This document shows, piece by piece, positions 1 through 64,000 of a stretch of DNA of 64,000 nt. The notes beneath the pieces were generated by a model that saw only the letters and a program-made list of their open reading frames with translations, was not told where the DNA came from and searched no databases. How positions within the stretch are numbered: position 1 is the first letter of the stretch; every line of letters starts with the position of its first letter. Source of the DNA: an uncultured Bacteroidia bacterium (GTDB lineage Bacteria; Bacteroidota; Bacteroidia; Bacteroidales; UBA932). The stretch is taken from contig CACWOH010000002.1 of the NCBI GenBank assembly GCA_902762435.1, forward strand, positions 39,447 through 103,446. The letters are read 5' to 3'. A program made the translations under genes and the position numbers.

Positions 1-185
1 AAGAGCAGCTTCCGCTCGTCGCTCTTCTTGAAGAAAGCCGGGCTGAAGCCGCTTTCCTCCGCCGCCTTCTGCAGCAGTTCGTTGTCGTAGACCGGGATGC
101 CCAGCCGCTCGCCCAGGACGTCGGCGACTCCCCTGCCGCCGGCCCCGTACTGGCGCCCGATGTTGATGAGGATGTGCTTGTCCAT
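1..185 (-). CDS. Cytidylate kinase-like family protein (partial, N-terminus only)
   Basis: The first 61 codons of a gene whose 3' end lies outside the window. The start MDKHILINIGRQYGAGGR carries a glycine-rich P-loop-like turn (GRQYGAGGRG), followed by a segment ending in AAEESGFSPAFFKKSDE. This matches the start of the cytidylate-kinase-like family (PF13189 type), which resembles CMP kinase but whose substrate is usually unproven. The ATG lies 4 nt after the MATE transporter stop, so it is probably the last visible member of the nrnA-FKBP-MATE operon. The family call rests on the N-terminus only. Confidence 0.7.
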   Translation of the reverse strand, partial: MDKHILINIGRQYGAGGRGVADVLGERLGIPVYDNELLQKAAEESGFSPAFFKKSDERKLL

Positions 186-189
186 AACG

Positions 190-1590
190 TCAGGATTGGA
201 TCGTACTGCCGAGGATATCGGGATTCTCGCCGTCCTGGAGCCGGTCGAACTTGCGGAACAGCCGGACGATCAGGATGGCGGAGATGATGATGTTGAGCGC
301 GTCGGAAATCGGGAAACTCACCCACACGCCCGTCTCCTGCAGCCAGAGCGGCAGGGTATAGATGAGCGGCAGCAGGAAGAGCAGCTGGCGCGACAGCGAC
401 AGGAAGATGGACTTCCGCACCATCCCGAGACACTGGAAGAAGTTGCCCGTGACCATCCCGAAGCCCACCAGCGCAAAGGCGGAATTCATGATGCGCAGGC
501 CGTGGGCGGCCATGCCGATGAGCTGCGGGTCGTTGGTGAACAGGCTCACCGCGCTGCGCGGGATCAGCTCCGCCATCAGGAAGCAGAGCGTGGTCACGAG
601 CACCTCCCACTTCGCCGTGAGGAGGAAGATCTCCTTCACGCGGTGGTACTGCCGGGCGCCGTAATTATAGCCCGCAATGGGCTGCAGGCCCTGGTTGAAG
701 CCCATGCATATCATGACGAAGAGCATGGTCAGGCGGTTCACGATGCCGTAGGCGCCGATGGCGAGGTCGCCCCCGTACTTGCCGAGCTGCTGGTTGATGA
801 ACAGCGCCACCAGGCAGGCCGCGACGTTCATCAGGAAAGGTCCCACGCCGATGGCCAGCGACTGCTTCGCCACCCGCCAGTCCAGCTGGAACAGCGGACG
901 GGTGAAGTGCAGCAGGCGCCGCTTGTCGGAGAAGAAGCGGAAGGTATAGACCAGCGCCACCATCTGGCAGAGGATCGTCGCCAGGGCCGCTCCGCGGATG
1001 CCCAGATGGAGTCCGAAGATGAAGATCGGGTCCAGGATGGCGTTGGAGATGACGGTGAACAGCGTCAGCGCCATCGCCGTGCGCGGGTGTCCCGAGGAAC
1101 GGATCAGGCCGTTGAAGCCGTGATACAGGTGCGTGAACGCGTTGCCCAGCAGGATGATGAACATATAGTCCCGGGCGAAGGGCAGGGTGACGTCGCTGGC
1201 CCCGAAGAAACGCAGGATCGGGTCCAGGAAAGCGAGGGTGACCGCAGAGAAGACGATGCCGATGATCACGTTGAGGGTCAGCACGTTGGCCAGTACTTTC
1301 TGCGCGGCGCCGTAATTGCGCTGGCCCAGCAGGACGGAGATGAGCGTCATCGCGCCCACGCCCACCAGCGTGCCCATCGCCACGGAGAGGTTCATCAGGG
1401 GGAAGGTGACGGCGAGGCCGCTGATGGCGGACGCACCCACGCCGGGGATATGGCCGATGTAGATGCTGTCGACCATGTTGTACAGGGAAGCCGCGGTCTG
1501 GGCGATGATGCCCGGGACCGCGTACTGCCTCAGAAGCGTACCGATCTTCTGGGTTCCGAGTTCAGTGGGAGCTGCGCCGGAGACCGCCAT
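190..1590 (-). CDS. MATE family multidrug/Na+ efflux transporter
   Basis: 466 residues, the usual MATE length, almost entirely hydrophobic, with two homologous six-helix halves. The N-terminal half contains the typical segment with YNMVDSIYIGH and GVGASAISGLAVTFP. MATE proteins export cationic drugs or metabolites across the inner membrane in exchange for Na+ or H+; the substrate cannot be read from sequence. The start ATG lies 3 nt after the FKBP lipoprotein stop, and the stop is 4 nt before the next gene, so it is co-transcribed in the nrnA operon. No truncation or frameshift is seen. Confidence 0.93.
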   Translation of the reverse strand: MAVSGAAPTELGTQKIGTLLRQYAVPGIIAQTAASLYNMVDSIYIGHIPGVGASAISGLAVTFPLMNLSVAMGTLVGVGAMTLISVLLGQRNYGAAQKVLANVLTLNVIIGIVFSAVTLAFLDPILRFFGASDVTLPFARDYMFIILLGNAFTHLYHGFNGLIRSSGHPRTAMALTLFTVISNAILDPIFIFGLHLGIRGAALATILCQMVALVYTFRFFSDKRRLLHFTRPLFQLDWRVAKQSLAIGVGPFLMNVAACLVALFINQQLGKYGGDLAIGAYGIVNRLTMLFVMICMGFNQGLQPIAGYNYGARQYHRVKEIFLLTAKWEVLVTTLCFLMAELIPRSAVSLFTNDPQLIGMAAHGLRIMNSAFALVGFGMVTGNFFQCLGMVRKSIFLSLSRQLLFLLPLIYTLPLWLQETGVWVSFPISDALNIIISAILIVRLFRKFDRLQDGENPDILGSTIQS

Positions 1591-1593
1591 CCC

Positions 1594-2610
1594 TTAGGGC
1601 TTGTCGACGATCTCGATGTCGAAGCGCAGGGGGGCGTACGCCGGAATGGTGGAGCCGGAACCGCTGCTGCCGTAGCCGATGCCCGAATAGAACACCGCCG
1701 TGCCCTTCTCGTGCGGATGCATCTTGCTCAGCGCATAGGCGAAACCGTCGATGACCGACGAGCCGCCCAGCTTGATGTCGCTGTACTTGCCGTCCGAGCC
1801 GAACCAGGTGACGCTGGAAGGCGCATAGGTGCGGGAGGCGGAATAGATACCGTAAAACTTCGCGCTGTCCTTCACGTTGGTGTCGAACACGTGGCCGTCC
1901 AGCATACGGCCCACGTAGTTGATGTAGATCGTGGTGTCGGCGGGGAAATCCTTCTCGGAGGAAGGGGCTTCCGTCCGGAGGTAGTAGAATCCGTATTTCA
2001 GGGTGTCGCCGGCGCTCTTGCCGGGGAAAGTGCGGACGACATAGCGGGCCAGGGAATCCGTCTCCCATTTCTTGATGTCGGGAATGACCTCCACCAGTTC
2101 CAGCTCGAAGACGGAGTCGGTGCCGGTCACCTGGGCGAGGTATTCTTCCTGCGTGGCGTAGCGGCTGGTCGTGTTGAGCCAGCCGGGAACCGCAAGGGTC
2201 CGGCTGCCGCCGGTACGCATCGGGGCGATCGCATCGTCCAGCCCGGCGGACATATGTCCCTCCCCGCGCGGCCAGACCACGGGTCCATAGTAGTTCTCCT
2301 CGACGAAACTCCCCTCCCGCTGCGCCACCTCCCGGCGGCTGGTGGACTGGAGGGTGCCGTCCAGGTCACGGATGACGTGATGCACGCGCACGAAGGGGTT
2401 GGCGTCGGCGGTGCCGGCCGCAGTCCCGGCTCCGGGCGTCTCCGCAATCACGTAGGAACCCATGGTGGAGGGAACGGCATCCGGATAATACACGTGGATC
2501 CAGGATTCGAAAAACAGCTTGTTGCCGTCGTTGAGTCCGGTTTTCGGCTCCTTGGCGCAGGCGCACAGGGCCAGCGCCAGGATGGCCGCATATGGCAGGT
2601 TCATCTTCAT
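1594..2610 (-). CDS. FKBP-type peptidyl-prolyl isomerase lipoprotein
   Basis: 338 residues. A short lipoprotein signal ends in a Cys-rich lipobox (ALALCACAKEP; Cys16 or Cys18), so it should be a periplasm-facing lipoprotein. Two FKBP-like segments are visible, roughly residues 50-165 and 195-338. The C-terminal one is clearer, with DTTIYINYVGRMLDGHVFDTN and a final strand APLRFDIEIVDKP. The predicted role is proline isomerisation or chaperoning of exported proteins. Not all active-site aromatic residues are obvious, so activity is unproven. The start overlaps the nrnA stop by 4 nt (ATGA), implying translational coupling. Confidence 0.85.
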   Translation of the reverse strand: MKMNLPYAAILALALCACAKEPKTGLNDGNKLFFESWIHVYYPDAVPSTMGSYVIAETPGAGTAAGTADANPFVRVHHVIRDLDGTLQSTSRREVAQREGSFVEENYYGPVVWPRGEGHMSAGLDDAIAPMRTGGSRTLAVPGWLNTTSRYATQEEYLAQVTGTDSVFELELVEVIPDIKKWETDSLARYVVRTFPGKSAGDTLKYGFYYLRTEAPSSEKDFPADTTIYINYVGRMLDGHVFDTNVKDSAKFYGIYSASRTYAPSSVTWFGSDGKYSDIKLGGSSVIDGFAYALSKMHPHEKGTAVFYSGIGYGSSGSGSTIPAYAPLRFDIEIVDKP

Positions 2611-3674
2611 ATCCTATCGGTGTCTTGGGACGGCGCTTCATTCCGCATAAATCGTGCCGTCACGGTTTCTACATATTGTGCCGCCAGCTCCCTGTCCGGG
2701 ATGTCCTGGGGGAAGTGGAGCTTGCCCCCGGCGGCGCACGCGTGGCCCCCGCCGTGGAAGGCCTCCGCCGCGAGCCGGTTGGCGGCGACGCCGCGCTTGG
2801 AGCGGACCGACACGCGGAAATGTCCTTCGTCCTCGCGCAGGAAGACGCTCAGGCGCACCCGGCCTATGCCGAGCGGCAGGTTCACGAAACCCTCCGTGTC
2901 GCCCTCGCGGATCCCGAACTCCGCCTGCGTACGCCGGTCCAGGATGGCATAGGCCACCCCGTCGGGGGTGATGTGCATCAGGCGGTCCAGGAAGCAGCCC
3001 ATCGCCCGGAAGCGGCTCTCGCCGTAGCTGTTGAACAGCGCGTCCAGCAGGGCGTCGCGGTCCACGCCGGCCGCCAGCAGCTCGGAGGCCATCCGGAGCG
3101 TGGACGGGAAGACGGAATTCGCGAAGTTGTTGGTATCGGTGGTCATGCCCGCCATCAGCGGGGTGAGCACCTCCATCGGCAGACGGTCCGCCCGTCCCAC
3201 GCCCGGCAGGGCGAGCAGGACGCGGTAGAGCAGTTCGCTCGCGGAGGAGACCTCCGTCTCGCTGAACGCGAGGTCGAACCAGTCCGCCTCGGGGTTGGGA
3301 TGATGGTCCACCAGCACCTTGCGGGCCGCCGAGGCGCGCAGCGCCGCCTCCAGGTCCCCCGCCCGGCCGGGACCGTTCATGTCCAGGCAGAAAAGCAGGT
3401 CGCATCCGGCGATGCGGGAGACCGCACCCGCCGGGTCCGCGGACGCCAGCGTCACGCCGTTTTCCGGAAGGAGGAAATCCAGGACGGAGGCCGCCGGATC
3501 GGGCAGCAGAAGATCCACTGCAAGTCCTTGGCAGCCACGCAGATACGCTAGCAGGGCCACACCACTTCCGACCGCGTCGCCGTCGGGGTGCGTATGCACG
3601 ACGATGCAGACGCGGCGGGCGTCGGACAGCAGCGCCTCCAGGCGCCGGATTCTGGCGGGTGTCACTGTTTTCAT
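2607..3674 (-). CDS. nrnA: DHH/DHHA1 phosphoesterase (nanoRNase / pAp phosphatase, NrnA type)
   Basis: 355 residues from the ATG at 3674; an in-frame TTG three codons upstream is less likely. The DHH domain shows HTHPDGDAVGSG (about residues 27-38), CLDMNG and the signature LVDHHPNPE, which together bind two Mn2+ ions. A C-terminal DHHA1 domain ends with GGGHACAAGG. NrnA-type enzymes degrade 2-5 nt RNAs and dephosphorylate pAp, acting in the cytoplasm. It heads a four-gene operon (nrnA-FKBP-MATE-cytidylate-kinase-like). A TAAATTTG box at 3694-3701 can serve as its -7 element. Confidence 0.9.
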   Translation of the reverse strand: MKTVTPARIRRLEALLSDARRVCIVVHTHPDGDAVGSGVALLAYLRGCQGLAVDLLLPDPAASVLDFLLPENGVTLASADPAGAVSRIAGCDLLFCLDMNGPGRAGDLEAALRASAARKVLVDHHPNPEADWFDLAFSETEVSSASELLYRVLLALPGVGRADRLPMEVLTPLMAGMTTDTNNFANSVFPSTLRMASELLAAGVDRDALLDALFNSYGESRFRAMGCFLDRLMHITPDGVAYAILDRRTQAEFGIREGDTEGFVNLPLGIGRVRLSVFLREDEGHFRVSVRSKRGVAANRLAAEAFHGGGHACAAGGKLHFPQDIPDRELAAQYVETVTARFMRNEAPSQDTDRI

Positions 3675-3693
3675 CCGTTCCAAAAAACTTCTG

Positions 3694-3701
3694 CAAATTT
3701 A
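3694..3701 (-). promoter_or_regulatory. Bacteroidetes -7 box for nrnA
   Basis: Reads TAAATTTG on the minus strand, a perfect TAnnTTTG, 19 nt before the nrnA ATG. No clear -33 TTTG is seen at the expected distance. It is divergent from the promoter at 3710-3741. Confidence 0.5.
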
Positions 3702-3709
3702 ATAAGAAT

Positions 3710-3741
3710 ATTGCATTTGATAAATCGATTTCTTAACTTTG
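3710..3741 (+). promoter_or_regulatory. Promoter for the 3778 gene / rsmD operon
   Basis: The -33 element ATTG (3710-3713) and perfect -7 element TAACTTTG (3734-3741) are separated by 20 nt, the Bacteroidetes spacing. The expected transcript would start about 30 nt before the ATG at 3778. Confidence 0.65.
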
Positions 3742-3777
3742 TGGGACTTTGAATATCAAATAAAACTAACCGATACA

Positions 3778-4479
3778 ATGAACAAAGTAGTCAAAATTCT
3801 CGTGGAGGTCCTCCTGCTGGCAGCCATCGCCGGTCTGGCCTATCTGCTGTACAGCAGCATCATGCAGCCCGTCAACTTCAACAAGGAGAAAGCCAGCCGC
3901 CAGGCCGTTGCGGTCCAGCGCCTGAAGGACATCCGTACCCTGCAGGTGGCCCACAAGTCCGTCACCGGCAAGTTCAACTCCTCGATTGATTCCCTCAAGC
4001 AGTTCTACGAGACCGGCACGATGGACATCGTGATGCAGATCGGCTCCATGGACGACTCCCTCGCCGTGGCCAACACCGACGCCATCAAGAAAGCCAACCG
4101 GAAACTCAAACCCGAACAGATCACCGAAAAGCTCGCCGAAGCCTACGCCGCCGGACAGAAGGTCGTGTATTCCCACACCACCAAGATCGCGGTCCGCGAC
4201 ACCCTCTTCAACGGCCGTCAGGACTTCTGCATCGACTCCCTCAAGTATATCCCGTTCTCCGGCAAGGAGCCCATCCAGATGGAAGCTACCACCAAGATGG
4301 TGTCCGGCGTGCCCGTTCCGCTGTTCGAGGCCCGCATTCCCTGGAAGTCCCTCCTCAAGGGCATGAACAACCAGCTCCGCATCAACCTCGACGCCGAGAG
4401 CCGCGACATGAACCGCTATGAGGGCCTGCAGGTCGGTTCCATCACCGCCCCGAACAACAACGCAGGCAACTGGGAGTAG
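3778..4479 (+). CDS. Membrane-anchored protein of unknown function
   Basis: 233 residues. One N-terminal membrane helix (about residues 5-25, ILVEVLLLAAIAGLAYLLY) is followed by a soluble, charged periplasmic part with a likely helical stretch (residues 35-120). No catalytic motif is recognised. The ATG at 3778 is chosen because translation from further upstream would begin inside the promoter. The protein is conserved in Bacteroidales in front of DUF3822 and rsmD genes, as here: its stop overlaps the GTG start of the next gene by one nucleotide. Function unknown; the conserved context suggests a housekeeping envelope role. Confidence 0.75.
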   Translation: MNKVVKILVEVLLLAAIAGLAYLLYSSIMQPVNFNKEKASRQAVAVQRLKDIRTLQVAHKSVTGKFNSSIDSLKQFYETGTMDIVMQIGSMDDSLAVANTDAIKKANRKLKPEQITEKLAEAYAAGQKVVYSHTTKIAVRDTLFNGRQDFCIDSLKYIPFSGKEPIQMEATTKMVSGVPVPLFEARIPWKSLLKGMNNQLRINLDAESRDMNRYEGLQVGSITAPNNNAGNWE

Positions 4480-4937
4480 TGTTCACCCTCGTCCCGTCCC
4501 ATTTCTTCGATCCTGCCACCGCACGGGAAGCACTCTGTGAAGTGGCGCAGCTCAAGGACGGGGACGCGGTCGAATACATAGAAATACCGCAATACGATGC
4601 TGTCCTCGTCTATGCACAAGACGGGGACAGCGCCGTTTCGGACCGGCCCGAGATCTTCCGCATCCTGACGCGGCTGCCGGACTGTCCGGAATACAACAAG
4701 ATCCTGTGCAGCCAGCTGGACGGCCGGCTGTACCTGGCCGTCGCCCAGGGCAAGAACCTGCTGCTTGCCAACAGTTTCCCCGCCCGGGACTTCACCACCG
4801 CCGAGTATTACATCTTCCTCGCGCTGAACTCGCTCCAGCTGAACCCGGAGATTTCCACCGTCTGCTTCCTGACGCCGCTGGACGCCGAGGACGAGATGTC
4901 GCTGTACCGCTATTTCAAGGCGGTGGAAAAGCTATGA
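4479..4937 (+). CDS. DUF3822-like protein (short form)
   Basis: 152 residues from a GTG start that shares its first base with the upstream stop. The sequence (IEIPQYDAVLVYAQ, LYLAVAQGKNLLLANSF, AEYYIFLALNSLQLNPE) fits the C-terminal half of the DUF3822 family, which has an actin/hexokinase-like fold. Family members are usually about 250 residues, so this one appears to lack the second half or has been shortened. The function of the family is unknown; it regularly precedes rsmD. The stop overlaps the rsmD ATG (ATGA), so the two are translationally coupled. Confidence 0.65.
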   Translation: MFTLVPSHFFDPATAREALCEVAQLKDGDAVEYIEIPQYDAVLVYAQDGDSAVSDRPEIFRILTRLPDCPEYNKILCSQLDGRLYLAVAQGKNLLLANSFPARDFTTAEYYIFLALNSLQLNPEISTVCFLTPLDAEDEMSLYRYFKAVEKL

Positions 4938-5467
4938 GGATCATCGGCGGCCGCCTCAAGGGCAAGACCATCCAGCCCCCGATGGGCTATGGCGCCCGGC
5001 CCACCACGGATTTCGCGCGGGAGGGCCTGTTCAATATCCTGAACAACGAATACGAATTCGAAGACCTCCGCGTACTCGACCTGTTCGGCGGCACGGGATC
5101 CGTCGCCTTCGAGTTCGCTTCGCGCGGGGCTGCGCGCGTTTATAGTGTGGAGATGAACCGCGACCACGCCGCCTTCATCCGCCGCGAGGCCGCCCGGCTC
5201 GGCCTGGACAACGTCACGGCCGTCCACGCCAACGTCTTCGACTTCCTGCCCATCTGCCGCGAAAAGTTCGACATCATCTTCGCCGATCCTCCGTATGCCC
5301 TGGAAGGCCTGGAGTCCATCCCGGACAAGGTCCTGTCCCGCGACCTGCTCCATCCCGGGTGCTACTTCATCCTGGAGCACGGCGGCGAACACAGCTTCAC
5401 GGGACACCCCCTCTTCAAGAAGGAAAAGGTTTACGGACGCGTGCATTTCAGTTTCTTCGAAAAATAG
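4934..5467 (+). CDS. rsmD: 16S rRNA (guanine966-N2)-methyltransferase RsmD
   Basis: 177 residues, a normal RsmD length. It begins MRIIGGRLKGK, typical of the family, has SAM motif I (VLDLFGGTGSVAFE, about residues 46-59) and the N6/N2-methyltransferase catalytic motif DPPY (about 117-120). It methylates G966 in the 30S subunit. The start overlaps the previous stop by 4 nt. It is the last gene of the 3778 operon. An imperfect inverted repeat just after the stop (about 5473-5490) has no U-run and is not called a terminator. Confidence 0.95.
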   Translation: MRIIGGRLKGKTIQPPMGYGARPTTDFAREGLFNILNNEYEFEDLRVLDLFGGTGSVAFEFASRGAARVYSVEMNRDHAAFIRREAARLGLDNVTAVHANVFDFLPICREKFDIIFADPPYALEGLESIPDKVLSRDLLHPGCYFILEHGGEHSFTGHPLFKKEKVYGRVHFSFFEK

Positions 5468-5524
5468 ACGGACCGGTTGCAACAATCCGGTTCGTTCTGC
5501 GTTATATAGACGGAACGAGAAGAA

Positions 5525-6019
5525 ATGACACGTCAGGAGATCAGCGAATTCTACCGGGAACACCACCGAAGGCTGTACAACATCAGCCTGCGCATCCTCC
5601 GGGATTCCGGAGAAGCCGAGGAGGTGATGCAGGACACGCTGCTGAAATTCCTGTCCGCTCCCGACGGGTTCGACTCTCCCGCCCGGGTGTCCGCCTGGCT
5701 GGCACGCACCTGCATCCGCGCCTCCATCGACCGGCTGCGCCGGCGGCAGCGGCGGGACCTCTTTCTGAAAGACTATGCCCTGCAGGAAGAGACGCTCACG
5801 CCCGAAGAAGAGCCGGACGGGGCCCTGCCGGACATCACGCAGGTCCGCAAGGCGATGGACGCGCTGCCGGAACCCTACCGGCTGGTGCTGGACCTCGTGC
5901 TCGTCGAGGGCCTGGACTACGGCGAGATCGCCGCCCTGACCGGAAGGAAGGAAACGACGCTGCGGTCCCTGTACGCCCGGGGCCGGTGCAAACTGATTGA
6001 AATGCTGAAAAAGATATGA
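5525..6019 (+). CDS. ECF-type RNA polymerase sigma factor
   Basis: 164 residues. Region 2 (about residues 5-80) contains RRLYNISLRILRDSGEAEE and a DNA-melting helix near FDSPARVSAWLARTCIRAS. Region 4 (about 108-160) has LPEPYRLVLDLVLVEGLDY followed by the helix-turn-helix YGEIAALTGRKETTLRSLYA. The acidic linker LTPEEEPDGALPD joins them. It overlaps the next gene by 4 nt, as sigma/anti-sigma pairs often do, and the third gene encodes a GIN-domain protein. It probably controls an envelope response including its own operon. No classical TAnnTTTG promoter is seen in the 57-nt spacer, so it may be autoregulated. Confidence 0.9.
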   Translation: MTRQEISEFYREHHRRLYNISLRILRDSGEAEEVMQDTLLKFLSAPDGFDSPARVSAWLARTCIRASIDRLRRRQRRDLFLKDYALQEETLTPEEEPDGALPDITQVRKAMDALPEPYRLVLDLVLVEGLDYGEIAALTGRKETTLRSLYARGRCKLIEMLKKI

Positions 6020-6471
6020 ACGATCTGGAACAATACATCCGCGACCACGCGGTGCAGTTCGATTCGGAGACGCCCGCTCCCGGCCACGAAGAACGCTTCC
6101 TGGCCCGGCTGGATGCCGCCGGCAGCCCCCGTCCCCGGCCGGCAGCCCTTTTCCGCCGGCCCGCCGTCCGGGCGTTCGCCCTGGCCGCTGCCGCCATCGC
6201 CCTGCTGCTGGTCCTCCGCCCGGGCGACCCTTTCCGCGGAACCGGGAACGATCCGCAGAAGATCTATCTCGCCTATATGGACCGGGTGGCCGAGCTCTAC
6301 CGGAGGCCCAGCACGGACAGTGAAACGCGGGACGCCATCCTGGCCGGCATCACGGAAGAAGAGGATCCCCTCTTCCTGCAGATTCCCGAAGAACTTTCCG
6401 CCCGCGAACGCGGACGTATCCTCAAAGAGTATTATGGCCGCATGCTCGCGGCAGCCGGAAAAATCAGATAA
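6016..6471 (+). CDS. Putative membrane-bound anti-sigma factor
   Basis: 151 residues. The N-terminal 45 residues (MNDLEQYIRDHAVQFDSETP) would be cytoplasmic, followed by one membrane helix (AFALAAAAIALLLVLRP, about 53-69) and a periplasmic tail of about 80 residues. The size, single helix, and 4-nt overlap with the sigma gene fit an anti-sigma factor; no zinc-binding HxxxCxxC motif is present, so the assignment rests mainly on context. The next gene follows after 11 nt. Confidence 0.6.
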   Translation: MNDLEQYIRDHAVQFDSETPAPGHEERFLARLDAAGSPRPRPAALFRRPAVRAFALAAAAIALLLVLRPGDPFRGTGNDPQKIYLAYMDRVAELYRRPSTDSETRDAILAGITEEEDPLFLQIPEELSARERGRILKEYYGRMLAAAGKIR

Positions 6472-6482
6472 CAACAACAGAT

Positions 6483-7409
6483 ATGAAACGCTTTCTCACC
6501 CTCCTTGCGGCGGTCCTGGTCGCCGCCCTTCCCACCCTCCGGGCTGCGGATTACGAACCCACGGCAGCATCCCGCGACAGCCGGGAGTACCAGCTGCGCG
6601 GCTTCGACGGACTCAACATCGGCTGGACCTATAAAGTGGAACTGAGCTGCGCCAGCCGCTACGGCGTAACCGTAGAAGCGCCGGATTTCATCTTTCCCTA
6701 CCTGAAGGTCGAAGTCCGGAACGGGATCCTCGTGCTGGACACGAAGGAACTGCCCCGGGACATCCGCCGGAAAATCGAGGCGCTCTCCCGTTCCGGGGAG
6801 ATCCGCGCCACCGTCTCGATGCCCGAACTGACCACCCTTTCGATGTCCGGTGCCTCTCAGCTGACCACCCAGGACGAATTCCGGCACCGGAACGACCACT
6901 TCTCGATGCACCTCAGCGGCGCGACCAACGTCCGCGGACTTTCCGTCAAGGCCGTGGAGGCGGTCATCGAATGCAGCGGTGCCGCGAAATTCAATGTCAC
7001 GGGCGAATTCGACCGCGTGGACCTGGAACTGTCCGGCGCCGTGAACGGAACGCTCGCCGCGTCTCCGAAAATGTCGCAGCTGGAACTGTCGGGAGCGGTC
7101 AAGCTCTTCTGGAAAGGCAACCTGGGAAAGACGGAGATCCAAGCGGCAGGAGCCGTCTCCGCCGAGATCGAGGGGGCCGTCAACGAATTGAAGCTGGACG
7201 GATCCGGCGCCGCGAAGGTCAACACGGCCAAGGCCCCGTCCCGCAACGCCGACATCCGGCTGTCCGGAGCGGCCAAATGCGAAATCGATGTACGGGAATC
7301 CCTGAACGTCAGCCTGTCCGGCGCCACCACCTGCCGCTACCACGCATCGGACCGCCTGCGCATCTCCACGCAGAGCATCTCCCGCGGCTCCTCCCTCACG
7401 CGTTTCTAG
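6483..7409 (+). CDS. Head GIN domain (DUF2807) putative adhesin
   Basis: 308 residues with a signal peptide (MKRFLTLLAAVLVAALPTLRA). The body is a DUF2807/GIN domain: it starts with RGFDGLNIGWTYKVEL and continues as a series of short beta-strand repeats carrying LSGA- or CSGA-type turns (residues about 125-295), predicted to form a beta-solenoid. Such proteins are secreted or surface-exposed in Bacteroidetes; function is mostly unproven. The sigma / anti-sigma / GIN order suggests it is the output of the sigma factor. It converges with the SDR gene, with only 3 nt between stops. Confidence 0.85.
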   Translation: MKRFLTLLAAVLVAALPTLRAADYEPTAASRDSREYQLRGFDGLNIGWTYKVELSCASRYGVTVEAPDFIFPYLKVEVRNGILVLDTKELPRDIRRKIEALSRSGEIRATVSMPELTTLSMSGASQLTTQDEFRHRNDHFSMHLSGATNVRGLSVKAVEAVIECSGAAKFNVTGEFDRVDLELSGAVNGTLAASPKMSQLELSGAVKLFWKGNLGKTEIQAAGAVSAEIEGAVNELKLDGSGAAKVNTAKAPSRNADIRLSGAAKCEIDVRESLNVSLSGATTCRYHASDRLRISTQSISRGSSLTRF

Positions 7410-7412
7410 ACG

Positions 7413-8198
7413 CTACTGGGGCTTGATGCGGCGGACGAGACGGGCGCAGAGGCCGGGGAAGAACCGCTTGATATAGACCATCGTCAGTTCTCCGGCACCC
7501 ACCAGCACTTCGCGTCTGCCGCGGTCGATGGCACGCACGATGGTCTTGGCAGCCCGCTCCGGAGAGATGCCGCCGGCCTGGCCGGGGTCCATCTGCCCGT
7601 GGGGCTTGCCGCCCTTGTCCAGGGCGCTCATCGAGATGGCGGTCTGCACCCGGCCGGGGCAGACGATCGTTACCCGGATTCCGCGATGGTAATACTCCGC
7701 CTGCAGCGTCTCGAAGAAGCCGTACACGGCGAACTTGGCGGAACAGTAGGCGCTCCGGAGCGGGAATCCGAACTTGCCGGAAATGGACGAAGTCACGGCG
7801 ATGTGCCCGCCCCCCTGCGCAAGCATCCGGGGCAGGACGCAGCGGGCGATGGTTTCCGGCGCGAAGAAGTCGATCTCCATGATCTTGCGGACCATGGCAT
7901 CGGACGTATCCTCCACCAGCGTACGCTGGCTGATGCCGGCATTGCAATAGACGACGTCCAGTCCGCCGAAGGCGTTCCAGGCGGACTCGCAGAGCGCCGG
8001 AAGGCCGGCGGACTCGCTGAAATCGAACGGAAGCTCCGCGACGCCGGCGGCACCGGCATCGCGGCATTTTCCGGCGGCCGCATCCAGTTCGCCTCCGGGC
8101 AGCGCCGTCAGCACCAACTGCGCGCCCCGGGCGGCATAGCGCAGGGCGCAGGCCAGCCCGATGCCGGAGGATGCGCCTGTAATCCAGACTTTCTGCAT
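7413..8198 (-). CDS. SDR family NAD(P)-dependent oxidoreductase
   Basis: 261 residues, classical short-chain dehydrogenase. The cofactor motif is TGASSGIG (residues 7-14), NAG is at 86-88, and the catalytic set is Ser138, Tyr151 and Lys155 (YCSAK). The C-terminal part (EVLVGAGELTMVYIKRFFPGL) resembles DltE/YqjQ-type SDRs, which are often loosely membrane associated. The substrate is unknown. Last gene of the ackA-pta-VOC-SDR operon, 1 nt after the VOC stop. Confidence 0.88.
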   Translation of the reverse strand: MQKVWITGASSGIGLACALRYAARGAQLVLTALPGGELDAAAGKCRDAGAAGVAELPFDFSESAGLPALCESAWNAFGGLDVVYCNAGISQRTLVEDTSDAMVRKIMEIDFFAPETIARCVLPRMLAQGGGHIAVTSSISGKFGFPLRSAYCSAKFAVYGFFETLQAEYYHRGIRVTIVCPGRVQTAISMSALDKGGKPHGQMDPGQAGGISPERAAKTIVRAIDRGRREVLVGAGELTMVYIKRFFPGLCARLVRRIKPQ

Positions 8199-8199
8199 A

Positions 8200-9261
8200 T
8201 CAGGGACGGGGTTTCTGACGGGACACCAGGCCCATCATCCGGAACAGGAACTTCGGAAGCGGCTTGGACGGGTCCCGTTTTTCCATATCGATGAACCAGC
8301 CCAGTTTCTTCACCACCGGGATCTTGTACGTCTCCACGAACTCGAGCAGCGTCCCGTCGGGATCTTCGATATAGGAGAAACGCCCGGAGGCGTCGCCCAT
8401 GTCGAAACGCTCCCCGTCCGGGCAGCTGTCCACCGTGAACGGATGGCCCTTTGCGGCGCAGAACGCCTTGAATTCATCCATCTGCGTCACGTCGAAGCAG
8501 ACCTGGATGAAGCCGGGGTCGCCCCAGAAACGCCCCTCGAAGACCTTGCGCGGGGTGTAGTCCAGCGCCTGGACGAGTTCGAGTGTGCTCGGGCCGAACA
8601 GGTCGGCGAAAGCGCCGGTGAAAGGCGCGTGCCCCAGCAGGACGCGGCGGCAGCGCCGCTCCCCGCCGGGCAGGAAACCGCTGCCGTCGAAGGGGCCCTC
8701 GGTGTCGCTCAGGACCCGGTCATAGCCCAGGATGTCCGCGTAGAAACGCAGGGACCGTTCCATATCGCTCACGCCGATGACGGCGCCGGTCAGGCCGCCG
8801 GCATTCCGTTTCTCGTCGATGAAGACGTCCTTGCGCTCCACGGCCTGGAACCAGTTGCCGTAAAGGTCCTTCACCCAGAAGAAGGGCGTCCCGTCCGCAA
8901 GCGTCCCGAGGGGGCCGCAGTCCTTCCACTTCGCGGAGAGTTCCCGGTGGAAGGCGGCCGCGTCGCGGCACTTCAGCCTGGCGGCCAGGATGCCCAGGTC
9001 GCCCACGGACACTTCGAAGGGACAGGGCTGGGGCTTGCGCTCCGAGAACTGCCAGATCTCGTAGCCGGACCCGCCCTGCAGGTTCACGGCGATGCAGGCG
9101 TGGCGTTTCTGCGCACGCCCCCCGGTATAGGGGAGCATGCGCTCGGCCACGGTATCGTCTTCCAGGATTTTGACATCGGCGCCGAACATTTCGATGAACC
9201 AGTTCCAGGATTTCCTGAAATCCGCGGTTCCTACGCCGATCTGCTGTATTCCGGTGATCAT
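8200..9261 (-). CDS. VOC (glyoxalase/dioxygenase fold) family protein, two modules
   Basis: 353 residues with two vicinal-oxygen-chelate modules. The first (about 1-125) opens MITGIQQIGVGTADFRKSWNWF and contains the strand YGNWFQAVE; the second (about 135-290) contains GLTGAVIGVSDMERSLRFY and ends with FSYIEDPDGTLLEFVETYK. Candidate metal ligands include the Glu in LLEFVET. The fold covers isomerases, epimerases and dioxygenases, so no reaction is assigned. The start overlaps the pta stop by 4 nt; the operon context hints at a housekeeping metabolic role. Confidence 0.8.
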   Translation of the reverse strand: MITGIQQIGVGTADFRKSWNWFIEMFGADVKILEDDTVAERMLPYTGGRAQKRHACIAVNLQGGSGYEIWQFSERKPQPCPFEVSVGDLGILAARLKCRDAAAFHRELSAKWKDCGPLGTLADGTPFFWVKDLYGNWFQAVERKDVFIDEKRNAGGLTGAVIGVSDMERSLRFYADILGYDRVLSDTEGPFDGSGFLPGGERRCRRVLLGHAPFTGAFADLFGPSTLELVQALDYTPRKVFEGRFWGDPGFIQVCFDVTQMDEFKAFCAAKGHPFTVDSCPDGERFDMGDASGRFSYIEDPDGTLLEFVETYKIPVVKKLGWFIDMEKRDPSKPLPKFLFRMMGLVSRQKPRP

Positions 9262-10265
9262 TTCGCGTCCATTGCCTGGCAGGCGGTGATGGCGATCATC
9301 TTGTACACGTCATCCACGCTGCAGCCGCGGCTCAGGTCGTTGACCGGCCGGGCGATACCCTGGAGGATGGGACCGATGGCATCGGCCTCGCCCAGGCGCT
9401 GGACCAGCTTGTACGCGATGTTGCCGACCTCGAGGTTCGGGAACACGAGCACATTGGCGTTGCCGGCGATCTCGGAGCCGGGGGCCTTCTTCTTGCCCAC
9501 GGACGGCACCAGGGCGGCGTCCGCCTGCAGTTCACCGTCGACCTTCAGATCCGGATCCAGCTCCTTCGCAAGCGCGGTGGCCTCGACCACCTTGTCCACG
9601 ACTTCGTGCTTCGCGGAGCCCTTGGTGGAGAAAGACAGCATCGCCACGCGCGGATCGGTGAAGCCGGCCACGCTCCGGGCGGTCTGTGCCGTGCACACGG
9701 CGATCTGGGCCAACTGGGAGGCGTCCGGGGCCGGGGTCACCGCCACGTCGCCGATCACGAGCACGCCGTTCTCACCGTACTGCGGGGTCTTGGTGATCAT
9801 CAGCATCGCGCCGCTCACGCAGGTGATGCCGGGGGCGCACTTGATGATCTGGAGGGCCGGGCGGAGGGTCTCGCCGGTGGTGGAGAGGGCGCCGCTGATC
9901 TGTCCGTCGGCGTCGCCGCTCTTGATGATGAGGCAGCCGAAGTAGAGCGGATCGAGGACGGTCTTGCGGGCCACTTCGATCGTCATGCCCTTCTTCTGGC
10001 GGAGCTGGAAGAGCAGCTGGGCGTACTCCTCGGTCTTCTCGCTGGTTTCGGGGTCGATGATGGTGGCCTGCGCGATGTGCTTCAGGCCGAGCTGCTCCGC
10101 ATAGGCGAGCACTTTCTCGCGGTTGCCGATCAGGATGATGTCGGCGAGGCCGTCCGCGATGGCGCGGTCGGCTGCGGTGATGGTGCGCTCCTCGAAGGAT
10201 TCCGGGAGCACGATGCGCTGCCGGTTGGACCGGGCGCGCGCAACAATCTGGTCGATGAGGGACAT
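9258..10265 (-). CDS. pta: Phosphate acetyltransferase
   Basis: 335 residues, the short PTA_PTB-only form. It interconverts acetyl-CoA and acetyl phosphate. Typical segments are ARSNRQRIVLPESFEERT at the start, DGQISGALSTTGETLRPALQ, and the C-terminal NVLVFPNLEVGNIAYKLVQR. The ATG at 10265 is chosen because MSLIDQIV is the usual start; an upstream in-frame TTG would leave an atypical extension running into the 3' end of ackA. Downstream of ackA by 10 nt and overlapping VOC by 4 nt. With AckA it makes ATP and acetate from acetyl-CoA. Confidence 0.96.
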   Translation of the reverse strand: MSLIDQIVARARSNRQRIVLPESFEERTITAADRAIADGLADIILIGNREKVLAYAEQLGLKHIAQATIIDPETSEKTEEYAQLLFQLRQKKGMTIEVARKTVLDPLYFGCLIIKSGDADGQISGALSTTGETLRPALQIIKCAPGITCVSGAMLMITKTPQYGENGVLVIGDVAVTPAPDASQLAQIAVCTAQTARSVAGFTDPRVAMLSFSTKGSAKHEVVDKVVEATALAKELDPDLKVDGELQADAALVPSVGKKKAPGSEIAGNANVLVFPNLEVGNIAYKLVQRLGEADAIGPILQGIARPVNDLSRGCSVDDVYKMIAITACQAMDAK

Positions 10266-10275
10266 ATCAGTGTGG

Positions 10276-11493
10276 TTAGTTTTCAAGGTCGGATACGATG
10301 TGCATGGTGTCGCGGGCGATCACCAGTTCCTCGTTGGTCGGGATGAGGGCTACCTTCACGGTGGAATCCGGCGTGGAGAGGATGGTCTCGCTGCCGCGGG
10401 CGGCGTCGTTCACCTCCGGGTCGATCTTCACGCCCATGAAGGACAGGTTCTCGCAGACGTGGCGGCGCAGGCGCGGGTTGTTCTCGCCGATGCCGGCCGT
10501 GAACACGATGAGGTCCACGCCGTCCATCTCCGCGATGTAGGCGCCGACGTTCTTGATGGTGTCGTAGGTGAGCTTCTTGAGCACGATCTTGGCGCGCACG
10601 TCGCCCGCCTTCGCCGCCGCGTCCATGTCGCGGAGGTCGGAGCTCTTGCCGGACAGGCCGAGGAAGCCGCTCTTCTTGTTCATCACGGTTGTCATCTCGT
10701 CCGGCGTCAGGTTCTCCTTCTTCATGATATAGGGGACGATGTTGGCGTCGATGTTGCCGCAGCGGGTGCCCATGATCATGCCTTCGAGCGGGGTGAAGCC
10801 CATCGATGTGTCCACCACCTTGCCGTCCTTGATGGCCGTCACGGAACTGCCGTTGCCGAGGTGGCAGGTGATGATCTTGGAGTGCGCCAGGTCCAGGCCG
10901 GCGAGCTTGGCTCCGCGCTGGGAGACGTACTGGTGCGAGGTGCCGTGGGCGCCGTAGCGGCGGACCCGGTACTTCTGGTAGTATTCGTAGGGAAGGGCGT
11001 ACATATAGGCGTACGGCTCCATCGTCTGGTGGAAGGCGGTGTCGAAGGTCACGACCTGGGGCACGTCGGGAAGCACGTGGGAGATGGCTTCGATGCCGAG
11101 CAGGTGGGCCGGGTTGTGCAGCGGGGCGAAGTCGCAGCAGATGCCGATCTTCTCCAGGACGTCATCGTTGACGAGGGTGCTGCCCGAGAAGAAGTCGGCG
11201 CCCTGCACGATGCGGTGGCCGACCGCCTCGATGTCGTCGAAACTGGACAGCACGCCGTGCACGGGATCCACCAGGGCGTCCAGCACGAGCTTCATGCCCA
11301 CCTTGTGGTCGGGAATGGGAAGGGTCGCCGTGTACGGCTCCTTGCCGGTCGGTTTATGGGTGATGCAGCCCTCGGGCAGGCCGATCTTTTCGACCAGGCC
11401 TTTGGCCAGCAGGTCATAGACGTCGTCGTTCTTCATGTCGAGAAGCTGGTACTTCACGGAAGAACTGCCGCAGTTGATTACAAGGATGATCAT
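10276..11493 (-). CDS. ackA: Acetate kinase
   Basis: 405 residues, full family length. It catalyses acetyl phosphate + ADP to acetate + ATP in the cytoplasm. The N-terminus MIILVINCGSSSVKYQLL carries the ASKHA phosphate-1 motif; HLGNGSSVTAI and FTAGIGENNP are the later nucleotide-binding motifs. Start at 11493; longer in-frame possibilities would begin within the promoter region. First gene of ackA-pta-VOC-SDR, with a perfect promoter at 11524-11555. Confidence 0.97.
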   Translation of the reverse strand: MIILVINCGSSSVKYQLLDMKNDDVYDLLAKGLVEKIGLPEGCITHKPTGKEPYTATLPIPDHKVGMKLVLDALVDPVHGVLSSFDDIEAVGHRIVQGADFFSGSTLVNDDVLEKIGICCDFAPLHNPAHLLGIEAISHVLPDVPQVVTFDTAFHQTMEPYAYMYALPYEYYQKYRVRRYGAHGTSHQYVSQRGAKLAGLDLAHSKIITCHLGNGSSVTAIKDGKVVDTSMGFTPLEGMIMGTRCGNIDANIVPYIMKKENLTPDEMTTVMNKKSGFLGLSGKSSDLRDMDAAAKAGDVRAKIVLKKLTYDTIKNVGAYIAEMDGVDLIVFTAGIGENNPRLRRHVCENLSFMGVKIDPEVNDAARGSETILSTPDSTVKVALIPTNEELVIARDTMHIVSDLEN

Positions 11494-11523
11494 ATTTGAA
11501 TGGTTTGGTTTCATTATATTGTA

Positions 11524-11555
11524 CAAATGTAAGAATTATTGCGTATTTTGGCAAA
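11524..11555 (-). promoter_or_regulatory. Promoter for ackA
   Basis: On the minus strand TTTG (11552-11555) and TACATTTG (11524-11531) are separated by exactly 20 nt, a full match to the Bacteroidetes -33/-7 promoter. It predicts a leader of about 25-30 nt before the ackA ATG. Confidence 0.8.
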
Positions 11556-11567
11556 AATTCGATTGAA

Positions 11568-12629
11568 ATGGTCGTGGAGAAGGACATCGTGGCGATTTCA
11601 ATCCCTTTTTCAGCAGGAGTGGTCACGGCGGCCTTGTTGCCGCCCGGGGGCGATGCGCCGTACTGGCTCGCCGCAGGCAGCTGCCTGGCGGCGGCGGGGC
11701 TGCTCGCGCTCGCCTGCGGGCGGGGCGGCCGCACCGGCGCCGTGCTGGCGCTCTTCTACTGCCTCGGCGTGTTCTGCCACGCCACCGCGCTGTGCGCCGG
11801 GCCCGCCCCCGGCCCGCGCGTTCCGGCGGACAGGGCCCTGCAGGGGCTGCTGCGCGCCATCGACGGGGCCGGCTTCGCCCACGCCGGCACGGCGGAACTG
11901 CTGAAGGCCCTGCTCGCCGGGCAGCGGAGCGGGATGGACCCGCAGACCGTCGCGGCCTTCCGGGCCGCGGGCGCCTCCCACATCCTGGCCCTGTCCGGAC
12001 TGCACCTGGGCATCCTGTACGGCTTCCTGCAGGGGCTGCTCCGCCCCCTGGGGCACAGCCGGGCGGCCACAGTGCTGCGCAGCGCCGCCTGCGTGTCCGC
12101 CGCGGCCTTCTACCTCGCCATGACCGGAGCCTCCCCCTCCCTCGTCCGGGCCTTCCTGTTCATCGTCTTCGGAGAGGCCGCCCGCCTGCTGCCGGGCCGG
12201 CGCCGGCGGAGCGTCAACGTATTCTGCGCCGCCCTGACGGTCCAGCTCGCCGTCAGCCCCACGGTGGTGGGCAGCCTGGGCTTCCAGCTCTCCTACCTCG
12301 CGATGCTCGGCATCGTACTGGTCTTCCCGCGCCTGGAAGCGTGGTATCCGGAGGGGCGCCGCCGGGACCCGGTCCGCCGCCTCTGGAGCGCCGTCGCGCT
12401 GACGGTCTCCTGCCAGGTCTTCACCGCCCCGCTCGTGTGGGTCCGCTTCCACAGCTTCCCGAAATACTTCCTGCTGACCAACCTGGGGGCGCTCCCCCTG
12501 ACCGAGGGCTTCATCCTCTGCGCCCTGCCCGCCCTGCTGCCCGGCTGCCCGCAGGGCATAAAAAATCTGGCCGATACACTCGGCCAGACCCTGGTATTCT
12601 TCCTGGAAGCGATCGCTTCTATTCCGTGA
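11568..12629 (+). CDS. ComEC/Rec2-type competence membrane protein, short form
   Basis: 353 residues from the ATG at 11568. After 2-3 N-terminal helices comes the ComEC competence domain, with the diagnostic LSGLHLGILYGF (about residues 145-156) and AFYLAMTGASPSLVRAFLF. ComEC forms the inner-membrane channel for single-stranded DNA during uptake. Full-length proteins are about 650-750 residues with a DUF4131 region and often a C-terminal metallo-beta-lactamase domain. Here the DUF4131 part is minimal and the MBL domain is absent, the gene ending 11 nt inside the convergent lipoprotein gene. It may be a reduced but functional channel or a degenerating gene. Confidence 0.82.
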   Translation: MVVEKDIVAISIPFSAGVVTAALLPPGGDAPYWLAAGSCLAAAGLLALACGRGGRTGAVLALFYCLGVFCHATALCAGPAPGPRVPADRALQGLLRAIDGAGFAHAGTAELLKALLAGQRSGMDPQTVAAFRAAGASHILALSGLHLGILYGFLQGLLRPLGHSRAATVLRSAACVSAAAFYLAMTGASPSLVRAFLFIVFGEAARLLPGRRRRSVNVFCAALTVQLAVSPTVVGSLGFQLSYLAMLGIVLVFPRLEAWYPEGRRRDPVRRLWSAVALTVSCQVFTAPLVWVRFHSFPKYFLLTNLGALPLTEGFILCALPALLPGCPQGIKNLADTLGQTLVFFLEAIASIP

Positions 12630-13635
12630 TATCGCGCACGCAGCGCACCGAGGCAGCGAATTCCGTCTTGGACATCAGCCCGCGGAAGACGACGTCCTGT
12701 TTGTGGAAGAGGTAGCGGCATACCCCCAGGCCGTCGGCCTCGTCGGCGGTCCAGAACGCGGCATAGGCATAGAGCCCGTCGAAGGTGTAGTCCTTGCCGG
12801 ACACGGTCGCATAGCCCACCGGGATGGCGGACAGGCCCAGCTGGTCGGTGATCTTCACCTCCCGCCAGTACTCCCACATCTTGGTGCCGTTGAAGTAGAT
12901 GTCGCCCATCATCCGGCCGGCCAGGCCGGGCAGGTCCTGTTCCGCCCCGGCGGCTCCCGCCAGCGCCGCCCAGTCGGCGTCGGACGGCAGGCGCCAGCCT
13001 TCCGGGCAGGCCGTCTGCGCCTCTTCCCAGGTATAGTAGCGGCCGAAGATGTCGTTCAGCGCGGTGCAGTCCAGATAGGTGGCGCCGGCGCCTTCCCAGG
13101 CGAGGTTCTGACGCATCCAGGTCAGTCCCTCGGCGTCGGTGACGTAGTATTCCTTCCCGTCACGCCCGTCGGTGACCGGTTCGGAGCCTTTCTTGTCGAA
13201 TTTCGTGATGGAACCGTTCCCGTCCAGGCCGGGGAGCACGACCGAGTAGGACACGCTGAAGGTGGATGAGTTATAGTTGGAACTGGCCGGGGCGAAAGCG
13301 GTCAGCATCACCGTATTGGTGACGGCTTCATTCGGGGCGGTGACGGTGAAGTCGTGGTGGCGGATGACGCCGTCCGCGGTGACCAGGGTGTCATAGACGC
13401 CCTTGCCGGAATCCCGGAAACAGTATCCGATGGTGCCGCCGTCGTCGCGCTTCATGTTCATCAGGGTGTCGATCGTGAAGGTCTTGGAAAAACCGGGCTC
13501 GACAAAGGGGGGCATGGACAGGATGATCCGCCCGTCCAGATAGGAATATTCGGTAGTATCGTCCTTCTTGCAGCCCTGGACGGACAGGAATCCGGCCAGC
13601 AGGGCGGCGAAGGCAAACCATCTGACTAACTTCAT
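12619..13635 (-). CDS. FISUMP-domain lipoprotein
   Basis: 338 residues from the ATG at 13635. Lipoprotein signal MKLVRWFAFAALLAGFLSVQGC with Cys22. The middle part (about 30-150) looks like an Ig-like or other beta domain. The C-terminal about 170 residues form a Fibrobacter succinogenes major paralogous (FISUMP) domain: GLTWMRQNLAW, FGRYYTWEEAQTACPEGWRL, ending AASVRCVRD. Such domains occur on surface proteins of Bacteroidetes and Fibrobacteres; function unknown. Its 3' end overlaps comEC by 11 nt on the opposite strand. Confidence 0.85.
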   Translation of the reverse strand: MKLVRWFAFAALLAGFLSVQGCKKDDTTEYSYLDGRIILSMPPFVEPGFSKTFTIDTLMNMKRDDGGTIGYCFRDSGKGVYDTLVTADGVIRHHDFTVTAPNEAVTNTVMLTAFAPASSNYNSSTFSVSYSVVLPGLDGNGSITKFDKKGSEPVTDGRDGKEYYVTDAEGLTWMRQNLAWEGAGATYLDCTALNDIFGRYYTWEEAQTACPEGWRLPSDADWAALAGAAGAEQDLPGLAGRMMGDIYFNGTKMWEYWREVKITDQLGLSAIPVGYATVSGKDYTFDGLYAYAAFWTADEADGLGVCRYLFHKQDVVFRGLMSKTEFAASVRCVRDITE

Positions 13636-13687
13636 ATTTTCTTCCGTTACAATTTGCAAAGATGCGCAAAAATGCGCGAAATTCCGC

Positions 13688-13695
13688 TAACTTTG
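13688..13695 (+). promoter_or_regulatory. -7 box for apbE
   Basis: TAACTTTG, a perfect TAnnTTTG, 21 nt before the apbE ATG. No TTTG at the -33 position. Confidence 0.5.
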
Positions 13696-13716
13696 TACAA
13701 ATACTTTGCCGAAGCG

Positions 13717-14667
13717 ATGAATCCCAAACCATTTTTCCCCCTGCTCGCCGCCTTCTTCCTGCTCGCCGGATGCGCCCGGAACGGGTATGTCACCTTCTCC
13801 GGATACGCCCAGGGCGGCACCTACAGCGTCAAGGCGGACCTGACGGGGGTCGGCGTCCCGCACGAGGAAATCGGGGCGGCCATCGATTCCATCCTCACCG
13901 GCATCGACTTCAGCCTGTCCGGCTACAACAAGTCGTCCCTGCTGAGCCGCTACAACGCCGGGGAAGACATCACCCCGGACCGGTATTTCACCGAGATCCG
14001 CGCCCTGTCGGAACGCTACAAGGCGGAGACCGGCGGCGCGTTCGACGTCGCCGCGGCCCCGCTGTTCGACATCTGGGGCTTCGGTTTCACCGCGGACAGC
14101 CTGCCCGACCCGCAGCGCGTGGCGGAGGCACTGGCCCTCTGCAAGGAGGAGAAAACCCTGAACTTCAACGCTATAGCCCAAGGATACACCTGCGATGTCG
14201 TGGCGGGCTATCTCCACTCCCTCGGCGTGAAGGACATGCTGGTGGACATCGGGGAGATCTTCTGCGAAGGGCACAACCCCGCCGGCCGGGGCTGGACGAT
14301 CGGGGTGGACAACCCGGTGGACGGCAACGACACGCCCGGCGCGGACATCCGGGGCGTCTGGGAGTCGGACGGCGGCGCCTGCGGCATCGTCACCTCCGGC
14401 AACTACCGCAAATTCTATGTCAGGGACGGGAAGAAATACGCCCACACCATCGACCCCCGGACGGGCTATCCCGTGACGCACGGCCTGCTGAGCGCCACGG
14501 TCGTCGCCCCCACGGCCGCCGAGGCGGACGCCCTGGCGACGGCCTGCATGGTCCTCGGCCCCGAGGCGGCCCGGGAGCTGATCCTCTCCCGCCCGGAACT
14601 CGAAGGCTACCTGATCACCGGGGACGGGAGCTGGATGTCGGACGGCTTCGCCGCCCGGGCCCGGTAA
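13717..14667 (+). CDS. apbE: FAD:protein FMN transferase (ApbE), lipoprotein
   Basis: 316 residues with a lipobox (LLAGC, Cys19). ApbE covalently attaches FMN from FAD to Thr residues of periplasm-facing proteins such as the NqrB/NqrC and RnfG/RnfD subunits. Family motifs visible: TYSVKADL, GAFDVAAAPLFDIWGFG, LNFNAIAQGYTCDVVAGYL, the Mg-binding MLVDIGEIFCEG and HTIDPRTGYPVTHGLLSATV. The first motif is often GTTY; here it is GGTY. No target flavoprotein gene is adjacent. Confidence 0.93.
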   Translation: MNPKPFFPLLAAFFLLAGCARNGYVTFSGYAQGGTYSVKADLTGVGVPHEEIGAAIDSILTGIDFSLSGYNKSSLLSRYNAGEDITPDRYFTEIRALSERYKAETGGAFDVAAAPLFDIWGFGFTADSLPDPQRVAEALALCKEEKTLNFNAIAQGYTCDVVAGYLHSLGVKDMLVDIGEIFCEGHNPAGRGWTIGVDNPVDGNDTPGADIRGVWESDGGACGIVTSGNYRKFYVRDGKKYAHTIDPRTGYPVTHGLLSATVVAPTAAEADALATACMVLGPEAARELILSRPELEGYLITGDGSWMSDGFAARAR

Positions 14668-14688
14668 GGAGATTTCCGCGAAATTGAT

Positions 14689-14696
14689 TATATTTG
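14689..14696 (+). promoter_or_regulatory. -7 box for the DUF4290-ftsK operon
   Basis: TATATTTG, a perfect TAnnTTTG, 24 nt before the ATG at 14721, just after the apbE stop. No clear -33 element. Confidence 0.5.
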
Positions 14697-14720
14697 CATT
14701 TTGTCACATTAACCGTATTT

Positions 14721-15395
14721 ATGGAACACAACGATATTTCCCAAGCACTGGACTACAATACTTCCCGGGAGCGTCTCGCCATGCCCGAGTACGGCCGCAA
14801 CGTACTCAGGATGGTGGACCAGCTCCGCGAGATTCCCGACCGCGCCAAGCGCACCGAACAGGCCTACGCCGTGGTCAAGGTGATGGAACTGCTGAACCCG
14901 CAGGTGCACAGCCAGGAAAACTACGCGCACAAGCTCTGGGACCACCTTTACATGATCGCCGGATACGACCTGGACGTGGATTCGCCCTGGCCCTGCCCGG
15001 TGGCGGAGGAGTTCACCACGGATCCCGTCCCCATCCCGATGAAAGGCTCCAAGATCAAGGCCTTCCACTACGGGCGCAACATCGAGAGCATCATCAACCT
15101 GATCTGCGAGCAGCCCGAAGGCGAGGTGAAGACCGAACTGATCCGCTCGCTGGCCATCTACATGCGCCAGCAGTACCTGATCTGGAACAAGGACAGCGTG
15201 GCCGACGAGACCATTTTCGCCGATATCGAGAAGCTTTCCGGCGGCCGCATCCAGGTCCCCGAGGGCATCAGCCTCAGCAAGATCGCGGGCGACGCCAATT
15301 TCTCCCGCCCCGGCATGGGCATCAACGTGGGGCAGCCCGGCAGCCAGCGTAACAAGCAGCGCAAGAACTTCAAACGCTCCTACAAGAAGAAATGA
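14721..15395 (+). CDS. DUF4290 family protein
   Basis: 224 residues, a Bacteroidetes-specific family of unknown function. It begins MEHNDISQALDYNTSRERL, contains LWDHLYMIAGYDLDVDSPWP and a helical middle, and ends in a very basic tail (QRNKQRKNFKRSYKKK), which suggests nucleic acid or ribosome contact. Cytoplasmic, no signal. The stop overlaps the ftsK start by 4 nt, a coupling that suggests a link with chromosome or cell-cycle functions; this is inference. Confidence 0.85.
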   Translation: MEHNDISQALDYNTSRERLAMPEYGRNVLRMVDQLREIPDRAKRTEQAYAVVKVMELLNPQVHSQENYAHKLWDHLYMIAGYDLDVDSPWPCPVAEEFTTDPVPIPMKGSKIKAFHYGRNIESIINLICEQPEGEVKTELIRSLAIYMRQQYLIWNKDSVADETIFADIEKLSGGRIQVPEGISLSKIAGDANFSRPGMGINVGQPGSQRNKQRKNFKRSYKKK

Positions 15396-17809
15396 GATTC
15401 AGAATCTGGAAATCCTGGGACGAAGAGGAACGGGCGGCGGCCGTGCGCATAGCGGGGCTGTGCGTCGCCGCGCTCACGCTCTTCATTTTCATTTCTACCT
15501 TCTCCTATCTTTTCCACTGGCGGGAGGACATGAGCCTGCTGGGCGACCCGGCCGCGATGGACGCGAGCCGCGCCGTGGGCAACGTCGCCGGCAAGCTCGG
15601 CTTCCGGACCGGCCACCTGCTGGTGTGCGACCTCTTCGGCCTGGGCAGCTTCTCGCTGCTCATCATCCTGGCGGCCGTCTCGGCGCGCCTGCTGGCGCAC
15701 CGCTGGTTCAATTCCCTGGTGAAGACCACCCTCATCGCCCTGTTCGGCGCCTTCTTCACCTCGCTCGTGCTGGCTTTCGTCGGCAGGATCGCGGGGCTGC
15801 AGACGCTGTTCGGCGGCGGTCTCGGCGGCCGTTGCGGCGCCTCCGTGGTGCAGTGGAGCGAAAACCTCTTCGGCCCCATCGTCACGGGCCTGTTCATCGT
15901 TATCCTGATGGTGGCCTTCCTCTTCTTCGCTTCCAAGCGCTTCAACCGCTGGTTCGCCTCCATCGGCGTCAGGAAACCGAAGCCGGAACCGGAACCCGAG
16001 CCCGAACCGGAAGTGCCCGAAGAGCCCGTGCTGCCCGATCCCGTAGAAACGGAACCGGTGGAGCCGGAACCCGCCGTCCAGCCCGAACCGGCCGTCGCGG
16101 CCCTCGCCGCGGAGCCGAAGAAGAAACCGGAAAAGAAACAGCCCGAGCCCGGCACCGGAGATCAGGGAGGCGGGTTCGAGATCGTCCAGGACGAGGGGCT
16201 CGAAGCCGAGAACGTCGAGGACCTCAAGCCCATCGACAACCGCCTGGATCCGCCGGACGGCCTCCCGAAATACAAGTTCCCGTCCCTGGACCTGCTGGAG
16301 AGCTATTCCAGCGGCCGCCGGGAGGTGTCCACTGAGGAACTCACCCGCAACAACAACAAGATCCGCGCGGCGCTGGCCAACTACAAGATCCAGGTCAACG
16401 ACGTCAAGGCCATCGTGGGCCCGACCGTCACCCTCTACAAGGTCTACCCCGCCCCGGGCGTGAAGATCGCGGACATCAAGAAACTCCAGGAGGACATCGC
16501 CCTGTCGCTGAACGCCAAGGGCGTGCGCGTGATCACCCTGTCCGACGCGGTGGGCATCGAGGTGGCCAACGACTATTCCTCCATCGTCCCGCTGAAGGCG
16601 CTGCTCAACGACGACTCCTTCCGGAACAGCAAGGCGGACCTGCCCGTCGCCATCGGCTACACGATCACCCAGAAGGTGCGCGTGTTCGACCTCGCGGACG
16701 CCCCGCACCTGCTCATCGCGGGCGCGACCAAGCAGGGTAAGTCCGTGGGTCTCAACGTCATCGTGTCCTCGCTGCTCTACAGCAAGCACCCTTCCGAGCT
16801 GAAGTTCGTCTTCATCGACCCGAAGATGGTCGAGTTCTCCGCCTACGGCCAGCTCCTGAAGCACTACCTCGCCGTGCTGCCCGACGCCGCGGACGAGGAC
16901 GACGAGCGCGCCAACGCCATCGTCAAGAAGCCCAAGGACGCCGAGAAGATCCTCCGCTCGCTGTGCACCGAGATGGACGACCGTTACGAACTGCTGAGCA
17001 AGGCGGGCGTGAACAAGATCACCCTGTACAACGAGAAATACAAGGAGCGCAAGCTCCGCCCGGACCACGGGCACCGCTTCCTCCCCTACCTCGTGGTGGT
17101 GGTGGACGAGTACGCCGACCTCACGATGACCACCGGCGCCGCCCCGGAGGCGCGCGCCGCCTCCCGCAGCATCACCAATTCGATCATCCGCCTGGCCCAG
17201 AAGGGCCGTGCCGCGGGCCTGCACGTGATCCTTGCGACCCAGCGCCCGTCCGTGGACGTGATCTCCGGCATCATCAAGAGCAACTTCCCGATGCGCATCG
17301 CCTTCCGCGTGGCCTCCCGCGTGGACTCCACGACCATCCTCGACGCCCCGGGCGCCGAGAAACTGATCGGCCGCGGCGACATGCTCTTCTCTGCCGGCAT
17401 CGAGTCCGAGCGCATCCAGTGCGGCTACATCAGCGGCGAGGAGATCGACGCCGTGACGGAGTTCATCGGCTCACAGACCGGCTACGGCCGCTGCTACAAC
17501 ACGCCTTATTACCTCCCGTCCCCCGAAGAGGCGGGGCCCGAGGGCGGCGAAGGCGGCGGCATGGTGGACATGGCCAAGATCGACGAGCGTTTCGAGGAAG
17601 CCGCGAAGATGGTGGTGATCAGCCAGCGCGGGTCCACCTCCGACCTGCAGCGCAAGCTCGGCATGGGGTACGCCAAGGCCGGGCGCGTGATGGATCAGTT
17701 GGAGGCCGCCGGCATCGTGGGACCGCAGGAGGGCTCGAAGCCCCGCCAGGTCCTCATCCCGGACCTCAACTCCCTGCAGCCCATCCTGGATTCCTTCCTG
17801 CACCGCTAG
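15392..17809 (+). CDS. ftsK: DNA translocase FtsK
   Basis: 805 residues. Four membrane helices occupy about residues 18-185, followed by a Pro/Glu-rich linker (about 193-260, with many PEPE repeats). The RecA-type motor has Walker A in GATKQGKSVGLN (about 445-456) and Walker B in VVVVDEYADL (about 565-574). The C-terminal winged-helix gamma domain (about 745-805, GSTSDLQRKLGMGYAKAGRV) reads KOPS sequences. FtsK pumps DNA at the septum and activates XerCD at dif. It is coupled to the DUF4290 gene by an ATGA overlap. Confidence 0.97.
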   Translation: MRFRIWKSWDEEERAAAVRIAGLCVAALTLFIFISTFSYLFHWREDMSLLGDPAAMDASRAVGNVAGKLGFRTGHLLVCDLFGLGSFSLLIILAAVSARLLAHRWFNSLVKTTLIALFGAFFTSLVLAFVGRIAGLQTLFGGGLGGRCGASVVQWSENLFGPIVTGLFIVILMVAFLFFASKRFNRWFASIGVRKPKPEPEPEPEPEVPEEPVLPDPVETEPVEPEPAVQPEPAVAALAAEPKKKPEKKQPEPGTGDQGGGFEIVQDEGLEAENVEDLKPIDNRLDPPDGLPKYKFPSLDLLESYSSGRREVSTEELTRNNNKIRAALANYKIQVNDVKAIVGPTVTLYKVYPAPGVKIADIKKLQEDIALSLNAKGVRVITLSDAVGIEVANDYSSIVPLKALLNDDSFRNSKADLPVAIGYTITQKVRVFDLADAPHLLIAGATKQGKSVGLNVIVSSLLYSKHPSELKFVFIDPKMVEFSAYGQLLKHYLAVLPDAADEDDERANAIVKKPKDAEKILRSLCTEMDDRYELLSKAGVNKITLYNEKYKERKLRPDHGHRFLPYLVVVVDEYADLTMTTGAAPEARAASRSITNSIIRLAQKGRAAGLHVILATQRPSVDVISGIIKSNFPMRIAFRVASRVDSTTILDAPGAEKLIGRGDMLFSAGIESERIQCGYISGEEIDAVTEFIGSQTGYGRCYNTPYYLPSPEEAGPEGGEGGGMVDMAKIDERFEEAAKMVVISQRGSTSDLQRKLGMGYAKAGRVMDQLEAAGIVGPQEGSKPRQVLIPDLNSLQPILDSFLHR

Positions 17810-17833
17810 TATTTCTTTTGCGGACACTGCTTA

Positions 17834-17856
17834 CGGGCAGCGGCAGCCGCTGCCCG
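17834..17856. terminator. Hairpin between convergent ftsK and lytic transglycosylase genes
   Basis: A perfect 10-bp GC-rich stem (CGGGCAGCGG / CCGCTGCCCG) with a 3-nt CAG loop in the 57-nt spacer between two converging genes. The position suits a bidirectional terminator, but neither side has a strong U-run. Confidence 0.5.
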
Positions 17857-17866
17857 GTGCTAAGTT

Positions 17867-18760
17867 CTAATAAGTCGACGAGGGGATCGTAACCTGGTAG
17901 GTTTTGGCGGACTTGTTGGTCAGATGGTCGCTGCGGAGCCAGAGATTGGCTTCCTTCAGGAAGAAATAGGTGGTGCCGTGCTCCTCCGCGAAATCCGTGA
18001 AATTGGGAATGGGACCGCTGACGGAGACGGTCTCCTTCGGCGTCAGGACAGGATAATAGTCGTCCTCTTCCAGGTGGAAGCCGAAGGCCTCGGGATTCTC
18101 GAAAAACATCTTGGCCACCAGGATGCGGAACATATAGCGGGATGTTTCTGTAACGAGGAAAAGGTCCATCGCCCGCTTCTGCCGCTGGTCCGACAGGCGC
18201 TTGGAGATGCCGCCCTGGCCGGCGTTGTAGCTGGCCGCGACCGTCATCCAGTCCCCGAACTTGGCATACGCCTCCTTGAGGTACTTGCAGGCGGCCGTGG
18301 TCGCCTTCTCGATGTTGTAGCGCTCGTCCACCTCGTCCCCGACTTCCAGGCCGTATCCGCGGCCGGTGGCCTTCATGAACTGCCACAGCCCGGCCGCGCC
18401 CGCCGTGGAGTAGGCCTTGGGATCCAGGTTGCTCTCGATGGCCATCAGGTACTTCAGGTCCTCGGGAATGCCGTTCTTCTTCAGGATGGGCACGACCTGC
18501 GAGAAGATGCGCCGGGAGCGCTTGAGCATCAGCAGGGAGTTCGTGTGGCCATAGGTGAAGGTAATCAGCTCCCGGTCCATCCGCTCATAGAGGTCGGGAC
18601 GGTCGAAGCGGATGGTCTCGCCGGCGAATTCGATGAATTCCGGCACGTGGGGCGACTGGAAATGGATGTCTTCCGGGATATAGACGTACTGCGCGCCGGC
18701 CCTGGCAGGCATCAGGATGCAGCAGGCCAGCAAGAGAAGGTGGGCTAACGGTCGGTTCAT
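17867..18760 (-). CDS. Lytic murein transglycosylase (SLT / MltD-like)
   Basis: 297 residues with a signal peptide (MNRPLAHLLLLACCILMPARAGA). The SLT domain (about 85-215) has the catalytic Glu in AIESNLDPKAYS, followed by AGAAGLWQFM and AASYNAGQGGI. It cleaves peptidoglycan glycan strands to 1,6-anhydroMurNAc products in the periplasm. LysM repeats, common in MltD, are not evident, so this is a compact form. The ATG at 18760 is preferred over an upstream one at 18775, which lies before a near-consensus promoter box. It is the last gene of the alr-to-transglycosylase run. Confidence 0.9.
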   Translation of the reverse strand: MNRPLAHLLLLACCILMPARAGAQYVYIPEDIHFQSPHVPEFIEFAGETIRFDRPDLYERMDRELITFTYGHTNSLLMLKRSRRIFSQVVPILKKNGIPEDLKYLMAIESNLDPKAYSTAGAAGLWQFMKATGRGYGLEVGDEVDERYNIEKATTAACKYLKEAYAKFGDWMTVAASYNAGQGGISKRLSDQRQKRAMDLFLVTETSRYMFRILVAKMFFENPEAFGFHLEEDDYYPVLTPKETVSVSGPIPNFTDFAEEHGTTYFFLKEANLWLRSDHLTNKSAKTYQVTIPSSTY

Positions 18761-18779
18761 GGCACAAAGATGCAAAAAA

Positions 18780-19232
18780 TCAGCGTAAATCCGTAACCAC
18801 CCAGGAAGAATCCAGGGCGGAGACGTCGAATACGAAGACCGACAGGTCCTCGGACAAAGGCTGATACTTCACCTCGGAGAGCTTCAGCTCCGTCAGGGAA
18901 TCGCGGTAGGGCAGGAGTTCCTCCAGCCCGCCGGAGGTCTCGATGTACACCTCCTTCGACTGCGGGTCCACGGTCCAGCGGGTGGTGCCGTCGCAGTAGA
19001 TTTCCATGCCGTTTCCGCTGGCACGGTAGCAATCCCCCTGAACGGTCAGGGTGCCGGACAGCTTCAGCGGGGTGTCCTGCGTGAAGGTGCAGTCGTAGTG
19101 CAGCGAGATGCGGTCGGTGCCCAGATGCGAGGCGATCTCGGCGACCTGCTGCGAGGAAAGCTGGGCGGCCGCCGTCAGGGGCAGCAGCAGGGCCAGCAGG
19201 GGCAGCAGGGGCAGTATCCATCTTTTCATCAT
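18780..19232 (-). CDS. LolA-like outer-membrane lipoprotein carrier protein
   Basis: 150 residues with a signal peptide (MMKRWILPLLPLLALLLPLTAAAQ). The mature part fits a small LolA-like half-barrel: LSGTLTVQGDCYRASGNGMEIYCDGTTRWTVDPQSKEVYIE is a typical strand pattern. LolA ferries lipoproteins across the periplasm. It is shorter than E. coli LolA, as Bacteroidales versions are. Such genes commonly lie next to ftsK in this order; here it is nearby on the other strand. Two adjacent ATGs (19232, 19229) are possible starts; both overlap the addA stop. Confidence 0.75.
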   Translation of the reverse strand: MMKRWILPLLPLLALLLPLTAAAQLSSQQVAEIASHLGTDRISLHYDCTFTQDTPLKLSGTLTVQGDCYRASGNGMEIYCDGTTRWTVDPQSKEVYIETSGGLEELLPYRDSLTELKLSEVKYQPLSEDLSVFVFDVSALDSSWVVTDLR

Positions 19233-22024
19233 ACTTCTACGGTTTTATCGTCTTCCACGTACCAGATATACGATCCGCGGATTTCATAGCCAAGTTCGTG
19301 CCACAGCCGGGCATAGCGGCGGACCTGCCGGCGGTAGCCCTCCTCTTCCTGGCCGAACTTGTAGTCCACGATCACGGCTTCGCCGCCCCGGAGGACGACG
19401 CGGTCCGGGCGTTCGACCCGGCCGCCGGCGTCGAAGACATCCTGTTCGTTGACCACCTGCACCCCGTCTGCCGTCTGCGCCGGGAACCATTCGGGATGCG
19501 CGGCGATGCGCGCGCGGAGCAGCGCACGGGCCGCTTCCCCGCCGGCTGAGTCCAGCCGGCCGTCCCGCACGGCGGCGTCCACCGCCCCGTCCAGGTCCGC
19601 AGGTACCTTCACCCCGGACAGGATGTCGTGCAGGACGATGCCGCGCAGGCGCGCGGAGGCGTCGGGCCCCGTGGCTCCGTCCGGGCCGAAGAAGTCCGCG
19701 GCGTCGGCGGAGGGCGAAAGCCGGTCGCCGAGGGGGATGGACGGATATGCGGCCGGGAAAACCTGCGCGCAGGCTTCCTCCTTCCGCTCCATCCGGGTGA
19801 AATCATAGGGCTCCCCGCTGCAGTAGACATCCATTCCCCCGAGGAAAAGGTACAGGATCTCGGCAAAGTTGCCGGGCTCGGCTTTTTGCTTCTTCATCGC
19901 CTCGCGGAAGCTCTTCGTGGCCGTTTTGGCGATTACGTGCAGGCTCTTCTCCGCCCGCGTCATCGCTACGTAGAACAAGTTGATGTTGTCCACCAGCTGC
20001 ATGCGGCGCTCATAACGGACCGCCTCCGCGAAGTCACTCTGCTCCGCGATGGAATCGAGGAGGACCGGATAGATGCCGCCGGCCGCTTCCTTCAGGGCGG
20101 TCACGTCCGGGTCGAGCCGGCACCAGTGCGTCCCGGCCTTGTACAGGCCCACCTTCTCCGCATAGGGGAAGATCACGTGGGGGAACTGCAGGCCCTTGGA
20201 TTTGTGGATGGTAAGCACGCGCACCGAGGTGGCGTCGTCCGGCGATCCGATATAGATCGTCTCCCGCTCCTCCCACGCCTTGAGGAAGTAGCGGAGGTTG
20301 TTGCCGTTGGTCCGGGTCCAGTCCTGCAGTTCATCCATGAAGGCCTGCACGAAGAGGATCTGCCCTTCGAAGAAAGCGGGGTCCCAGGCCTGCAGGGAAC
20401 GGATCAGCTGTTCGCAGAAGTCCACCAGCGAATGGTACTGTGACGGGTATTCCAGCTCCATCGAACGGGCCAGGAAGCTGCCGATCGTGTCGTCCGGATT
20501 GTCGTAATGGCGGAGCAGGGAGATCAGGCGCCGGACCGCGGGCGAGGCCTTCAGGTCCAGCGAGTCGTCGGAAATGACGGGGATGCCCTCCGCGATCAGG
20601 CAGGCGGCGAGCCGGGCACCCTCCTGCTTGTTGCGCACCAGGATGGCGATGTCGTTCCACCGCGCGCCGGCCCCGTGCGCCGCACGGACCGATTCCAGCA
20701 CGGCGGCGTCCTGGTCGTCGCAGTAGCTGACCTGCACGAAGCCCCGCTGCTTCTCTTCCTTCCGCATCACCTCCGGCTTTTTCTCGGCATAGATCCGCTC
20801 CAGGCCCAGGCGCTGCGAGGCGAAGGTGAAGAAGCGGTGGTTGAAGTCCACCACCTCCTCCGTGCTGCGCCAGTTGCCCTCCAGCGGCTTCACGGTAGCC
20901 TGCGGGAACGCCCGGAGCACCTCCTCGCCCAGCAGCCGCCAGTCGGAATCGCGGAAACGGTAGATGCTCTGCTTGATGTCGCCCACGACCAGGTTGTCGC
21001 CGCCGTGCGACTCGCTCTCCCGGAGCAGCGGCAGGAAGTTCTCCCACTGGATGTTGGAGGTGTCCTGGAACTCGTCCAGCAGGAAATGCTCGAAGCGCAC
21101 GCCCAGTTTCTCGTACACGAAAGGCGCGTCGGACCCGGCGATAATCTCCCGCAGGAGCGTGTTGGACTCGTCCAGGCACATCAGGTTCTTCTCCCGGAGC
21201 AGGGCGTCGAAGGCCCGGTAGAACTCCCCGGCGAACCCCAGCTGGAAAAGCATCCGGTCCAGGATCCACGCCGTGCAGTACGGGCGGTAGGACGCCTCCT
21301 CGAACAGTTCCTCCAGCCCGGGGTTGGCCTTGATTACCCGGATCTTGTTCTTCGGGGAGATGATCTTCCCCTTCTCCACCGGGAAGCCCAGCGTCCGGGC
21401 GCGCTCCGTGAAATCGCGGATGACGCCCCGGCACTCCCGGCGGATGCGTTCGAGCCGTTCCTTGCCGAACGCTTCCGTCTCGGAAATGCCGTAACGCTGC
21501 ACCAGGTCGCGGTGCTCGTCGTTCTTCAGCAGCAGGCCGACCTCCTTCAGGCCGGCGTCCAGGGAGAAACGGTCTCCCTGCGAAAGGGTCTCCTCCAGCG
21601 CGGAGCGTATCCATTTCAGGAGCTGGGTGTCTTCCTCGGTCAGCGAATCCAGGATACGGTCCATCGTCTCGAGGATCAGCGCCTCCTTGTCCAACTCGAT
21701 CTGGTAGTCGGCGAACTGGCCGAGTTCGCGGGAGAAGGCTTTCAGCGTCCGCTGGAAGAAGCGATCGATGGTGCTGACGGAAAAGGCGCCGTAGTCGTGG
21801 AGCAGTTCCGTCAGCCGCCTTTTCGCGCGGGGATCGGTCTTCGCGAGTTTCGCGAGGTCCTCCAGGATCCGGTTCTTCATCTCCGCGGTGGCCTTGTTGG
21901 TGAAGGTAACGGCCAGGATGTGGCGGTGCCGGTCCGGCGCCCCGTCCTTCAGCAGCAACTCCACGTAATGCTTGGAGAGGTGGTAGGTCTTTCCCGACCC
22001 GGCGCTGGCTTTCAGGATCTTCAT
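19229..22024 (-). CDS. addA: UvrD-family helicase-nuclease (AddA/RecB-like)
   Basis: 931 residues. Superfamily 1A helicase motifs: Walker A ASAGSGKTYHL at residues 6-16, VTFTNKATAEMKNRI, DEFQDTS (motif II), VVGDIKQSIYRFRDSD (motif III), TIHKSKGLQFPHVI and VAMTRAEKSLHVIA (motif VI). A RecB-type nuclease domain is C-terminal, with HDIL, RPDRVVL and VIVDYKFG giving the H/D/D-K set. With the upstream AddB-like protein it should form an end-resection complex for double-strand break repair. It overlaps addB by 4 nt. Confidence 0.93.
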   Translation of the reverse strand: MKILKASAGSGKTYHLSKHYVELLLKDGAPDRHRHILAVTFTNKATAEMKNRILEDLAKLAKTDPRAKRRLTELLHDYGAFSVSTIDRFFQRTLKAFSRELGQFADYQIELDKEALILETMDRILDSLTEEDTQLLKWIRSALEETLSQGDRFSLDAGLKEVGLLLKNDEHRDLVQRYGISETEAFGKERLERIRRECRGVIRDFTERARTLGFPVEKGKIISPKNKIRVIKANPGLEELFEEASYRPYCTAWILDRMLFQLGFAGEFYRAFDALLREKNLMCLDESNTLLREIIAGSDAPFVYEKLGVRFEHFLLDEFQDTSNIQWENFLPLLRESESHGGDNLVVGDIKQSIYRFRDSDWRLLGEEVLRAFPQATVKPLEGNWRSTEEVVDFNHRFFTFASQRLGLERIYAEKKPEVMRKEEKQRGFVQVSYCDDQDAAVLESVRAAHGAGARWNDIAILVRNKQEGARLAACLIAEGIPVISDDSLDLKASPAVRRLISLLRHYDNPDDTIGSFLARSMELEYPSQYHSLVDFCEQLIRSLQAWDPAFFEGQILFVQAFMDELQDWTRTNGNNLRYFLKAWEERETIYIGSPDDATSVRVLTIHKSKGLQFPHVIFPYAEKVGLYKAGTHWCRLDPDVTALKEAAGGIYPVLLDSIAEQSDFAEAVRYERRMQLVDNINLFYVAMTRAEKSLHVIAKTATKSFREAMKKQKAEPGNFAEILYLFLGGMDVYCSGEPYDFTRMERKEEACAQVFPAAYPSIPLGDRLSPSADAADFFGPDGATGPDASARLRGIVLHDILSGVKVPADLDGAVDAAVRDGRLDSAGGEAARALLRARIAAHPEWFPAQTADGVQVVNEQDVFDAGGRVERPDRVVLRGGEAVIVDYKFGQEEEGYRRQVRRYARLWHELGYEIRGSYIWYVEDDKTVEV

Positions 22025-24837
22025 CGTCCGCAGATGTTTTTGAAGTCACACCAGGCGCAGGACTTCGTGTCCTGCGTCCGCCGCCAGGGCTTCTCCAGGT
22101 CGGAGATCTCGGCAAGCAGGTCTGCGAGCCGGCCGTCCATCAGGTCCAGGAAGCGACGGCTGAGCGAAACGTTCTCCACCTCCCGGATGAACAGGCGGGC
22201 GGGCTGGTAGACGGAATTCTGGAGGGTCCACCCCCGGAAGGCCGGATCGTCGGCGATGTACCGGTCGTACAGATAGAGCTGGAGGGCGATCTTGGGCCGC
22301 TTGGCGCCGCTGTCACCGAACAGGGCCTCCACCACCGCCTCCGCATTTCCTTCGTCGATCAGGAAGTCTTCGTCCGTCACCCGGCCGGTCTTGTAGTCCA
22401 GCACGCGGAGTTCTCCGGGCCGGATGCTGTCCAGGCGGTCGAGCACGCCCCGGAAGCGGAAGCCGCCGATGGTGGCGTACCGGTCCAGTTCGAGCCCCAG
22501 GATGCGGAAACCCTCCACCCCCTGTTTCTCCAGGTATTCGATGTCGCGCAGGACGGCCTGCCGGACGTAACGGACGATCATGTCGGCGAAAACGATGTTC
22601 CGCCCGGCGAGTTCGAAACCGTTCAGTTTTTCCAGGACGCGGCGGCGCACCAGGGCCGGGATGCGCCCGCCCGACAGTACCTGCTTCAGGTAGTCGCGGC
22701 TGACGAAGGCGCCCTCGACGGTATAGAGTTCCTCCATCACGCCGTGGAACACGGTGCCGATGTCGTTCGCTTCCAGCGACTCCCGCACCTCGTCTTCATC
22801 GCGCAGGCCGCAGACCTTGGCGTAGTAGAACTTCGCCGGGCAGACCAGGTAGTTCTCGAGGGAGGAGGCGGACAGGTTGTGCCGGTGCAGTTCCTCCAGC
22901 TGTTCCGCCGTCTTGGGCAGGCTGTCCGCCTCTTCCGGCTTGCTGATCGGGGCCCGGAGGACGCAGCGCGTGACGCGGGCGCCGAAGTGCAGTTCCAGTT
23001 GCTTGACGAAGCGGCTCTCTTCCCCGCCCCGGAGCCCCTCCGTGCGTGAATCCAGCAGCAGCCAAACGTGGCCGGCCCGGCGGATCATCCGGTAGAAGTA
23101 GTACGCCCAGACGGCGTCCTGATACTCGTAGGTGGGCAGGTCGAAGCCGCGGCGCAGCTCCGCCGGCACGAAGGAAGATGCCACGCTGCGGCGCGGGAAG
23201 ACGCCCTCGTTGCAGCTCAGCACGATGAGGTTCTCGAAATCCAGGGCGCGCGTCTCCAGCGGGCCCATCACCTGCAGGCCCTTCAGCGGCTCGCCGCGGA
23301 ACGGCACCGTCGCGGCGGCCACCAACTGCTCCAGCAGGCGGAAATACGTAGCCGGTTTGACGGGAAGTTCGCAATCGGACAGGCGCCCCACGGCGAGGTA
23401 GTAATCCCGGACGAAATCCAGCTCCAGCGCCATCCCGGGCACTTCCCGCAGCCGGGCGCCCAGGTCGGCGAGCAACTCGCGCTGGTAACTTTCCAGTGCG
23501 CGGATTGCCTGCGGGTCGCTTCCCGCGGGCGCCGTCGCCACCGGCCGGAAGATGCGGTCGAACACCGGCAGGCCGGTCAGTTCGGACACGGGGATGTAGT
23601 AGCGCGCCTTGGCGCGGACTTCGGCCGCGCGCCGGCGCCCTTCTTCCCCGGCCAGGGTCTTGAAAATGCTGTTGGAGAAGATGGCCCACACGGGACGGTG
23701 GTAGAAGTACCACGCCCCGTCCTTCTCGCGCAGGTGCAGCTGCAGGGCGGCCACGTCCGCCATCAGGGCGCTCAGCGAACTTCCGCCCATCGGGTAGCCC
23801 ATCGTCACGTTGATCTCGGAGATCCGCTCCGGCAGGGAGTTCAGCACCGGCAGGAGCAGCCCCTCGTCGGGCAGCACGACGGCCGTCTCGATGCCGCCGG
23901 CGCCCAGCCGGTCCAGGATGGCCGGGACCTGTTTAGCCTGGCCGACGCCCGAGGGCACGCTCAGCACGCTGATTTCGGGCACCCCGAGACCCTCCGGATC
24001 GGGTTCGAAGGCCTGGGGGAACTCCAGGACGTTCTCCGACAGGAATAGGGACGCCTTGTTCGCCGGATCGCTGATCCAGCCCGGACCGTAATCCCAGCAG
24101 AACTCCGCTAGACGGGCGTCCCGCAGGCGACGCATCAGGCGTTTCTCACATTCATTCAATGCATTGAGCCCCACGAAGACGAAGCGCCGCACAGTTCCGA
24201 ACGCATCCGGAAGCAGGTCGGCGACGGACCCTTCAGAGAGGCGCTCCGCCAGTTCGCGGTACACCATCCCCTCGTAGGCCATCCCCTTCTCGCGCAGGCG
24301 CGCATGAAAAGAACGGTAGAGCGGCAGCAGGATGTCCCAGATGCGGCGGAACTCCTCCTTGTACCGGCCTCCCGAGCTGAAATGCGTCAGGAAGGCCCGG
24401 ATCGCCTGCTCCTGCCGCTCGTCCAGCCAGGAGAAGTCGTCCTGCAGGGCACGGAAATCCGCGATGTTGGTAAAGAGTTTCTCCGGATCCACCAGGTATT
24501 TGTCCACGTCGTCGAAGTCGGACAGCAGCACCCCGCCCCAGAAGATGAATTCGTCCAGCGGCTCCGCCTTTTCCCCATAAAGCGGCTTGTAGCAGTCATA
24601 CAGGGTGAGCAGGAGATGCACCCGGTCGGTCTCCCGCGCCCCGCAGAGCCGGTAGAAGAAGTCGTTCATCGTGTACAGGGACGGCACGCGCATCGGACGG
24701 CCCGCCCGGGCTACGCACTCGCCCAGGTACTTGCGGAAAAATGCCACGGCACGCCGGTTCGGGAAGATGAAGCACAGGTCTTCAACGTCCCCTGCGGCAT
24801 GGTAGTGCCGGGCCACCTGGTCGAGAAACGGAGTCAT
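22021..24837 (-). CDS. addB: AddB-like PD-(D/E)XK nuclease with Fe-S cluster motif
   Basis: 938 residues. The N-terminal region (MTPFLDQVARHYHAAGDVED, CFIFPNRRAVAFFRKYL) is an inactive helicase-like part lacking a clear Walker A. The C-terminal nuclease has GVLDRLDSI and VLDYKTG. Four cysteines placed as in AddB [4Fe-4S] proteins are visible: one in NYLVCPAKFYY and three in CAWCDFKNIC at the very C-terminus. Partner of AddA in RecBCD-like repair. It starts 4 nt after the GH43 stop, so it may be co-transcribed with unrelated genes. Confidence 0.9.
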   Translation of the reverse strand: MTPFLDQVARHYHAAGDVEDLCFIFPNRRAVAFFRKYLGECVARAGRPMRVPSLYTMNDFFYRLCGARETDRVHLLLTLYDCYKPLYGEKAEPLDEFIFWGGVLLSDFDDVDKYLVDPEKLFTNIADFRALQDDFSWLDERQEQAIRAFLTHFSSGGRYKEEFRRIWDILLPLYRSFHARLREKGMAYEGMVYRELAERLSEGSVADLLPDAFGTVRRFVFVGLNALNECEKRLMRRLRDARLAEFCWDYGPGWISDPANKASLFLSENVLEFPQAFEPDPEGLGVPEISVLSVPSGVGQAKQVPAILDRLGAGGIETAVVLPDEGLLLPVLNSLPERISEINVTMGYPMGGSSLSALMADVAALQLHLREKDGAWYFYHRPVWAIFSNSIFKTLAGEEGRRRAAEVRAKARYYIPVSELTGLPVFDRIFRPVATAPAGSDPQAIRALESYQRELLADLGARLREVPGMALELDFVRDYYLAVGRLSDCELPVKPATYFRLLEQLVAAATVPFRGEPLKGLQVMGPLETRALDFENLIVLSCNEGVFPRRSVASSFVPAELRRGFDLPTYEYQDAVWAYYFYRMIRRAGHVWLLLDSRTEGLRGGEESRFVKQLELHFGARVTRCVLRAPISKPEEADSLPKTAEQLEELHRHNLSASSLENYLVCPAKFYYAKVCGLRDEDEVRESLEANDIGTVFHGVMEELYTVEGAFVSRDYLKQVLSGGRIPALVRRRVLEKLNGFELAGRNIVFADMIVRYVRQAVLRDIEYLEKQGVEGFRILGLELDRYATIGGFRFRGVLDRLDSIRPGELRVLDYKTGRVTDEDFLIDEGNAEAVVEALFGDSGAKRPKIALQLYLYDRYIADDPAFRGWTLQNSVYQPARLFIREVENVSLSRRFLDLMDGRLADLLAEISDLEKPWRRTQDTKSCAWCDFKNICGR

Positions 24838-24841
24838 CGCC

Positions 24842-26398
24842 CTATTTCAGGATCTCGTACCGGACGGAGGGGAAGGCGGCGGAACCGCCGTCAGCAACGG
24901 TATTGAAGTGGTAGAGGCCGAAGCGCACCCCTTTCCAGAAGCCATAGTCGACGAAGAACGGTTCGCCGCAGTCCACGAAGGACCTGCCGTCCAGGCTGTA
25001 GGAGAAACGGTAGCTGCACGCCGGAATGTCGTAGTGCAGGCGCAGCAGGACCTTCTTGCCGCGAAGCGTTGCGACGGCCGTTTCCTGCCGGTCGTCCGAA
25101 AGGGTCAGGCTCACCTTTCCGTCCCGCTTCGTCACCCCGAGCCGGAAGCTGCCTCTTCCCAGGCAGGCCAGGCCGGCGCATCCGCCCTCCGCGAGGAGGC
25201 CGAAATCCAGCTCCGCGGTCACTTCGCTTTCATAGCCCAGCACCCGCTGGGTCAGGGTGTTGCGGGCTGTCCAGAAGTTCTCCGCCTTCAAGGCGTGCAG
25301 GGTCAGCGAGCCGGGCCGCTCCGTGAGCGACCAGGCGGAATCGACGGGATTGTGGTTCCACTGCCACTGGGGCGAGAGCGCCGCGCCGGAGAAGTCGTCG
25401 CCGGTCTGCGGCCGCCGGACGCCCTTCGAAGGGAGGGGCGAGGTCCAGACCTTCACCGGTTCGCCGATTCCGTTGCGGTCGATGTCCACGCCGATCACCG
25501 GCCAGCCGTCTTCACTCCAGTGCATGGGCTGCAGATGCACCACGCGGCCCAGGGCGCCCGCCCGCTGGAAATGGAAGAACCACCACCGGCCGTCCGGCGT
25601 GTCCACGATGGCACCTTGGTGCGGGCCGTTGACATCGGTGGAGCCGGTCTCCAGGACCACCTTCTTCTCGTAGGGGCCGTAAATGTTTTTCGAGCGCAGG
25701 ACCGTCTGCCAGCCGCCCTCCACCCCGCCTTCCGGGATGGACAGGTAGTACCAGCCGTCGCGCTTGTGGATCTTCGTTCCCTCGGCCACGGGGCCGGTAT
25801 AGACGGTCACGCCCTCGTCCAGCAGTTCCCGCCCGTCGGCGCTCATCTTGTGGATGATGATGGGCCCCGCGCCATGCCGGCTGCGGCCCAGATAGGCCTG
25901 GCCGTCCTCGTCCCAGAAGGGGCAGGGATCTTCCCATTTGGGAACCGCCTTCACGCAGTGCAGCGGGCTCCAGGGGCCTTCCGGCCGTTCGGCCTGCGTC
26001 ATGAATAGCCCTTCGTCGGGCGTGCAGAAATAAATCCAGAACTTCCCGTCGTGCCAGCGGATGGCCGGCGCCCAGGACCCGCCGGCATAATGGGCGTTGG
26101 CGTCCCAGCCGGGCAGGTCGAAGCGGTCGTACACCTGCGTGACGATGCGCCAGTTCACCAGGTCCTCCGACTCCAGGATCTGCATCCCGAGGAAGTGGAA
26201 GTCGGAAGCCACCATATAATATTTCCCCCCCACCCGGATCACGTCCGGGTCGGACCAGTCCCCGTTCAGCACGGGATTGACGTAGGTGCCGTTGCCCTGG
26301 TCTCCCCAGGACACGGGCCGCTCCTGCGCCCGGACGGACGCCAGGGAGGCCAGCAGGCACAATAGGACAGGTAAAAGGCAGCGACGCATAGTATTCAC
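24842..26398 (-). CDS. Glycoside hydrolase family 43 (beta-xylosidase / arabinofuranosidase type)
   Basis: 518 residues with a signal peptide (MNTMRRCLLPVLLCLLASLASVRAQ). The five-bladed propeller covers about residues 35-320. Candidate catalytic acids are Asp in NGDWSDPDVIR (base), Asp in KWEDPCPFWDEDG (pKa modulator) and Glu in VAEGTKIHKRDG (acid). The C-terminal about 190 residues (GDDFSGAALSPQWQWNHNP onward) are a GH43_C2-type beta-sandwich. Expected to remove xylose or arabinose from plant polysaccharides in the periplasm or outside the cell. There is no SusC/SusD pair nearby, so it is not in a full utilisation locus. Confidence 0.9.
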   Translation of the reverse strand: MNTMRRCLLPVLLCLLASLASVRAQERPVSWGDQGNGTYVNPVLNGDWSDPDVIRVGGKYYMVASDFHFLGMQILESEDLVNWRIVTQVYDRFDLPGWDANAHYAGGSWAPAIRWHDGKFWIYFCTPDEGLFMTQAERPEGPWSPLHCVKAVPKWEDPCPFWDEDGQAYLGRSRHGAGPIIIHKMSADGRELLDEGVTVYTGPVAEGTKIHKRDGWYYLSIPEGGVEGGWQTVLRSKNIYGPYEKKVVLETGSTDVNGPHQGAIVDTPDGRWWFFHFQRAGALGRVVHLQPMHWSEDGWPVIGVDIDRNGIGEPVKVWTSPLPSKGVRRPQTGDDFSGAALSPQWQWNHNPVDSAWSLTERPGSLTLHALKAENFWTARNTLTQRVLGYESEVTAELDFGLLAEGGCAGLACLGRGSFRLGVTKRDGKVSLTLSDDRQETAVATLRGKKVLLRLHYDIPACSYRFSYSLDGRSFVDCGEPFFVDYGFWKGVRFGLYHFNTVADGGSAAFPSVRYEILK

Positions 26399-26402
26399 GG
26401 CT

Positions 26403-27773
26403 TTATTCCTCTCCCAGGAACATCGGATCCCAGGCGGGGAGCATGACGGGCTTCTGGTCCAGCATCTTCATCACGTCGGCGGGGACGAACTGCTTCTCCA
26501 CCACGAGGCGGAACATATATTCGTCGAACCACTCGTCGGTCATGATGATGTTGCCCTGGAAGCCGGAAGTCGCACCCCAGCTGTTCTCCACCATCCATTT
26601 CTGCGGGACGCCGTCCTTCAGGTCCACCGCGATGAGGGTCATCGCGTGCGAGGAACCGCTGGCGTGCGTCATCACGCGCTCCCGCTTGTCCATGGACAGG
26701 TCCACGCCCAGCAGGGATTCGTAGTCGAAATTATTCAAGTCCGCCACGCCTTTCGCGCGGTCGAGGAACTTGGCGACGTCGCAGGAGAAATACATCGCCT
26801 TGTTCGCCTTGATGGAGGCGACGGCCATCTCCTTGATGCGCTCGACCGGAAGGTTGACATAGAGCCAGTTCTGTCCGTCGTAGAGGTGGCGGTCATACTG
26901 GATCTCATACACCTTGCCGTACTCGCGGCAGGGGTCGTTCATCAGCATCACGTAGTCGTGCTCCAGGTCGTAGCCCAGCAGTTCCCGGTAGAAAGCCTGC
27001 GGGGTGTAGATCTTCCCCTTCCAGGTGAACTCGGCCGGGGGGACGCCCAGGCACAGCGCGAGGACGTGATAGACGTCCGTGAGCATCTCGGTCTTCCGGG
27101 CCTGCAGCCAGGCCGGAAGGTCCTTCTCCTTCACGCCGGCGGGGGTCTCGCGCAGCTTCAGGCCATCGCGGCGCAGCAGGGTCTTGAGCTGGGTCGCCAT
27201 GGCGGAAGTATTGTTGGCCGAGAGCGTCTCGGGCATCACGTTCGCGGGCACCACACCGTATTTCATCACCAGATTGGCCACGCCCGTGAAGGTGCCGCCG
27301 TCGCTGATGGGATTGCTGAACAGCCAGTCCACCTCGCGGTCGTCGAAAGGCTTGTCGCGGGTGTCGATGACGGCCTGCAGGAAGAGGTTCGCCTTCTCCA
27401 GCTGGTCGTAGAAGAAATTGTAGTTCTGCGAGAAGCGGAAGTCGCCCAGGCCGTGCTTGTCGGCGGCCGCGGCACGCAGCACGTTCAGGCCCGTGAAGAG
27501 CCAGCAGCGGCCGGAGGACTTCTGGTCGGTGATGCCCCAGGTCTTGACGCGGTCGGAGAACTCCGTGTCGATCATCGCGGCGTTCTCCGCGTTGGCGGAC
27601 AGGACCGTGATGGCGGTGGTGTTGAGGGCGTTGCGGAGGGCCTTGTCGGCCGGGGTCCCCTCGTAGCCCTTGCGGATCTCGGAGAGCATCTGCGGGGTGA
27701 TGCTGCCCTTGGACTGGGCGGCGGCGCCGATGCCAAGGAGCGTCAGCGCAAGCAGGGTGAGCGTTTTCTTCAT
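26403..27773 (-). CDS. pepC: C1 family aminopeptidase (PepC / bleomycin hydrolase), exported
   Basis: 456 residues with a signal peptide (MKKTLTLLALTLLGIGAAAQ). Papain-type catalytic residues are visible: Cys in SSGRCWLFTGLNVLRA, His in GSSHAMTLIAV and Asn in VENSWGATSGF. Bleomycin-hydrolase-type enzymes form hexameric aminopeptidases; in Bacteroidales they carry signal peptides and work outside the cytoplasm, probably on dietary or host peptides. It sits between alr (12 nt upstream) and GH43 (4 nt downstream). Confidence 0.93.
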   Translation of the reverse strand: MKKTLTLLALTLLGIGAAAQSKGSITPQMLSEIRKGYEGTPADKALRNALNTTAITVLSANAENAAMIDTEFSDRVKTWGITDQKSSGRCWLFTGLNVLRAAAADKHGLGDFRFSQNYNFFYDQLEKANLFLQAVIDTRDKPFDDREVDWLFSNPISDGGTFTGVANLVMKYGVVPANVMPETLSANNTSAMATQLKTLLRRDGLKLRETPAGVKEKDLPAWLQARKTEMLTDVYHVLALCLGVPPAEFTWKGKIYTPQAFYRELLGYDLEHDYVMLMNDPCREYGKVYEIQYDRHLYDGQNWLYVNLPVERIKEMAVASIKANKAMYFSCDVAKFLDRAKGVADLNNFDYESLLGVDLSMDKRERVMTHASGSSHAMTLIAVDLKDGVPQKWMVENSWGATSGFQGNIIMTDEWFDEYMFRLVVEKQFVPADVMKMLDQKPVMLPAWDPMFLGEE

Positions 27774-27785
27774 ATCGGTTATTGA

Positions 27786-28901
27786 TTATTTGCGGAGGAT
27801 GATGCGTTCGATGCGGCGCGGAACCGACGTCAGGATCTCGTAGGGGATGGTTCCCAGCAGGCCGGCGAGTTCCTCCACGGTCGGATCCTCGCCGAAGATG
27901 GTCACGGTGTCGCCGGGGCGGACCGGAATGCCCGTGACGTCGATCATGCACATGTCCATGCAGATGTTGCCGATCGTGGGGGCGCGGTGGCCGTTCACGC
28001 TGAAGGAGGCGGCCCCGCAGCCGAAATGGCGGTCCAGGCCGTCCGCATAGCCCACCGGGATGGTGGCGATGACGGTTCCGGTGGGGGCGACATGGCCGTG
28101 GCGGCCGTAGCCGATGGTGCCGTCCTCCGGGCCCAGTGTCTTGACCTGCAGCACCTTGACCTTGAGGGACGCCACGGGGGCGAGCCGCACGCCGGGCAGG
28201 GCGCTGATCCCGTAGATGCCGATGCCCAGGCGCACCATGTCGTGCTGGAACTGCGGGAAGCGCTCGATACCCGCGGAATTCAGGATGTGCCACATCGGTT
28301 TGTAGCCGATGGCGTCGGTGACGGCCTGCGCATTCGCCTCGAACATCGCGATCTGCCCCAGGGTAAAAGCGTCTTCCGCGGGGTCCTCGGCGGCGGCGAG
28401 GTGGGAATAGACGGACTTGACGCGCACCTCCCCGTGTTCCTTCAGGAAATCCAGCAGGGCGGGCAGTTCGGCGGTCATGAATCCCAGGCGGTGCATCCCC
28501 GTGTCCAGTTTGATGTGGACCGGGAAATCCCGCACACCCCGGCTGCGCAGCTCCGCGCACAGGGCCTCCAGGGTATAGAGGTTGGGGATGCCGGGCTCCA
28601 GGCGGTTATCGATGATCTCCGGGAAGAAGTCCGTGCCGGCGGTGAGCACCAGGATGGGCAGGGAAATACCGCTGCGGCGCAGCTCCACGCCCTCGACCGG
28701 CAGGGCGACCGCCAGGTAGTCGGCTCCCTCCCGCTGCATCATCGAGGCGAACTCCACGGCGCCGTGGCCGTAGGCGTTGGCCTTCACGAGTACCAGCAGT
28801 TTCGTCGCGGGCTTCAGCAGGCCGCGGAAATAACGGTAATTGCTCCTGCAGGCCGGCAGGCGCAGTTCCAGACGCGAAAAGTCATTTTCCCCTTTGGACA
28901 T
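27786..28901 (-). CDS. alr: Alanine racemase
   Basis: 371 residues, complete. It supplies D-alanine for peptidoglycan. The PLP-binding lysine is in LVLVKANAYGHGAVE; KLDTGMHRLGF and the second-site catalytic Tyr motif IGYGRHG are present, as is NICMDMCMIDVTG near the C-terminus. The ATG at 28901 lies only 8 nt after a perfect -7 box, so its mRNA is predicted to be nearly leaderless. First gene of the minus-strand run that continues through pepC. Confidence 0.95.
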   Translation of the reverse strand: MSKGENDFSRLELRLPACRSNYRYFRGLLKPATKLLVLVKANAYGHGAVEFASMMQREGADYLAVALPVEGVELRRSGISLPILVLTAGTDFFPEIIDNRLEPGIPNLYTLEALCAELRSRGVRDFPVHIKLDTGMHRLGFMTAELPALLDFLKEHGEVRVKSVYSHLAAAEDPAEDAFTLGQIAMFEANAQAVTDAIGYKPMWHILNSAGIERFPQFQHDMVRLGIGIYGISALPGVRLAPVASLKVKVLQVKTLGPEDGTIGYGRHGHVAPTGTVIATIPVGYADGLDRHFGCGAASFSVNGHRAPTIGNICMDMCMIDVTGIPVRPGDTVTIFGEDPTVEELAGLLGTIPYEILTSVPRRIERIILRK

Positions 28902-28909
28902 ACAATTTA

Positions 28910-28917
28910 CAAATATA
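28910..28917 (-). promoter_or_regulatory. -7 box for alr
   Basis: TATATTTG on the minus strand, perfect TAnnTTTG, 8 nt before the alr ATG and just past the rpmH terminator. No clear -33 TTTG. Confidence 0.55.
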
Positions 28918-28920
28918 CGA

Positions 28921-28960
28921 AAAAAACAAAAACGCCGGCCTTGACAGCTAGCGTTTTTGT
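28921..28960 (-). terminator. Rho-independent terminator of rpmH
   Basis: On the minus strand a perfect 10-bp stem (ACAAAAACGC, 28960-28951, with GCGTTTTTGT, 28935-28926) closes a 15-nt loop and runs into a T-tract (28925-28921). It lies 16 nt after the rpmH stop and separates it from alr. Confidence 0.85.
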
Positions 28961-28976
28961 CTCTGCGGGACCTGGA

Positions 28977-29129
28977 TTACCAGCGGTCCTCGGAAGAAAC
29001 GGTGAGCTTCTTGCGGCCGTGGGCGCGGCGGGACGCGAGGACCCGGCGGCCGTTCGGCGTGCTCATACGCTCGCGGAAGCCGTGCTTGTTGACACGCTTG
29101 CGATTGGAGGGTTGGAAAGTCCTTTTCAT
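28977..29129 (-). CDS. rpmH: 50S ribosomal protein L34
   Basis: 50 residues: [20 protein letters not shown] at the start and [18 protein letters not shown] near the end, the universal L34 pattern, extremely basic. Part of the large ribosomal subunit. It has its own perfect promoter inside the 3' end of rsmG (29165-29196) and its own terminator (28921-28960), so it is a monocistronic unit. There is no dnaA or rnpA beside it, unlike the classical origin-region arrangement. Confidence 0.97.
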
Positions 29130-29148
29130 ATCTTCTATTTTTTAGTTT

Positions 29149-29868
29149 TCAAAATTTGGGAGGGCAAAGGTAATCTTTTCCGATTTCAATTACAAATTTT
29201 TCTGCAAAATATTCATCTTTCAGCCATTCTGCGATCTTCCAGACGCGGATCCGGCCGGGCTCGACCCGGCATTTCCGGCTCAGTTCCGCAATCTCCGCGG
29301 CCACGTCTCCCCCCTTCAGGTACAGGATGCCGCGGCTGAATTTCCCCTTTACCCAGGGATAGAAATTGTCCAGCGAAGTGACGGCGCGGGAGACCACCCA
29401 GTCGAAGGGGCCGGGCAGCGATTCCGCCCGCGCGTTGACGCAGGTCACGTTCTGCAGCCCGAGTCCGTCCGCGACCGCCTGTGCCACCCGCACCTTCTTG
29501 CCGATGGAATCGCAGAGGGTGAAGTGCGCGCCCGGGAATTCCACCGCCAGCGGGATGCCGGGAAAGCCGCCCCCGGTGCCCAGGTCCAAGACCTGGGCTC
29601 CCCAGGCTGTCACCCCCTGCACCCCCTCGAGGGGGATGGCCGGATAATCGCTGTCGCGATCCGGCGCCCACGCACCACTGCCAGGACAAGCGGACCACCT
29701 GTCGGCATCTGCCGGGTAGAAACGTCGCAGATATTCCGCGATGGCGAGCGAATGGAGGATGTGGTGTTCGTACAGGGCGTCGACGTCCTTGCGGGACACG
29801 ACGTTGATCCGTCCGTTCCATTCCCGGTAGAGCGAAATCATCGCTGCGTATTCTTCTTTCGTCTTCAT
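29149..29868 (-). CDS. rsmG: 16S rRNA (guanine527-N7)-methyltransferase RsmG, with in-frame insert
   Basis: 239 residues. Family landmarks: NVVSRKDVDALYEHHILHSL (about 22-41), SAM motif I VLDLGTGGGFPG (93-104), then LCDSIGKKVRV, VVSRAVTSL and YLKGGD. It methylates N7 of G527 in 16S rRNA. Between HSL and motif I there are 52 residues where homologues I recall, such as the Bacteroides protein, have about 14; the surplus of about 38 residues (about 52-90, including GAWAPDRDSDYPAIPLEGVQ) is encoded by DNA made of consecutive hairpins. The frame is intact, and the motif residues outside the insert are present, so it may be active. Divergent from mscS; a TACCTTTG box lies 11 nt before the ATG. Confidence 0.93.
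   Translation of the reverse strand: MKTKEEYAAMISLYREWNGRINVVSRKDVDALYEHHILHSLAIAEYLRRFYPADADRWSACPGSGAWAPDRDSDYPAIPLEGVQGVTAWGAQVLDLGTGGGFPGIPLAVEFPGAHFTLCDSIGKKVRVAQAVADGLGLQNVTCVNARAESLPGPFDWVVSRAVTSLDNFYPWVKGKFSRGILYLKGGDVAAEIAELSRKCRVEPGRIRVWKIAEWLKDEYFAEKFVIEIGKDYLCPPKF
29165..29196 (-). promoter_or_regulatory. Promoter for rpmH, inside the 3' end of rsmG
   Basis: On the minus strand TTTG (29193-29196), a 20-nt spacer and TACCTTTG (29165-29172): a full consensus. It lies within the last codons of rsmG and predicts a leader of about 30 nt for rpmH. Confidence 0.8.
29592..29712 (-). repeat. In-frame hairpin-rich insert within rsmG
   Basis: Within the surplus segment of rsmG are, in plus coordinates: a perfect 6-bp hairpin CCTGGG-CTC-CCCAGG (29592-29606), the core CTGTCACCCCCTGC (29607-29620), a perfect 14-nt palindrome CCCCCTCGAGGGGG (29622-29635), and a 9-bp stem with a 3-nt bulge (29640-29664). 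The core and following hairpin recur in the rsmF insert. The outer limit near 29712 is approximate. Confidence 0.6.
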
Positions 29869-29879
29869 CTGGAGAGAGG

Positions 29880-29887
29880 CAAAGGTA
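29880..29887 (-). promoter_or_regulatory. -7 box for rsmG
   Basis: TACCTTTG on the minus strand, 11 nt before the rsmG ATG; perfect TAnnTTTG, -33 not recognisable. Arranged back to back with the mscS box at 29901-29908. Confidence 0.5.
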
Positions 29888-29900
29888 CGAAAAAAAAGCT

Positions 29901-29908
29901 TATCTTTG
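29901..29908 (+). promoter_or_regulatory. -7 box for the mscS-amgK-murU operon
   Basis: TATCTTTG, perfect TAnnTTTG, only 6 nt before the ATG at 29915. No clear -33 TTTG. Confidence 0.5.
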
Positions 29909-29914
29909 TGGTCT

Positions 29915-30853
29915 ATGATGCACTTGATCCTTCAGAGCTCCCCCATCAAGGAAGAGCAGATCCTCAGCCGGGCCGACTCGGCCAGGGTGGCCTGGCAGCA
30001 GTTCAGCGAAATGCTCGCCGCCGACCCCGGCACCGCCCTGCAGCAGCTCGGCCAGAAGGCGGTCCAGTTCGGACTCAAGCTCCTGGCCGCCCTGCTCATC
30101 TACATCGTGGGAGCGTGGATCATCCGGCGGGTCAAGAAGGGCCTGCAGCACGTGTTCGAAAAACGGAATACCGAGCGGGCGATGGCCACGTTCATCTCCA
30201 GCGCCGTCTCCATCCTGCTGACCGCCCTGCTCATCGTCGTGGTCGTCAGCACCCTGGGCGTCAACACCACCTCGATCGCGGCCCTGCTGGCCGCGGGCGG
30301 CATGGCCATCGGCATGGCACTCAGCGGCACCCTGCAGAACTTCGCCGGCGGACTGATGATCATGGCGTTCAAGCCCTTCAAGGCCGGGGACTACATCGAG
30401 GCGCAGGGCTATGCGGGCACCGTTACCGACGTGACCATCGTGGGCACGCACCTGCTTACCTTCGACAACCGCAAGGTCATCCTGCCGAACGGCGCCCTGT
30501 CCAACGGCAACATCGTGAATTACAGCAGTTTCCCCACCCGGCGCATCGACATCACCGTGAACCTCGCCTACGGCACCGACGCCGCCGCCTGCATCGCGAA
30601 GCTTACCGAGATCGTCCGCGAGGACCCGCGTTTCCTGGACGGAACCACCCCCGGCGCCAAGGACCCGATTATCGCCGTCCAGAAGCTGGACAGCAGCTCG
30701 GTCGTCTTCCTGATCCGCGCCTGGGTGATGACGCCGGACTACTGGCCCGCCTGGTTCGACCTCAACGAACGCATCTACACCGAACTGCCCCTCGCGGGCT
30801 TCCATTTCCCGTTCCCGCAGCTCGACGTGCACCTGCACGGGAACCAGCAATAG
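29915..30853 (+). CDS. mscS: Small-conductance mechanosensitive ion channel (MscS family)
   Basis: 312 residues from the ATG at 29915. Three membrane helices (about 50-75, 90-115, 120-150) are followed by the MscS beta and C-terminal domains. The pore helix segment AALLAAGGMAIGMALSGTLQ and the adjacent NFAGGLMIMAFKPFKAGD are typical, as is VILPNGALSNGNIVNYS. It releases osmolytes on hypo-osmotic shock. An in-frame TTG at 29906 overlaps the -7 box and cannot be the start. The next gene follows after 6 nt. Confidence 0.92.
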   Translation: MMHLILQSSPIKEEQILSRADSARVAWQQFSEMLAADPGTALQQLGQKAVQFGLKLLAALLIYIVGAWIIRRVKKGLQHVFEKRNTERAMATFISSAVSILLTALLIVVVVSTLGVNTTSIAALLAAGGMAIGMALSGTLQNFAGGLMIMAFKPFKAGDYIEAQGYAGTVTDVTIVGTHLLTFDNRKVILPNGALSNGNIVNYSSFPTRRIDITVNLAYGTDAAACIAKLTEIVREDPRFLDGTTPGAKDPIIAVQKLDSSSVVFLIRAWVMTPDYWPAWFDLNERIYTELPLAGFHFPFPQLDVHLHGNQQ

Positions 30854-30859
30854 GACTCC

Positions 30860-31888
30860 ATGCAACGGCTCATCTCCCTCTACCGCGACCGGTCCGGCGA
30901 AATGCCGGAGCGGTGCGACCTGCTGCCCCTGTCCGGCAGCGCCCGGAAGTATTACCGCCTGTCCGGAAGCGGCGGCACCGTCATCGGCTGCATCGGCACC
31001 AACCCGGCCGAGAACCGCGCCTTCCTCGCCCTGGATGCGCAGTTCCGCGCAAACGGCCTGCACGCCCCCGAGGTGTACGGCGTGTCGGCAGACGGGATGG
31101 CGTATCTCCAGGAGGACCTGGGCGGCGGACAGCTCTTCGAACTCCTGAAGCCCGCCGTCCCGGACGGAAGCTTTTCGCCGGAGCAGCTGGACTGGCTGCA
31201 CGACACGCTGAGCCTGCTGCCCGCGGTGCAGTTCAAGGTGGGCGCGGGCTTCGACTGGAGCGTCTGCTTCCCGGACCGGGAGTTCAACGCCCGGATGGTG
31301 GACTTCGACCTCAACTATTTCAAATACGATTTCCTCAAGCTCACCGGTCTGGAATTCAACGAGATCCGCCTGCAGGACGACTTCGACCGCCTGCGCGCGG
31401 ACGCGCTCGATTTCGAAGGGGACACCTTCATGTACCGCGACTTCCAGGCGCGCAACGTGATGATCAAGGACGGCGAGCCCTGCTTCATCGACTTCCAGGG
31501 AGGCCGGCGCGGACCGGTGGAATACGATCTCGCCTCCTTCGTGTGGAACGCCGGAACGCATTTCAGCGCCCCGCTGCGGCGGGAACTGGAGGCGGACTAC
31601 CTGCGCGCGCTCGACGCGTTCCGCCCGGTGGACACGGAGGCCTTCTACCGCCGCTACCGCCTGATCACGCTGGTGCGCCTGCTCCAGGAAACGGGCGCCT
31701 ACGGCTTCCGGGGCCTGGTGGAGCGCAAGCAGCTCTTCCTGGACTGCATTCCCACGGTGCTGGGCTGCTTCCGCGAACTGACCGCGGAGCCCTTCCCGCG
31801 CTATCCCTACCTGACGGAACTGCTGCAGCGGCTCGCGACGGAGTGGGACGGCCGTACGATCCTGCCCGGAATGGAGGTGGCCCTATGA
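30860..31888 (+). CDS. Phosphotransferase, probable cell-wall sugar kinase (AmgK-like)
   Basis: 342 residues with an aminoglycoside-phosphotransferase fold. The catalytic loop is YRDFQARNVMIKDG (about 191-204) and the metal-binding motif IDFQGGRRGPVEYDLASF follows. AmgK phosphorylates MurNAc (and GlcNAc) at C1 during peptidoglycan recycling. The partner gene encodes a MurU-like nucleotidyltransferase and overlaps by 4 nt, the same pairing as in Pseudomonas, which supports this role over drug resistance. The Brenner-motif His common in APH enzymes is replaced by Tyr. No C-terminal RapZ-like domain, seen fused in some Bacteroides relatives, is present. Confidence 0.8.
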   Translation: MQRLISLYRDRSGEMPERCDLLPLSGSARKYYRLSGSGGTVIGCIGTNPAENRAFLALDAQFRANGLHAPEVYGVSADGMAYLQEDLGGGQLFELLKPAVPDGSFSPEQLDWLHDTLSLLPAVQFKVGAGFDWSVCFPDREFNARMVDFDLNYFKYDFLKLTGLEFNEIRLQDDFDRLRADALDFEGDTFMYRDFQARNVMIKDGEPCFIDFQGGRRGPVEYDLASFVWNAGTHFSAPLRRELEADYLRALDAFRPVDTEAFYRRYRLITLVRLLQETGAYGFRGLVERKQLFLDCIPTVLGCFRELTAEPFPRYPYLTELLQRLATEWDGRTILPGMEVAL

Positions 31889-32625
31889 AAGCGCTGATCT
31901 TCGCCGCCGGGCTGGGAACCCGGCTCCGCCCGATCACGGACACGATACCCAAGGCGCTGGTTCCCGTGGCGGACGTGCCGATGCTTTCCCGGGTGCTGTG
32001 CAAGTTGCGCGACGCGGGCATCGGGTCGTTCGTCGTGAACGTCCACCACTTCGCGGACCAGATCGAGAAATACCTCTCCGACCATGACTTCGGCGTTCCG
32101 GTCGCCGTCTCGCGCGAGCCGGACGGACCGCTGGAGACGGGCGGCGGCATCAAGCGGGCGGCCCCGCTGCTCACCTCGCCGGAAGGCCGCTTCCTCGTGC
32201 ACAACGTGGACATCCTCAGCGACCTGGACCTGCCGTCGTTCCTGCGGCAGGACGACCCGGAGAGCCTCGCGACCCTGCTGCTGACCGACGCCCCCGCCGA
32301 CCGCTACCTGCTCTTCGACGAGGGGATGCGGCTCCGGGGCTGGACCAACGTGCGCACCGGCGAGGTCAAGAGCCCGTTCCTGCCGGATTTCGATCCGGCG
32401 GACTGCCGGCGCTACTCCTTCTGCGGCATCCACATCGTCTCGGAAGCCGTCTTCGAAAAGATGGCCGGCTGGCCGGACCGCTTCTCCATCATCGACTTCT
32501 ACCTGAAAGAATGTGCCGCCGGCAGCATCCGGGGCGTGGTGGCGCAGGACCTGCACCTGATCGACATCGGCAGTCCGGAGAAACTTGCGGAAGCCGACCG
32601 GGCCGTCCGGGACGGGGCTTTTTGA
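31885..32625 (+). CDS. Sugar-1-phosphate nucleotidyltransferase, MurU-like
   Basis: 246 residues with a Rossmann-like nucleotidyltransferase fold. The N-terminus MKALIFAAGLGTRLRPITDT followed by PKALVPVADVPML is the nucleotide-binding signature; HNVDILSDLDL carries the metal-binding Asp and ETGGGIKRA contacts sugar. MurU makes UDP-MurNAc from MurNAc-1-phosphate. Substrate assignment rests on coupling (ATGA overlap) to the AmgK-like kinase. It could alternatively use another hexose-1-phosphate. The gene ends in a short GC hairpin with a T-run. Confidence 0.8.
   Translation: MKALIFAAGLGTRLRPITDTIPKALVPVADVPMLSRVLCKLRDAGIGSFVVNVHHFADQIEKYLSDHDFGVPVAVSREPDGPLETGGGIKRAAPLLTSPEGRFLVHNVDILSDLDLPSFLRQDDPESLATLLLTDAPADRYLLFDEGMRLRGWTNVRTGEVKSPFLPDFDPADCRRYSFCGIHIVSEAVFEKMAGWPDRFSIIDFYLKECAAGSIRGVVAQDLHLIDIGSPEKLAEADRAVRDGAF
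32603..32623 (+). terminator. Possible terminator at the end of murU
   Basis: CCGTC-CGG-GACGG stem (32603-32615) followed by GGC and T5 (32619-32623), overlapping the last codons of the gene. The stem is short, so termination may be partial. The same T-run serves as the -33 element of the porin promoter. Confidence 0.4.
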
Positions 32626-32651
32626 GATTCTGCCAAAAGTGGTTACCTTTG
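32621..32651 (+). promoter_or_regulatory. Promoter for the putative porin
   Basis: TTTG (32621-32624), 19-nt spacer, TACCTTTG (32644-32651). Only 6 nt separate the -7 box from the GTG start at 32658, predicting an mRNA with essentially no leader. Confidence 0.7.
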
Positions 32652-32657
32652 TAGGTT

Positions 32658-35141
32658 GTGAATCTGCTGTCGCGCATAGCCTTTCCCGTTGCCGTGACGG
32701 CGCTCGCCGCCGCGGGAGCGCTTGATTTCGGCCGCAGCCCCTACACGGTCAGCGGGCCCGGCCGGAGCGTCGCCCCCGTGCAGGACACGGTGACCTACCC
32801 GGTGGCCGGCTACAAGCTGCGCCGGACCCTCTCGCTGGAGGAGATCACGGTGCGCGACACCACCTCCGGGGCGGACGAGCCTGCCGACACGATGGCTGTC
32901 GCCGCCGACACGGTGGTCCGCCTGAGCCCGCGCGACTCGTTCAAGGCCCAGTTGGACACCTCCCTGTGGGACAAGCTCGACTCCCTCTGGATCGTCGATT
33001 CCACCGCCCGGGCGAAGGCCGCGTTCGAGGCCTGGTACGCCGGACTGTCCCGCCAGGAAAGGAGGAAGTATGACCTGGAGCAGAAGACCAAACAGAAGAT
33101 GGCGCAGGCCGATTCGCTGAAAAAGGTGCACGAGGAGCGGCAGAACGTACGCGACAGCATCGCGGAGACGACGCCCCGCATCCTGGAGACCTACGCCCTG
33201 CCCGACTCGCTCCATTACAAGCGGATCGTCGCCTGGACGCTCGATCCCGACTTCGGCAAGCTCGAGCCCTACATCCCCGACACCACCTTCAATTACCGCT
33301 TCCACGACTATCCCTTCCTGCGGAATGACGTGAACGGCAGCTGGCTGGGCGTGGCCGGCTCGCCCGTGCAGTCCTACAACTGGTTCCTGCGGGACAACGA
33401 CGAAAAGGTGGATTTCTACGACGCCTACGCCCCCTGGAGCTATTCGCACCGCACGCTCCCGCACTACAACACCAAGACCCCCTACACCGAACTCGCCTAC
33501 TTCGGCACCCTGTTCGCCGGCGACGAGAAGGAGTCCGACAACCTCCATCTGTTCACCTCGCAGAACATCACCCCGGCGCTGAACTTCAGCCTGCTGTACG
33601 ACCGTTATGGGGGAGGCGGCATCCTGGAAAGCGAGGAGACGGCCAACAAGACCGCCGTGGCGCAGGTGAACTACCTCGGCAAGCGGTACACGATGCACGC
33701 CGGCTATATCGGCAACACCGTCAGGCGGGAGGAGAACGGCGGCATCGCCGACATCGGCTGGATCCGCGACACCACCGTGGACGGCCGCGACATCCGCGTG
33801 AACCTGTCCGGCGCCAGTTCCAAGACGCAGAAACGCACCTTCTTCCTGGACCAGCAGCTGCGCATCCCCTTCAACTTCATCAACAAGATGCGCGCCCGGC
33901 GCGACAGCACCTACCGCTTCAACGCGGACAGCCTGGACCGCGACATCACGACCGCCTTCATCGGCCACAGCACCGAGTGGTCCACCTGGACGCGCCGCTA
34001 TACCGACGCCATTTCCGACGACGCCGGCGCCGCCTTCTACAACAACGTGTTCCGCTACGGCCCGGCCAGCATGGACTCCCTGCGCACGATGCGCCTGGAC
34101 AACAAGGTGTACCTGCGGCTGCAGCCGTGGTCCAGCGAAGGGGTCGTCTCCAAGCTGGACGTGGGCATCGGCGACTACCTCGAGCACGACTTCGACAGCA
34201 CCACCGTCCGGCCGACCACGAACGTGGAGAATTCCGTGTACCTGTACGCCGGCGCGGAAGGGCAGCTCCGGGGCAATGCCTTCTGGAACGCCAAGGCCCG
34301 TTTCGTGGTCCTGGGCGCCGACATCGGCGACCTGGAGGTGGAGGCGAACGCCGAGTTCCGCTTCTATCCTTTCCGGCGCGCCCGCAAGAGCCCGGTCAGC
34401 CTGTCGGCCAGCTTCGGCACCTCGCTGCTGGAGCCCGGCTGGTACCAGGAGCACCTCAACCTGAACCACTTCAGCTGGGACAACGATTTCAACAAGATTT
34501 CCACCACGACCGTCCGCGGGCGGCTCGACATCCCCTACTGGAACCTCTCCGCCGACGTGGGCTACGCCCTGCTCGGCAACACCGTCTATTACGACACGCA
34601 GGGCATCGCCCGGCAGCACGGTCCCGCGATGAGCATCCTGTCCGCCTCGCTCCGCAAGGAGTTCGTGCTGGGCCCCGTCCACCTGGACCACCGTGCCCTG
34701 CTGCAGGTTTCTTCCGAGCCGGAGATCGTCCCGCTGCCCACCCTGGCGCTGAACCTCCGGTATTACCTGCAGTTCGTCGTGCAGCGCGACGAACGGCGGC
34801 GCAACGTGATGGTGATGCAGATCGGCGCGGACGCCTACGCCAACACGCCCTGGTACGCCCCCGCCTGGAATCCGGACTTCGGCGTCTTCTACAACCAGGC
34901 CGAGCGCCAGTACACCAACGGCCCCTGGTTCGACATCTTCGTGAACGTGCAGTGGAAGCGCGCCTGCGTGTTCATCAAATACCAGAACGCCGGCGGCGGC
35001 TGGCCGCTGCTGCACCCCGACTATTTCAGCGCGGACCGCTACATCGTGACGAAGAGCGGCATGGAAGGCCTGAAGTTCGGCGTGTTCTGGCCGTTCTACA
35101 TCCAGCCCGGCGGACGTTCTTCTTCTGGTACGGGCCGATGA
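32658..35141 (+). CDS. Putative outer-membrane porin (Porin_10-like)
   Basis: 827 residues from a GTG start. Signal peptide MNLLSRIAFPVAVTALAAAG. Residues about 40-180 are hydrophilic, with a charged helical stretch rich in Lys/Glu. From about 190 on the sequence is a long series of amphipathic beta strands with aromatic girdle residues, ending in FGVFWPFYI before a short Ser/Gly tail. This pattern and the YNWFLRDNDEKVDFYDAYAPW segment match the Bacteroidetes putative porin family (PF14121). The substrate is unknown. Its stop overlaps the mltF-like start by 4 nt. Confidence 0.85.
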   Translation: MNLLSRIAFPVAVTALAAAGALDFGRSPYTVSGPGRSVAPVQDTVTYPVAGYKLRRTLSLEEITVRDTTSGADEPADTMAVAADTVVRLSPRDSFKAQLDTSLWDKLDSLWIVDSTARAKAAFEAWYAGLSRQERRKYDLEQKTKQKMAQADSLKKVHEERQNVRDSIAETTPRILETYALPDSLHYKRIVAWTLDPDFGKLEPYIPDTTFNYRFHDYPFLRNDVNGSWLGVAGSPVQSYNWFLRDNDEKVDFYDAYAPWSYSHRTLPHYNTKTPYTELAYFGTLFAGDEKESDNLHLFTSQNITPALNFSLLYDRYGGGGILESEETANKTAVAQVNYLGKRYTMHAGYIGNTVRREENGGIADIGWIRDTTVDGRDIRVNLSGASSKTQKRTFFLDQQLRIPFNFINKMRARRDSTYRFNADSLDRDITTAFIGHSTEWSTWTRRYTDAISDDAGAAFYNNVFRYGPASMDSLRTMRLDNKVYLRLQPWSSEGVVSKLDVGIGDYLEHDFDSTTVRPTTNVENSVYLYAGAEGQLRGNAFWNAKARFVVLGADIGDLEVEANAEFRFYPFRRARKSPVSLSASFGTSLLEPGWYQEHLNLNHFSWDNDFNKISTTTVRGRLDIPYWNLSADVGYALLGNTVYYDTQGIARQHGPAMSILSASLRKEFVLGPVHLDHRALLQVSSEPEIVPLPTLALNLRYYLQFVVQRDERRRNVMVMQIGADAYANTPWYAPAWNPDFGVFYNQAERQYTNGPWFDIFVNVQWKRACVFIKYQNAGGGWPLLHPDYFSADRYIVTKSGMEGLKFGVFWPFYIQPGGRSSSGTGR

Positions 35142-36178
35142 GACGCTACGAACGCATCTGCCTGGCCCTGGCGGCGGTCCTGATCGCCGGCACCGGCCTT
35201 CTTTCCCTGCGGCACCGGGAACCGGAAGCCGTCCGGGTCCGGCCCGAGCGCATCCGCGCCGTGCTGGAGCTCGCCCCCCTCGCCGACACGTCCAAGGCCC
35301 TCGTCATCGGCTACAACTACGAACTGCTGCGGCGCTATGCCGCCTCCTACGGGCAGCGTGCCGAAATCCGGCTCACGGACCGTGACAACTCGTTCCTGGA
35401 TTCGCTTCGCGCCGGTTCGGTGGACATCGTCGTGGTGCCTTTCGGGGACAGCCTGGCCGTGGACAGCGTGCTGGTGTCCGCCCCGCTGGACAGCCTGAGC
35501 ATCTGGCTGATGCGTCACGACGAGCACGAGACGCTGCGCGAGGCGAACGCCTGGATCGCCGCCTGGCACGCCTCGGCGGACTACCCCGCCGTGCGGAGCA
35601 GTTTCCTGGACCGCTTCAGTGCCTTCGGCAGCGGCCCCCGGGCGCAGATCTCCCCCTACGACAGCCTCATCCGTTCCCACGCCGATTCACTCGGCTGGGA
35701 CTGGCACCTGCTCGCCGCGGTCATCTACCAGGAATCGCGCTTCCACATCGAGGCGGTCTCGCCGCGCGGCGCCGCCGGCCTGATGCAGATGATGCCGCGC
35801 ACCGCGGCGCACTACGGCGTCACGGACCCGCTGGATCCGGAGATGAACGTCGCCGCCGGGGCGCAGCTGCTCGGGAACCTCATCCGGCGCTATTACCAGG
35901 TGGGAGACAACATGACGGAGCGCTACAAATACGCCCTCGCGGCCTACAACGCGGGCGTGGGCCGCATCGACGACTGCATCGCGATGGCGCGCCACCTGGG
36001 CGTGGACACCGGCTACTGGATCAACATCGTGAACAACGTCCTGCCCGCGATGGCGCAGGAAGCCGTCGTCGCCCAGGCGGGCGTGGTGCGGCTGGGCCCC
36101 TTCCGGGGCGCGGAAACCACTTTCTACGTGGACAATACGATCGCGGTGTACAACCGCTTCTGCAGGATTACGCCTTAG
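35138..36178 (+). CDS. MltF-like membrane-bound lytic transglycosylase
   Basis: 346 residues. N-terminal membrane anchor (ICLALAAVLIAGTGLLSL, about 6-23). A short substrate-binding-protein-like region covers about 45-170 (ALVIGYNYELLRRYAASYG, SVDIVVVPFGDSLAVDSV). The SLT domain (about 185-330) has the catalytic Glu in VIYQESRFHIEAVSPRGAAG followed by LMQMMPRTAAHYG and AAYNAGVGRI. It would cut peptidoglycan to anhydro-muropeptides, the products recycled through AmgK/MurU-type pathways. Translationally coupled to the porin gene; its 3' end overlaps the convergent gene by 11 nt. Confidence 0.88.
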   Translation: MRRYERICLALAAVLIAGTGLLSLRHREPEAVRVRPERIRAVLELAPLADTSKALVIGYNYELLRRYAASYGQRAEIRLTDRDNSFLDSLRAGSVDIVVVPFGDSLAVDSVLVSAPLDSLSIWLMRHDEHETLREANAWIAAWHASADYPAVRSSFLDRFSAFGSGPRAQISPYDSLIRSHADSLGWDWHLLAAVIYQESRFHIEAVSPRGAAGLMQMMPRTAAHYGVTDPLDPEMNVAAGAQLLGNLIRRYYQVGDNMTERYKYALAAYNAGVGRIDDCIAMARHLGVDTGYWINIVNNVLPAMAQEAVVAQAGVVRLGPFRGAETTFYVDNTIAVYNRFCRITP

Positions 36179-36878
36179 CGCGCCGGTGGATGCGGGCCAC
36201 CAGCGGGTCCGTCAGGCGCATCATCCAACCCGGCAGAACCGCCAGCAGGACGGTGCCCAGGCCGATCACCACGCCTTCGGTGCGGGCCAGCAGCAGGTCT
36301 GCCCAGCCGGTGAACCCGCCGGCGCCGAAAAGGTCGCCGAAGAACCACAGGCACAGAACCGCGGCGATCACCACCATCAGGGAATCCATCACCACCTTCA
36401 CCGTATGGAACTTCCAGTTGAAGGTCTGGGAGAAGGACAGCACCGTCATCTCCGCCGAAAGCATCCAGGCGTTCGCCGCCACTTCGATGCTCACGCCGAA
36501 CGCTGTCACCAGGGCGGCCAGCAGCGTCAGCCCCACGCGCACCGCAAAGCCCTCCGGATGCAGCCAGGACAGCGCCCACAGGCAGCCGTCTATCAGGTAG
36601 CCGAACAGGGCGGAAGCCACGATCTGCATCAGGTAGCGGACCTGGAACTTCCTGCGCCACACGGCCAGCTGGATGAGGATCAGCGAGGTATTGACAAGCA
36701 GGGTGAAGGTCCCGACCGACAGGGCCGGGAAACGCAGGTTCAGCACATAGGCGGGGCAGGACAGCGGCGCCGTTCCGAGGTTGGAGATGATGGAAAGCGC
36801 CACGCCGAGCGCCACGAACACCAGCCCGACGCTCGCCACGCCGTACCGCAGCAGGATTTCCTTTGTTTTCGCATTCAT
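36168..36878 (-). CDS. YczE/YyaS/YitT-type integral membrane protein
   Basis: 236 residues with five to six membrane helices. The segment LGVALSIISNLGTAPLSCPAYVL and the later FGVSIEVAANAWMLSAEMTVL are typical of the YczE-like family (COG2364), of unknown transport function. The ATG at 36878 is chosen because further upstream codons are hydrophilic and lie in the intergenic region. Monocistronic; a near-consensus GATATTTG lies just upstream. The 3' end overlaps the transglycosylase gene. Confidence 0.82.
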   Translation of the reverse strand: MNAKTKEILLRYGVASVGLVFVALGVALSIISNLGTAPLSCPAYVLNLRFPALSVGTFTLLVNTSLILIQLAVWRRKFQVRYLMQIVASALFGYLIDGCLWALSWLHPEGFAVRVGLTLLAALVTAFGVSIEVAANAWMLSAEMTVLSFSQTFNWKFHTVKVVMDSLMVVIAAVLCLWFFGDLFGAGGFTGWADLLLARTEGVVIGLGTVLLAVLPGWMMRLTDPLVARIHRRAKA

Positions 36879-36914
36879 ATCTTTGCAAATATCGGAAATA
36901 AATCGGTAAAAGTG

Positions 36915-36922
36915 TATCTTTG
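36915..36922 (+). promoter_or_regulatory. -7 box for the M13 peptidase gene
   Basis: TATCTTTG, perfect TAnnTTTG, 38 nt before the ATG at 36961; no clear -33 element. Confidence 0.5.
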
Positions 36923-36960
36923 CAGGTTGGTTACGATGAAATGTATTCAATTATAGAAAT

Positions 36961-38973
36961 ATGAAAAAGTTATTTGCTATCATGATTCCTGTGATGATGC
37001 TGGCGGCCTGCCAGCCCAAGGAAGCGAAGGCTCCGGCCCTGGATCCGACCGACATGGACCTCAGCGTCAAGCCCGGTGACAATTTCTTCCTGTACGCCAA
37101 CGGCGGCTGGATGAAGAAGAACCCCCTCAAGGCGGAATACGCCCGTTTCGGCTCCTTCGACGTGCTGCGCGAGAAGAACGTGGAAGACCTCAACGCCCTG
37201 TTCTCCGAAATGACGGAAATGAACCCGGAGGCCGGCACCATCGACCAGAAGATCGTGGACCTGTACAAGCAGGGCCTCGACTCCACCCGCCTGAACGCGG
37301 AGGGCGCCGCCCCCATCAAGAAATACCTCGACGAACTGTACGCCGTTCCTGACAAGAAGGCGCTCGCCGCGCACCTGGGCAAGCTGAACCTCGTGGGCGA
37401 GGGCGGTTTCTTCGGCGGCGGCGTGGACGCCGACCTGATGGACAGCAAGACCCAGATCTTCTACCTGGGCCAGGGCGGTCTGGGCATGGGCGACCGTGAC
37501 TACTACGTGGATCCCGCCAACGCCGAACTGCGCAAGGGTTACGAGGCGATGCTCGCCAAGCTCTTCGCCCTCGCCGGCCTGGACAAGCCGGAGCAGCGCG
37601 CCGCCAACGCCGCGGGCGTCGAGGACAAGCTGGCGGAGTTCTCCTGGACCAGCGTGCAGAACCGCGACATCGAGAAGCTCTACAACCCGATGAGCAGCGC
37701 CCAGATCTTCAAGGCCTACCCGGGCTTCGATTTCAAGACCTTCTGCGAGGCGATGGGCGTCCCCGTCATGGACAAGGTCATCGTGGAGCAGCCGTCCTAC
37801 TTCCAGGGCTTCAGCAAGCTCTTCAAGGACACCCCGCTGGACGTCCTGAAGGACTACCTCGCCGGCCAGCTGGTCAGCAGCGCCGCCGGCAGCCTGTCCG
37901 ATGACTTCTACGCCGCCTCCTTCGACTTCTTCAGCACGCAGATGAGCGGCGTGACCGAGCAGAAGCCGCGCTGGAAGCGCGCGATGAGCGTGCCCAACAG
38001 CATCCTCGGCGAGGCCGTCGGCCAGATGTACGTCGCCAAGTTCTTCCCCGAGTCCTCCAAGCAGAAGATGCTCGACCTGGTGAAGAACCTGCAGGTCTCC
38101 CTAGGCCAGCACATCGACTCCCTGGAGTGGATGTCCGACGCCACCAAGGCCAAGGCCCGCGAGAAACTGGAGGCCTTCACGGTCAAGATCGGCTATCCCG
38201 ACAAGTGGAAGGACTACAGCACCCTGAACGTGGACCCGCAGCTGAGCTACTACGAGAACCTGCGCGCCGCCAGCGCCTGGTATGTGCAGGACAACCTGTC
38301 CAAGCTGGGCAAGCCCACGGATCCGACCGAGTGGGGCATGACCCCGCAGACGGTCAACGCCTACTACAACCCGACGACCAACGAGATCTGCTTCCCGGCC
38401 GGCATCCTGCAGCCGCCTTTCTTCAACCCGGATGCTGACGATGCCGTGAACTACGGTGCCATCGGCGTGGTGATCGGCCACGAGATGACCCACGGCTTCG
38501 ACGACCAGGGCAGCCTGTTCGACAAGGACGGCAACATGAACAACTGGTGGACCCCCGAGGACCGCGCCGCCTTCGTGGAGAAGACGCACGTGCTCGTGGA
38601 CCAGTTCGCGGAAGTGGAAGTCCTGCCCGGCGTGAAGGCCAACGGCGAACTGACCCTCGGTGAGAACATCGCCGACCACGGCGGCGTCTCCGTCGCCTGG
38701 ACGGCCCTGCACAACGCCCTCGGCGGGGTGGATCCCGCCCCCATCGACGGTTTCACCACCGCACAGCGCTTCTTCCTCGGCTACGCCCGCGTGTGGGCGC
38801 AGAACATCACCGACGAGGAGCGGGCCCGCCTCACCAAGCTCGACGTCCACTCCCTGGGCGACAACCGCGTGAACGTGACCCTGCGCAACTTCGGCGAGTT
38901 CTTCGACGCCTTCGGCATCCAGGAAGGCGACCCGATGTGGCGTCCGGAAGCCGAGCGCGTGCATATCTGGTAA
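36961..38973 (+). CDS. M13 family metallopeptidase (neprilysin/PepO type), lipoprotein
   Basis: 670 residues. Lipobox LAAC at residues 14-17. The M13 N-terminal lobe begins DMDLSVKPGDNFFLYANGGW. The catalytic lobe has the zinc motif VIGHEMTHGFDDQG (HExxH, about residues 508-512), the third ligand in GENIADHGG, and the terminal RVHIW. It degrades oligopeptides in the periplasm or at the cell surface. The following permease gene starts 4 nt after its stop. Confidence 0.95.
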   Translation: MKKLFAIMIPVMMLAACQPKEAKAPALDPTDMDLSVKPGDNFFLYANGGWMKKNPLKAEYARFGSFDVLREKNVEDLNALFSEMTEMNPEAGTIDQKIVDLYKQGLDSTRLNAEGAAPIKKYLDELYAVPDKKALAAHLGKLNLVGEGGFFGGGVDADLMDSKTQIFYLGQGGLGMGDRDYYVDPANAELRKGYEAMLAKLFALAGLDKPEQRAANAAGVEDKLAEFSWTSVQNRDIEKLYNPMSSAQIFKAYPGFDFKTFCEAMGVPVMDKVIVEQPSYFQGFSKLFKDTPLDVLKDYLAGQLVSSAAGSLSDDFYAASFDFFSTQMSGVTEQKPRWKRAMSVPNSILGEAVGQMYVAKFFPESSKQKMLDLVKNLQVSLGQHIDSLEWMSDATKAKAREKLEAFTVKIGYPDKWKDYSTLNVDPQLSYYENLRAASAWYVQDNLSKLGKPTDPTEWGMTPQTVNAYYNPTTNEICFPAGILQPPFFNPDADDAVNYGAIGVVIGHEMTHGFDDQGSLFDKDGNMNNWWTPEDRAAFVEKTHVLVDQFAEVEVLPGVKANGELTLGENIADHGGVSVAWTALHNALGGVDPAPIDGFTTAQRFFLGYARVWAQNITDEERARLTKLDVHSLGDNRVNVTLRNFGEFFDAFGIQEGDPMWRPEAERVHIW

Positions 38974-38977
38974 TTTC

Positions 38978-40138
38978 ATGAAGGCGGAAGGCTTCATCGC
39001 CTCGCGTCTGCGTTTCAAGGAGAAGATGGCTATCGTCGCGATAGCCATCTCTTTCCTTGTGATGATCGTGGCCGTCGCCATCTCCGCGGGCTTCCGCCGG
39101 GAGATCCGCGGCAGCCTGTCCGCGGTCACCGGAGACGTGTTGCTGACGAACGCCGCCGCCGACCTGACGGGGGTCAGCGACCCCGTCTGCGCCAAGCCTT
39201 CCTATCTGGAAGCGCTCCGGGCCGTGAACGGCGTCGCGCGCATCGATCCCGTCATCTACGCCACCGGCATCCTGCAGACCGGCGGGGACATCCATGGCGT
39301 GCTGTTCAAGGGCACGCAGGCGGACACCGCCTCGCTGGGCGTGCGGGTGCCTTCCTCGCTGGCCGCCAGGCTGGGCATCGGGCCCGGCGACGACCTGACC
39401 GCCTGGTTCGTGGGCGAGAAGGTCAAGATCCGCAAATGGCACGTCACCGCACTGTACGACAACCCGGTGGAGACGATGGACAGCCAGATCCTGTACGTAC
39501 CCATCGGGGACCTGCGGCGCGTGGCGGACTGGGGGCCGGACGAGGTCTCCCTGCTGGAAGTGGGCCTGGACGCCCGGCACGGCAGCCGCCTCGCCATCCG
39601 GCATGCGGCCGACGAACTGGGCTGGATCGCGGCTTTGAGCGCGCGCGACGACGAGGACCCGCTGCGGGCCGTGGCGGCCACGGAACGCTTCGCCCAGCTG
39701 TTCGACTGGCTGGACCTCATCGATTTCAACGTATATGCCATCCTGCTGCTGATGACCGTCGTGGCGGGATTCAACATGATTTCCGGGCTGCTGATCCTGC
39801 TGTTCCGCCACGTCTCCACGATCGGCACGCTCAAGACCCTCGGCATGAAGGACCGCTCCATCGCCGGGGTGTTCCTGCGGGTGGGCGCCCGGACCGTGGC
39901 CATCGGCATGGCCGCCGGCAATGCGGCCGCCCTGCTGTTCTGCCTGGTCCAGGGCACCACGCACGTGCTCAAACTCAATCCGGAGAACTATTTCGTCTCC
40001 TTCGTGCCGGTGCACGTGGACCTGCCCGGCATCCTGGCTGCGGACGCCGCGGCCTTCGCGGGGATCCTGCTTCTGCTGCTGATCCCCACCCTGTTCATCT
40101 CGAAAGTCGATCCCGCCCGGACCGTCAAGGCGGAGTAG
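38978..40138 (+). CDS. ABC transporter permease, FtsX / LolE-like
   Basis: 386 residues. One N-terminal helix (AIVAIAISFLVMIVAVAISAG, about 18-38), a large periplasmic domain (about 40-240), and three C-terminal helices (about 250-375) with the FtsX-like segment HVSTIGTLKTLGMKDRSIAG. This is the MacB/LolCE permease layout. LolCE-type transporters release lipoproteins from the inner membrane. No ATPase gene is adjacent, so the role is inferred. Its stop codon directly abuts the stop of the next, convergent gene. Confidence 0.85.
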   Translation: MKAEGFIASRLRFKEKMAIVAIAISFLVMIVAVAISAGFRREIRGSLSAVTGDVLLTNAAADLTGVSDPVCAKPSYLEALRAVNGVARIDPVIYATGILQTGGDIHGVLFKGTQADTASLGVRVPSSLAARLGIGPGDDLTAWFVGEKVKIRKWHVTALYDNPVETMDSQILYVPIGDLRRVADWGPDEVSLLEVGLDARHGSRLAIRHAADELGWIAALSARDDEDPLRAVAATERFAQLFDWLDLIDFNVYAILLLMTVVAGFNMISGLLILLFRHVSTIGTLKTLGMKDRSIAGVFLRVGARTVAIGMAAGNAAALLFCLVQGTTHVLKLNPENYFVSFVPVHVDLPGILAADAAAFAGILLLLLIPTLFISKVDPARTVKAE

Positions 40139-41374
40139 CTATTCCCGCCAGAGAAGGATGGATCCGATCGTAGCCGAGGGCTTGAACTTCGGATTCTCGA
40201 TGCGGATGCGCCCGTTCGCGGAGGGCTGCGGCGGATTCACCAGCGACTCACGGGCGGTGCGGAACGCGATCCTGCTGTTCCAGATGTCGTCTTCGATCTG
40301 CACCGTACCGTCCATCAGCATCCATACCTGCGGGGCCTCCTCCCCGAACGCAAGGCAGTCACCTATGCGGCCGCCCACGCGGGGCTGCTGCATGCCGTCG
40401 TTCTCATAGGCCGTCTTCGCCACGCAGTACTTGGGCGAGAAGACCTCGATGGACTGCACCTGGTCGAACTCCATCTGGATCTGGAGCACGTCCTTGCCGT
40501 CCAGTTCCACCAGCCAGAGGTCGCCGCCCTCGGAGTATCTCACGTCATAGCCGACGGGGTCGTAGTCGAAGCGGAGGTCGGGGACGCCCTGGCCGAGCAG
40601 GATGCTCCCGAAGCCTTCGGCGTGGATGCAGGGATAGACGTAATCCTCGTTGCGCACGAGTTCCGAGCCGTTCCACAGGTAATCCACGAACAGGGCGCCG
40701 TGATAGACGTGCTCGTCAAAGTCCATCGGATCGTTGAGCCGGACCAGCGCGCCGTCGGTGCGCCATTCGTAGTCATACAGGCCGGCCTGCATCACGCCGC
40801 GCAGTTCCTCCACGTCGGCTCCCGCCAGGCGGACCAGGTCCTCGAAGTCGTCGCGCGCGGGCGCCGGGTTGAACGGCAGGTCCACCTCGCGGGCGTTCCC
40901 CGTTTCCGGGTCGTACTCGTACGCGCGCAAGTATTTGACGGAGGAGACGTCGCAGCCGCCGTTCTCCGACAGGAGCACCAGCACGTGGCCGTCGGCGGAA
41001 TAGCGGTAGCAGGCCATCTCGAAACCGTCGTAGCAGTCGCCGTCGAACAGGCTGTATTCCAGGTGATTGGTAGGGCCGACAAACTCGACGACGCCGTCGT
41101 AGGACTCCTTGAGTTCCGGCTTGATCCGGTCCTTGACACTCTGCGGGGCGAACTTCGCCGTCATGATGTTGTCGCCGAAGATGGAGAAGATCCTGAAGAG
41201 TTCGTCGAAGCTGAAGCCCTCGGCGGCGGCCGTCACGTCCGGGGCGGTTTCAGACTCGGCCGCAGCCGCAACCGCAACCGGCTGCGCTTCGCCGGCAGCC
41301 TGCCCGGAGGTGCGGGGGCAGCCGGTCACGACGAACACGCCGGCCGCCAGAAGGAGAAGGATTCTCTTTTTCAT
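40139..41374 (-). CDS. Lipoprotein of unknown function
   Basis: 411 residues. Lipobox VVTGC with Cys19. An Ala/Glu-rich linker (about 25-50) leads into a soluble body rich in aromatic and acidic residues. No recognised domain; segments such as EYSLFDGDCYDGFEMACYRY and the final IENPKFKPSATIGSILLWRE look like a beta-rich secreted protein. It probably shares a transcript with the Nudix gene 10 nt upstream. No function is proposed. Confidence 0.75.
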   Translation of the reverse strand: MKKRILLLLAAGVFVVTGCPRTSGQAAGEAQPVAVAAAAESETAPDVTAAAEGFSFDELFRIFSIFGDNIMTAKFAPQSVKDRIKPELKESYDGVVEFVGPTNHLEYSLFDGDCYDGFEMACYRYSADGHVLVLLSENGGCDVSSVKYLRAYEYDPETGNAREVDLPFNPAPARDDFEDLVRLAGADVEELRGVMQAGLYDYEWRTDGALVRLNDPMDFDEHVYHGALFVDYLWNGSELVRNEDYVYPCIHAEGFGSILLGQGVPDLRFDYDPVGYDVRYSEGGDLWLVELDGKDVLQIQMEFDQVQSIEVFSPKYCVAKTAYENDGMQQPRVGGRIGDCLAFGEEAPQVWMLMDGTVQIEDDIWNSRIAFRTARESLVNPPQPSANGRIRIENPKFKPSATIGSILLWRE

Positions 41375-41384
41375 CTTATACTGT

Positions 41385-41996
41385 TTATACTTTCGCTTCT
41401 CGGAATACCTCCTGGATGGAGGGGTAGGTGTTTTTCAGGTACGGAGGCAGGCTGGAGCGGGCCACCCAGGCGGCGCGCGTGATGTCCTCCTCCCGCTGCG
41501 GGGTCAGGTTCACCGGATCGGTGTAGAGCATGTCGTACCACCAGGTGTGCTTGAGGTGCCACACGCCGCCGCGCAGATAGCAGTGGTCCGTCACGCAGAT
41601 GAGGTCCCGCAGCTCGAGCTGGTCCACGCCGGTCTCCTCCTGCACCTCGCGCAGGGCCGTTTCCCGGATGTCCTCGTCCGCCTCGCGATGCCCCTTCGGA
41701 AGGTCCCACAGGCCGGACCGCTGGATCAGCAGGTAGTCCCCGCGCTGGTTGGACACCAGGCCGCCGGCGGCGTCGACCTCGCGGAACTCCGCGCACACGC
41801 GCCGGTACATCCATTCGGTATTGTCGGTGGGGATGTAGATGCGGGACAGGGACTGCGACGCCTCGAACATCGCCACGAGGGCGCGGATGCTGACATCCTC
41901 GCCGAAGTGGAACTCCACGGCGTTGGGGTCGGAGAGCGCCTGCTCGCCGGGACTGCAGATAATGATGAGCCGCCGTTCGAAATAAATCTTGTGCAT
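41385..41996 (-). CDS. Nudix hydrolase
   Basis: 203 residues. The complete Nudix box, from Gly in LPKGHREADEDIRETALREV through QEETGV, fits GX5EX7REUXEEXGU and would bind Mg2+. Such enzymes hydrolyse nucleoside diphosphates linked to other groups; the substrate cannot be inferred. About 90 N-terminal residues before the Nudix core (MHKIYFERRLIIICSPGEQA) are an extra domain seen in Bacteroidales homologues. First of a two-gene unit; a TACATTTG box lies 28 nt upstream. Confidence 0.9.
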   Translation of the reverse strand: MHKIYFERRLIIICSPGEQALSDPNAVEFHFGEDVSIRALVAMFEASQSLSRIYIPTDNTEWMYRRVCAEFREVDAAGGLVSNQRGDYLLIQRSGLWDLPKGHREADEDIRETALREVQEETGVDQLELRDLICVTDHCYLRGGVWHLKHTWWYDMLYTDPVNLTPQREEDITRAAWVARSSLPPYLKNTYPSIQEVFREAKV

Positions 41997-42007
41997 CAGA
42001 AAATTGC

Positions 42008-42032
42008 TATCTTTGCATCCGTTGCAAATGTA
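42008..42032. promoter_or_regulatory. Divergent -7 boxes between Nudix and SRPBCC genes
   Basis: Plus strand TATCTTTG at 42008-42015, 33 nt before the ATG at 42049. Minus strand TACATTTG at 42025-42032, 28 nt before the Nudix ATG at 41996. The two face away from each other with overlapping transcripts, so they could interfere. Confidence 0.5.
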
Positions 42033-42048
42033 ATCATTTTTACCGACT

Positions 42049-42492
42049 ATGACAGCACATTATACCAGCAAGCACGGCCAGGTGGCCAAGCGCCCCGAGG
42101 AAATGTATATGGTCTTCACCGACCTGCGCAATTTCGCGCAGATGATCCCGCAGGACAAGGTCCAGGCGGAGGTCGAGGCCGATTTCGACCATCTGACCGC
42201 CACGGTGCAGGGCTTCCGCATCGGCCTGCGCGTGGACGAACGCCAGCCCTACCGGCTGATCCGCCTCGGCAGCGCGGAGTCGCCGGTGGAGTTCGTGGGC
42301 GTGCTGCACTTCGAACCTTCCGCGATTCCGGGCCGGACCGATTTCTGGATCGACCTGGACGCCAATCTCAACTTCATGATGAAGACGATGCTCGGCGGCA
42401 AGCTGCAGCAGGCGCTCGACAAGATGGTGGACGGCCTCGTGGACGCTTCCGAGGGCCGCATGCCGCAGATGCCGGACGATCTGCGCGGATGA
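42049..42492 (+). CDS. SRPBCC (START/Bet v 1-like) family protein
   Basis: 147 residues, a single helix-grip domain: MTAHYTSKHGQVAKRPEEMY at the start, MVFTDLRNFAQMIPQ, central strands FVGVLHFEPSAIPGRTDFWI, and a long C-terminal helix MLGGKLQQALDKMVDGLVDA. SRPBCC domains bind hydrophobic ligands; function unknown in Bacteroidales. Cytoplasmic. Its stop overlaps the rsmF start by 4 nt. Confidence 0.78.
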   Translation: MTAHYTSKHGQVAKRPEEMYMVFTDLRNFAQMIPQDKVQAEVEADFDHLTATVQGFRIGLRVDERQPYRLIRLGSAESPVEFVGVLHFEPSAIPGRTDFWIDLDANLNFMMKTMLGGKLQQALDKMVDGLVDASEGRMPQMPDDLRG

Positions 42493-43886
42493 TGGAGGAG
42501 GCGTCCGTCTCGATCCGCCTGAATCCTTTCAAGGGACTGGCGGGGCCGGAAGGCATCCCGGTCCCCTGGTCGCCCTATGGCCGCATCCTGGCGGACCGCC
42601 CCGTCTTCACCCTCGACCCCCTCTTCCACGCCGGCTGTTACTACGTCCAGGACAGCTCCGCGATGTTCGTCGGGCATTGCTTTAGGAAAATGCTCGGCAT
42701 CTCCCCGTGCAACGGCCAACTGCCTCCCGAAACGTCCTCCTTCGTCGGACCCCACCGCGGCGCTCCGCTTGCGGTCCCCCCTCTTACCGTGCCGAGGGTG
42801 GCAGGGTTTCCGGAGGCAGTTGCCGCTGCCACGGGGCAGGTTGAGCGAAGCGAAGTCCGCCTCAGCGGACCGGCCGGGCCCGGGACTTTTGCGCAGCGAA
42901 AGTCGGAAAGGGCCTTGAGGCCGCAGGGGGTGACAGGGGGCGGAGCCCCCTTAAAAGGCACAGGTACGGAACCTGTCAAGGTTCTGGACCTGTGCGCTGC
43001 CCCTGGGGGCAAAACGACGGACCTGGCGGCGTCGCTGCGGGAGGCCTTCGGCGACGGCTTCGTGCTGGTCGCGAACGAGGTGATGAAGGCGCGCGTGGGC
43101 ATCCTGGACGACAACGTCGCCCGCTGGGGCGACCCCAACGTGATCGTCACCTGTGCGGACCCGGCGGCGTTCGCGCGCCTCGCCGGCTGGTTCGACGTCA
43201 TCGTCGCGGACGTGCCCTGCAGCGGCGAAGGCATGTTCCGCAAGGACCCCCGCGCCCGGGAAGAATGGAGCCCGGCGGTGGTGGAACTCTGCGCCGCCCG
43301 CCAGAAACGCATCCTCGCGGACGTCTGGCCCGCGCTGCGCGAAGGCGGCCTGCTGATCTACAGCACCTGCACCTACGAAAGCGCCGAAAACGACGAAAAC
43401 CTGGCCTGGGCCGCCGCAGAGCTGGGCGGAGAGATCCTGGAGCCGGAAGATGAATTCAGGGACGCCGGCGTGCGCCGCACCCCGCACGGGCACCTGCTGG
43501 AAGCGGGCGTCGTGCCGGGAGAGGGCCAGTGGGCGGGCGCGCTGCGCAAGACCGCCCCGCAAGCGCTGGCGAAAAACGCCTCCCCGGCGGACCTGCACCC
43601 GGTCCGCAGCGGCCTGCGGAAGGGAGAGGCGAAAGGAAAGGACTTCATTCCGGACCCCGACTACGCGTTGAGCATAAAATTTGATAGCAAGGACTATCCG
43701 GCCGTGGACGTGGACCGGCAGACGGCCCTGCGCTTCCTCCACCGGGATGCGCTCGTGCTGCCGCAGGCCGCCCCCGGCTACAATGTGATCACCTATCTCG
43801 GCCACCCCCTGGGCTTCGTGAAGAACATCGGTTCCCGATGCAACAACCTGCTCCCGAAGGGCCGCCGGATCTTGATGAACGTATGA
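42489..43886 (+). CDS. rsmF: RsmF-type rRNA (cytosine-C5)-methyltransferase with large in-frame insert
   Basis: 465 residues. Family landmarks: SVSIRLNPFKG (7-17), DPLFHAGCYYVQDSSAMF (43-60), SAM motif I VLDLCAAPGGKTTDL (165-179), and the two catalytic cysteine motifs DVPCSGEGMFRKD and YSTCTY; a C-terminal PUA-like domain ends GFVKNIGSRCNNLLPKG. Between SAMF and motif I there are 104 residues where homologues I recall have about 14. The surplus of about 90 residues (71-160) is low in hydrophobic pattern and is encoded by a chain of hairpins. The frame stays open. The N-terminal about 25-30 residues common in homologues are missing, the start being coupled (ATGA) to the SRPBCC gene. Confidence 0.88.
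   Translation: MMEEASVSIRLNPFKGLAGPEGIPVPWSPYGRILADRPVFTLDPLFHAGCYYVQDSSAMFVGHCFRKMLGISPCNGQLPPETSSFVGPHRGAPLAVPPLTVPRVAGFPEAVAAATGQVERSEVRLSGPAGPGTFAQRKSERALRPQGVTGGGAPLKGTGTEPVKVLDLCAAPGGKTTDLAASLREAFGDGFVLVANEVMKARVGILDDNVARWGDPNVIVTCADPAAFARLAGWFDVIVADVPCSGEGMFRKDPRAREEWSPAVVELCAARQKRILADVWPALREGGLLIYSTCTYESAENDENLAWAAAELGGEILEPEDEFRDAGVRRTPHGHLLEAGVVPGEGQWAGALRKTAPQALAKNASPADLHPVRSGLRKGEAKGKDFIPDPDYALSIKFDSKDYPAVDVDRQTALRFLHRDALVLPQAAPGYNVITYLGHPLGFVKNIGSRCNNLLPKGRRILMNV
42705..42950 (+). repeat. In-frame hairpin-rich insert within rsmF
   Basis: Contains an imperfect 29-nt inverted repeat (42705-42733 with 42806-42834; the inner 17 nt match at 16 positions), then GTCCGC/GCGGAC (42855-42870), the palindrome CCGGGCCCGG (42874-42883), GACTTT/AAAGTC (42884-42904), GGCCT-TG-AGGCC (42911-42922), the core GCAGGGGGTGACAG (42923-42936) and GGGGGC-GGA-GCCCCC (42936-42950). 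The core plus a following hairpin also occurs in the rsmG insert, in the same reading frame. Confidence 0.65.
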
Positions 43887-44725
43887 AAATGAAGAGACTC
43901 ATCCTCACCTGCCTGGTGCTCCTGGGCGCCTGCGCCGCTTTCGCGCAGGAAACCACGCGGGACGAATACCAGGCCCGTTATGAGCGGCTCGTCCGCAACC
44001 TGGGCTACGATGGCGTAGGCATCGAAACCGTGCTCGACCGCTGGGCCGCGGACTATCCCGACGACCCGGCCGTCCACCGGGCCCGGTTCAACTACTATCT
44101 TGAGAAGGGCCGCAGCACGGAAATGGTGCCCAAGCCCGGCCTGCGCCGTTTCATGGGCAAGCAGCCCTCGCTGACCCTCAAGGACCCCGACGGCAGCGAC
44201 GTCCCGTATTTCGAGGAGGACTTCTACGACGAGGAGTTCTTCGGCATGGCGATGCGCGTGCTGGACCAGCAGATCGCCGCGCATCCCGACGAACTGCGCT
44301 GGTATGCCCTGAAGATCCCTGCCTTGTGCGCCTACGAAAAGGAGAGCCCGGACATGGCCGTCTCGGAACTGCGGACGCTCATCCGGCGCCAGGCGTCGTC
44401 CAAGCCGTCCTGGACGCTGGACGGCGAACCCGCCGATACGGAAATCTTCCAGCAGCTCGTGGGCGAAGTCTGCTACAACTTCTTCCAGACCGGCTCCGAT
44501 ACCAGTTACGAGTATTTCAAGGATATCTCCGAGCAGATGAACAAGCTGTATCCGAAGAATCCGGTCTTCCTGGACAATATCGGATCCTACTGGCAGGTGG
44601 CGCGAAACAATGACAAGCAGGCCGAGAAGTTCTACAAGAAGGCCCTCAGGCTCGATCCCGGCGACTACGCCGCCACCCGGAACCTCCAGCTTATCGCCAA
44701 AAAGAAGAGCCAGGCCAGAAAGTAA
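43883..44725 (+). CDS. Exported TPR-type protein
   Basis: 280 residues with a signal peptide (MKMKRLILTCLVLLGACAAFAQ). The C-terminal part has tetratricopeptide-like helices (FLDNIGSYWQVARNNDKQAE followed by KFYKKALRLDPGDYAA), and earlier helices carry a similar pattern. Probably a periplasmic or outer-membrane scaffold; partner unknown. The start overlaps the rsmF stop by 4 nt. A second in-frame ATG follows two codons later. Confidence 0.78.
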   Translation: MKMKRLILTCLVLLGACAAFAQETTRDEYQARYERLVRNLGYDGVGIETVLDRWAADYPDDPAVHRARFNYYLEKGRSTEMVPKPGLRRFMGKQPSLTLKDPDGSDVPYFEEDFYDEEFFGMAMRVLDQQIAAHPDELRWYALKIPALCAYEKESPDMAVSELRTLIRRQASSKPSWTLDGEPADTEIFQQLVGEVCYNFFQTGSDTSYEYFKDISEQMNKLYPKNPVFLDNIGSYWQVARNNDKQAEKFYKKALRLDPGDYAATRNLQLIAKKKSQARK

Positions 44726-44791
44726 CGGCAGCGTGAAACTTTTTGCCATACTCCGCCGTATAAGGAAAGCATGTGCTTTTTCGCGTAAGGT

Positions 44792-45862
44792 ATGAAACTC
44801 TCCCAATTCGACTTTGAACTCCCGCAAGAGAAGATAGCCACCGAACTGATGCCCGAGGTCAACGGGCACATCCAGTGGCGCGACGAATGCAAGCTGATGG
44901 TCCTCCACAAGGACAGCGGCGAAATCGAACACCGTGTCTTCAAGGACATCATCGACTACTTCGGCAAGGGCGACCGCTTCGTCCTCAACGACACCAAGGT
45001 ATTCCCCGCCAAGCTGTACGGCAAGAAGGAGAAGACCGGCGCCGACATCATGGTGTTCCTGCTGCGCGAGCTCAACCGGGAGCAGCGGCTCTGGGATGTG
45101 ATCGTGGACCCGGCCCGCAAGATCCGCATCGGCAACAAGCTCTACTTCGGCGAAGACGAGAGCATGGTGGCCGAGGTCATCGACAACACGACCTCCCGCG
45201 GCCGCACCCTGCGTTTCCTGTACGACGGTCCCTACGACGAGTTCAAGGCGGCCCTGTTCGCCCTCGGGCAGACGCCGGTGCCGGAATGGGTGAAGCAGAC
45301 CCCGACCGAGCGCGACGCCGAGGAATTCCAGACCGTGTTCGCCACGCACGAAGGCGCCGTTTCCGCCCCGGCGGCCGGCCTGCACTTCAGCCGCGAACTT
45401 CTCAACCGGATGATCCTCAAGGATATAGAGAAGACCTTCATCACCGTACATATGGGCATCGGGCACTTCCGCACCGTGGACGTGGAGGACCTGTCGAAGC
45501 ACCGGATGGACGGCGAACGCTTCATCATCAGCGAGCAGGCCGCCGCCGAGATCAACCGCACCAAGCGCAGCGGCCGCAGGATCTGCGCGGTGGGCGTGAC
45601 GGTGCTCCGGGCCCTGGAGACCTACGTGACCACGGACCACGAAGTGCGCGCCAACGACAGCTGGACCAACAAGTTCATCTTCCCTCCGTACGACTTCTCC
45701 GTGCCCGACGCGCTGGTGTCCAACTTCCACCTGCCGGAATCCACGATGCTGATGTCCGTGGCTGCTTTCGGCGGCTTCGAGAAGGTGATGAACGCCTATC
45801 AGTGCGCCCTGCAGAACGACTACCGCTTCGGCCCTTACGGCGACGCCCTGTTGATTATCTGA
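44792..45862 (+). CDS. queA: tRNA preQ1(34) S-adenosylmethionine ribosyltransferase-isomerase
   Basis: 356 residues, typical QueA. It transfers ribose from SAM to preQ1 in tRNA position 34 to give epoxyqueuosine. Landmarks: MKLSQFDFELPQEKIA, FVLNDTKVFPAKLYG, TVFATHEGAVSAPAAGLHFS, TVHMGIGHFRTV and the C-terminal VSNFHLPESTMLMSVAAF. No other queuosine gene and no recognisable preQ1 riboswitch lie next to it, so it probably depends on salvage or unlinked synthesis genes. Confidence 0.96.
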   Translation: MKLSQFDFELPQEKIATELMPEVNGHIQWRDECKLMVLHKDSGEIEHRVFKDIIDYFGKGDRFVLNDTKVFPAKLYGKKEKTGADIMVFLLRELNREQRLWDVIVDPARKIRIGNKLYFGEDESMVAEVIDNTTSRGRTLRFLYDGPYDEFKAALFALGQTPVPEWVKQTPTERDAEEFQTVFATHEGAVSAPAAGLHFSRELLNRMILKDIEKTFITVHMGIGHFRTVDVEDLSKHRMDGERFIISEQAAAEINRTKRSGRRICAVGVTVLRALETYVTTDHEVRANDSWTNKFIFPPYDFSVPDALVSNFHLPESTMLMSVAAFGGFEKVMNAYQCALQNDYRFGPYGDALLII

Positions 45863-45881
45863 CGCGGATTCCCTATCTTTG
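45850..45881 (+). promoter_or_regulatory. Promoter for dprA
   Basis: GTTG (45850-45853), 20-nt spacer, TATCTTTG (45874-45881); leader of about 20 nt to the ATG at 45906. The -33 element lies in the last codons of queA. Confidence 0.65.
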
Positions 45882-45905
45882 TCCAGGACTCTTAAACTAT
45901 GAGAA

Positions 45906-47075
45906 ATGGACAAGGACTTCCTCCCCCTGGTGAGCGCCGTCGCGCTCAACGCCCTCTTCGGCAATGAGCCGAAGTTTTCCCATCACCTGATCGACGCCCT
46001 CGGTTCCGCCGAGGCCGTGTTCGCGCTCTCCGAAAAGGAGCGCAGGGACCTGTTCGGCCCGTACAACGGGCTGGCGGACCGGATCGGCCCCGCCGCGCTC
46101 GATGCGGCGGCGGATGAGCTGGAGCGGCTCTCCGGCCGCGGCTACCAGTTCCTGGACATCTTCGACGACGGCTACCCCGCCGCCCTGCGGGAATGCCCCG
46201 ACGCGCCGCTGCTGCTCTACGTGCGCAGCGCCACGCCGGCGCGCGAGCTGTTCGGGAAACGGCCCGCCGTAGCCGTCGTCGGCACCCGCGACCAGAGCCT
46301 GTACGGCCGCGAATGCTGCCAGCGCATCCTGCGCGCCCTCAGCGAAGCGCCATCCAAACCGCTGATTGTCAGCGGGATGGCCATCGGCGTGGACGTAACC
46401 GCACACGCCGCCGCCCTCGACGGCGGACTGCCTACGGTGGGCGTGAGCCCGGTGGGGATCGACGAGGTGTACCCCCGGCGCCACACCGCCTTCGCGCAGC
46501 GCCTGTGCGGAACGCCCGGCTGCGCCCTGGTGACGGACTATCCGCCCGGGACGGCACCCGCCCCGTTCACTTTCCTGCGCCGGAACCGCATCATCGCCGG
46601 ACTCGCCGGAGCCACCGTCCTCGTGGAATCCCGCATCAAGGGCGGCGGGATGATCACCGCCCGGCTCGCCGCCGGCTACGGCCGGGACGTGTTCGCCGTG
46701 CCGGGCCGCCTCGACGACGTGCGCTCGCAGGGCTGCAACCTGCTCATCCGCGAGCAGCTGGCCGCCCCGGTGACCGAGCCGGAGATCCTGCCCGCCGCCC
46801 TCGGGCTGGGCCGGATCGGGCGGCGGCGGGCCGCGGACCTGCAGACCGCCGTGCGGGAACGATTCGGGGCCGCCCTGCCGCCGGAGGAGACGGACCGCCT
46901 GGCGCGCCTCGCGGAACTCGTCCGCGCCACGCGCGGCATCTGCTTCGACGAACTGTGCCGCGCCGCGGACCTTCCGTACGCAGAAGTGGCGCGCGGCGCG
47001 GGCCTGCTGGAGGAAGAAGGGTTCATCCGCATCGATGTGCTTCAAAGATGCACCATTAATGCAAAAAATGCTTAA
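45906..47075 (+). CDS. dprA: DNA-processing protein DprA (Smf)
   Basis: 389 residues. An N-terminal helical SAM-like region is followed by the Rossmann DprA domain: FGKRPAVAVVGTRDQSLYGR (about 118-137), LIVSGMAIGVDVTAHAAALD, and AGATVLVESRIKGGGMITAR. A C-terminal winged-helix DML1-like domain follows (about 315-385). DprA loads RecA onto incoming single-stranded DNA during transformation. A ComEC-type gene is also in the window (11568-12629), so some competence machinery exists. Confidence 0.93.
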   Translation: MDKDFLPLVSAVALNALFGNEPKFSHHLIDALGSAEAVFALSEKERRDLFGPYNGLADRIGPAALDAAADELERLSGRGYQFLDIFDDGYPAALRECPDAPLLLYVRSATPARELFGKRPAVAVVGTRDQSLYGRECCQRILRALSEAPSKPLIVSGMAIGVDVTAHAAALDGGLPTVGVSPVGIDEVYPRRHTAFAQRLCGTPGCALVTDYPPGTAPAPFTFLRRNRIIAGLAGATVLVESRIKGGGMITARLAAGYGRDVFAVPGRLDDVRSQGCNLLIREQLAAPVTEPEILPAALGLGRIGRRRAADLQTAVRERFGAALPPEETDRLARLAELVRATRGICFDELCRAADLPYAEVARGAGLLEEEGFIRIDVLQRCTINAKNA

Positions 47076-47080
47076 ATTTG
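47073..47080 (+). promoter_or_regulatory. -7 box for tatD
   Basis: TAAATTTG, perfect TAnnTTTG, overlapping the dprA stop codon and only 4 nt before the tatD ATG; -33 not recognisable. Confidence 0.4.
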
Positions 47081-47084
47081 TTTG

Positions 47085-47855
47085 ATGGAATTCATCGACA
47101 CGCATACCCACACCTACGACGAGGCCTTCGCCGGCTGCGAGGACGAGATTGTCGCCCGGGCGCTGGCCGCCGGGGTGAGCGTCCAGCTGCAGGCGGACGT
47201 GGATTCCCGCGAGCGGGAGCGGATGTTCGCCCTCGCGGAGCGGCACCCGGGCGTGGTGCGCCCCATGCTCGGGCTCTATCCGGGCTCGGTGGACCGGGAC
47301 TGGCGCCGCGAGATCGACGCCATGGAGGCCTGGCGCGGCCGCGGGATCGTGGCCGTGGGCGAGATCGGCCTGGACTACCACTACGGCGCGGAGTTCAAGC
47401 GGGAGCAGCAGGAAGCCTTCCGCGTCCAGCTGGAACTGGCCGCCGCGTGGGACCTGCCGGTGAACATCCATCTGCGGGAGGCCACGGAAGACTTCTTTGC
47501 CATCCTCGGCGAATGCCGGCACCTCGGCCTGCGGGGCAACCTGCACGCCTTCAGCGGCAGCGCGGAGACTTTCGAACGCCTGCTGCGGCTCGGCGGCGAC
47601 TGGTACGTGGGCATCGGCGGGGTGCTCACCTTCAAGAAGGCCTCCCTGGCCGAGACGGTCCGGCACATCCCCCTGGAACGCATCCTGCTGGAGACCGACG
47701 CCCCCTACCTCACCCCCGCCCCCCATCGCGGCGAGCGCAACGAGAGCGCCTACATCCCCCTGATCGCCGCCTTCCTGGCGGAGCGCAAGGGCGTGAGCGT
47801 GGAAGAAGTGGCCGCGGTAACCACCGGAAACGCAAAAAGACTGTTTGCCCTATGA
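47085..47855 (+). CDS. tatD: TatD family metal-dependent hydrolase/DNase
   Basis: 256 residues with a TIM-barrel amidohydrolase fold. Metal ligands: FIDTHTHTYDEAF (about 3-15), the bridging Glu in VAVGEIGLDYHYG, His in NIHLREA, His in NLHAFSGS and Asp in LLETDAPYL. TatD enzymes are 3'-5' exonucleases. A TTG one codon upstream is not used as the start because ATG is available. Overlaps ansA by 4 nt and follows dprA by 9 nt. Confidence 0.94.
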   Translation: MEFIDTHTHTYDEAFAGCEDEIVARALAAGVSVQLQADVDSRERERMFALAERHPGVVRPMLGLYPGSVDRDWRREIDAMEAWRGRGIVAVGEIGLDYHYGAEFKREQQEAFRVQLELAAAWDLPVNIHLREATEDFFAILGECRHLGLRGNLHAFSGSAETFERLLRLGGDWYVGIGGVLTFKKASLAETVRHIPLERILLETDAPYLTPAPHRGERNESAYIPLIAAFLAERKGVSVEEVAAVTTGNAKRLFAL

Positions 47856-48919
47856 AGCTGAATTTCAAACTGTTCCCGGAGAAGAGCTCCCAGACGGCGG
47901 TGCTGCTGATCTACACCGGCGGCACGATCGGGATGAAGGAGGATCCCGCCGACGGGACCCTCAGGCCCTTCGACTTCAGCGGCATCCTCGAAGAGGTGCC
48001 GGAACTGCGCAAGTTCGCCGTGAAGATCGACTCCTACACCTTCAACCCGCTCATCGACTCCTCCGACGTCGAACCCTCCCTGTGGCAGGCCCTGGCCCGG
48101 CTCATCCGCGACCGTTACGACGACTACGACGGTTTTGTGGTCCTGCACGGCACGGACACCATGGCCTACAGCGCCTCCGCGCTCAGCTTCATGCTGGAGA
48201 ACCTCGGCAAGCCCGTCGTCTTCACCGGCAGCCAGCTGCCGATCGGCAAGCTGCGCACCGACGGCAAGGAGAACCTCATCTCCGCCGTCGAGATCGCCGC
48301 GGCCAAGGACTCGCACCGGCACCCGATGGTCCCGGAGGTGAGCATCTGCTTCAACGCGCAGCTGCTCCGCGGCAACCGGAGCGTCAAGGTCAACGCCACC
48401 GGCTTCGACGCCTTCAAGTCGCCGAACTACCCGCCGCTCGCCACCGCGGGCATCAGCATCAAGTACAACAACAGCTTCATCCACTACGGCTACGACCGCC
48501 GCAAGGGCCTGACCGTCCACACGGACCTGGACACCCGGGTGTCCGTGCTCAAGCTGCATCCCGGCATCACCGAGCAGGCGGTGCGGGACATCCTGCTGGG
48601 CGACGGCTCCCGCGCCGTGATCCTGGAGACCTACGGCTCCGGCAACGCCCCCTGCCGCCCCTGGTTCCTCTCGCTCGTGCGGGAGGCCGCCTCGCGGGGG
48701 AAGATCCTCCTCAACGTCACGCAGTGCATGAGCGGCGACGTGGACATGGACCTGTATGCGACCGGGCGCGCCCTGAAGGACGCGGGCGTGGTCTGCGGGC
48801 ACGACATCACCACGGAGAGCGCGCTCGGAAAGCTCTTCTACCTGATGGGCGGGCACGCGGACAACGAAAAGGTCAAGGCCCTTCTCGAGAAGAATTTGAA
48901 AGGCGAAATATCAAAATAA
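47852..48919 (+). CDS. ansA: Type I L-asparaginase
   Basis: 355 residues, no signal peptide, so cytoplasmic type I. The first catalytic Thr is in IYTGGTIGMKEDP (about 21-33), the second set in VVLHGTDTMAYSASAL (about 96-111), with the supporting FTGSQLPIGKLRTDGKEN. It hydrolyses asparagine to aspartate and ammonia. ATGA overlap with tatD. Followed by a 96-nt AT-rich spacer before exbB. Confidence 0.95.
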   Translation: MKLNFKLFPEKSSQTAVLLIYTGGTIGMKEDPADGTLRPFDFSGILEEVPELRKFAVKIDSYTFNPLIDSSDVEPSLWQALARLIRDRYDDYDGFVVLHGTDTMAYSASALSFMLENLGKPVVFTGSQLPIGKLRTDGKENLISAVEIAAAKDSHRHPMVPEVSICFNAQLLRGNRSVKVNATGFDAFKSPNYPPLATAGISIKYNNSFIHYGYDRRKGLTVHTDLDTRVSVLKLHPGITEQAVRDILLGDGSRAVILETYGSGNAPCRPWFLSLVREAASRGKILLNVTQCMSGDVDMDLYATGRALKDAGVVCGHDITTESALGKLFYLMGGHADNEKVKALLEKNLKGEISK

Positions 48920-49015
48920 TTATTGATTAATGGATTTTTTTTGCTAAATTGCACCGCTTTTAGATATTATTGAACGCATAGAAGATATCACAACTAATAC
49001 ATTATCAAATTCATT

Positions 49016-49762
49016 ATGAAAAAGTTTTTCAGGTTTTTGGCAGTTGCAGGCGCTATGGCCTTCTCTGCAAACTTCGCATTCGCCCAGGACGAGATGAGCG
49101 CAGCCGATCTCCTCAGCGGCAGTGGTGAGCAGCCCCTCAACCAGGCCCTCAAGCAGAAATTCATCGAAGGTGGTCCGGCTTTCATGTCCCTGATCATCAT
49201 CTGCTTGATCATCGGTCTTGCCCTCGCCATCGAGCGTATCCTCTATCTCTCCTTCTCCAAGATCAACACCAAGAAGCTGGTCGAGAAGGTCGAAGCCGCC
49301 CTCCAGGAAGGTGGTATCGAGAAGGCGAAAGAAGTGTGCCGCAACACCCGCGGTCCGGTCGCCAGCATCTTCTATCAGGGTCTCCTCCGCTATGACCAGG
49401 GTCTCGACGTCGTCGAGAAGACCATCGTCTCCTACGGTTCCGTTCAGCAGAGCCAGCTGGAGAGCGGCCTGAGCTGGATCTCCCTGTTCATCGCCATCGC
49501 CCCGTCCCTCGGATTCCTCGGTACGGTTATCGGTATGATCAACGCCTTCGACGCCATCCAGGCTGCGGGTGACATCTCCCCGAACGTCGTTGCCGGCGGT
49601 ATGAAGGTCGCCCTTATCACCACGGTCGGCGGTCTCATCGTCGCCATGATCCTGCAGGTCTTCTACAACTACATCCTCGCCAAGATCGAGTCCATCACCA
49701 TCGACATGGAGGACTCCTCCATCAGCCTGATCGACGTGCTGACCAAATACGGCCAGAAGTAA
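49016..49762 (+). CDS. exbB: ExbB / MotA-TolQ-ExbB proton channel protein
   Basis: 248 residues. An N-terminal signal or first helix (FRFLAVAGAMAFSANFAFAQ), then three membrane helices (about 45-70, 155-180, 195-220) with the conserved AIAPSLGFLGTVIGMINAF and AGGMKVALITTVGGLIVAM. With ExbD it forms the proton channel that energises TonB. Codons here are richer in T-ending forms (GGT, CGT, GTC) than neighbours, consistent with high expression. Preceded by a 96-nt AT-rich spacer without a perfect -7 box. First gene of exbB-membrane protein-exbD-exbD. Confidence 0.94.
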   Translation: MKKFFRFLAVAGAMAFSANFAFAQDEMSAADLLSGSGEQPLNQALKQKFIEGGPAFMSLIIICLIIGLALAIERILYLSFSKINTKKLVEKVEAALQEGGIEKAKEVCRNTRGPVASIFYQGLLRYDQGLDVVEKTIVSYGSVQQSQLESGLSWISLFIAIAPSLGFLGTVIGMINAFDAIQAAGDISPNVVAGGMKVALITTVGGLIVAMILQVFYNYILAKIESITIDMEDSSISLIDVLTKYGQK

Positions 49763-49796
49763 TAATCATCCAATCCCCGGTTTAAAAAACTGAATA

Positions 49797-50243
49797 ATGA
49801 AACTCAACAAGATATTCAAGTGGGGTATGGTGGTGCTGATCCTCGTCAGCGTCGCGCTCCTGGTATGGGGATTCGTTTCAGGGTTCGAGACTTCCACGCA
49901 TGAAGCTCTGCCTCCGACGAACGCCCTCCTTACCTGGGCTGCGATCATGATCGGCGTCGCCCTCTTCTGCTGGATTGTCGTCGGACTCATCGTGAGCGTC
50001 ATGAACGACCCCAAGTCCCTCATCAAGATGGGAATTGTGCTGGTCTGCATCGCCGCGCTGTGCCTGGTCGCCTTCCTTCTTGCGAAGGGCAACCCCGTCC
50101 CCGGCTATACCGGACCCGCGGTTTCCGCCGGCATGCTCAAACTTACTGATACCATCCTGATCCTCACGGCCATCGCCGGTGTTGGCGCCATCCTTTCCAT
50201 CATCGTCGGCGAAATCCGTCTGGCTATCGCTAACAAGAAGTAA
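49797..50243 (+). CDS. Small membrane protein of the exb operon
   Basis: 148 residues with four predicted helices (about 7-29, 44-68, 77-97, 116-140): MKLNKIFKWGMVVLILVSVA, LLTWAAIMIGVALFCWIVVG, MGIVLVCIAALCLVAFLL and ILILTAIAGVGAILSIIVG. No known domain. Its position between exbB and exbD, 34 and 2 nt away, is typical of Bacteroidetes and suggests an accessory subunit of the TonB energising complex; this is inference. Confidence 0.8.
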   Translation: MKLNKIFKWGMVVLILVSVALLVWGFVSGFETSTHEALPPTNALLTWAAIMIGVALFCWIVVGLIVSVMNDPKSLIKMGIVLVCIAALCLVAFLLAKGNPVPGYTGPAVSAGMLKLTDTILILTAIAGVGAILSIIVGEIRLAIANKK

Positions 50244-50245
50244 TC

Positions 50246-50830
50246 ATGGCTAAGAAAACACCAGCAATCAATTCGAGTTCTACGGCCGATATCGCCTTCC
50301 TGTTGTTGTGCTACTTCCTCATGACCACGACAATGGGTTCGCACTTCGGACTTTCCCGTCGTCTCCCCCCGATGCCTGACCCCAATCAGAAGGTCGAGGA
50401 CCAGAAGGTCAATCGCCGCAACATCATCGTGGTGAAGATCAATTCTGCCGATAGGATTCTTGCCGGTACCGATGCCATAGACGTCTCTCAGCTCAAAGAC
50501 AAGATCAAAGAGTTCATCAGCAACCCCTCCAACGACCCGAATCTCCCCGAAAAGGAAGTGAAGCAGATCGAAGGATACAGCAAGGGCACCTACCCCGTAT
50601 CCAAGGGAGTCATCTCCCTGCAGAACGACCGCGGTACGAGTTACCAGGCCTACATCGCCGTCCAGAACGAACTGGTGAAGGCCGTCAACGAGCTTCGCGA
50701 CGAATTTGCCATGCGTGAATTCGGCAAGAAGTATTCCGCGCTCGACGAGGATACGCAAAAGATCGTCCGTGACTGCATCCCGCAGAACATTTCCGAGGCG
50801 GAGCCGAAGGACGTAGGTCGCAGAAGATAA
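50246..50830 (+). CDS. exbD: ExbD/TolR family protein, long form
   Basis: 194 residues. The short cytoplasmic start MAKKTPAINSSSTADIAFLL and the membrane helix with STADIAFLLLCYFLMTTT contain the proton-carrying Asp (about residue 15). The periplasmic domain (about 45-190) is longer than usual, with a Lys/Glu-rich insertion. It works with ExbB and TonB. Its start is 2 nt after the small membrane protein; the second exbD follows after 23 nt. Confidence 0.93.
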   Translation: MAKKTPAINSSSTADIAFLLLCYFLMTTTMGSHFGLSRRLPPMPDPNQKVEDQKVNRRNIIVVKINSADRILAGTDAIDVSQLKDKIKEFISNPSNDPNLPEKEVKQIEGYSKGTYPVSKGVISLQNDRGTSYQAYIAVQNELVKAVNELRDEFAMREFGKKYSALDEDTQKIVRDCIPQNISEAEPKDVGRRR

Positions 50831-50853
50831 GAAGTTAATAGGAGATAAAGATT

Positions 50854-51321
50854 ATGTCAAGATTCAAGAAAGGCGATAAAAAAGAGATGCCCGGGATCAC
50901 CTCGAGCTCGCTGTCCGATATCGTGTTCATGCTCCTGTTCTTCTTCATGGTCACCACGCAGATGCGTGAGACCGAGAACAAGGTCAAGGTCACCACGCCT
51001 GAGGCTTCCGAAGTCGTCAAGCTGGAGCGCAAGGACCTCAACGCTTACATCAACATCGGTTCCCCGACCCTCGCCTACCAGGCGCAGTACGGTACCGACG
51101 CCCGTATCCAGTTGAACGACTCCTTCCGCACCACGGACGACATCCGCGACTTCATCGCCGCGGAGCGCGACGCCCGCAGCGAGGCTGACCGTCAGCTGAT
51201 GACCGTGTCCATCCGGGCCGACCAGGATGTCAGAATGGGTATCGTCACCGACGTGAAGCAGGAGCTTCGCCGCTGCTCCGCGTTGAAGATCATGTACTCA
51301 GCAAGAAAACCTGCCAAGTAA
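50854..51321 (+). CDS. exbD: ExbD/TolR family protein, short form
   Basis: 155 residues. MSRFKKGDKKEMPGITSSSL is followed by LSDIVFMLLFFFMVTT, whose Asp (about residue 22) is the proton carrier. The periplasmic part ends VTDVKQELRRCSALKIMYSA, the typical ExbD/TolR fold. Two ExbD paralogues in tandem are the rule in Bacteroidetes; they may form a heterodimer within the ExbB pore. A strong terminator follows. Confidence 0.94.
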   Translation: MSRFKKGDKKEMPGITSSSLSDIVFMLLFFFMVTTQMRETENKVKVTTPEASEVVKLERKDLNAYINIGSPTLAYQAQYGTDARIQLNDSFRTTDDIRDFIAAERDARSEADRQLMTVSIRADQDVRMGIVTDVKQELRRCSALKIMYSARKPAK

Positions 51322-51344
51322 GCCTGAAGCAGGATTGAATACCG

Positions 51345-51374
51345 AGCAGCCCCCTTCAATGAGGGCTGCTTTTT
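51345..51374 (+). terminator. Rho-independent terminator of the exb operon
   Basis: AGCAGCCC (51345-51352) pairs perfectly with GGGCTGCT (51363-51370) over a 10-nt loop, followed by T5. It lies 23 nt after the second exbD stop and 20 nt before asnS. Confidence 0.9.
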
Positions 51375-51393
51375 AAAATACAGAAGAAACGAA

Positions 51394-52797
51394 ATGAAGG
51401 AACTACTTCGTACCAAGGTGAAAGACCTGCTCGGAATGGAAGCAGGCAGGGAGGTGCTGGCCAAAGGTTGGGTCAGGACCAAGAGAGGGAACAAGGAAAT
51501 CGCGTTCATCGCGCTCAACGACGGATCGACCATCCACAACATACAGGTGGTCGTGGACAAGAATGCGGACACGGAACCCGTGCTCGCACAGATCGGCACG
51601 GGAGCCTGCATCTGCGTCCGCGGCAATCTGGTGGAGTCGCCGGGCAGCGGACAGGCCGTCGAGATCAAGGCGGAGGAAATCACCGTCTACGGCACTTGCG
51701 ATCCCGTACGCTACCCCCTGCAGAAGAAGGACACCTCCTTCGAGTACCTCCGTACCGTCGCCCATCTCCGCCCCAGGACCAACACCTTCGGCGCCATCTA
51801 CCGGCTCCGCAGCCAGATGGCCTTCGCCATCCACGAGTATTTCCACAGCAAGGGTTTCGTTTATCTGCACACCCCGCTCATCACAGAATCCGACTGCGAA
51901 GGCGCCGGGCAGATGTTCCAGGTGACCACCCTGGACCTGGAGAACATCCCGCGTGACAAGAAGGGCCGCATCGACTACGGAAAGGACTTCTTCGGCAAAC
52001 AGACGAGCCTGACCGTCAGCGGCCAGCTCGAGGGCGAACTCGGCGCCACCGCACTCGGTGAGATCTACACCTTCGGACCGACCTTCCGGGCCGAGAATTC
52101 CAACACCCCGCGCCACCTGGCGGAGTTCTGGATGATCGAGCCGGAAATGGCCTTCTACGACATCCGGGACAACATGGACCTCGCCGAGGACTTCATCAAG
52201 CACCTCGTGTCCTACGCCCTGGAGAACTGCATGGACGACATCCGCTTCCTGAACGACCGCTATGACCCCGAACTGATCGAGCGCCTGCGCAGCGTGGTGG
52301 GGACGGAATTCGTCCGCCTCGAGTACACCGAAGGCATCCGCATCCTCGAGGAGGCGGTCCGGAACGGCGTCCAGTTCGAGTATCCTGTCAGCTGGGGCGT
52401 GGACCTGCAGAGCGAGCACGAGCGCTACCTCGTGGAGAAGCACTTCGGCAAGCCGGTTATCCTGACGGGTTATCCCAAGGACATCAAGGCCTTCTACATG
52501 AAGCAGAACGAGGACGGCAAGACCGTCCGTGCGATGGACGTGCTCTTCCCGAAGATCGGCGAGATCATCGGCGGCTCCGAGCGCGAGGCCGACCTCGGAA
52601 AGCTCGAGAAGCGCATCGCCGAGCTCGGAATGAGCCGCAACAACCTCGAGTGGTACATCGACACCCGCCGCTTCGGCAGCTGCCCGCACAGCGGCTTCGG
52701 CCTCGGTTTCGAGCGCCTGCTGCTCTTCATCACCGGCATGTCGAACATCCGGGACGTCATCCCGTTCCCCCGCACGCCCAAGAACGCCGAGTTCTGA
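51394..52797 (+). CDS. asnS: Asparaginyl-tRNA synthetase
   Basis: 467 residues, full length. An N-terminal OB-fold anticodon-binding domain (about 15-110, [20 protein letters not shown]) is followed by the class II catalytic core: [20 protein letters not shown] (motif 2 region) and the C-terminal motif 3 [16 protein letters not shown]. The ending [14 protein letters not shown] is typical of AsnS and distinguishes it from AspS. Confidence 0.97.
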
Positions 52798-52842
52798 CGA
52801 ACTCGTCGTTTCACGAACCCATACGATCACCCCTCCTCCCGT

Positions 52843-52864
52843 CCTCCCCTAACCGTAGGGGAGG
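52843..52864. other. Perfect hairpin in the asnS-udk spacer
   Basis: CCTCCCCTA-ACCG-TAGGGGAGG, a 9-bp perfect stem with a 4-nt loop, 46 nt after the asnS stop. A purine-rich tract follows rather than a U-run, so it is not a standard terminator; it may protect mRNA 3' ends. Confidence 0.5.
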
Positions 52865-52893
52865 AAGAAACAGAGGAAAAAAACGACAGTAAT

Positions 52894-53514
52894 ATGTTAG
52901 TCATCGGCATCGCCGGCGGATCCGGCTCCGGCAAGACCACCGTGGTCAACGCCATCACGCAGGAACTCAACGCCAAGCGCGTGGTGGTCATCCCCCAGGA
53001 CTCCTATTACAAGGACTCCAGCGACCTCTCCGACGAGGAAAAGCGCGCCCACAATTTCGACCATCCCGACGCCATCGACTGGGAACTGCTGTGCCAGCAA
53101 CTCTCGGAGCTGAAGAAGGGCAGGACAATCCAGCAGCCGGTCTATTCCTACATCTCCTGTTCCCGCTCGAAGACGGAAACGGTGACGGTGGAGCCGGCGG
53201 ACGTCATCATCATCGAAGGCATCCTGATCTTCACCTGCAAGGCGCTCCGCGACCAGATGGACATCAAGATCTTCGTGGATGCCGATGACGACGACCGCCT
53301 GATGCGCGTGATGGCGCGCGACATCAGCGAGCGCGGCAAGGACGTGCACTGGGTGATCGAACGCTATTCGCGCACCGTAAAGCCGATGTACCTCCAGTTC
53401 ATCGAGCCCAGCAAACGCTACGCAGACATCATCATCCCGCAGGGCGGACACAATAAGGTTGCCGTAGACATCATCACGGCCACGATCGAGAAGGCCCTGC
53501 AGAAACTCGCTTAA
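52894..53514 (+). CDS. udk: Uridine kinase
   Basis: 206 residues. Walker A GIAGGSGSGKTTVV (5-18), DSYYKDSSDL, FDHPDAIDWELL, and IIIEGILIFTC; the C-terminus GGHNKVAVDII is typical. Phosphorylates uridine and cytidine in pyrimidine salvage. The tonB-like gene starts 3 nt after its stop, so the two are probably co-transcribed. Confidence 0.96.
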   Translation: MLVIGIAGGSGSGKTTVVNAITQELNAKRVVVIPQDSYYKDSSDLSDEEKRAHNFDHPDAIDWELLCQQLSELKKGRTIQQPVYSYISCSRSKTETVTVEPADVIIIEGILIFTCKALRDQMDIKIFVDADDDDRLMRVMARDISERGKDVHWVIERYSRTVKPMYLQFIEPSKRYADIIIPQGGHNKVAVDIITATIEKALQKLA

Positions 53515-53517
53515 TCC

Positions 53518-54258
53518 GTGTTCCGGCTTCCGAAAGAAGACAGGGCCGGCATTTACACCACCGTGATCGTTCACCTCGCGGTGGTGATTGTCTTGTTGCT
53601 GGCGGGGCTGGGCACGGCCATCCGGCCGGAGAACAGCTTTGTGCTGGACTTCTCGAAACTGGAAGAGAAGGAACGGATACAGCAGGAAGAAGAGCGGCTC
53701 CGGGAGGAAGCGGAATTCAAGGAAAGCATCCGGCAGAAACTGGACCGGCAGCTCGCCACGGCTCCGGCGGTACGGGGCGTGGCGGTGGACCGGGCCGCCC
53801 TGAGGGACGACCGCGGCACCGACGCCGAGCAACTGTATCGCGATGCCGAGCGGCTTCGCCAGGAACTGGCGGCCGGATATGAAGTCAAGCGCGAGGACGT
53901 GGCAGATCCGGGCACGCCCACACAACAGGAAAAACAGCCCGAAAAAGAGACGCAGACGGACACGCCGGTGTACAGCGGACCTTCCGTCGTCTCCTACTAT
54001 CTGGAAGGCAGGAAAGCCAGCAGGCTGCCGATTCCGGCGTATCGTTGCATGGGAGCCGGGCAGGTGACCGTACTGATTGCCGTGGACCCGGGCGGAACCG
54101 TCCGGGAAGCCAAGGTGGACGACGCCGTGTCGTCAAAAGACAGGTGCCTGCGGGATTTCGCGGTCCGCGCCGCCCGCCTGTCCAAATTCTCCGCCAAGGC
54201 GGACGCCCCGCCCAAGCAGGCCGGGAATATCGTCTACGAATTCGTCGCCCAGTATTAA
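53518..54258 (+). CDS. TonB-like energy transducer protein
   Basis: 246 residues from a GTG start. One N-terminal membrane helix (TTVIVHLAVVIVLLLAGLG, about 14-32), then a long charged helical region (about 45-110, with KLEEKERIQQEEERLREEAE and later Gln/Glu-rich stretches), and a C-terminal TonB-type domain (about 155-246) containing IPAYRCMGAGQVTVLIAVDP and GTVREAKVDDA. This is the TonB layout, though the linker is not Pro-rich. Its place 2.2 kb after exbB/exbD makes joint work plausible, but it is transcribed with udk. Confidence 0.78.
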   Translation: MFRLPKEDRAGIYTTVIVHLAVVIVLLLAGLGTAIRPENSFVLDFSKLEEKERIQQEEERLREEAEFKESIRQKLDRQLATAPAVRGVAVDRAALRDDRGTDAEQLYRDAERLRQELAAGYEVKREDVADPGTPTQQEKQPEKETQTDTPVYSGPSVVSYYLEGRKASRLPIPAYRCMGAGQVTVLIAVDPGGTVREAKVDDAVSSKDRCLRDFAVRAARLSKFSAKADAPPKQAGNIVYEFVAQY

Positions 54259-54259
54259 A

Positions 54260-54352
54260 GGGAACCATCCACCGGCATAGTGAATGGTTGCCGGTGCTTC
54301 GGAGCTCAGCGACAGAGGGGGCCCCGGGGGAACCTTCCCCCGGCATAGTGAA
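54260..54352. repeat. Pair of 25-nt direct repeats with hairpins
   Basis: 54260-54284 and 54328-54352 match at 23 of 25 positions and both contain CCGGCATAGTGAA; spacing is 68 bp. Between and around them are further stems: CACCGGC/GCCGGTG (54271-54297) and CCGGGGGAA/TTCCCCCGG (54323-54342). Together with the terminator hairpins and the promoter-like boxes this fills the 324-nt non-coding gap 54259-54582, which holds no convincing gene. Confidence 0.6.
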
Positions 54353-54357
54353 ACGTC

Positions 54358-54412
54358 GGACCCTTTTTTATGCGTGTGCGCATAAAAAAGGGTCCCTTCC
54401 TGGCAGGGACCC
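54358..54412. terminator. Overlapping strong hairpins (terminator, two mutually exclusive forms)
   Basis: A perfect 17-bp stem (54358-54374 with 54379-54395, loop TGTG) includes T6/A6. A second perfect 8-bp stem (GGGTCCCT 54390-54397, AGGGACCC 54405-54412) shares six bases with it, so only one can form. Read on the minus strand the second stem is followed directly by T6, a classical terminator for leftward transcription; the first would stop rightward transcripts from tonB. Confidence 0.75.
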
Positions 54413-54478
54413 CGAAAAACCAATTATTAACCGTTAGTATCCAGGATATCGTTTAAGGTTAGGACTGCTTGATTGTTG
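54384..54478 (-). ncRNA. Candidate small minus-strand RNA
   Basis: A perfect -7 box TACCTTTG lies at 54484-54491 on the minus strand with no coding gene behind it. A transcript starting near 54478 would run about 90 nt to the hairpin 54412-54390 plus T6. The -33 element is not recognisable, so the call is tentative. Confidence 0.2.
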
Positions 54479-54565
54479 TGTATCAAAGGTAGCCATTGGC
54501 CAGTTAATTTTTGTCGAATACCGTCCTGATTCGGTGTATTTTCGTATAAAAATCCAAAAAAGGTG

Positions 54566-54573
54566 TAATTTTG
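54566..54573 (+). promoter_or_regulatory. -7 box for the propeller/AraC regulator
   Basis: TAATTTTG, perfect TAnnTTTG, 9 nt before the ATG at 54583; a weak TTCG occupies the -33 position (54541-54544). Confidence 0.45.
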
Positions 54574-54582
54574 TACGGATTA

Positions 54583-57438
54583 ATGTACAATATGCGCTGT
54601 TTTAGGTTTCTCTCCGTCCTGATCGGGCTTGTCTGCACGATGGCCGCGGCCCAGCCGCCCTGTTCGTTCACCCGCTTCGGCCGGGAGAACGGTTTCGCCG
54701 GGACGACCGTCGAAGACATGGCCCAGGACAGCCACGGAGAGCTCTGGCTCGCCACCTGGGGCGGCCTGTACAGTTTTGACGGAAGGACCTTCCAGAACTA
54801 CCGGACCGACCTGCCTGACGACCGGGACAATCCGCGCAGCAACCGTTTCGTGGAAGTCCGGATCCTTCCGGACGGAACGCGGCTCGTCGTCTCCTATGAC
54901 GACCGGCTCTACCGCTTCAATCCTTCTACCCGCGTGCTGGACCCGGTGGACAGCCAAGGCTACGCCATCCAGCGGATCTTCCTCCCGGAAGACGGGAACT
55001 GCTATTACCTGACGAGCAGCAACGAAGTACTGGACCAAAACTTCCGTCCCCTTTTCAGCGTGAGTCGCGAGGCCACCGTGCACGGCGTCGAGTGCGCCCC
55101 CGGCGAGGAACCCTGGATCCTGACCGAGCGGGGCATCTACCGCTTCGCGGGAGCCAAGATCTCCGAAAAACCCGCTTTCTGCGCCACCCTGACCGACAGC
55201 ACCCTCTACATCGGGTCGTCCGGGGAAATCCTGCGCTACCGGGACCAGTTGCTGACGTCCCTGCCCGCCGGTACTTCGGCGGACATCCGTTTCATCGTCC
55301 GGGTGCCGGGCACCCAGGAACTGCTCCTGGGCACCGACGACGGCATCGAGGTCCACCGGCCCGACGACGGTACCCACACGCGCCTGCCTTTTGACAACAG
55401 TTCCGTCGACCCCGGAACCCTGACCTGCCGGACCGACGGCCGAGGGAACATCTGGATCTATTCCTCTGCGGGATCGCTCTATTGGTACGACAAGCAGGCG
55501 CACCGCCTCCTCCCCCTCGAAAGCCGGAACCTGCAGCAGGGCTGGAACTCCGAAAGCGGCATCACGACCGTCTTTCCCGACCGGCAGGGCAACCTGTGGA
55601 TCGGATCGACCTGGGGCGGGCTGGAACGTGTCGTCTTCCAGCAGGACAACTTCAAGTTCCGCCCGATCGACGGCAGCGGCCTGGTTTCCGCCGAAAACAA
55701 CGTCCGCGCCCTGGCGCAGGACCGCTCCGGACGGATTTTCGCCGCCACGCGGGACGCCCGCCTGCACGCCTTCTCCGAATCGCTCCAGGAGCTGGCCTCC
55801 TGGGCTACGGGCGGTCCCGGCTACGCGGTCATCCCCGCCCACGACGGCCGGATCTGGGTCGGCACCAACGGCGCCGGCCTGCTGGAACTCTCCCCGCAGA
55901 CGGCGGACGGACTCAACTTCAACATCGACCGCTACCCGCGCGACGAACGCTTCTACGGCCCCAACAGCAACCAGATCTACTCCCTGCTCGAAGACAATGC
56001 CCACCGCCTCTGGATCGGCACCTTCGACGACGGCGTCGCATACGTGAACCTCGACGAACCGTACCGCCAGTTCGTCAGCAAACGCAACCGACTGAGTTTC
56101 CCGACCGAACGTCGGAACCGCATGCGCTGCCTGTTCCTCGGGCCGGACGGCCGGCTCTATGCCGGCGGCCAGATGGGCCTGTTCGCCTGCGAGCGGCCCG
56201 ACAGCGAGCCGGAGGAACTGCATTTCGAACGCTTCGAGGCCACCCGGGACATCGACATCCAGCACATCCTGTTCACCCGGCGCGGAGAGTTGTATGCATC
56301 CTCCTACGGAGCGGGCCTGCTGCACTTCGAAGGGACGTCCACCGACAGCGGCTACCGCGCGCTCACGACGGACGACGGCCTGCTCTCGGACTACGTCCTC
56401 TCCACCATCGAAGATGCCGCCGGAAACCTCTGGATCGCAACGCTGGGCGGACTGAACCGCTATAATCCGGAGACGGAAAGCCTCATCGGCTTCCCCTACG
56501 ACCGCATCCGGCACCCGATGCGTTTCAACGAAGGACAGCCCCTGCTCGCGCGCGACGGCAACCTGTATTTCAACACGACCGGCGGCATCCTCTATTTCAA
56601 CCCGCAGGAAATCTCCAACAGCGATTTCGTCCCCGACCTGGTGGTCCAGGGCTTCTACGTCGCCGGTGTCCGGCAGGACGTCGACGGGGTCACCGCCCTG
56701 CGCATCCGGCCGACGGACGGGATCCGCGTGCAATTCGCCGCCGTGGACCTCTCGGCCCCCGAGCAGGTGCTCTATTCCTACAAACTGGAAGGCCGGGACA
56801 AGGACTGGATCCCGCTCGGCCACCAGGCCACCGTCAGCATCCCCCCGCTGCGTCCGGGACGCTACGAACTGCACCTGCGCTCCACCAACGGCGACGGCCT
56901 CGCGGTGGACAACGGCCGCACCTTCACCCTGCTCGTACGCCGCGTCTTCATCCGCTCGCGCTGGGACGCACTCATGTTCCTGCTGGGCGCCGCACTCCTC
57001 GTTTTCCTGCTGACCCGAAAATGGAAGAAGGAACCGCCCGCAGCAGCCGGAGCAGACACCCCGGCGGACCCGCGCCTGCGGGAACTGCACGGCGACGACC
57101 TTCGCTTCGCGGAAGAGTACATCGCCTTCCTGGAGTCCCGCATCGACGACGGCACGCTGGACGTCGGGCAGATGTGCGATGCGATGAACGTCAGCCGCTC
57201 GGTGCTCTTCGAGCGCTGCCGGACCCTGCTGGGCACGACGCCGGCCACCTTCCTGCGCCGCCTGCGGCTGGAACGCGCGAAACAGCTCATCCGCGAAGGC
57301 GGCCGGACGATGGCCGAAATCTCCTATGCGACGGGATTCAACGACCCCCACTACTTCAGCAAGATCTTCAAGAAGGAATACGGCATCACGCCCACCGAGT
57401 TCCGCGACGAGGGGAAAGAGGCGGAAAGTGCGCAATAG
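54583..57438 (+). CDS. Membrane-spanning sensor-regulator: propeller + Y_Y_Y + AraC-type HTH, no kinase
   Basis: 951 residues. A signal peptide or first helix (about 4-25) is followed by periplasmic two-component-regulator propeller repeats (about 30-680; many blades of the form GNLWIGSTWGGLERV), a Y_Y_Y domain (about 690-775, YKLEGRDKDWIPLG), one membrane helix (about 790-810, ALMFLLGAALLVFLLTRKW) and a cytoplasmic AraC-type DNA-binding domain (about 842-945, VGQMCDAMNVSRSVLFERCR and SYATGFNDPHYFSKIFKKEY). This is a hybrid two-component system without its histidine kinase and receiver modules. It probably senses a ligand in the periplasm and regulates directly. The next gene is iorA, whose operon is a possible target. 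Confidence 0.88.
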   Translation: MYNMRCFRFLSVLIGLVCTMAAAQPPCSFTRFGRENGFAGTTVEDMAQDSHGELWLATWGGLYSFDGRTFQNYRTDLPDDRDNPRSNRFVEVRILPDGTRLVVSYDDRLYRFNPSTRVLDPVDSQGYAIQRIFLPEDGNCYYLTSSNEVLDQNFRPLFSVSREATVHGVECAPGEEPWILTERGIYRFAGAKISEKPAFCATLTDSTLYIGSSGEILRYRDQLLTSLPAGTSADIRFIVRVPGTQELLLGTDDGIEVHRPDDGTHTRLPFDNSSVDPGTLTCRTDGRGNIWIYSSAGSLYWYDKQAHRLLPLESRNLQQGWNSESGITTVFPDRQGNLWIGSTWGGLERVVFQQDNFKFRPIDGSGLVSAENNVRALAQDRSGRIFAATRDARLHAFSESLQELASWATGGPGYAVIPAHDGRIWVGTNGAGLLELSPQTADGLNFNIDRYPRDERFYGPNSNQIYSLLEDNAHRLWIGTFDDGVAYVNLDEPYRQFVSKRNRLSFPTERRNRMRCLFLGPDGRLYAGGQMGLFACERPDSEPEELHFERFEATRDIDIQHILFTRRGELYASSYGAGLLHFEGTSTDSGYRALTTDDGLLSDYVLSTIEDAAGNLWIATLGGLNRYNPETESLIGFPYDRIRHPMRFNEGQPLLARDGNLYFNTTGGILYFNPQEISNSDFVPDLVVQGFYVAGVRQDVDGVTALRIRPTDGIRVQFAAVDLSAPEQVLYSYKLEGRDKDWIPLGHQATVSIPPLRPGRYELHLRSTNGDGLAVDNGRTFTLLVRRVFIRSRWDALMFLLGAALLVFLLTRKWKKEPPAAAGADTPADPRLRELHGDDLRFAEEYIAFLESRIDDGTLDVGQMCDAMNVSRSVLFERCRTLLGTTPATFLRRLRLERAKQLIREGGRTMAEISYATGFNDPHYFSKIFKKEYGITPTEFRDEGKEAESAQ

Positions 57439-57440
57439 TC

Positions 57441-57471
57441 TTGGATTCTTGTGAAGAATCTCTTATTTTTG
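57441..57471 (+). promoter_or_regulatory. Promoter for the ior operon
   Basis: TTG (57441-57443), 20-nt spacer and TATTTTTG (57464-57471); leader of about 15-20 nt before the iorA ATG at 57492. Confidence 0.65.
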
Positions 57472-57491
57472 TTCACGTTAAGTGAGTAGTT

Positions 57492-59090
57492 ATGCCTGAA
57501 AGAAGATTACTGCTAGGCGATGAAGCCATAGCATTGGGTGCCTTGCACGCCGGTCTGTCCGGCGTCTATGCCTATCCGGGCACGCCTTCCACCGAAATCA
57601 CCGAATTCATCCAGCAGAGCCCCCTGGCGCGCGAGCGCGGGGTGCGCAGCCGCTGGTGCACCAATGAGAAGACGGCGATGGAAGCGGCCCTGGGAATGTC
57701 CTTCGCCGGCCGGCGCGCCCTCGTGTGCATGAAACACGTGGGAATGAACGTCTGCGCTGACGCCTTCATCAACGCCGGCGTCACCGGTGTGAACGGCGGC
57801 CTGGTCGTGCTGGCCGCCGACGACCCTTCGATGCATTCCTCCCAGAACGAACAGGACTCCCGTTTCTACGGCAAGTTCGCCCTGGTCCCCATCCTGGAGC
57901 CCTCCACCCAGCAGGAAGCCTTCGACCTGATGGCCTATGCGTTCGAACTGTCGGAGGAACTCCGGCTCCCCGTGCTGATGCGCACCGTCACCCGCCTGGC
58001 ACATTCCCGCGCCGCCGTGGAAGTGGGCGATCCCCAGCCGCAGCGCGTGCTGCCCCCCGCCAGCGAGCGGACCCGCTGGGTGCTCCTGCCGGGCAACGCC
58101 CGCCGCCAGTATGCCGCCCTCGTGGACAAGCAGCCCGACCTCGTCCGGCGGGCAAACGAGTCCCGCTTCAACGCGCTGGAGGCCGGCGAGGAAGGCGGAC
58201 TGGGCGTGATTGCCGCCGGCACCGGCTGGAACTACGTCCGGGAAGCCGCCCCGCAGGGCGTTTCCGTCCTGAAACTGACACAATACCCCCTTCCCGCCGC
58301 ACGCATCCGGGAACTCGCCGCACACTGCAGCCGCATCCTCGTCGTCGAGGACGGCCAGCCCTTCGTGGAAGAGCAGGTCCGCGGGCTGCTCGGCGCGGAC
58401 TATCCGGTGGGCGGACGCCTGGACGGGCAGCTCCCGCGCACGGGAGAGCTCAATCCCGACAACGTGGCGGCCGCCTTCGGCATCACCAACGCGGGTCCCT
58501 TCGGCCCCGCCAGGCTGCTCGCCCCCCGTCCCCCGCAGCTCTGCCAGGGATGCGGCCACCGCGACGTGTACACCGCCCTGAACAAGGTCGCCGCCGAGTA
58601 TCCCGGCGCGCGCATCTTCGGCGACATCGGCTGTTATACCCTCGGCGCCCTGCCCCCCTTCCGCGCCATCGACAGCTGCGTGGACATGGGCGCCTCCATC
58701 ACGATGGCGAAAGGCGCCGCGGACGCGGGCATTCACCCCGCCATCGCCATCATCGGCGACTCCACCTTCACCCATTCCGGGATGACGGGCCTGCTGGACG
58801 CCGTGAACGACCGCTCCCCCATCACCGTCATCATCAGCGACAACCTCACCACGGCGATGACGGGCGGCCAGGACTCCGCCGGCACGCACAAGTTCGAGGC
58901 GATCTGCCTGGCCCTGGGCGTCGAGCGGGAGCACCTCCACGTCGTCGTCCCGCTCCCCAAGAACATGGAAGAAATCACCCGCATCCTGCGGGAAGAAATT
59001 GAATATCAAGGTGTTTCGGTAATCATACCGCAACGCGAATGCATGCAGACGCTCGGCCGCAAGCTGCGCGCAAAAAAACAGGCGCAATGA
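57492..59090 (+). CDS. iorA: Indolepyruvate:ferredoxin oxidoreductase subunit alpha (no ferredoxin domain)
   Basis: 532 residues. The pyrimidine-binding domain is N-terminal (GDEAIALGALHAGLSGVYAY then PGTPSTEITEF) and the TPP-binding domain C-terminal (LCQGCGHRDVYTAL, GDIGCYTLGALPPF, IGDSTFTHSGMTGLL). It oxidatively decarboxylates aryl pyruvates to aryl-acetyl-CoA with ferredoxin reduction. Archaeal IorA ends with a two-cluster ferredoxin domain; here the protein stops at KLRAKKQAQ with no CxxCxxC motif, so electrons must leave by another route. ATGA overlap with iorB. Confidence 0.94.
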   Translation: MPERRLLLGDEAIALGALHAGLSGVYAYPGTPSTEITEFIQQSPLARERGVRSRWCTNEKTAMEAALGMSFAGRRALVCMKHVGMNVCADAFINAGVTGVNGGLVVLAADDPSMHSSQNEQDSRFYGKFALVPILEPSTQQEAFDLMAYAFELSEELRLPVLMRTVTRLAHSRAAVEVGDPQPQRVLPPASERTRWVLLPGNARRQYAALVDKQPDLVRRANESRFNALEAGEEGGLGVIAAGTGWNYVREAAPQGVSVLKLTQYPLPAARIRELAAHCSRILVVEDGQPFVEEQVRGLLGADYPVGGRLDGQLPRTGELNPDNVAAAFGITNAGPFGPARLLAPRPPQLCQGCGHRDVYTALNKVAAEYPGARIFGDIGCYTLGALPPFRAIDSCVDMGASITMAKGAADAGIHPAIAIIGDSTFTHSGMTGLLDAVNDRSPITVIISDNLTTAMTGGQDSAGTHKFEAICLALGVEREHLHVVVPLPKNMEEITRILREEIEYQGVSVIIPQRECMQTLGRKLRAKKQAQ

Positions 59091-59680
59091 GCAAGATAGA
59101 CATCAAACTCTCCGGCGTGGGAGGACAGGGTATCCTCTCCATCGCCACCGTCCTCGGCCAGGCCGCCACCGCGGCCGGCGTCAACCTGAAACAGGCCGAA
59201 GTGCACGGGATGAGCCAGCGCGGCGGCGACGTCCAAAGCGACCTGCGGCTCTCCACCGAGTCGGTCTTCAGCGACCAGATCCCCCTCGGCGGCGCCGACC
59301 TCATCCTTTCGATGGAGCCGATGGAGGCCCTGCGCTACCTGCCCTGGCTGTCGGAGTCCGGCGTAGTCGTGACCTCCTCCCGGCCCCTGGTGAACATCCC
59401 CGACTATCCCGACGAGGCGGCCCTGCTCGCCGAACTCGACGCCCTGCCCCGCGTAGTCCGGCTCGACATCGAAGGACTCGCCCGCGAACTGCAGAGCCCA
59501 CGCAGCGCCAACATGATCCTGCTCGGGATGGCCGCCCCCTACATTCCCCTCCTGTCGGAGGAACAGCTGCGCGCCGCGCTCGAAAGCGTATTCGGGCGCA
59601 AGGGCCCGGACGTGGTCCAGGCCAATCTGCGCGCCTTCGAGGCCGGACTCGGCCACGCCCTGAAAACCGTCAGTAAGTAG
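59087..59680 (+). CDS. iorB: Indolepyruvate:ferredoxin oxidoreductase subunit beta
   Basis: 197 residues, a gamma-type 2-oxoacid oxidoreductase domain: MSKIDIKLSGVGGQGILSIA and AEVHGMSQRGGDVQSDLRL are diagnostic. It pairs with IorA. Usual length. Six nt separate it from the paaK-like gene. Confidence 0.95.
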   Translation: MSKIDIKLSGVGGQGILSIATVLGQAATAAGVNLKQAEVHGMSQRGGDVQSDLRLSTESVFSDQIPLGGADLILSMEPMEALRYLPWLSESGVVVTSSRPLVNIPDYPDEAALLAELDALPRVVRLDIEGLARELQSPRSANMILLGMAAPYIPLLSEEQLRAALESVFGRKGPDVVQANLRAFEAGLGHALKTVSK

Positions 59681-59686
59681 TGTAAA

Positions 59687-60997
59687 ATGATCTGGAACCC
59701 CACCAAGGAATGCATGAGCCGCGACCAGATGCGCGAGCTCCAGGGCAAACGTCTCCACAAGATCGTGGAATACGTTTACCACAACGTTCCCTTCTACCGC
59801 AACAAGCTCCAGGAAATGGACCTGACCCCCGCGGACATCCGCAGCATCGACGACATCGTCAAGCTGCCCTTCACCACCAAGAAGGACCTGCGGGACAACT
59901 ATCCCTTCGGGCTGCAGGCCGCCCCGCAGAGCGAAATCATCCGCATCCACGCCTCCTCCGGCACCACCGGCAACCCCACCATCGTGGGCTACACCCGCAA
60001 GGACATCAGCATCTGGAGCGAATGCATGGCGCGCAGCCTCAGTTCGTACGGCGTAGGCCGCGACGACATCTTCTCCGTCTCGTACGGCTACGGCCTGTTC
60101 ACGGGCGGCCTGGGCGCCCACAACGGCGTGGAGATGGTGGGCGCGTCCGTCGTGCCCGCCTCCACCGGCAACACCGAAAAGCACGCCCGCCTGATCCGCG
60201 ACCTGGGCATCACCGGCATCGCCTGCACCCCGTCCTACGCCCTCTATCTGGCCGAGACGATGGACCGCCTGGGCATCACCAAAGACCAGATCCACCTGCG
60301 GGTCGGCGCGTTCGGCGCCGAACCCTGGACGGAAAACATGCGCACCGAGATCCAGGAACGCCTGGGCCTGAAGGGCTTCAATCTTTACGGCCTGAGCGAG
60401 ATCATGGGACCGAGCGTGAGCTATGAGTGCGAGTGCCAGGACGGCTCCCACATCAACGAGGACCACTTCTTCCCGGAGATCATCGACCCGGTCACCCTCG
60501 AACCCCTGCCCGCCGGCCAGACGGGCGAGCTGGTGTTCACCACCCTCACCAAGGAAGGCATGCCCGTGCTGCGCTACCGCACGCGCGACCTCTGTTCCCT
60601 GCTGCCCGGCGAATGCCCCTGCGGGCGCACCAACGTCCGGATGTCCGCCATCCACGGACGCAGCGACGACATGCTCATCATCCGCGGCATCAACGTCTTC
60701 CCTTCGCAGGTGGAGAGCGTGGTGCTCACGATGAAGGAGTTCGCTCCCGTCTATATGCTCATCGTGGACCGCATCAACAACCTCGACACCCTGATGGTGC
60801 AGGTCGAACTGCGCCAGGAGTACTTCACCGCCACCCTCGACTCGCCCGTGGCCATCGCCGAACTGGAGAAGCAGCTGGCGGCCAAGCTGCGCAGCGTGCT
60901 GAGCATCAGCGCCAAGGTGCAGATCAAGGCCCCCGGCACCATCGAGCGCAGCCAGGGCAAGAGCGCCCACGTCATCGACAAACGCAAACTGTATTGA
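59687..60997 (+). CDS. paaK: Phenylacetate-CoA ligase (PaaK family)
   Basis: 436 residues, adenylate-forming enzyme. The P-loop is HASSGTTGNPTIVGYTR (about 88-104); YGLSEIMGPSVSYECE and YRTRDLCSLL follow, with the C-terminal lid ending IERSQGKSAHVIDKRKLY. It interconverts arylacetate, ATP and CoA with aryl-acetyl-CoA. Behind IorAB it can either activate phenylacetate for reductive carboxylation to phenylpyruvate or run in reverse to conserve ATP during amino acid breakdown. Confidence 0.95.
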   Translation: MIWNPTKECMSRDQMRELQGKRLHKIVEYVYHNVPFYRNKLQEMDLTPADIRSIDDIVKLPFTTKKDLRDNYPFGLQAAPQSEIIRIHASSGTTGNPTIVGYTRKDISIWSECMARSLSSYGVGRDDIFSVSYGYGLFTGGLGAHNGVEMVGASVVPASTGNTEKHARLIRDLGITGIACTPSYALYLAETMDRLGITKDQIHLRVGAFGAEPWTENMRTEIQERLGLKGFNLYGLSEIMGPSVSYECECQDGSHINEDHFFPEIIDPVTLEPLPAGQTGELVFTTLTKEGMPVLRYRTRDLCSLLPGECPCGRTNVRMSAIHGRSDDMLIIRGINVFPSQVESVVLTMKEFAPVYMLIVDRINNLDTLMVQVELRQEYFTATLDSPVAIAELEKQLAAKLRSVLSISAKVQIKAPGTIERSQGKSAHVIDKRKLY

Positions 60998-61015
60998 CCC
61001 TCAACACCGAAACTT

Positions 61016-61444
61016 ATGACCATCAGCCAATTATCCATCTTCATCGAGAACCGGACCGGCACCCTGCTCAAGGTGCTGGACCTGATGAAGCAGTCGAAGA
61101 TCCAGATGATCGCCTGCACCATCGCGGAAACCGCCGAATACGGCATCTTCCGCATCATCTGCAGTGAGCCGCAGCGCGCCTGCACCGAACTCAAGCAGGC
61201 CGGGCTGGCCGTCGCCATCTCGGACGTGTTCGCCCTCGAACTGGACAACCAGCCCGGCGGAGCCGCGGACGTCGTGCGCTTCCTGGGCGATGCCGGGGTG
61301 GACATCACCTACATGTATGCTTTCCTGCTGGGAGGCCGGGGAATCCTGGTTTTCCGCACGGACGAAGGAGACCTTGCCCGCAAGGTCATTGCGGACAATA
61401 ATCTTCCCTACATTACGGAAAAGGAACTGGCCGGGACCGTCTAG
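61016..61444 (+). CDS. Tandem ACT-domain protein
   Basis: 142 residues made of two ACT domains (about 1-70 and 71-142): MTISQLSIFIENRTGTLLKV then GVDITYMYAFLLGGRGILVF. ACT domains bind amino acids allosterically. This protein is commonly the fourth gene after iorA, iorB and paaK in Bacteroidales and probably senses an aromatic amino acid for that pathway. Its TAG stop lies in a CTAG that also supplies the stop of the convergent GH95 gene. Confidence 0.9.
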   Translation: MTISQLSIFIENRTGTLLKVLDLMKQSKIQMIACTIAETAEYGIFRIICSEPQRACTELKQAGLAVAISDVFALELDNQPGGAADVVRFLGDAGVDITYMYAFLLGGRGILVFRTDEGDLARKVIADNNLPYITEKELAGTV

Positions 61445-63882
61445 TCCGCGGCCCGCAGCGTCACCACTTCACCCGGCTCCGTCGCAATATCGTACAGATA
61501 TGCGGCGGGGGCGGTGAAGCCGCGGAGCGGCGCGCGTTCGCTCACCATCGGACGCAGGATCTCCTGCGTGGCGAACAGCGGGTTGGGATTGGGCCCTTCG
61601 GCCTCTTCCAGGCCCGCGAGCGCGTCATAGGAACGCACGCGGAGGTTGCCGCCGATCGTGGAGCGGATCCGCGCTTCCACGATGTGTCCGTCCTTCCACA
61701 CCAGGCTTTCCAGCACGAAGCCGCCACGGGCCCGAAGGCCCTCCACGCGGCCATCCTTCAGCGCGTCCGGCAGGGCCGGCAGCAGGTGGACGGCCTCGTC
61801 GTGGCTCTGCAGGAAGAGCTCGGCGATACCGGCGGCGCAGCCGAAGTTGCCGTCGATCTGGAACGGCGGATGGGCGTCGAACAGGTTCGGATACGTGCCG
61901 CCCGCCATACTGAAGCGACGGCCCGGCGTAACCAGCGTCAGCTGGTCCGTGATCAGCTTGAACGCGTGGTTGCCGTCCAGCATCCGCGCCCACAGGCACA
62001 CCTTCCAGCCCATCGACCAGCCGGTGGATGCGTCTCCGCGCTGGATCAGGGTGTTCTTCACGCCCTCGGTGAGCAGCGGAGTGCGGTAGGGTGAGATCTG
62101 GTAGCCCGGGTAGAAGCCCCAGAGGTGCGAGACGTGGCGGTGGTTGTCTTTCGGGTTGTCCCAGTCCTCGAACCACTCCTGCAGCTGCCCGTACTGGCCG
62201 ATCTGCATCGGCGGCAGGCGGCGGCGCATCGTCGTGAGCGTATCGGCGAACGCCGCGTCACGGTTCAGGATGGCCGCGGCGCGGGCCGTATTGGTGAAAA
62301 GGTCCGTCACCAGCTGGTTGTCCATCGTCACGCCGGCGAACATATTGGTCTTCTGGCTGGCGGGGCGGTTCTCCGGCGAGTCGGACGGCACTACCACCAA
62401 ATAGCCCGTATTCGGATCTTCCACCAGGAAGTCCACGAAGAACTCGGCGGCGCCCTTCATCAGCGGATACACCTCCGCCAGGTAGGCCTCGTCCCCGTTG
62501 AAGAGATAGCGGTCCCACAGATGCTGGCACAGCCAGGCGCCGCCGCTGGGCCACAGGCCGCAGTAGGCATAGTCCAGGGCGCCCGTGATGCGCCAGAGAT
62601 CGGAGTTGTGGTGCACCACCCAGCCCCGGCAGCCGTACATATAGCGGGCGGTGTTCGCACCCGTCACGGCCAGTTCGCGGATCATCCGCAGCAGCGGCTC
62701 GTGCAGTTCCGGCAGGTTCGTCAGCTCCGCGGGCCAGTAGTTCATCTCGGTATTGATGTTCGTGGTATAGTTGGCGCACCAGGGGGCCATCAGGCTGGCG
62801 TTCCAGATGCCCTGCAGGTTGGAGGCCTGCGTGCCCGGCTGCGAGCAGCTGATCAGCAGGTAGCGGCCGAACTGGAAGTACAGCGACACCAGCTGGGCGT
62901 CGTGCGTCTGCGAGAAGTTGCGGATGCGCTCGTCAACCGGCCGGTCGGGCACGCCGGACGGCGCGAACTCCAGGTTCACGCGGGCATATTCCGCGACGTG
63001 CGCGGCGAGGGCCTTGTCGTACTTCTTCGAAGCATTCTTCATATAGGCCGCATTGCGCGCGTACGGGTCCGCGTCCACGGTCTTGTAGTCCACGAAATTG
63101 GTGGCCATCGCGATGTGCAGCAGCACTTCCGTGGCCCCGCTGACCTGCAGCGACTCGCCCGCAGGGACGACCTTCCCGCCCTTCGCCGTCACGCGGGTAT
63201 CGTTCACGTAACGGATGGCGCCCGGGATGCCGCCCTTCTCGGCTCCCTTGCCTTCCAGGCGCAGCAGGTTCTTCTCCGGCACGCTCATCGTGACGTCCTT
63301 CATCGGGGTCGTGTAGCCGATCTCGCAGCTGATCGCCTTCGGCTTCGAGGCCGTGATGCGCACGATGATGAGCTGGTCCGGCTTCGAGGCGAAGGCCTCT
63401 TCGACATACTCCACGCCGTCCACCTTGTAACTGGTGCGGACGACGGCCCGCTCGAGGTCCAGCTCGCGCCGGTAGTCCGTCACTTCCCCGCTGCGGCCGG
63501 AGAACTTGATTTTCACCGCCCCCGCGGTCTGGTACGACATTTCCTCGCCCACCGGCGAGAGGAAGTTCTTCTCGGCCAGGTCCTGGGCCTCCTCGTACGC
63601 ACCCGCGAAGACCAGGTCGCGGACCTTCTGGAGGTTCTTCAGGCCATTGGGGTTCCAGTTCTCGTAGGGGCCGCCCGTGGAGATGGTCTCCTCGTTCAGC
63701 TGGATTTCCTCCTCTTCGGTGCCGCCGATGATCATCGCGCCGATACGGCCGTTGCCGATCGGCAGCGCCTCCTCCCAGAACGCGGCGGGATGGTCGAACC
63801 AGAAAACGTTTTTCGGGGCCTGGGCGGAGAGGGCCGCGGCAGCGGCCAGGATGCCCCACAACAATGTGGTCAGTTTCTTCAT
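61441..63882 (-). CDS. Glycoside hydrolase family 95 (alpha-L-fucosidase / galactosidase)
   Basis: 813 residues with a signal peptide (MKKLTTLLWGILAAAAALSAQ). N-terminal beta domain EEALPIGNGRIGAMIIGGTE (about 37-56); the (alpha/alpha)6 barrel holds candidate catalytic residues in NYTTNINTEMNYWPAE (Asn pair), VPSDSPENRPAS (Glu acid) and FQIDGNFGCAAGIAE (Asp). It removes terminal 1,2-linked fucose, or L-galactose, from host or plant glycans in the periplasm. No SusCD genes adjoin it. It overlaps the ACT gene by 4 nt at the 3' ends. Confidence 0.94.
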   Translation of the reverse strand: MKKLTTLLWGILAAAAALSAQAPKNVFWFDHPAAFWEEALPIGNGRIGAMIIGGTEEEEIQLNEETISTGGPYENWNPNGLKNLQKVRDLVFAGAYEEAQDLAEKNFLSPVGEEMSYQTAGAVKIKFSGRSGEVTDYRRELDLERAVVRTSYKVDGVEYVEEAFASKPDQLIIVRITASKPKAISCEIGYTTPMKDVTMSVPEKNLLRLEGKGAEKGGIPGAIRYVNDTRVTAKGGKVVPAGESLQVSGATEVLLHIAMATNFVDYKTVDADPYARNAAYMKNASKKYDKALAAHVAEYARVNLEFAPSGVPDRPVDERIRNFSQTHDAQLVSLYFQFGRYLLISCSQPGTQASNLQGIWNASLMAPWCANYTTNINTEMNYWPAELTNLPELHEPLLRMIRELAVTGANTARYMYGCRGWVVHHNSDLWRITGALDYAYCGLWPSGGAWLCQHLWDRYLFNGDEAYLAEVYPLMKGAAEFFVDFLVEDPNTGYLVVVPSDSPENRPASQKTNMFAGVTMDNQLVTDLFTNTARAAAILNRDAAFADTLTTMRRRLPPMQIGQYGQLQEWFEDWDNPKDNHRHVSHLWGFYPGYQISPYRTPLLTEGVKNTLIQRGDASTGWSMGWKVCLWARMLDGNHAFKLITDQLTLVTPGRRFSMAGGTYPNLFDAHPPFQIDGNFGCAAGIAELFLQSHDEAVHLLPALPDALKDGRVEGLRARGGFVLESLVWKDGHIVEARIRSTIGGNLRVRSYDALAGLEEAEGPNPNPLFATQEILRPMVSERAPLRGFTAPAAYLYDIATEPGEVVTLRAAD

Positions 63883-63953
63883 CTTACGCGGTTTTGTTTT
63901 TGGGGCTATATGTCAAATCGTATGATGAAATCGCTGTAATAGATTTATATTCA

Positions 63954-63961
63954 TATCTTTG
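63954..63961 (+). promoter_or_regulatory. -7 box for the gene at the right edge
   Basis: TATCTTTG, perfect TAnnTTTG, 17 nt before the ATG at 63979. The rest of the spacer 63883-63953 shows no other clear signal. Confidence 0.45.
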
Positions 63962-63978
63962 CAGAGATTATCATTGAT

Positions 63979-64000
63979 ATGACAAAAAAAATGCATTTTC
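63979..64000 (+). CDS. Start of an unidentified gene (partial)
   Basis: Seven codons, MTKKMHF, before the window ends, downstream of a perfect -7 box and divergent from GH95. Too short to identify. Confidence 0.4.

Follow-up and report, generated by a model that had tools for sequence, protein, structure and literature searches.

A palindromic, structured repeat family of Bacteroidales probably accounts for an in-frame insert in the methyltransferase gene rsmF

The window, a 64,000-nt stretch of DNA from an uncultured member of the Bacteroidales (contig CACWOH010000002.1), carries an rsmF gene that is longer than expected. Its ORF (nt 42489–43886, + strand) specifies 465 aa and runs without a stop codon across an insert at nt 42702–42952, which encodes residues ~72 to 155. 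What kind of DNA can enter so conserved an enzyme gene, and why is it tolerated there? In the first-pass annotation, made from the sequence alone, the extra DNA was described as a single palindromic element that left the frame open. The open frame is confirmed, Pfam domains are recognised on both sides of the insert (RsmF_N, RsmB/F methyltransferase and RsmF PUA), and the imperfect inverted repeat of about 29 nt is real, with arms of 31 nt. The element is also repeated and hairpin-forming, but it is not a single unit: the insert is a composite of module A (nt 42702–42837) followed by a distinct module B (nt ~42841–42952). The features are as follows.

nt 42489–43886, + strand: rsmF, 16S rRNA m5C methyltransferase family (ORF and Pfam)
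nt 42702–42837, - strand (the strand favoured by wobble pairs; the model match is written on the + strand): module A, palindromic element (cmsearch, fold z-score, strand asymmetry)
nt 42703–42733, + strand: module A outer stem, 5' arm, 31 nt, 81% complementary to nt 42806–42836
nt 42779–42783, + strand: pseudoknot stem S2, 5' side, CCCTC
nt 42790–42793, + strand: pseudoknot stem S1, 5' side, TGCC
nt 42794–42798, + strand: pseudoknot stem S2, 3' side, GAGGG
nt 42800–42803, + strand: pseudoknot stem S1, 3' side, GGCA
nt 42806–42836, + strand: module A outer stem, 3' arm
nt 42841–42952, + strand: module B, second repeated hairpin module, ends approximate
nt 42958–42974, + strand: near-inverted copy of nt 42979–42995, 17 nt, 88% complementary (inverted-repeat search)

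The reading preferred here, with a probability of about 0.88, is that the insert consists of two members of a non-autonomous family of palindromic, structured repeats whose copies have become dispersed through this Bacteroidales family and are tolerated within protein genes. It is based on dispersed copies, insert-free alleles, in-frame copies in both orientations, a covarying pseudoknotted fold, and gene loops that are occupied in several species.

A search for homologous rsmF loci returned 39, of which 32 were aligned and 7 omitted (2 of these being partial matches); the named relatives are metagenome assemblies. At the insert site, 21 of the 32 have only a short linker (~20 residues or fewer), confirming that the segment is extra relative to homologues, and 11 have longer inserts of various kinds. 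The matched range is a multiple of three and stop-free in all 32, so that the rsmF linker is a repeatedly occupied place rather than a conserved domain. The A+B arrangement of the window recurs in one relative (L086), while module A occurs alone in L087 and module B alone in L089. Five relatives (L088, L091, L092, L095 and L102) carry module A in the reverse orientation, and L088 has in addition a second copy in the sense direction. Different GC-rich in-frame inserts with palindromic strings were seen in the rsmF genes of L090, L093 and L097; by eye, these and an insert in recG of genome G043 (L215) suggest one or several additional families. Arms of elements also persist as short remnants that keep the frame (L101, rsmF; L193, dsbD of G015; L023:911–935, rlmI), which suggests that copies decay by in-frame deletion too.

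Further genomic copies, predicted by the first-pass annotation, were readily found. BLASTN gave 35 matches in the same genome (2.3 Mb), including the rsmF copy itself, and a covariance model of module A (137 positions, built from 27 copies) gave 38, two of which, one at an end of contig 1 and one at an end of contig 35, could be a single copy. The rsmF copy, which is also in the model, scored 115.8 bits (E 6.4e-27). Several module copies of this genome (G000) lie at contig ends (C1:1, C35:2, C18:36101, C17:45986 and C29:21), which makes it probable that the family interrupts the assembly and leaves copy numbers uncertain. Modules A and B are also found together in the tldD copy on contig 7, and apart at other sites; module B without a full module A occurs in fmt, in a GH92 gene, in polA (beside a partial module A) and at intergenic sites.

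In a covariance-model search run under stricter filters, 33 of 37 genomes of the genus had module A matches, 1–42 apiece, and 24 genomes from other families of the order had none. A narrower, exact motif was present in 14 of 199 genomes of the family, representing 3 of the 25 genera sampled, and the reversed motif had no match in the same 199 genomes. A strict restriction to the genus, as suggested by the model search, was dropped because the motif occurs in three genera of the family. In 20 loci taken from three genomes of two other genera (G112 and G254 of genus g40, and G071 of g36) the model detected 21 copies. Carriage by phages or plasmids found no support: the pseudoknot motif had no exact match among viral contigs, and the rsmF insert had no match in phage or plasmid records at E 1e-5.

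Module A is a real folded structure, with a pseudoknot that covaries in 87 copies. The rsmF copy has a fold z-score of -6.83 (0 of 200 shuffles as stable), and means over the 87 copies are -6.4 for one strand and -6.2 for the other. Module B alone has no significant fold (z = -1.3; 24 of 200 shuffles as stable) and the insert as a whole is moderate (z = -2.6; 2 of 200). Among the 27 copies of the model, both sides have changed in 26 of 44 pairs, and the covariation score of 0.248 compares with 0.110 for shuffled alignments (none of 500 reached it) and a maximum of 0.106 for slid ones. Stem S2 is fully paired (5/5) in 85 of 87 copies, using four pair types, and S1 (4/4) in 84 of 87, using three; the set includes the model's own copies, and S2 is part of the search model while S1 is not. 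A further 2-bp helix, outside the model, is paired in 74 of the 87 (shuffled maximum, 50). Read on the opposite strand, the core is in our interpretation an H-type pseudoknot.

Strand polarity is visible in the mismatches of the outer stem. On the + model strand, 51 scorable copies have 26 A.C versus 7 G.T mismatches (p = 0.0013); the 21 copies from other genera show 6 versus 2, which is not significant alone, and the pooled figures are 32 versus 9 (p = 0.0004). Such an excess of A.C over G.T fits folding of the complementary strand, and the asymmetry (A.C here, G.U there) points to one strand being the folded one. The preference in folding energy, once composition is controlled, is small (-6.65 versus -5.67 kcal/mol expected, p = 0.018).

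The outer stems differ from the core in being specific to their sites, as near-identical cores carry different yet complementary stems, locus by locus. One explanation is that inverted copying of the host flank, at the time of insertion or afterwards, generates the outer part of the stem through fold-back synthesis or quasi-palindrome correction, so that each locus acquires its own stem. This is compatible with the preferred reading, and its chances are put at slightly short of even. In its favour, 12 of 16 copies in G112 have inverted repeats of 28–37 bp with no more than one mismatch, the outer part of which is unique to the locus, and in three of these the stem takes in the last 6–12 nt of a neighbouring ORF with a Pfam match. 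In the HI0933-like gene of the window's genome the host codons GGC TTC are retained and pair with GAAGCC on the far side, and in rsmF the 17-nt near-inverted copy (nt 42958–42974) mirrors the host codons for V-L-D-L-C of SAM motif I (nt 42979–42995). The five copies in G254 and G071, however, include none with a 28-bp stem. In the own genus, 25 of 51 copies, with differing stems, have an extrahelical C in the 5' arm at a distance of exactly 15 nt from the core, and correction should erase such a C. The bulge is not universal, since 13 of the 51 scorable copies have none in this arm and many copies of the second genus pair perfectly along the stem. The inner ~15 bp also look, by eye, homologous between copies, so that the stem is not wholly host-derived. 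The gcvPB locus was excluded as proof of host-derived arms because some alleles lacking a full element look like decayed ones; by eye, dsbD of G015, and perhaps gcvPB of G008 and G015 and pmbA of G015, have this appearance.

Candidates can be named for what moves the elements. Copies would propagate as selfish DNA (or RNA), and a mobilising enzyme presumably recognises the folded single strand. The best candidate for that enzyme, put forward tentatively and at well under even odds, is a REP-associated tyrosine (RAYT/Y1) transposase. The window's genome has three weak Y1-transposase matches, one of which was above the Pfam cut-off in one search and below it in another; two of the three resemble the NCBIfam model REP_Tyr_transpos, both below cut-off. 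Genomes of the genus with a Y1 match (27) average 14.7 elements versus 4.5 in those without (10; p = 0.019), and presence against presence gives a Fisher p of 0.052, both figures ignoring kinship and completeness. The association is a lead, and it has counterexamples: a Y1 match is missing from seven of the genomes with elements, and three such matches occur in a genome that lacks elements, several of these genomes being incomplete. Direct linkage to the RAYT-like genes was rejected, since none of the three RAYT-like loci of the window's genome (~3 kb each) contains a module A match. Two observations concern the RAYT-like genes themselves. At one of the three loci, L178:779–2205, the gene (nt 883–1833, - strand) is flanked by three copies of a palindromic repeat of ~87 bp, apparently a separate REP-like system; the same palindrome adjoins module A copies in L135 and L137. 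In L179:739–1917 another RAYT-like ORF appears, by eye, to include close to its end an in-frame segment that resembles module B (peptide SGPGTYSQRK).

The main alternative to a RAYT/Y1 transposase is spread through a structured RNA (here from the minus strand) that would be reverse transcribed and inserted, with the pseudoknot as the putative recognition site of the reverse transcriptase. The base-pair-level conservation of the pseudoknot and multi-hairpin core would suit this route, as would the wobble asymmetry favouring one strand, but G.T pairs are open to single-stranded DNA as well, and no Rfam 15 family fits any of 7 loci searched at E<=1 (a tRNA and a chance match, both outside the elements, were the only hits). 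An RNA intermediate is considered rather improbable.

Host genes could be assigned for 46 of the 87 model matches (16 in the window's genome and 30 in relatives; 41 unassigned), from homology in the case of rsmF and otherwise from Pfam matches to the ORF, some of which lie on just one side of the insert. Codon usage served solely to guess host frames when choosing ORFs for Pfam, and as these were chosen to be open through the element, insertions in broken genes would be missed. At least 16 copies of module A in the window's genome are in frame in conserved genes, encoding RsmF, a SpoU methylase, Xer, RibF, RNase R, TldD, PmbA, an HI0933-like flavoprotein, QueH, DsbD, RlmI, GcvPB, RecG, YgiQ and a THUMP-like methyltransferase, the last with two copies in one gene. 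Module B has PolA, a GH92 enzyme and Fmt as hosts in this genome. From the other genera, 3 of the 21 copies, all in g40, keep the frame of ORFs that have matches to CutC, a nucleotide-sugar dehydratase and MnmG.

Eight of these genes have elements in more than one species. The same loop is used in YgiQ, QueH, RecG and the SpoU methylase, and is judged from flanking peptides or domain positions to be used in RlmI, Xer, RNase R and TldD too. Filled and unfilled alleles can be compared: recG is filled in the window's genome and G015, unfilled in G008, G001, G006 and G018, and has an unrelated insert in the same loop in G043. For queH, the window's genome has module A, G008 has module B, G049 has a module A of a distinct kind and G018 has no module of either type. 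Alleles of the HI0933-like gene, pmbA and ygiQ, like those of recG and queH, occur without insert in other members of the genus. In the SpoU gene the copy of the window's genome is antisense and a sense copy is common to G008 and G015, making it, with rsmF, a gene with both orientations at one site. The loop that holds module A in the HI0933-like gene of the window's genome is occupied in G043 (L208:1–776) by an unrelated 45-nt unit, repeated four times in tandem and in frame, with the peptide IDANGQDLRQKLPES and variants.

The elements would be tolerated inside protein genes because they arrive or survive in a stop-free frame, and the frame is not arbitrary. A single codon phase is used by all 20 antisense genic copies that could be scored (6 more could not) and by 12 of the 16 such sense copies (4 more could not), the other four sense copies all having a type-3 core; as the copies share ancestry, these phase and frame counts are not independent as sequences. 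A second open frame is available in most copies. Where there is a choice, all 17 antisense copies and 11 of the 14 sense copies use the least basic frame, leaving three sense copies that do otherwise. Of 34 scorable genic copies, 30 have a core whose length is 2 modulo 3, versus 8 of 15 other scorable copies. The simplest reading of the phase pattern is selection against strongly basic peptides, with phase-biased insertion as a possible alternative. Selection would then remove insertions that lie outside tolerant loops or in frames encoding such peptides.

For RsmF itself, an AlphaFold2 model (alignment of 23 sequences) has a mean pLDDT of 79.3, with 362 of 465 residues at 70 or above, and segments below 50 at residues 72–154 and 156–158. 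The fold is retained around a very-low-confidence insert, which lies between a helix and the strand of SAM motif I, consistent with the surface loop by the SAM pocket envisaged in the first-pass annotation. The insert is expected from the model to be a disordered loop beside the SAM domain, and RsmF is predicted to be made with this added loop of ~84 residues and to stay active. That it is instead a functional protein domain, or a regulatory RNA, kept for the benefit of the host is very improbable: the fact that the same loops have been occupied repeatedly, in several species, would agree with it, but 21 of 32 rsmF relatives lack the insert and others have different sequences there, model confidence in the insert is very low, and both orientations occur at one site in the SpoU gene and in rsmF. 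Equally improbable is insertion at the apex of host palindromes already present, for which quasi-palindromes at the HI0933-like, gcvPB and one methyltransferase site are suggestive by eye but which found no support in 12 insert-free alleles (some perhaps decayed elements), these being not clearly richer in hairpins than the rest of their loci (fractions 0.08–0.98).

It is conceivable, although on balance doubtful, that the family represents an undescribed class of mobile element, with a conserved pseudoknotted single-strand core, an outer stem rewritten at each locus by inverted copying of the host, an inverted rather than direct duplication as the signature of insertion, and adaptation to genes through a fixed frame. 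To our knowledge, palindromic elements that are in frame and tolerated by proteins are known mainly from Rickettsia and Wolbachia, with scattered REP cases. The family described here adds a phylogenetically separate and data-rich system, with dozens of species, structure at the base-pair level, filled and unfilled alleles of the same genes, and opposite orientations at one loop. It makes testable how elements without a gene of their own move, and how new disordered segments enter conserved enzymes. For annotation it carries a warning, as a loop of this sort in an enzyme of these Bacteroidales can be an insert rather than a domain.

A literature search found no title or abstract opening describing this family, most subscription journals being outside its scope. 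Among known systems, nematomorph mitochondria are described as having long inverted repeats within functional reading frames (PMC6649704). Both arms of those coding palindromes encode conserved protein, whereas the present insert is missing from most relatives.

MITEs have conserved terminal inverted repeats common to their copies, together with a target-site duplication. Excerpts on Correia/NEMIS, ERIC and QMITE elements describe small, non-autonomous, dispersed elements that are sometimes fused in frame (PMC2229807, PMC10969869). The present elements are likewise small, non-autonomous, dispersed and in frame in genes. The terminal stems of module A, however, pair but vary in sequence from copy to copy, and no target-site duplication was noticed in a few allele comparisons, in which boundaries were uncertain.

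Rickettsia palindromic elements and their Wolbachia counterparts are palindromic repeats of ~100–150 bp, and the Rickettsia elements lie in frame in unrelated conserved genes as well as in intergenic DNA, with solvent-exposed peptides, according to the sections cited (PMC3767692, PMC2229807, PMC10969869); Gmk is said there to remain active with such an insert (PMC2229807). Module A resembles them as a dispersed palindromic repeat within the range of ~100–150 bp, in frame in conserved protein genes and apparently also between genes. It differs in having a host of a different phylum. Three further features may also set it apart: its GC-richness, the pseudoknotted core with covarying stems and the almost exclusive use of one codon phase per strand. 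The proposal of a Bacteroidales palindromic element is supported, and its relation to the Rickettsia elements is one of behaviour: by analogy, the family appears to behave as they do.

REPs are hairpins of 20–40 bp with an unpaired GTAG or CGTC tag. Module A shares with REPs and RAYTs its hairpins, its intragenic positions and, going by weak matches, perhaps the presence of RAYT-like genes in the same genomes. It differs in its length of ~137 nt and its pseudoknot, in not lying beside the RAYT-like genes of its own genome, and in lacking a GTAG or CGTC tag shared by every core type; a CGTC string adjoins the core of types 1 and 2 and is not in type 3 copies. Precedents exist, in the passages cited, for intragenic REPs in several species, including about the same recB site in two Xanthomonas, and for CGTC REPs without a dedicated transposase (PMC3733652). 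The nearest published hint found is RAYT subclass 2.6 of Bacteroidetes, which is reported to have atypical secondary structures on its flanks, copies of these being present in other parts of the genome as well (PMC6006769).
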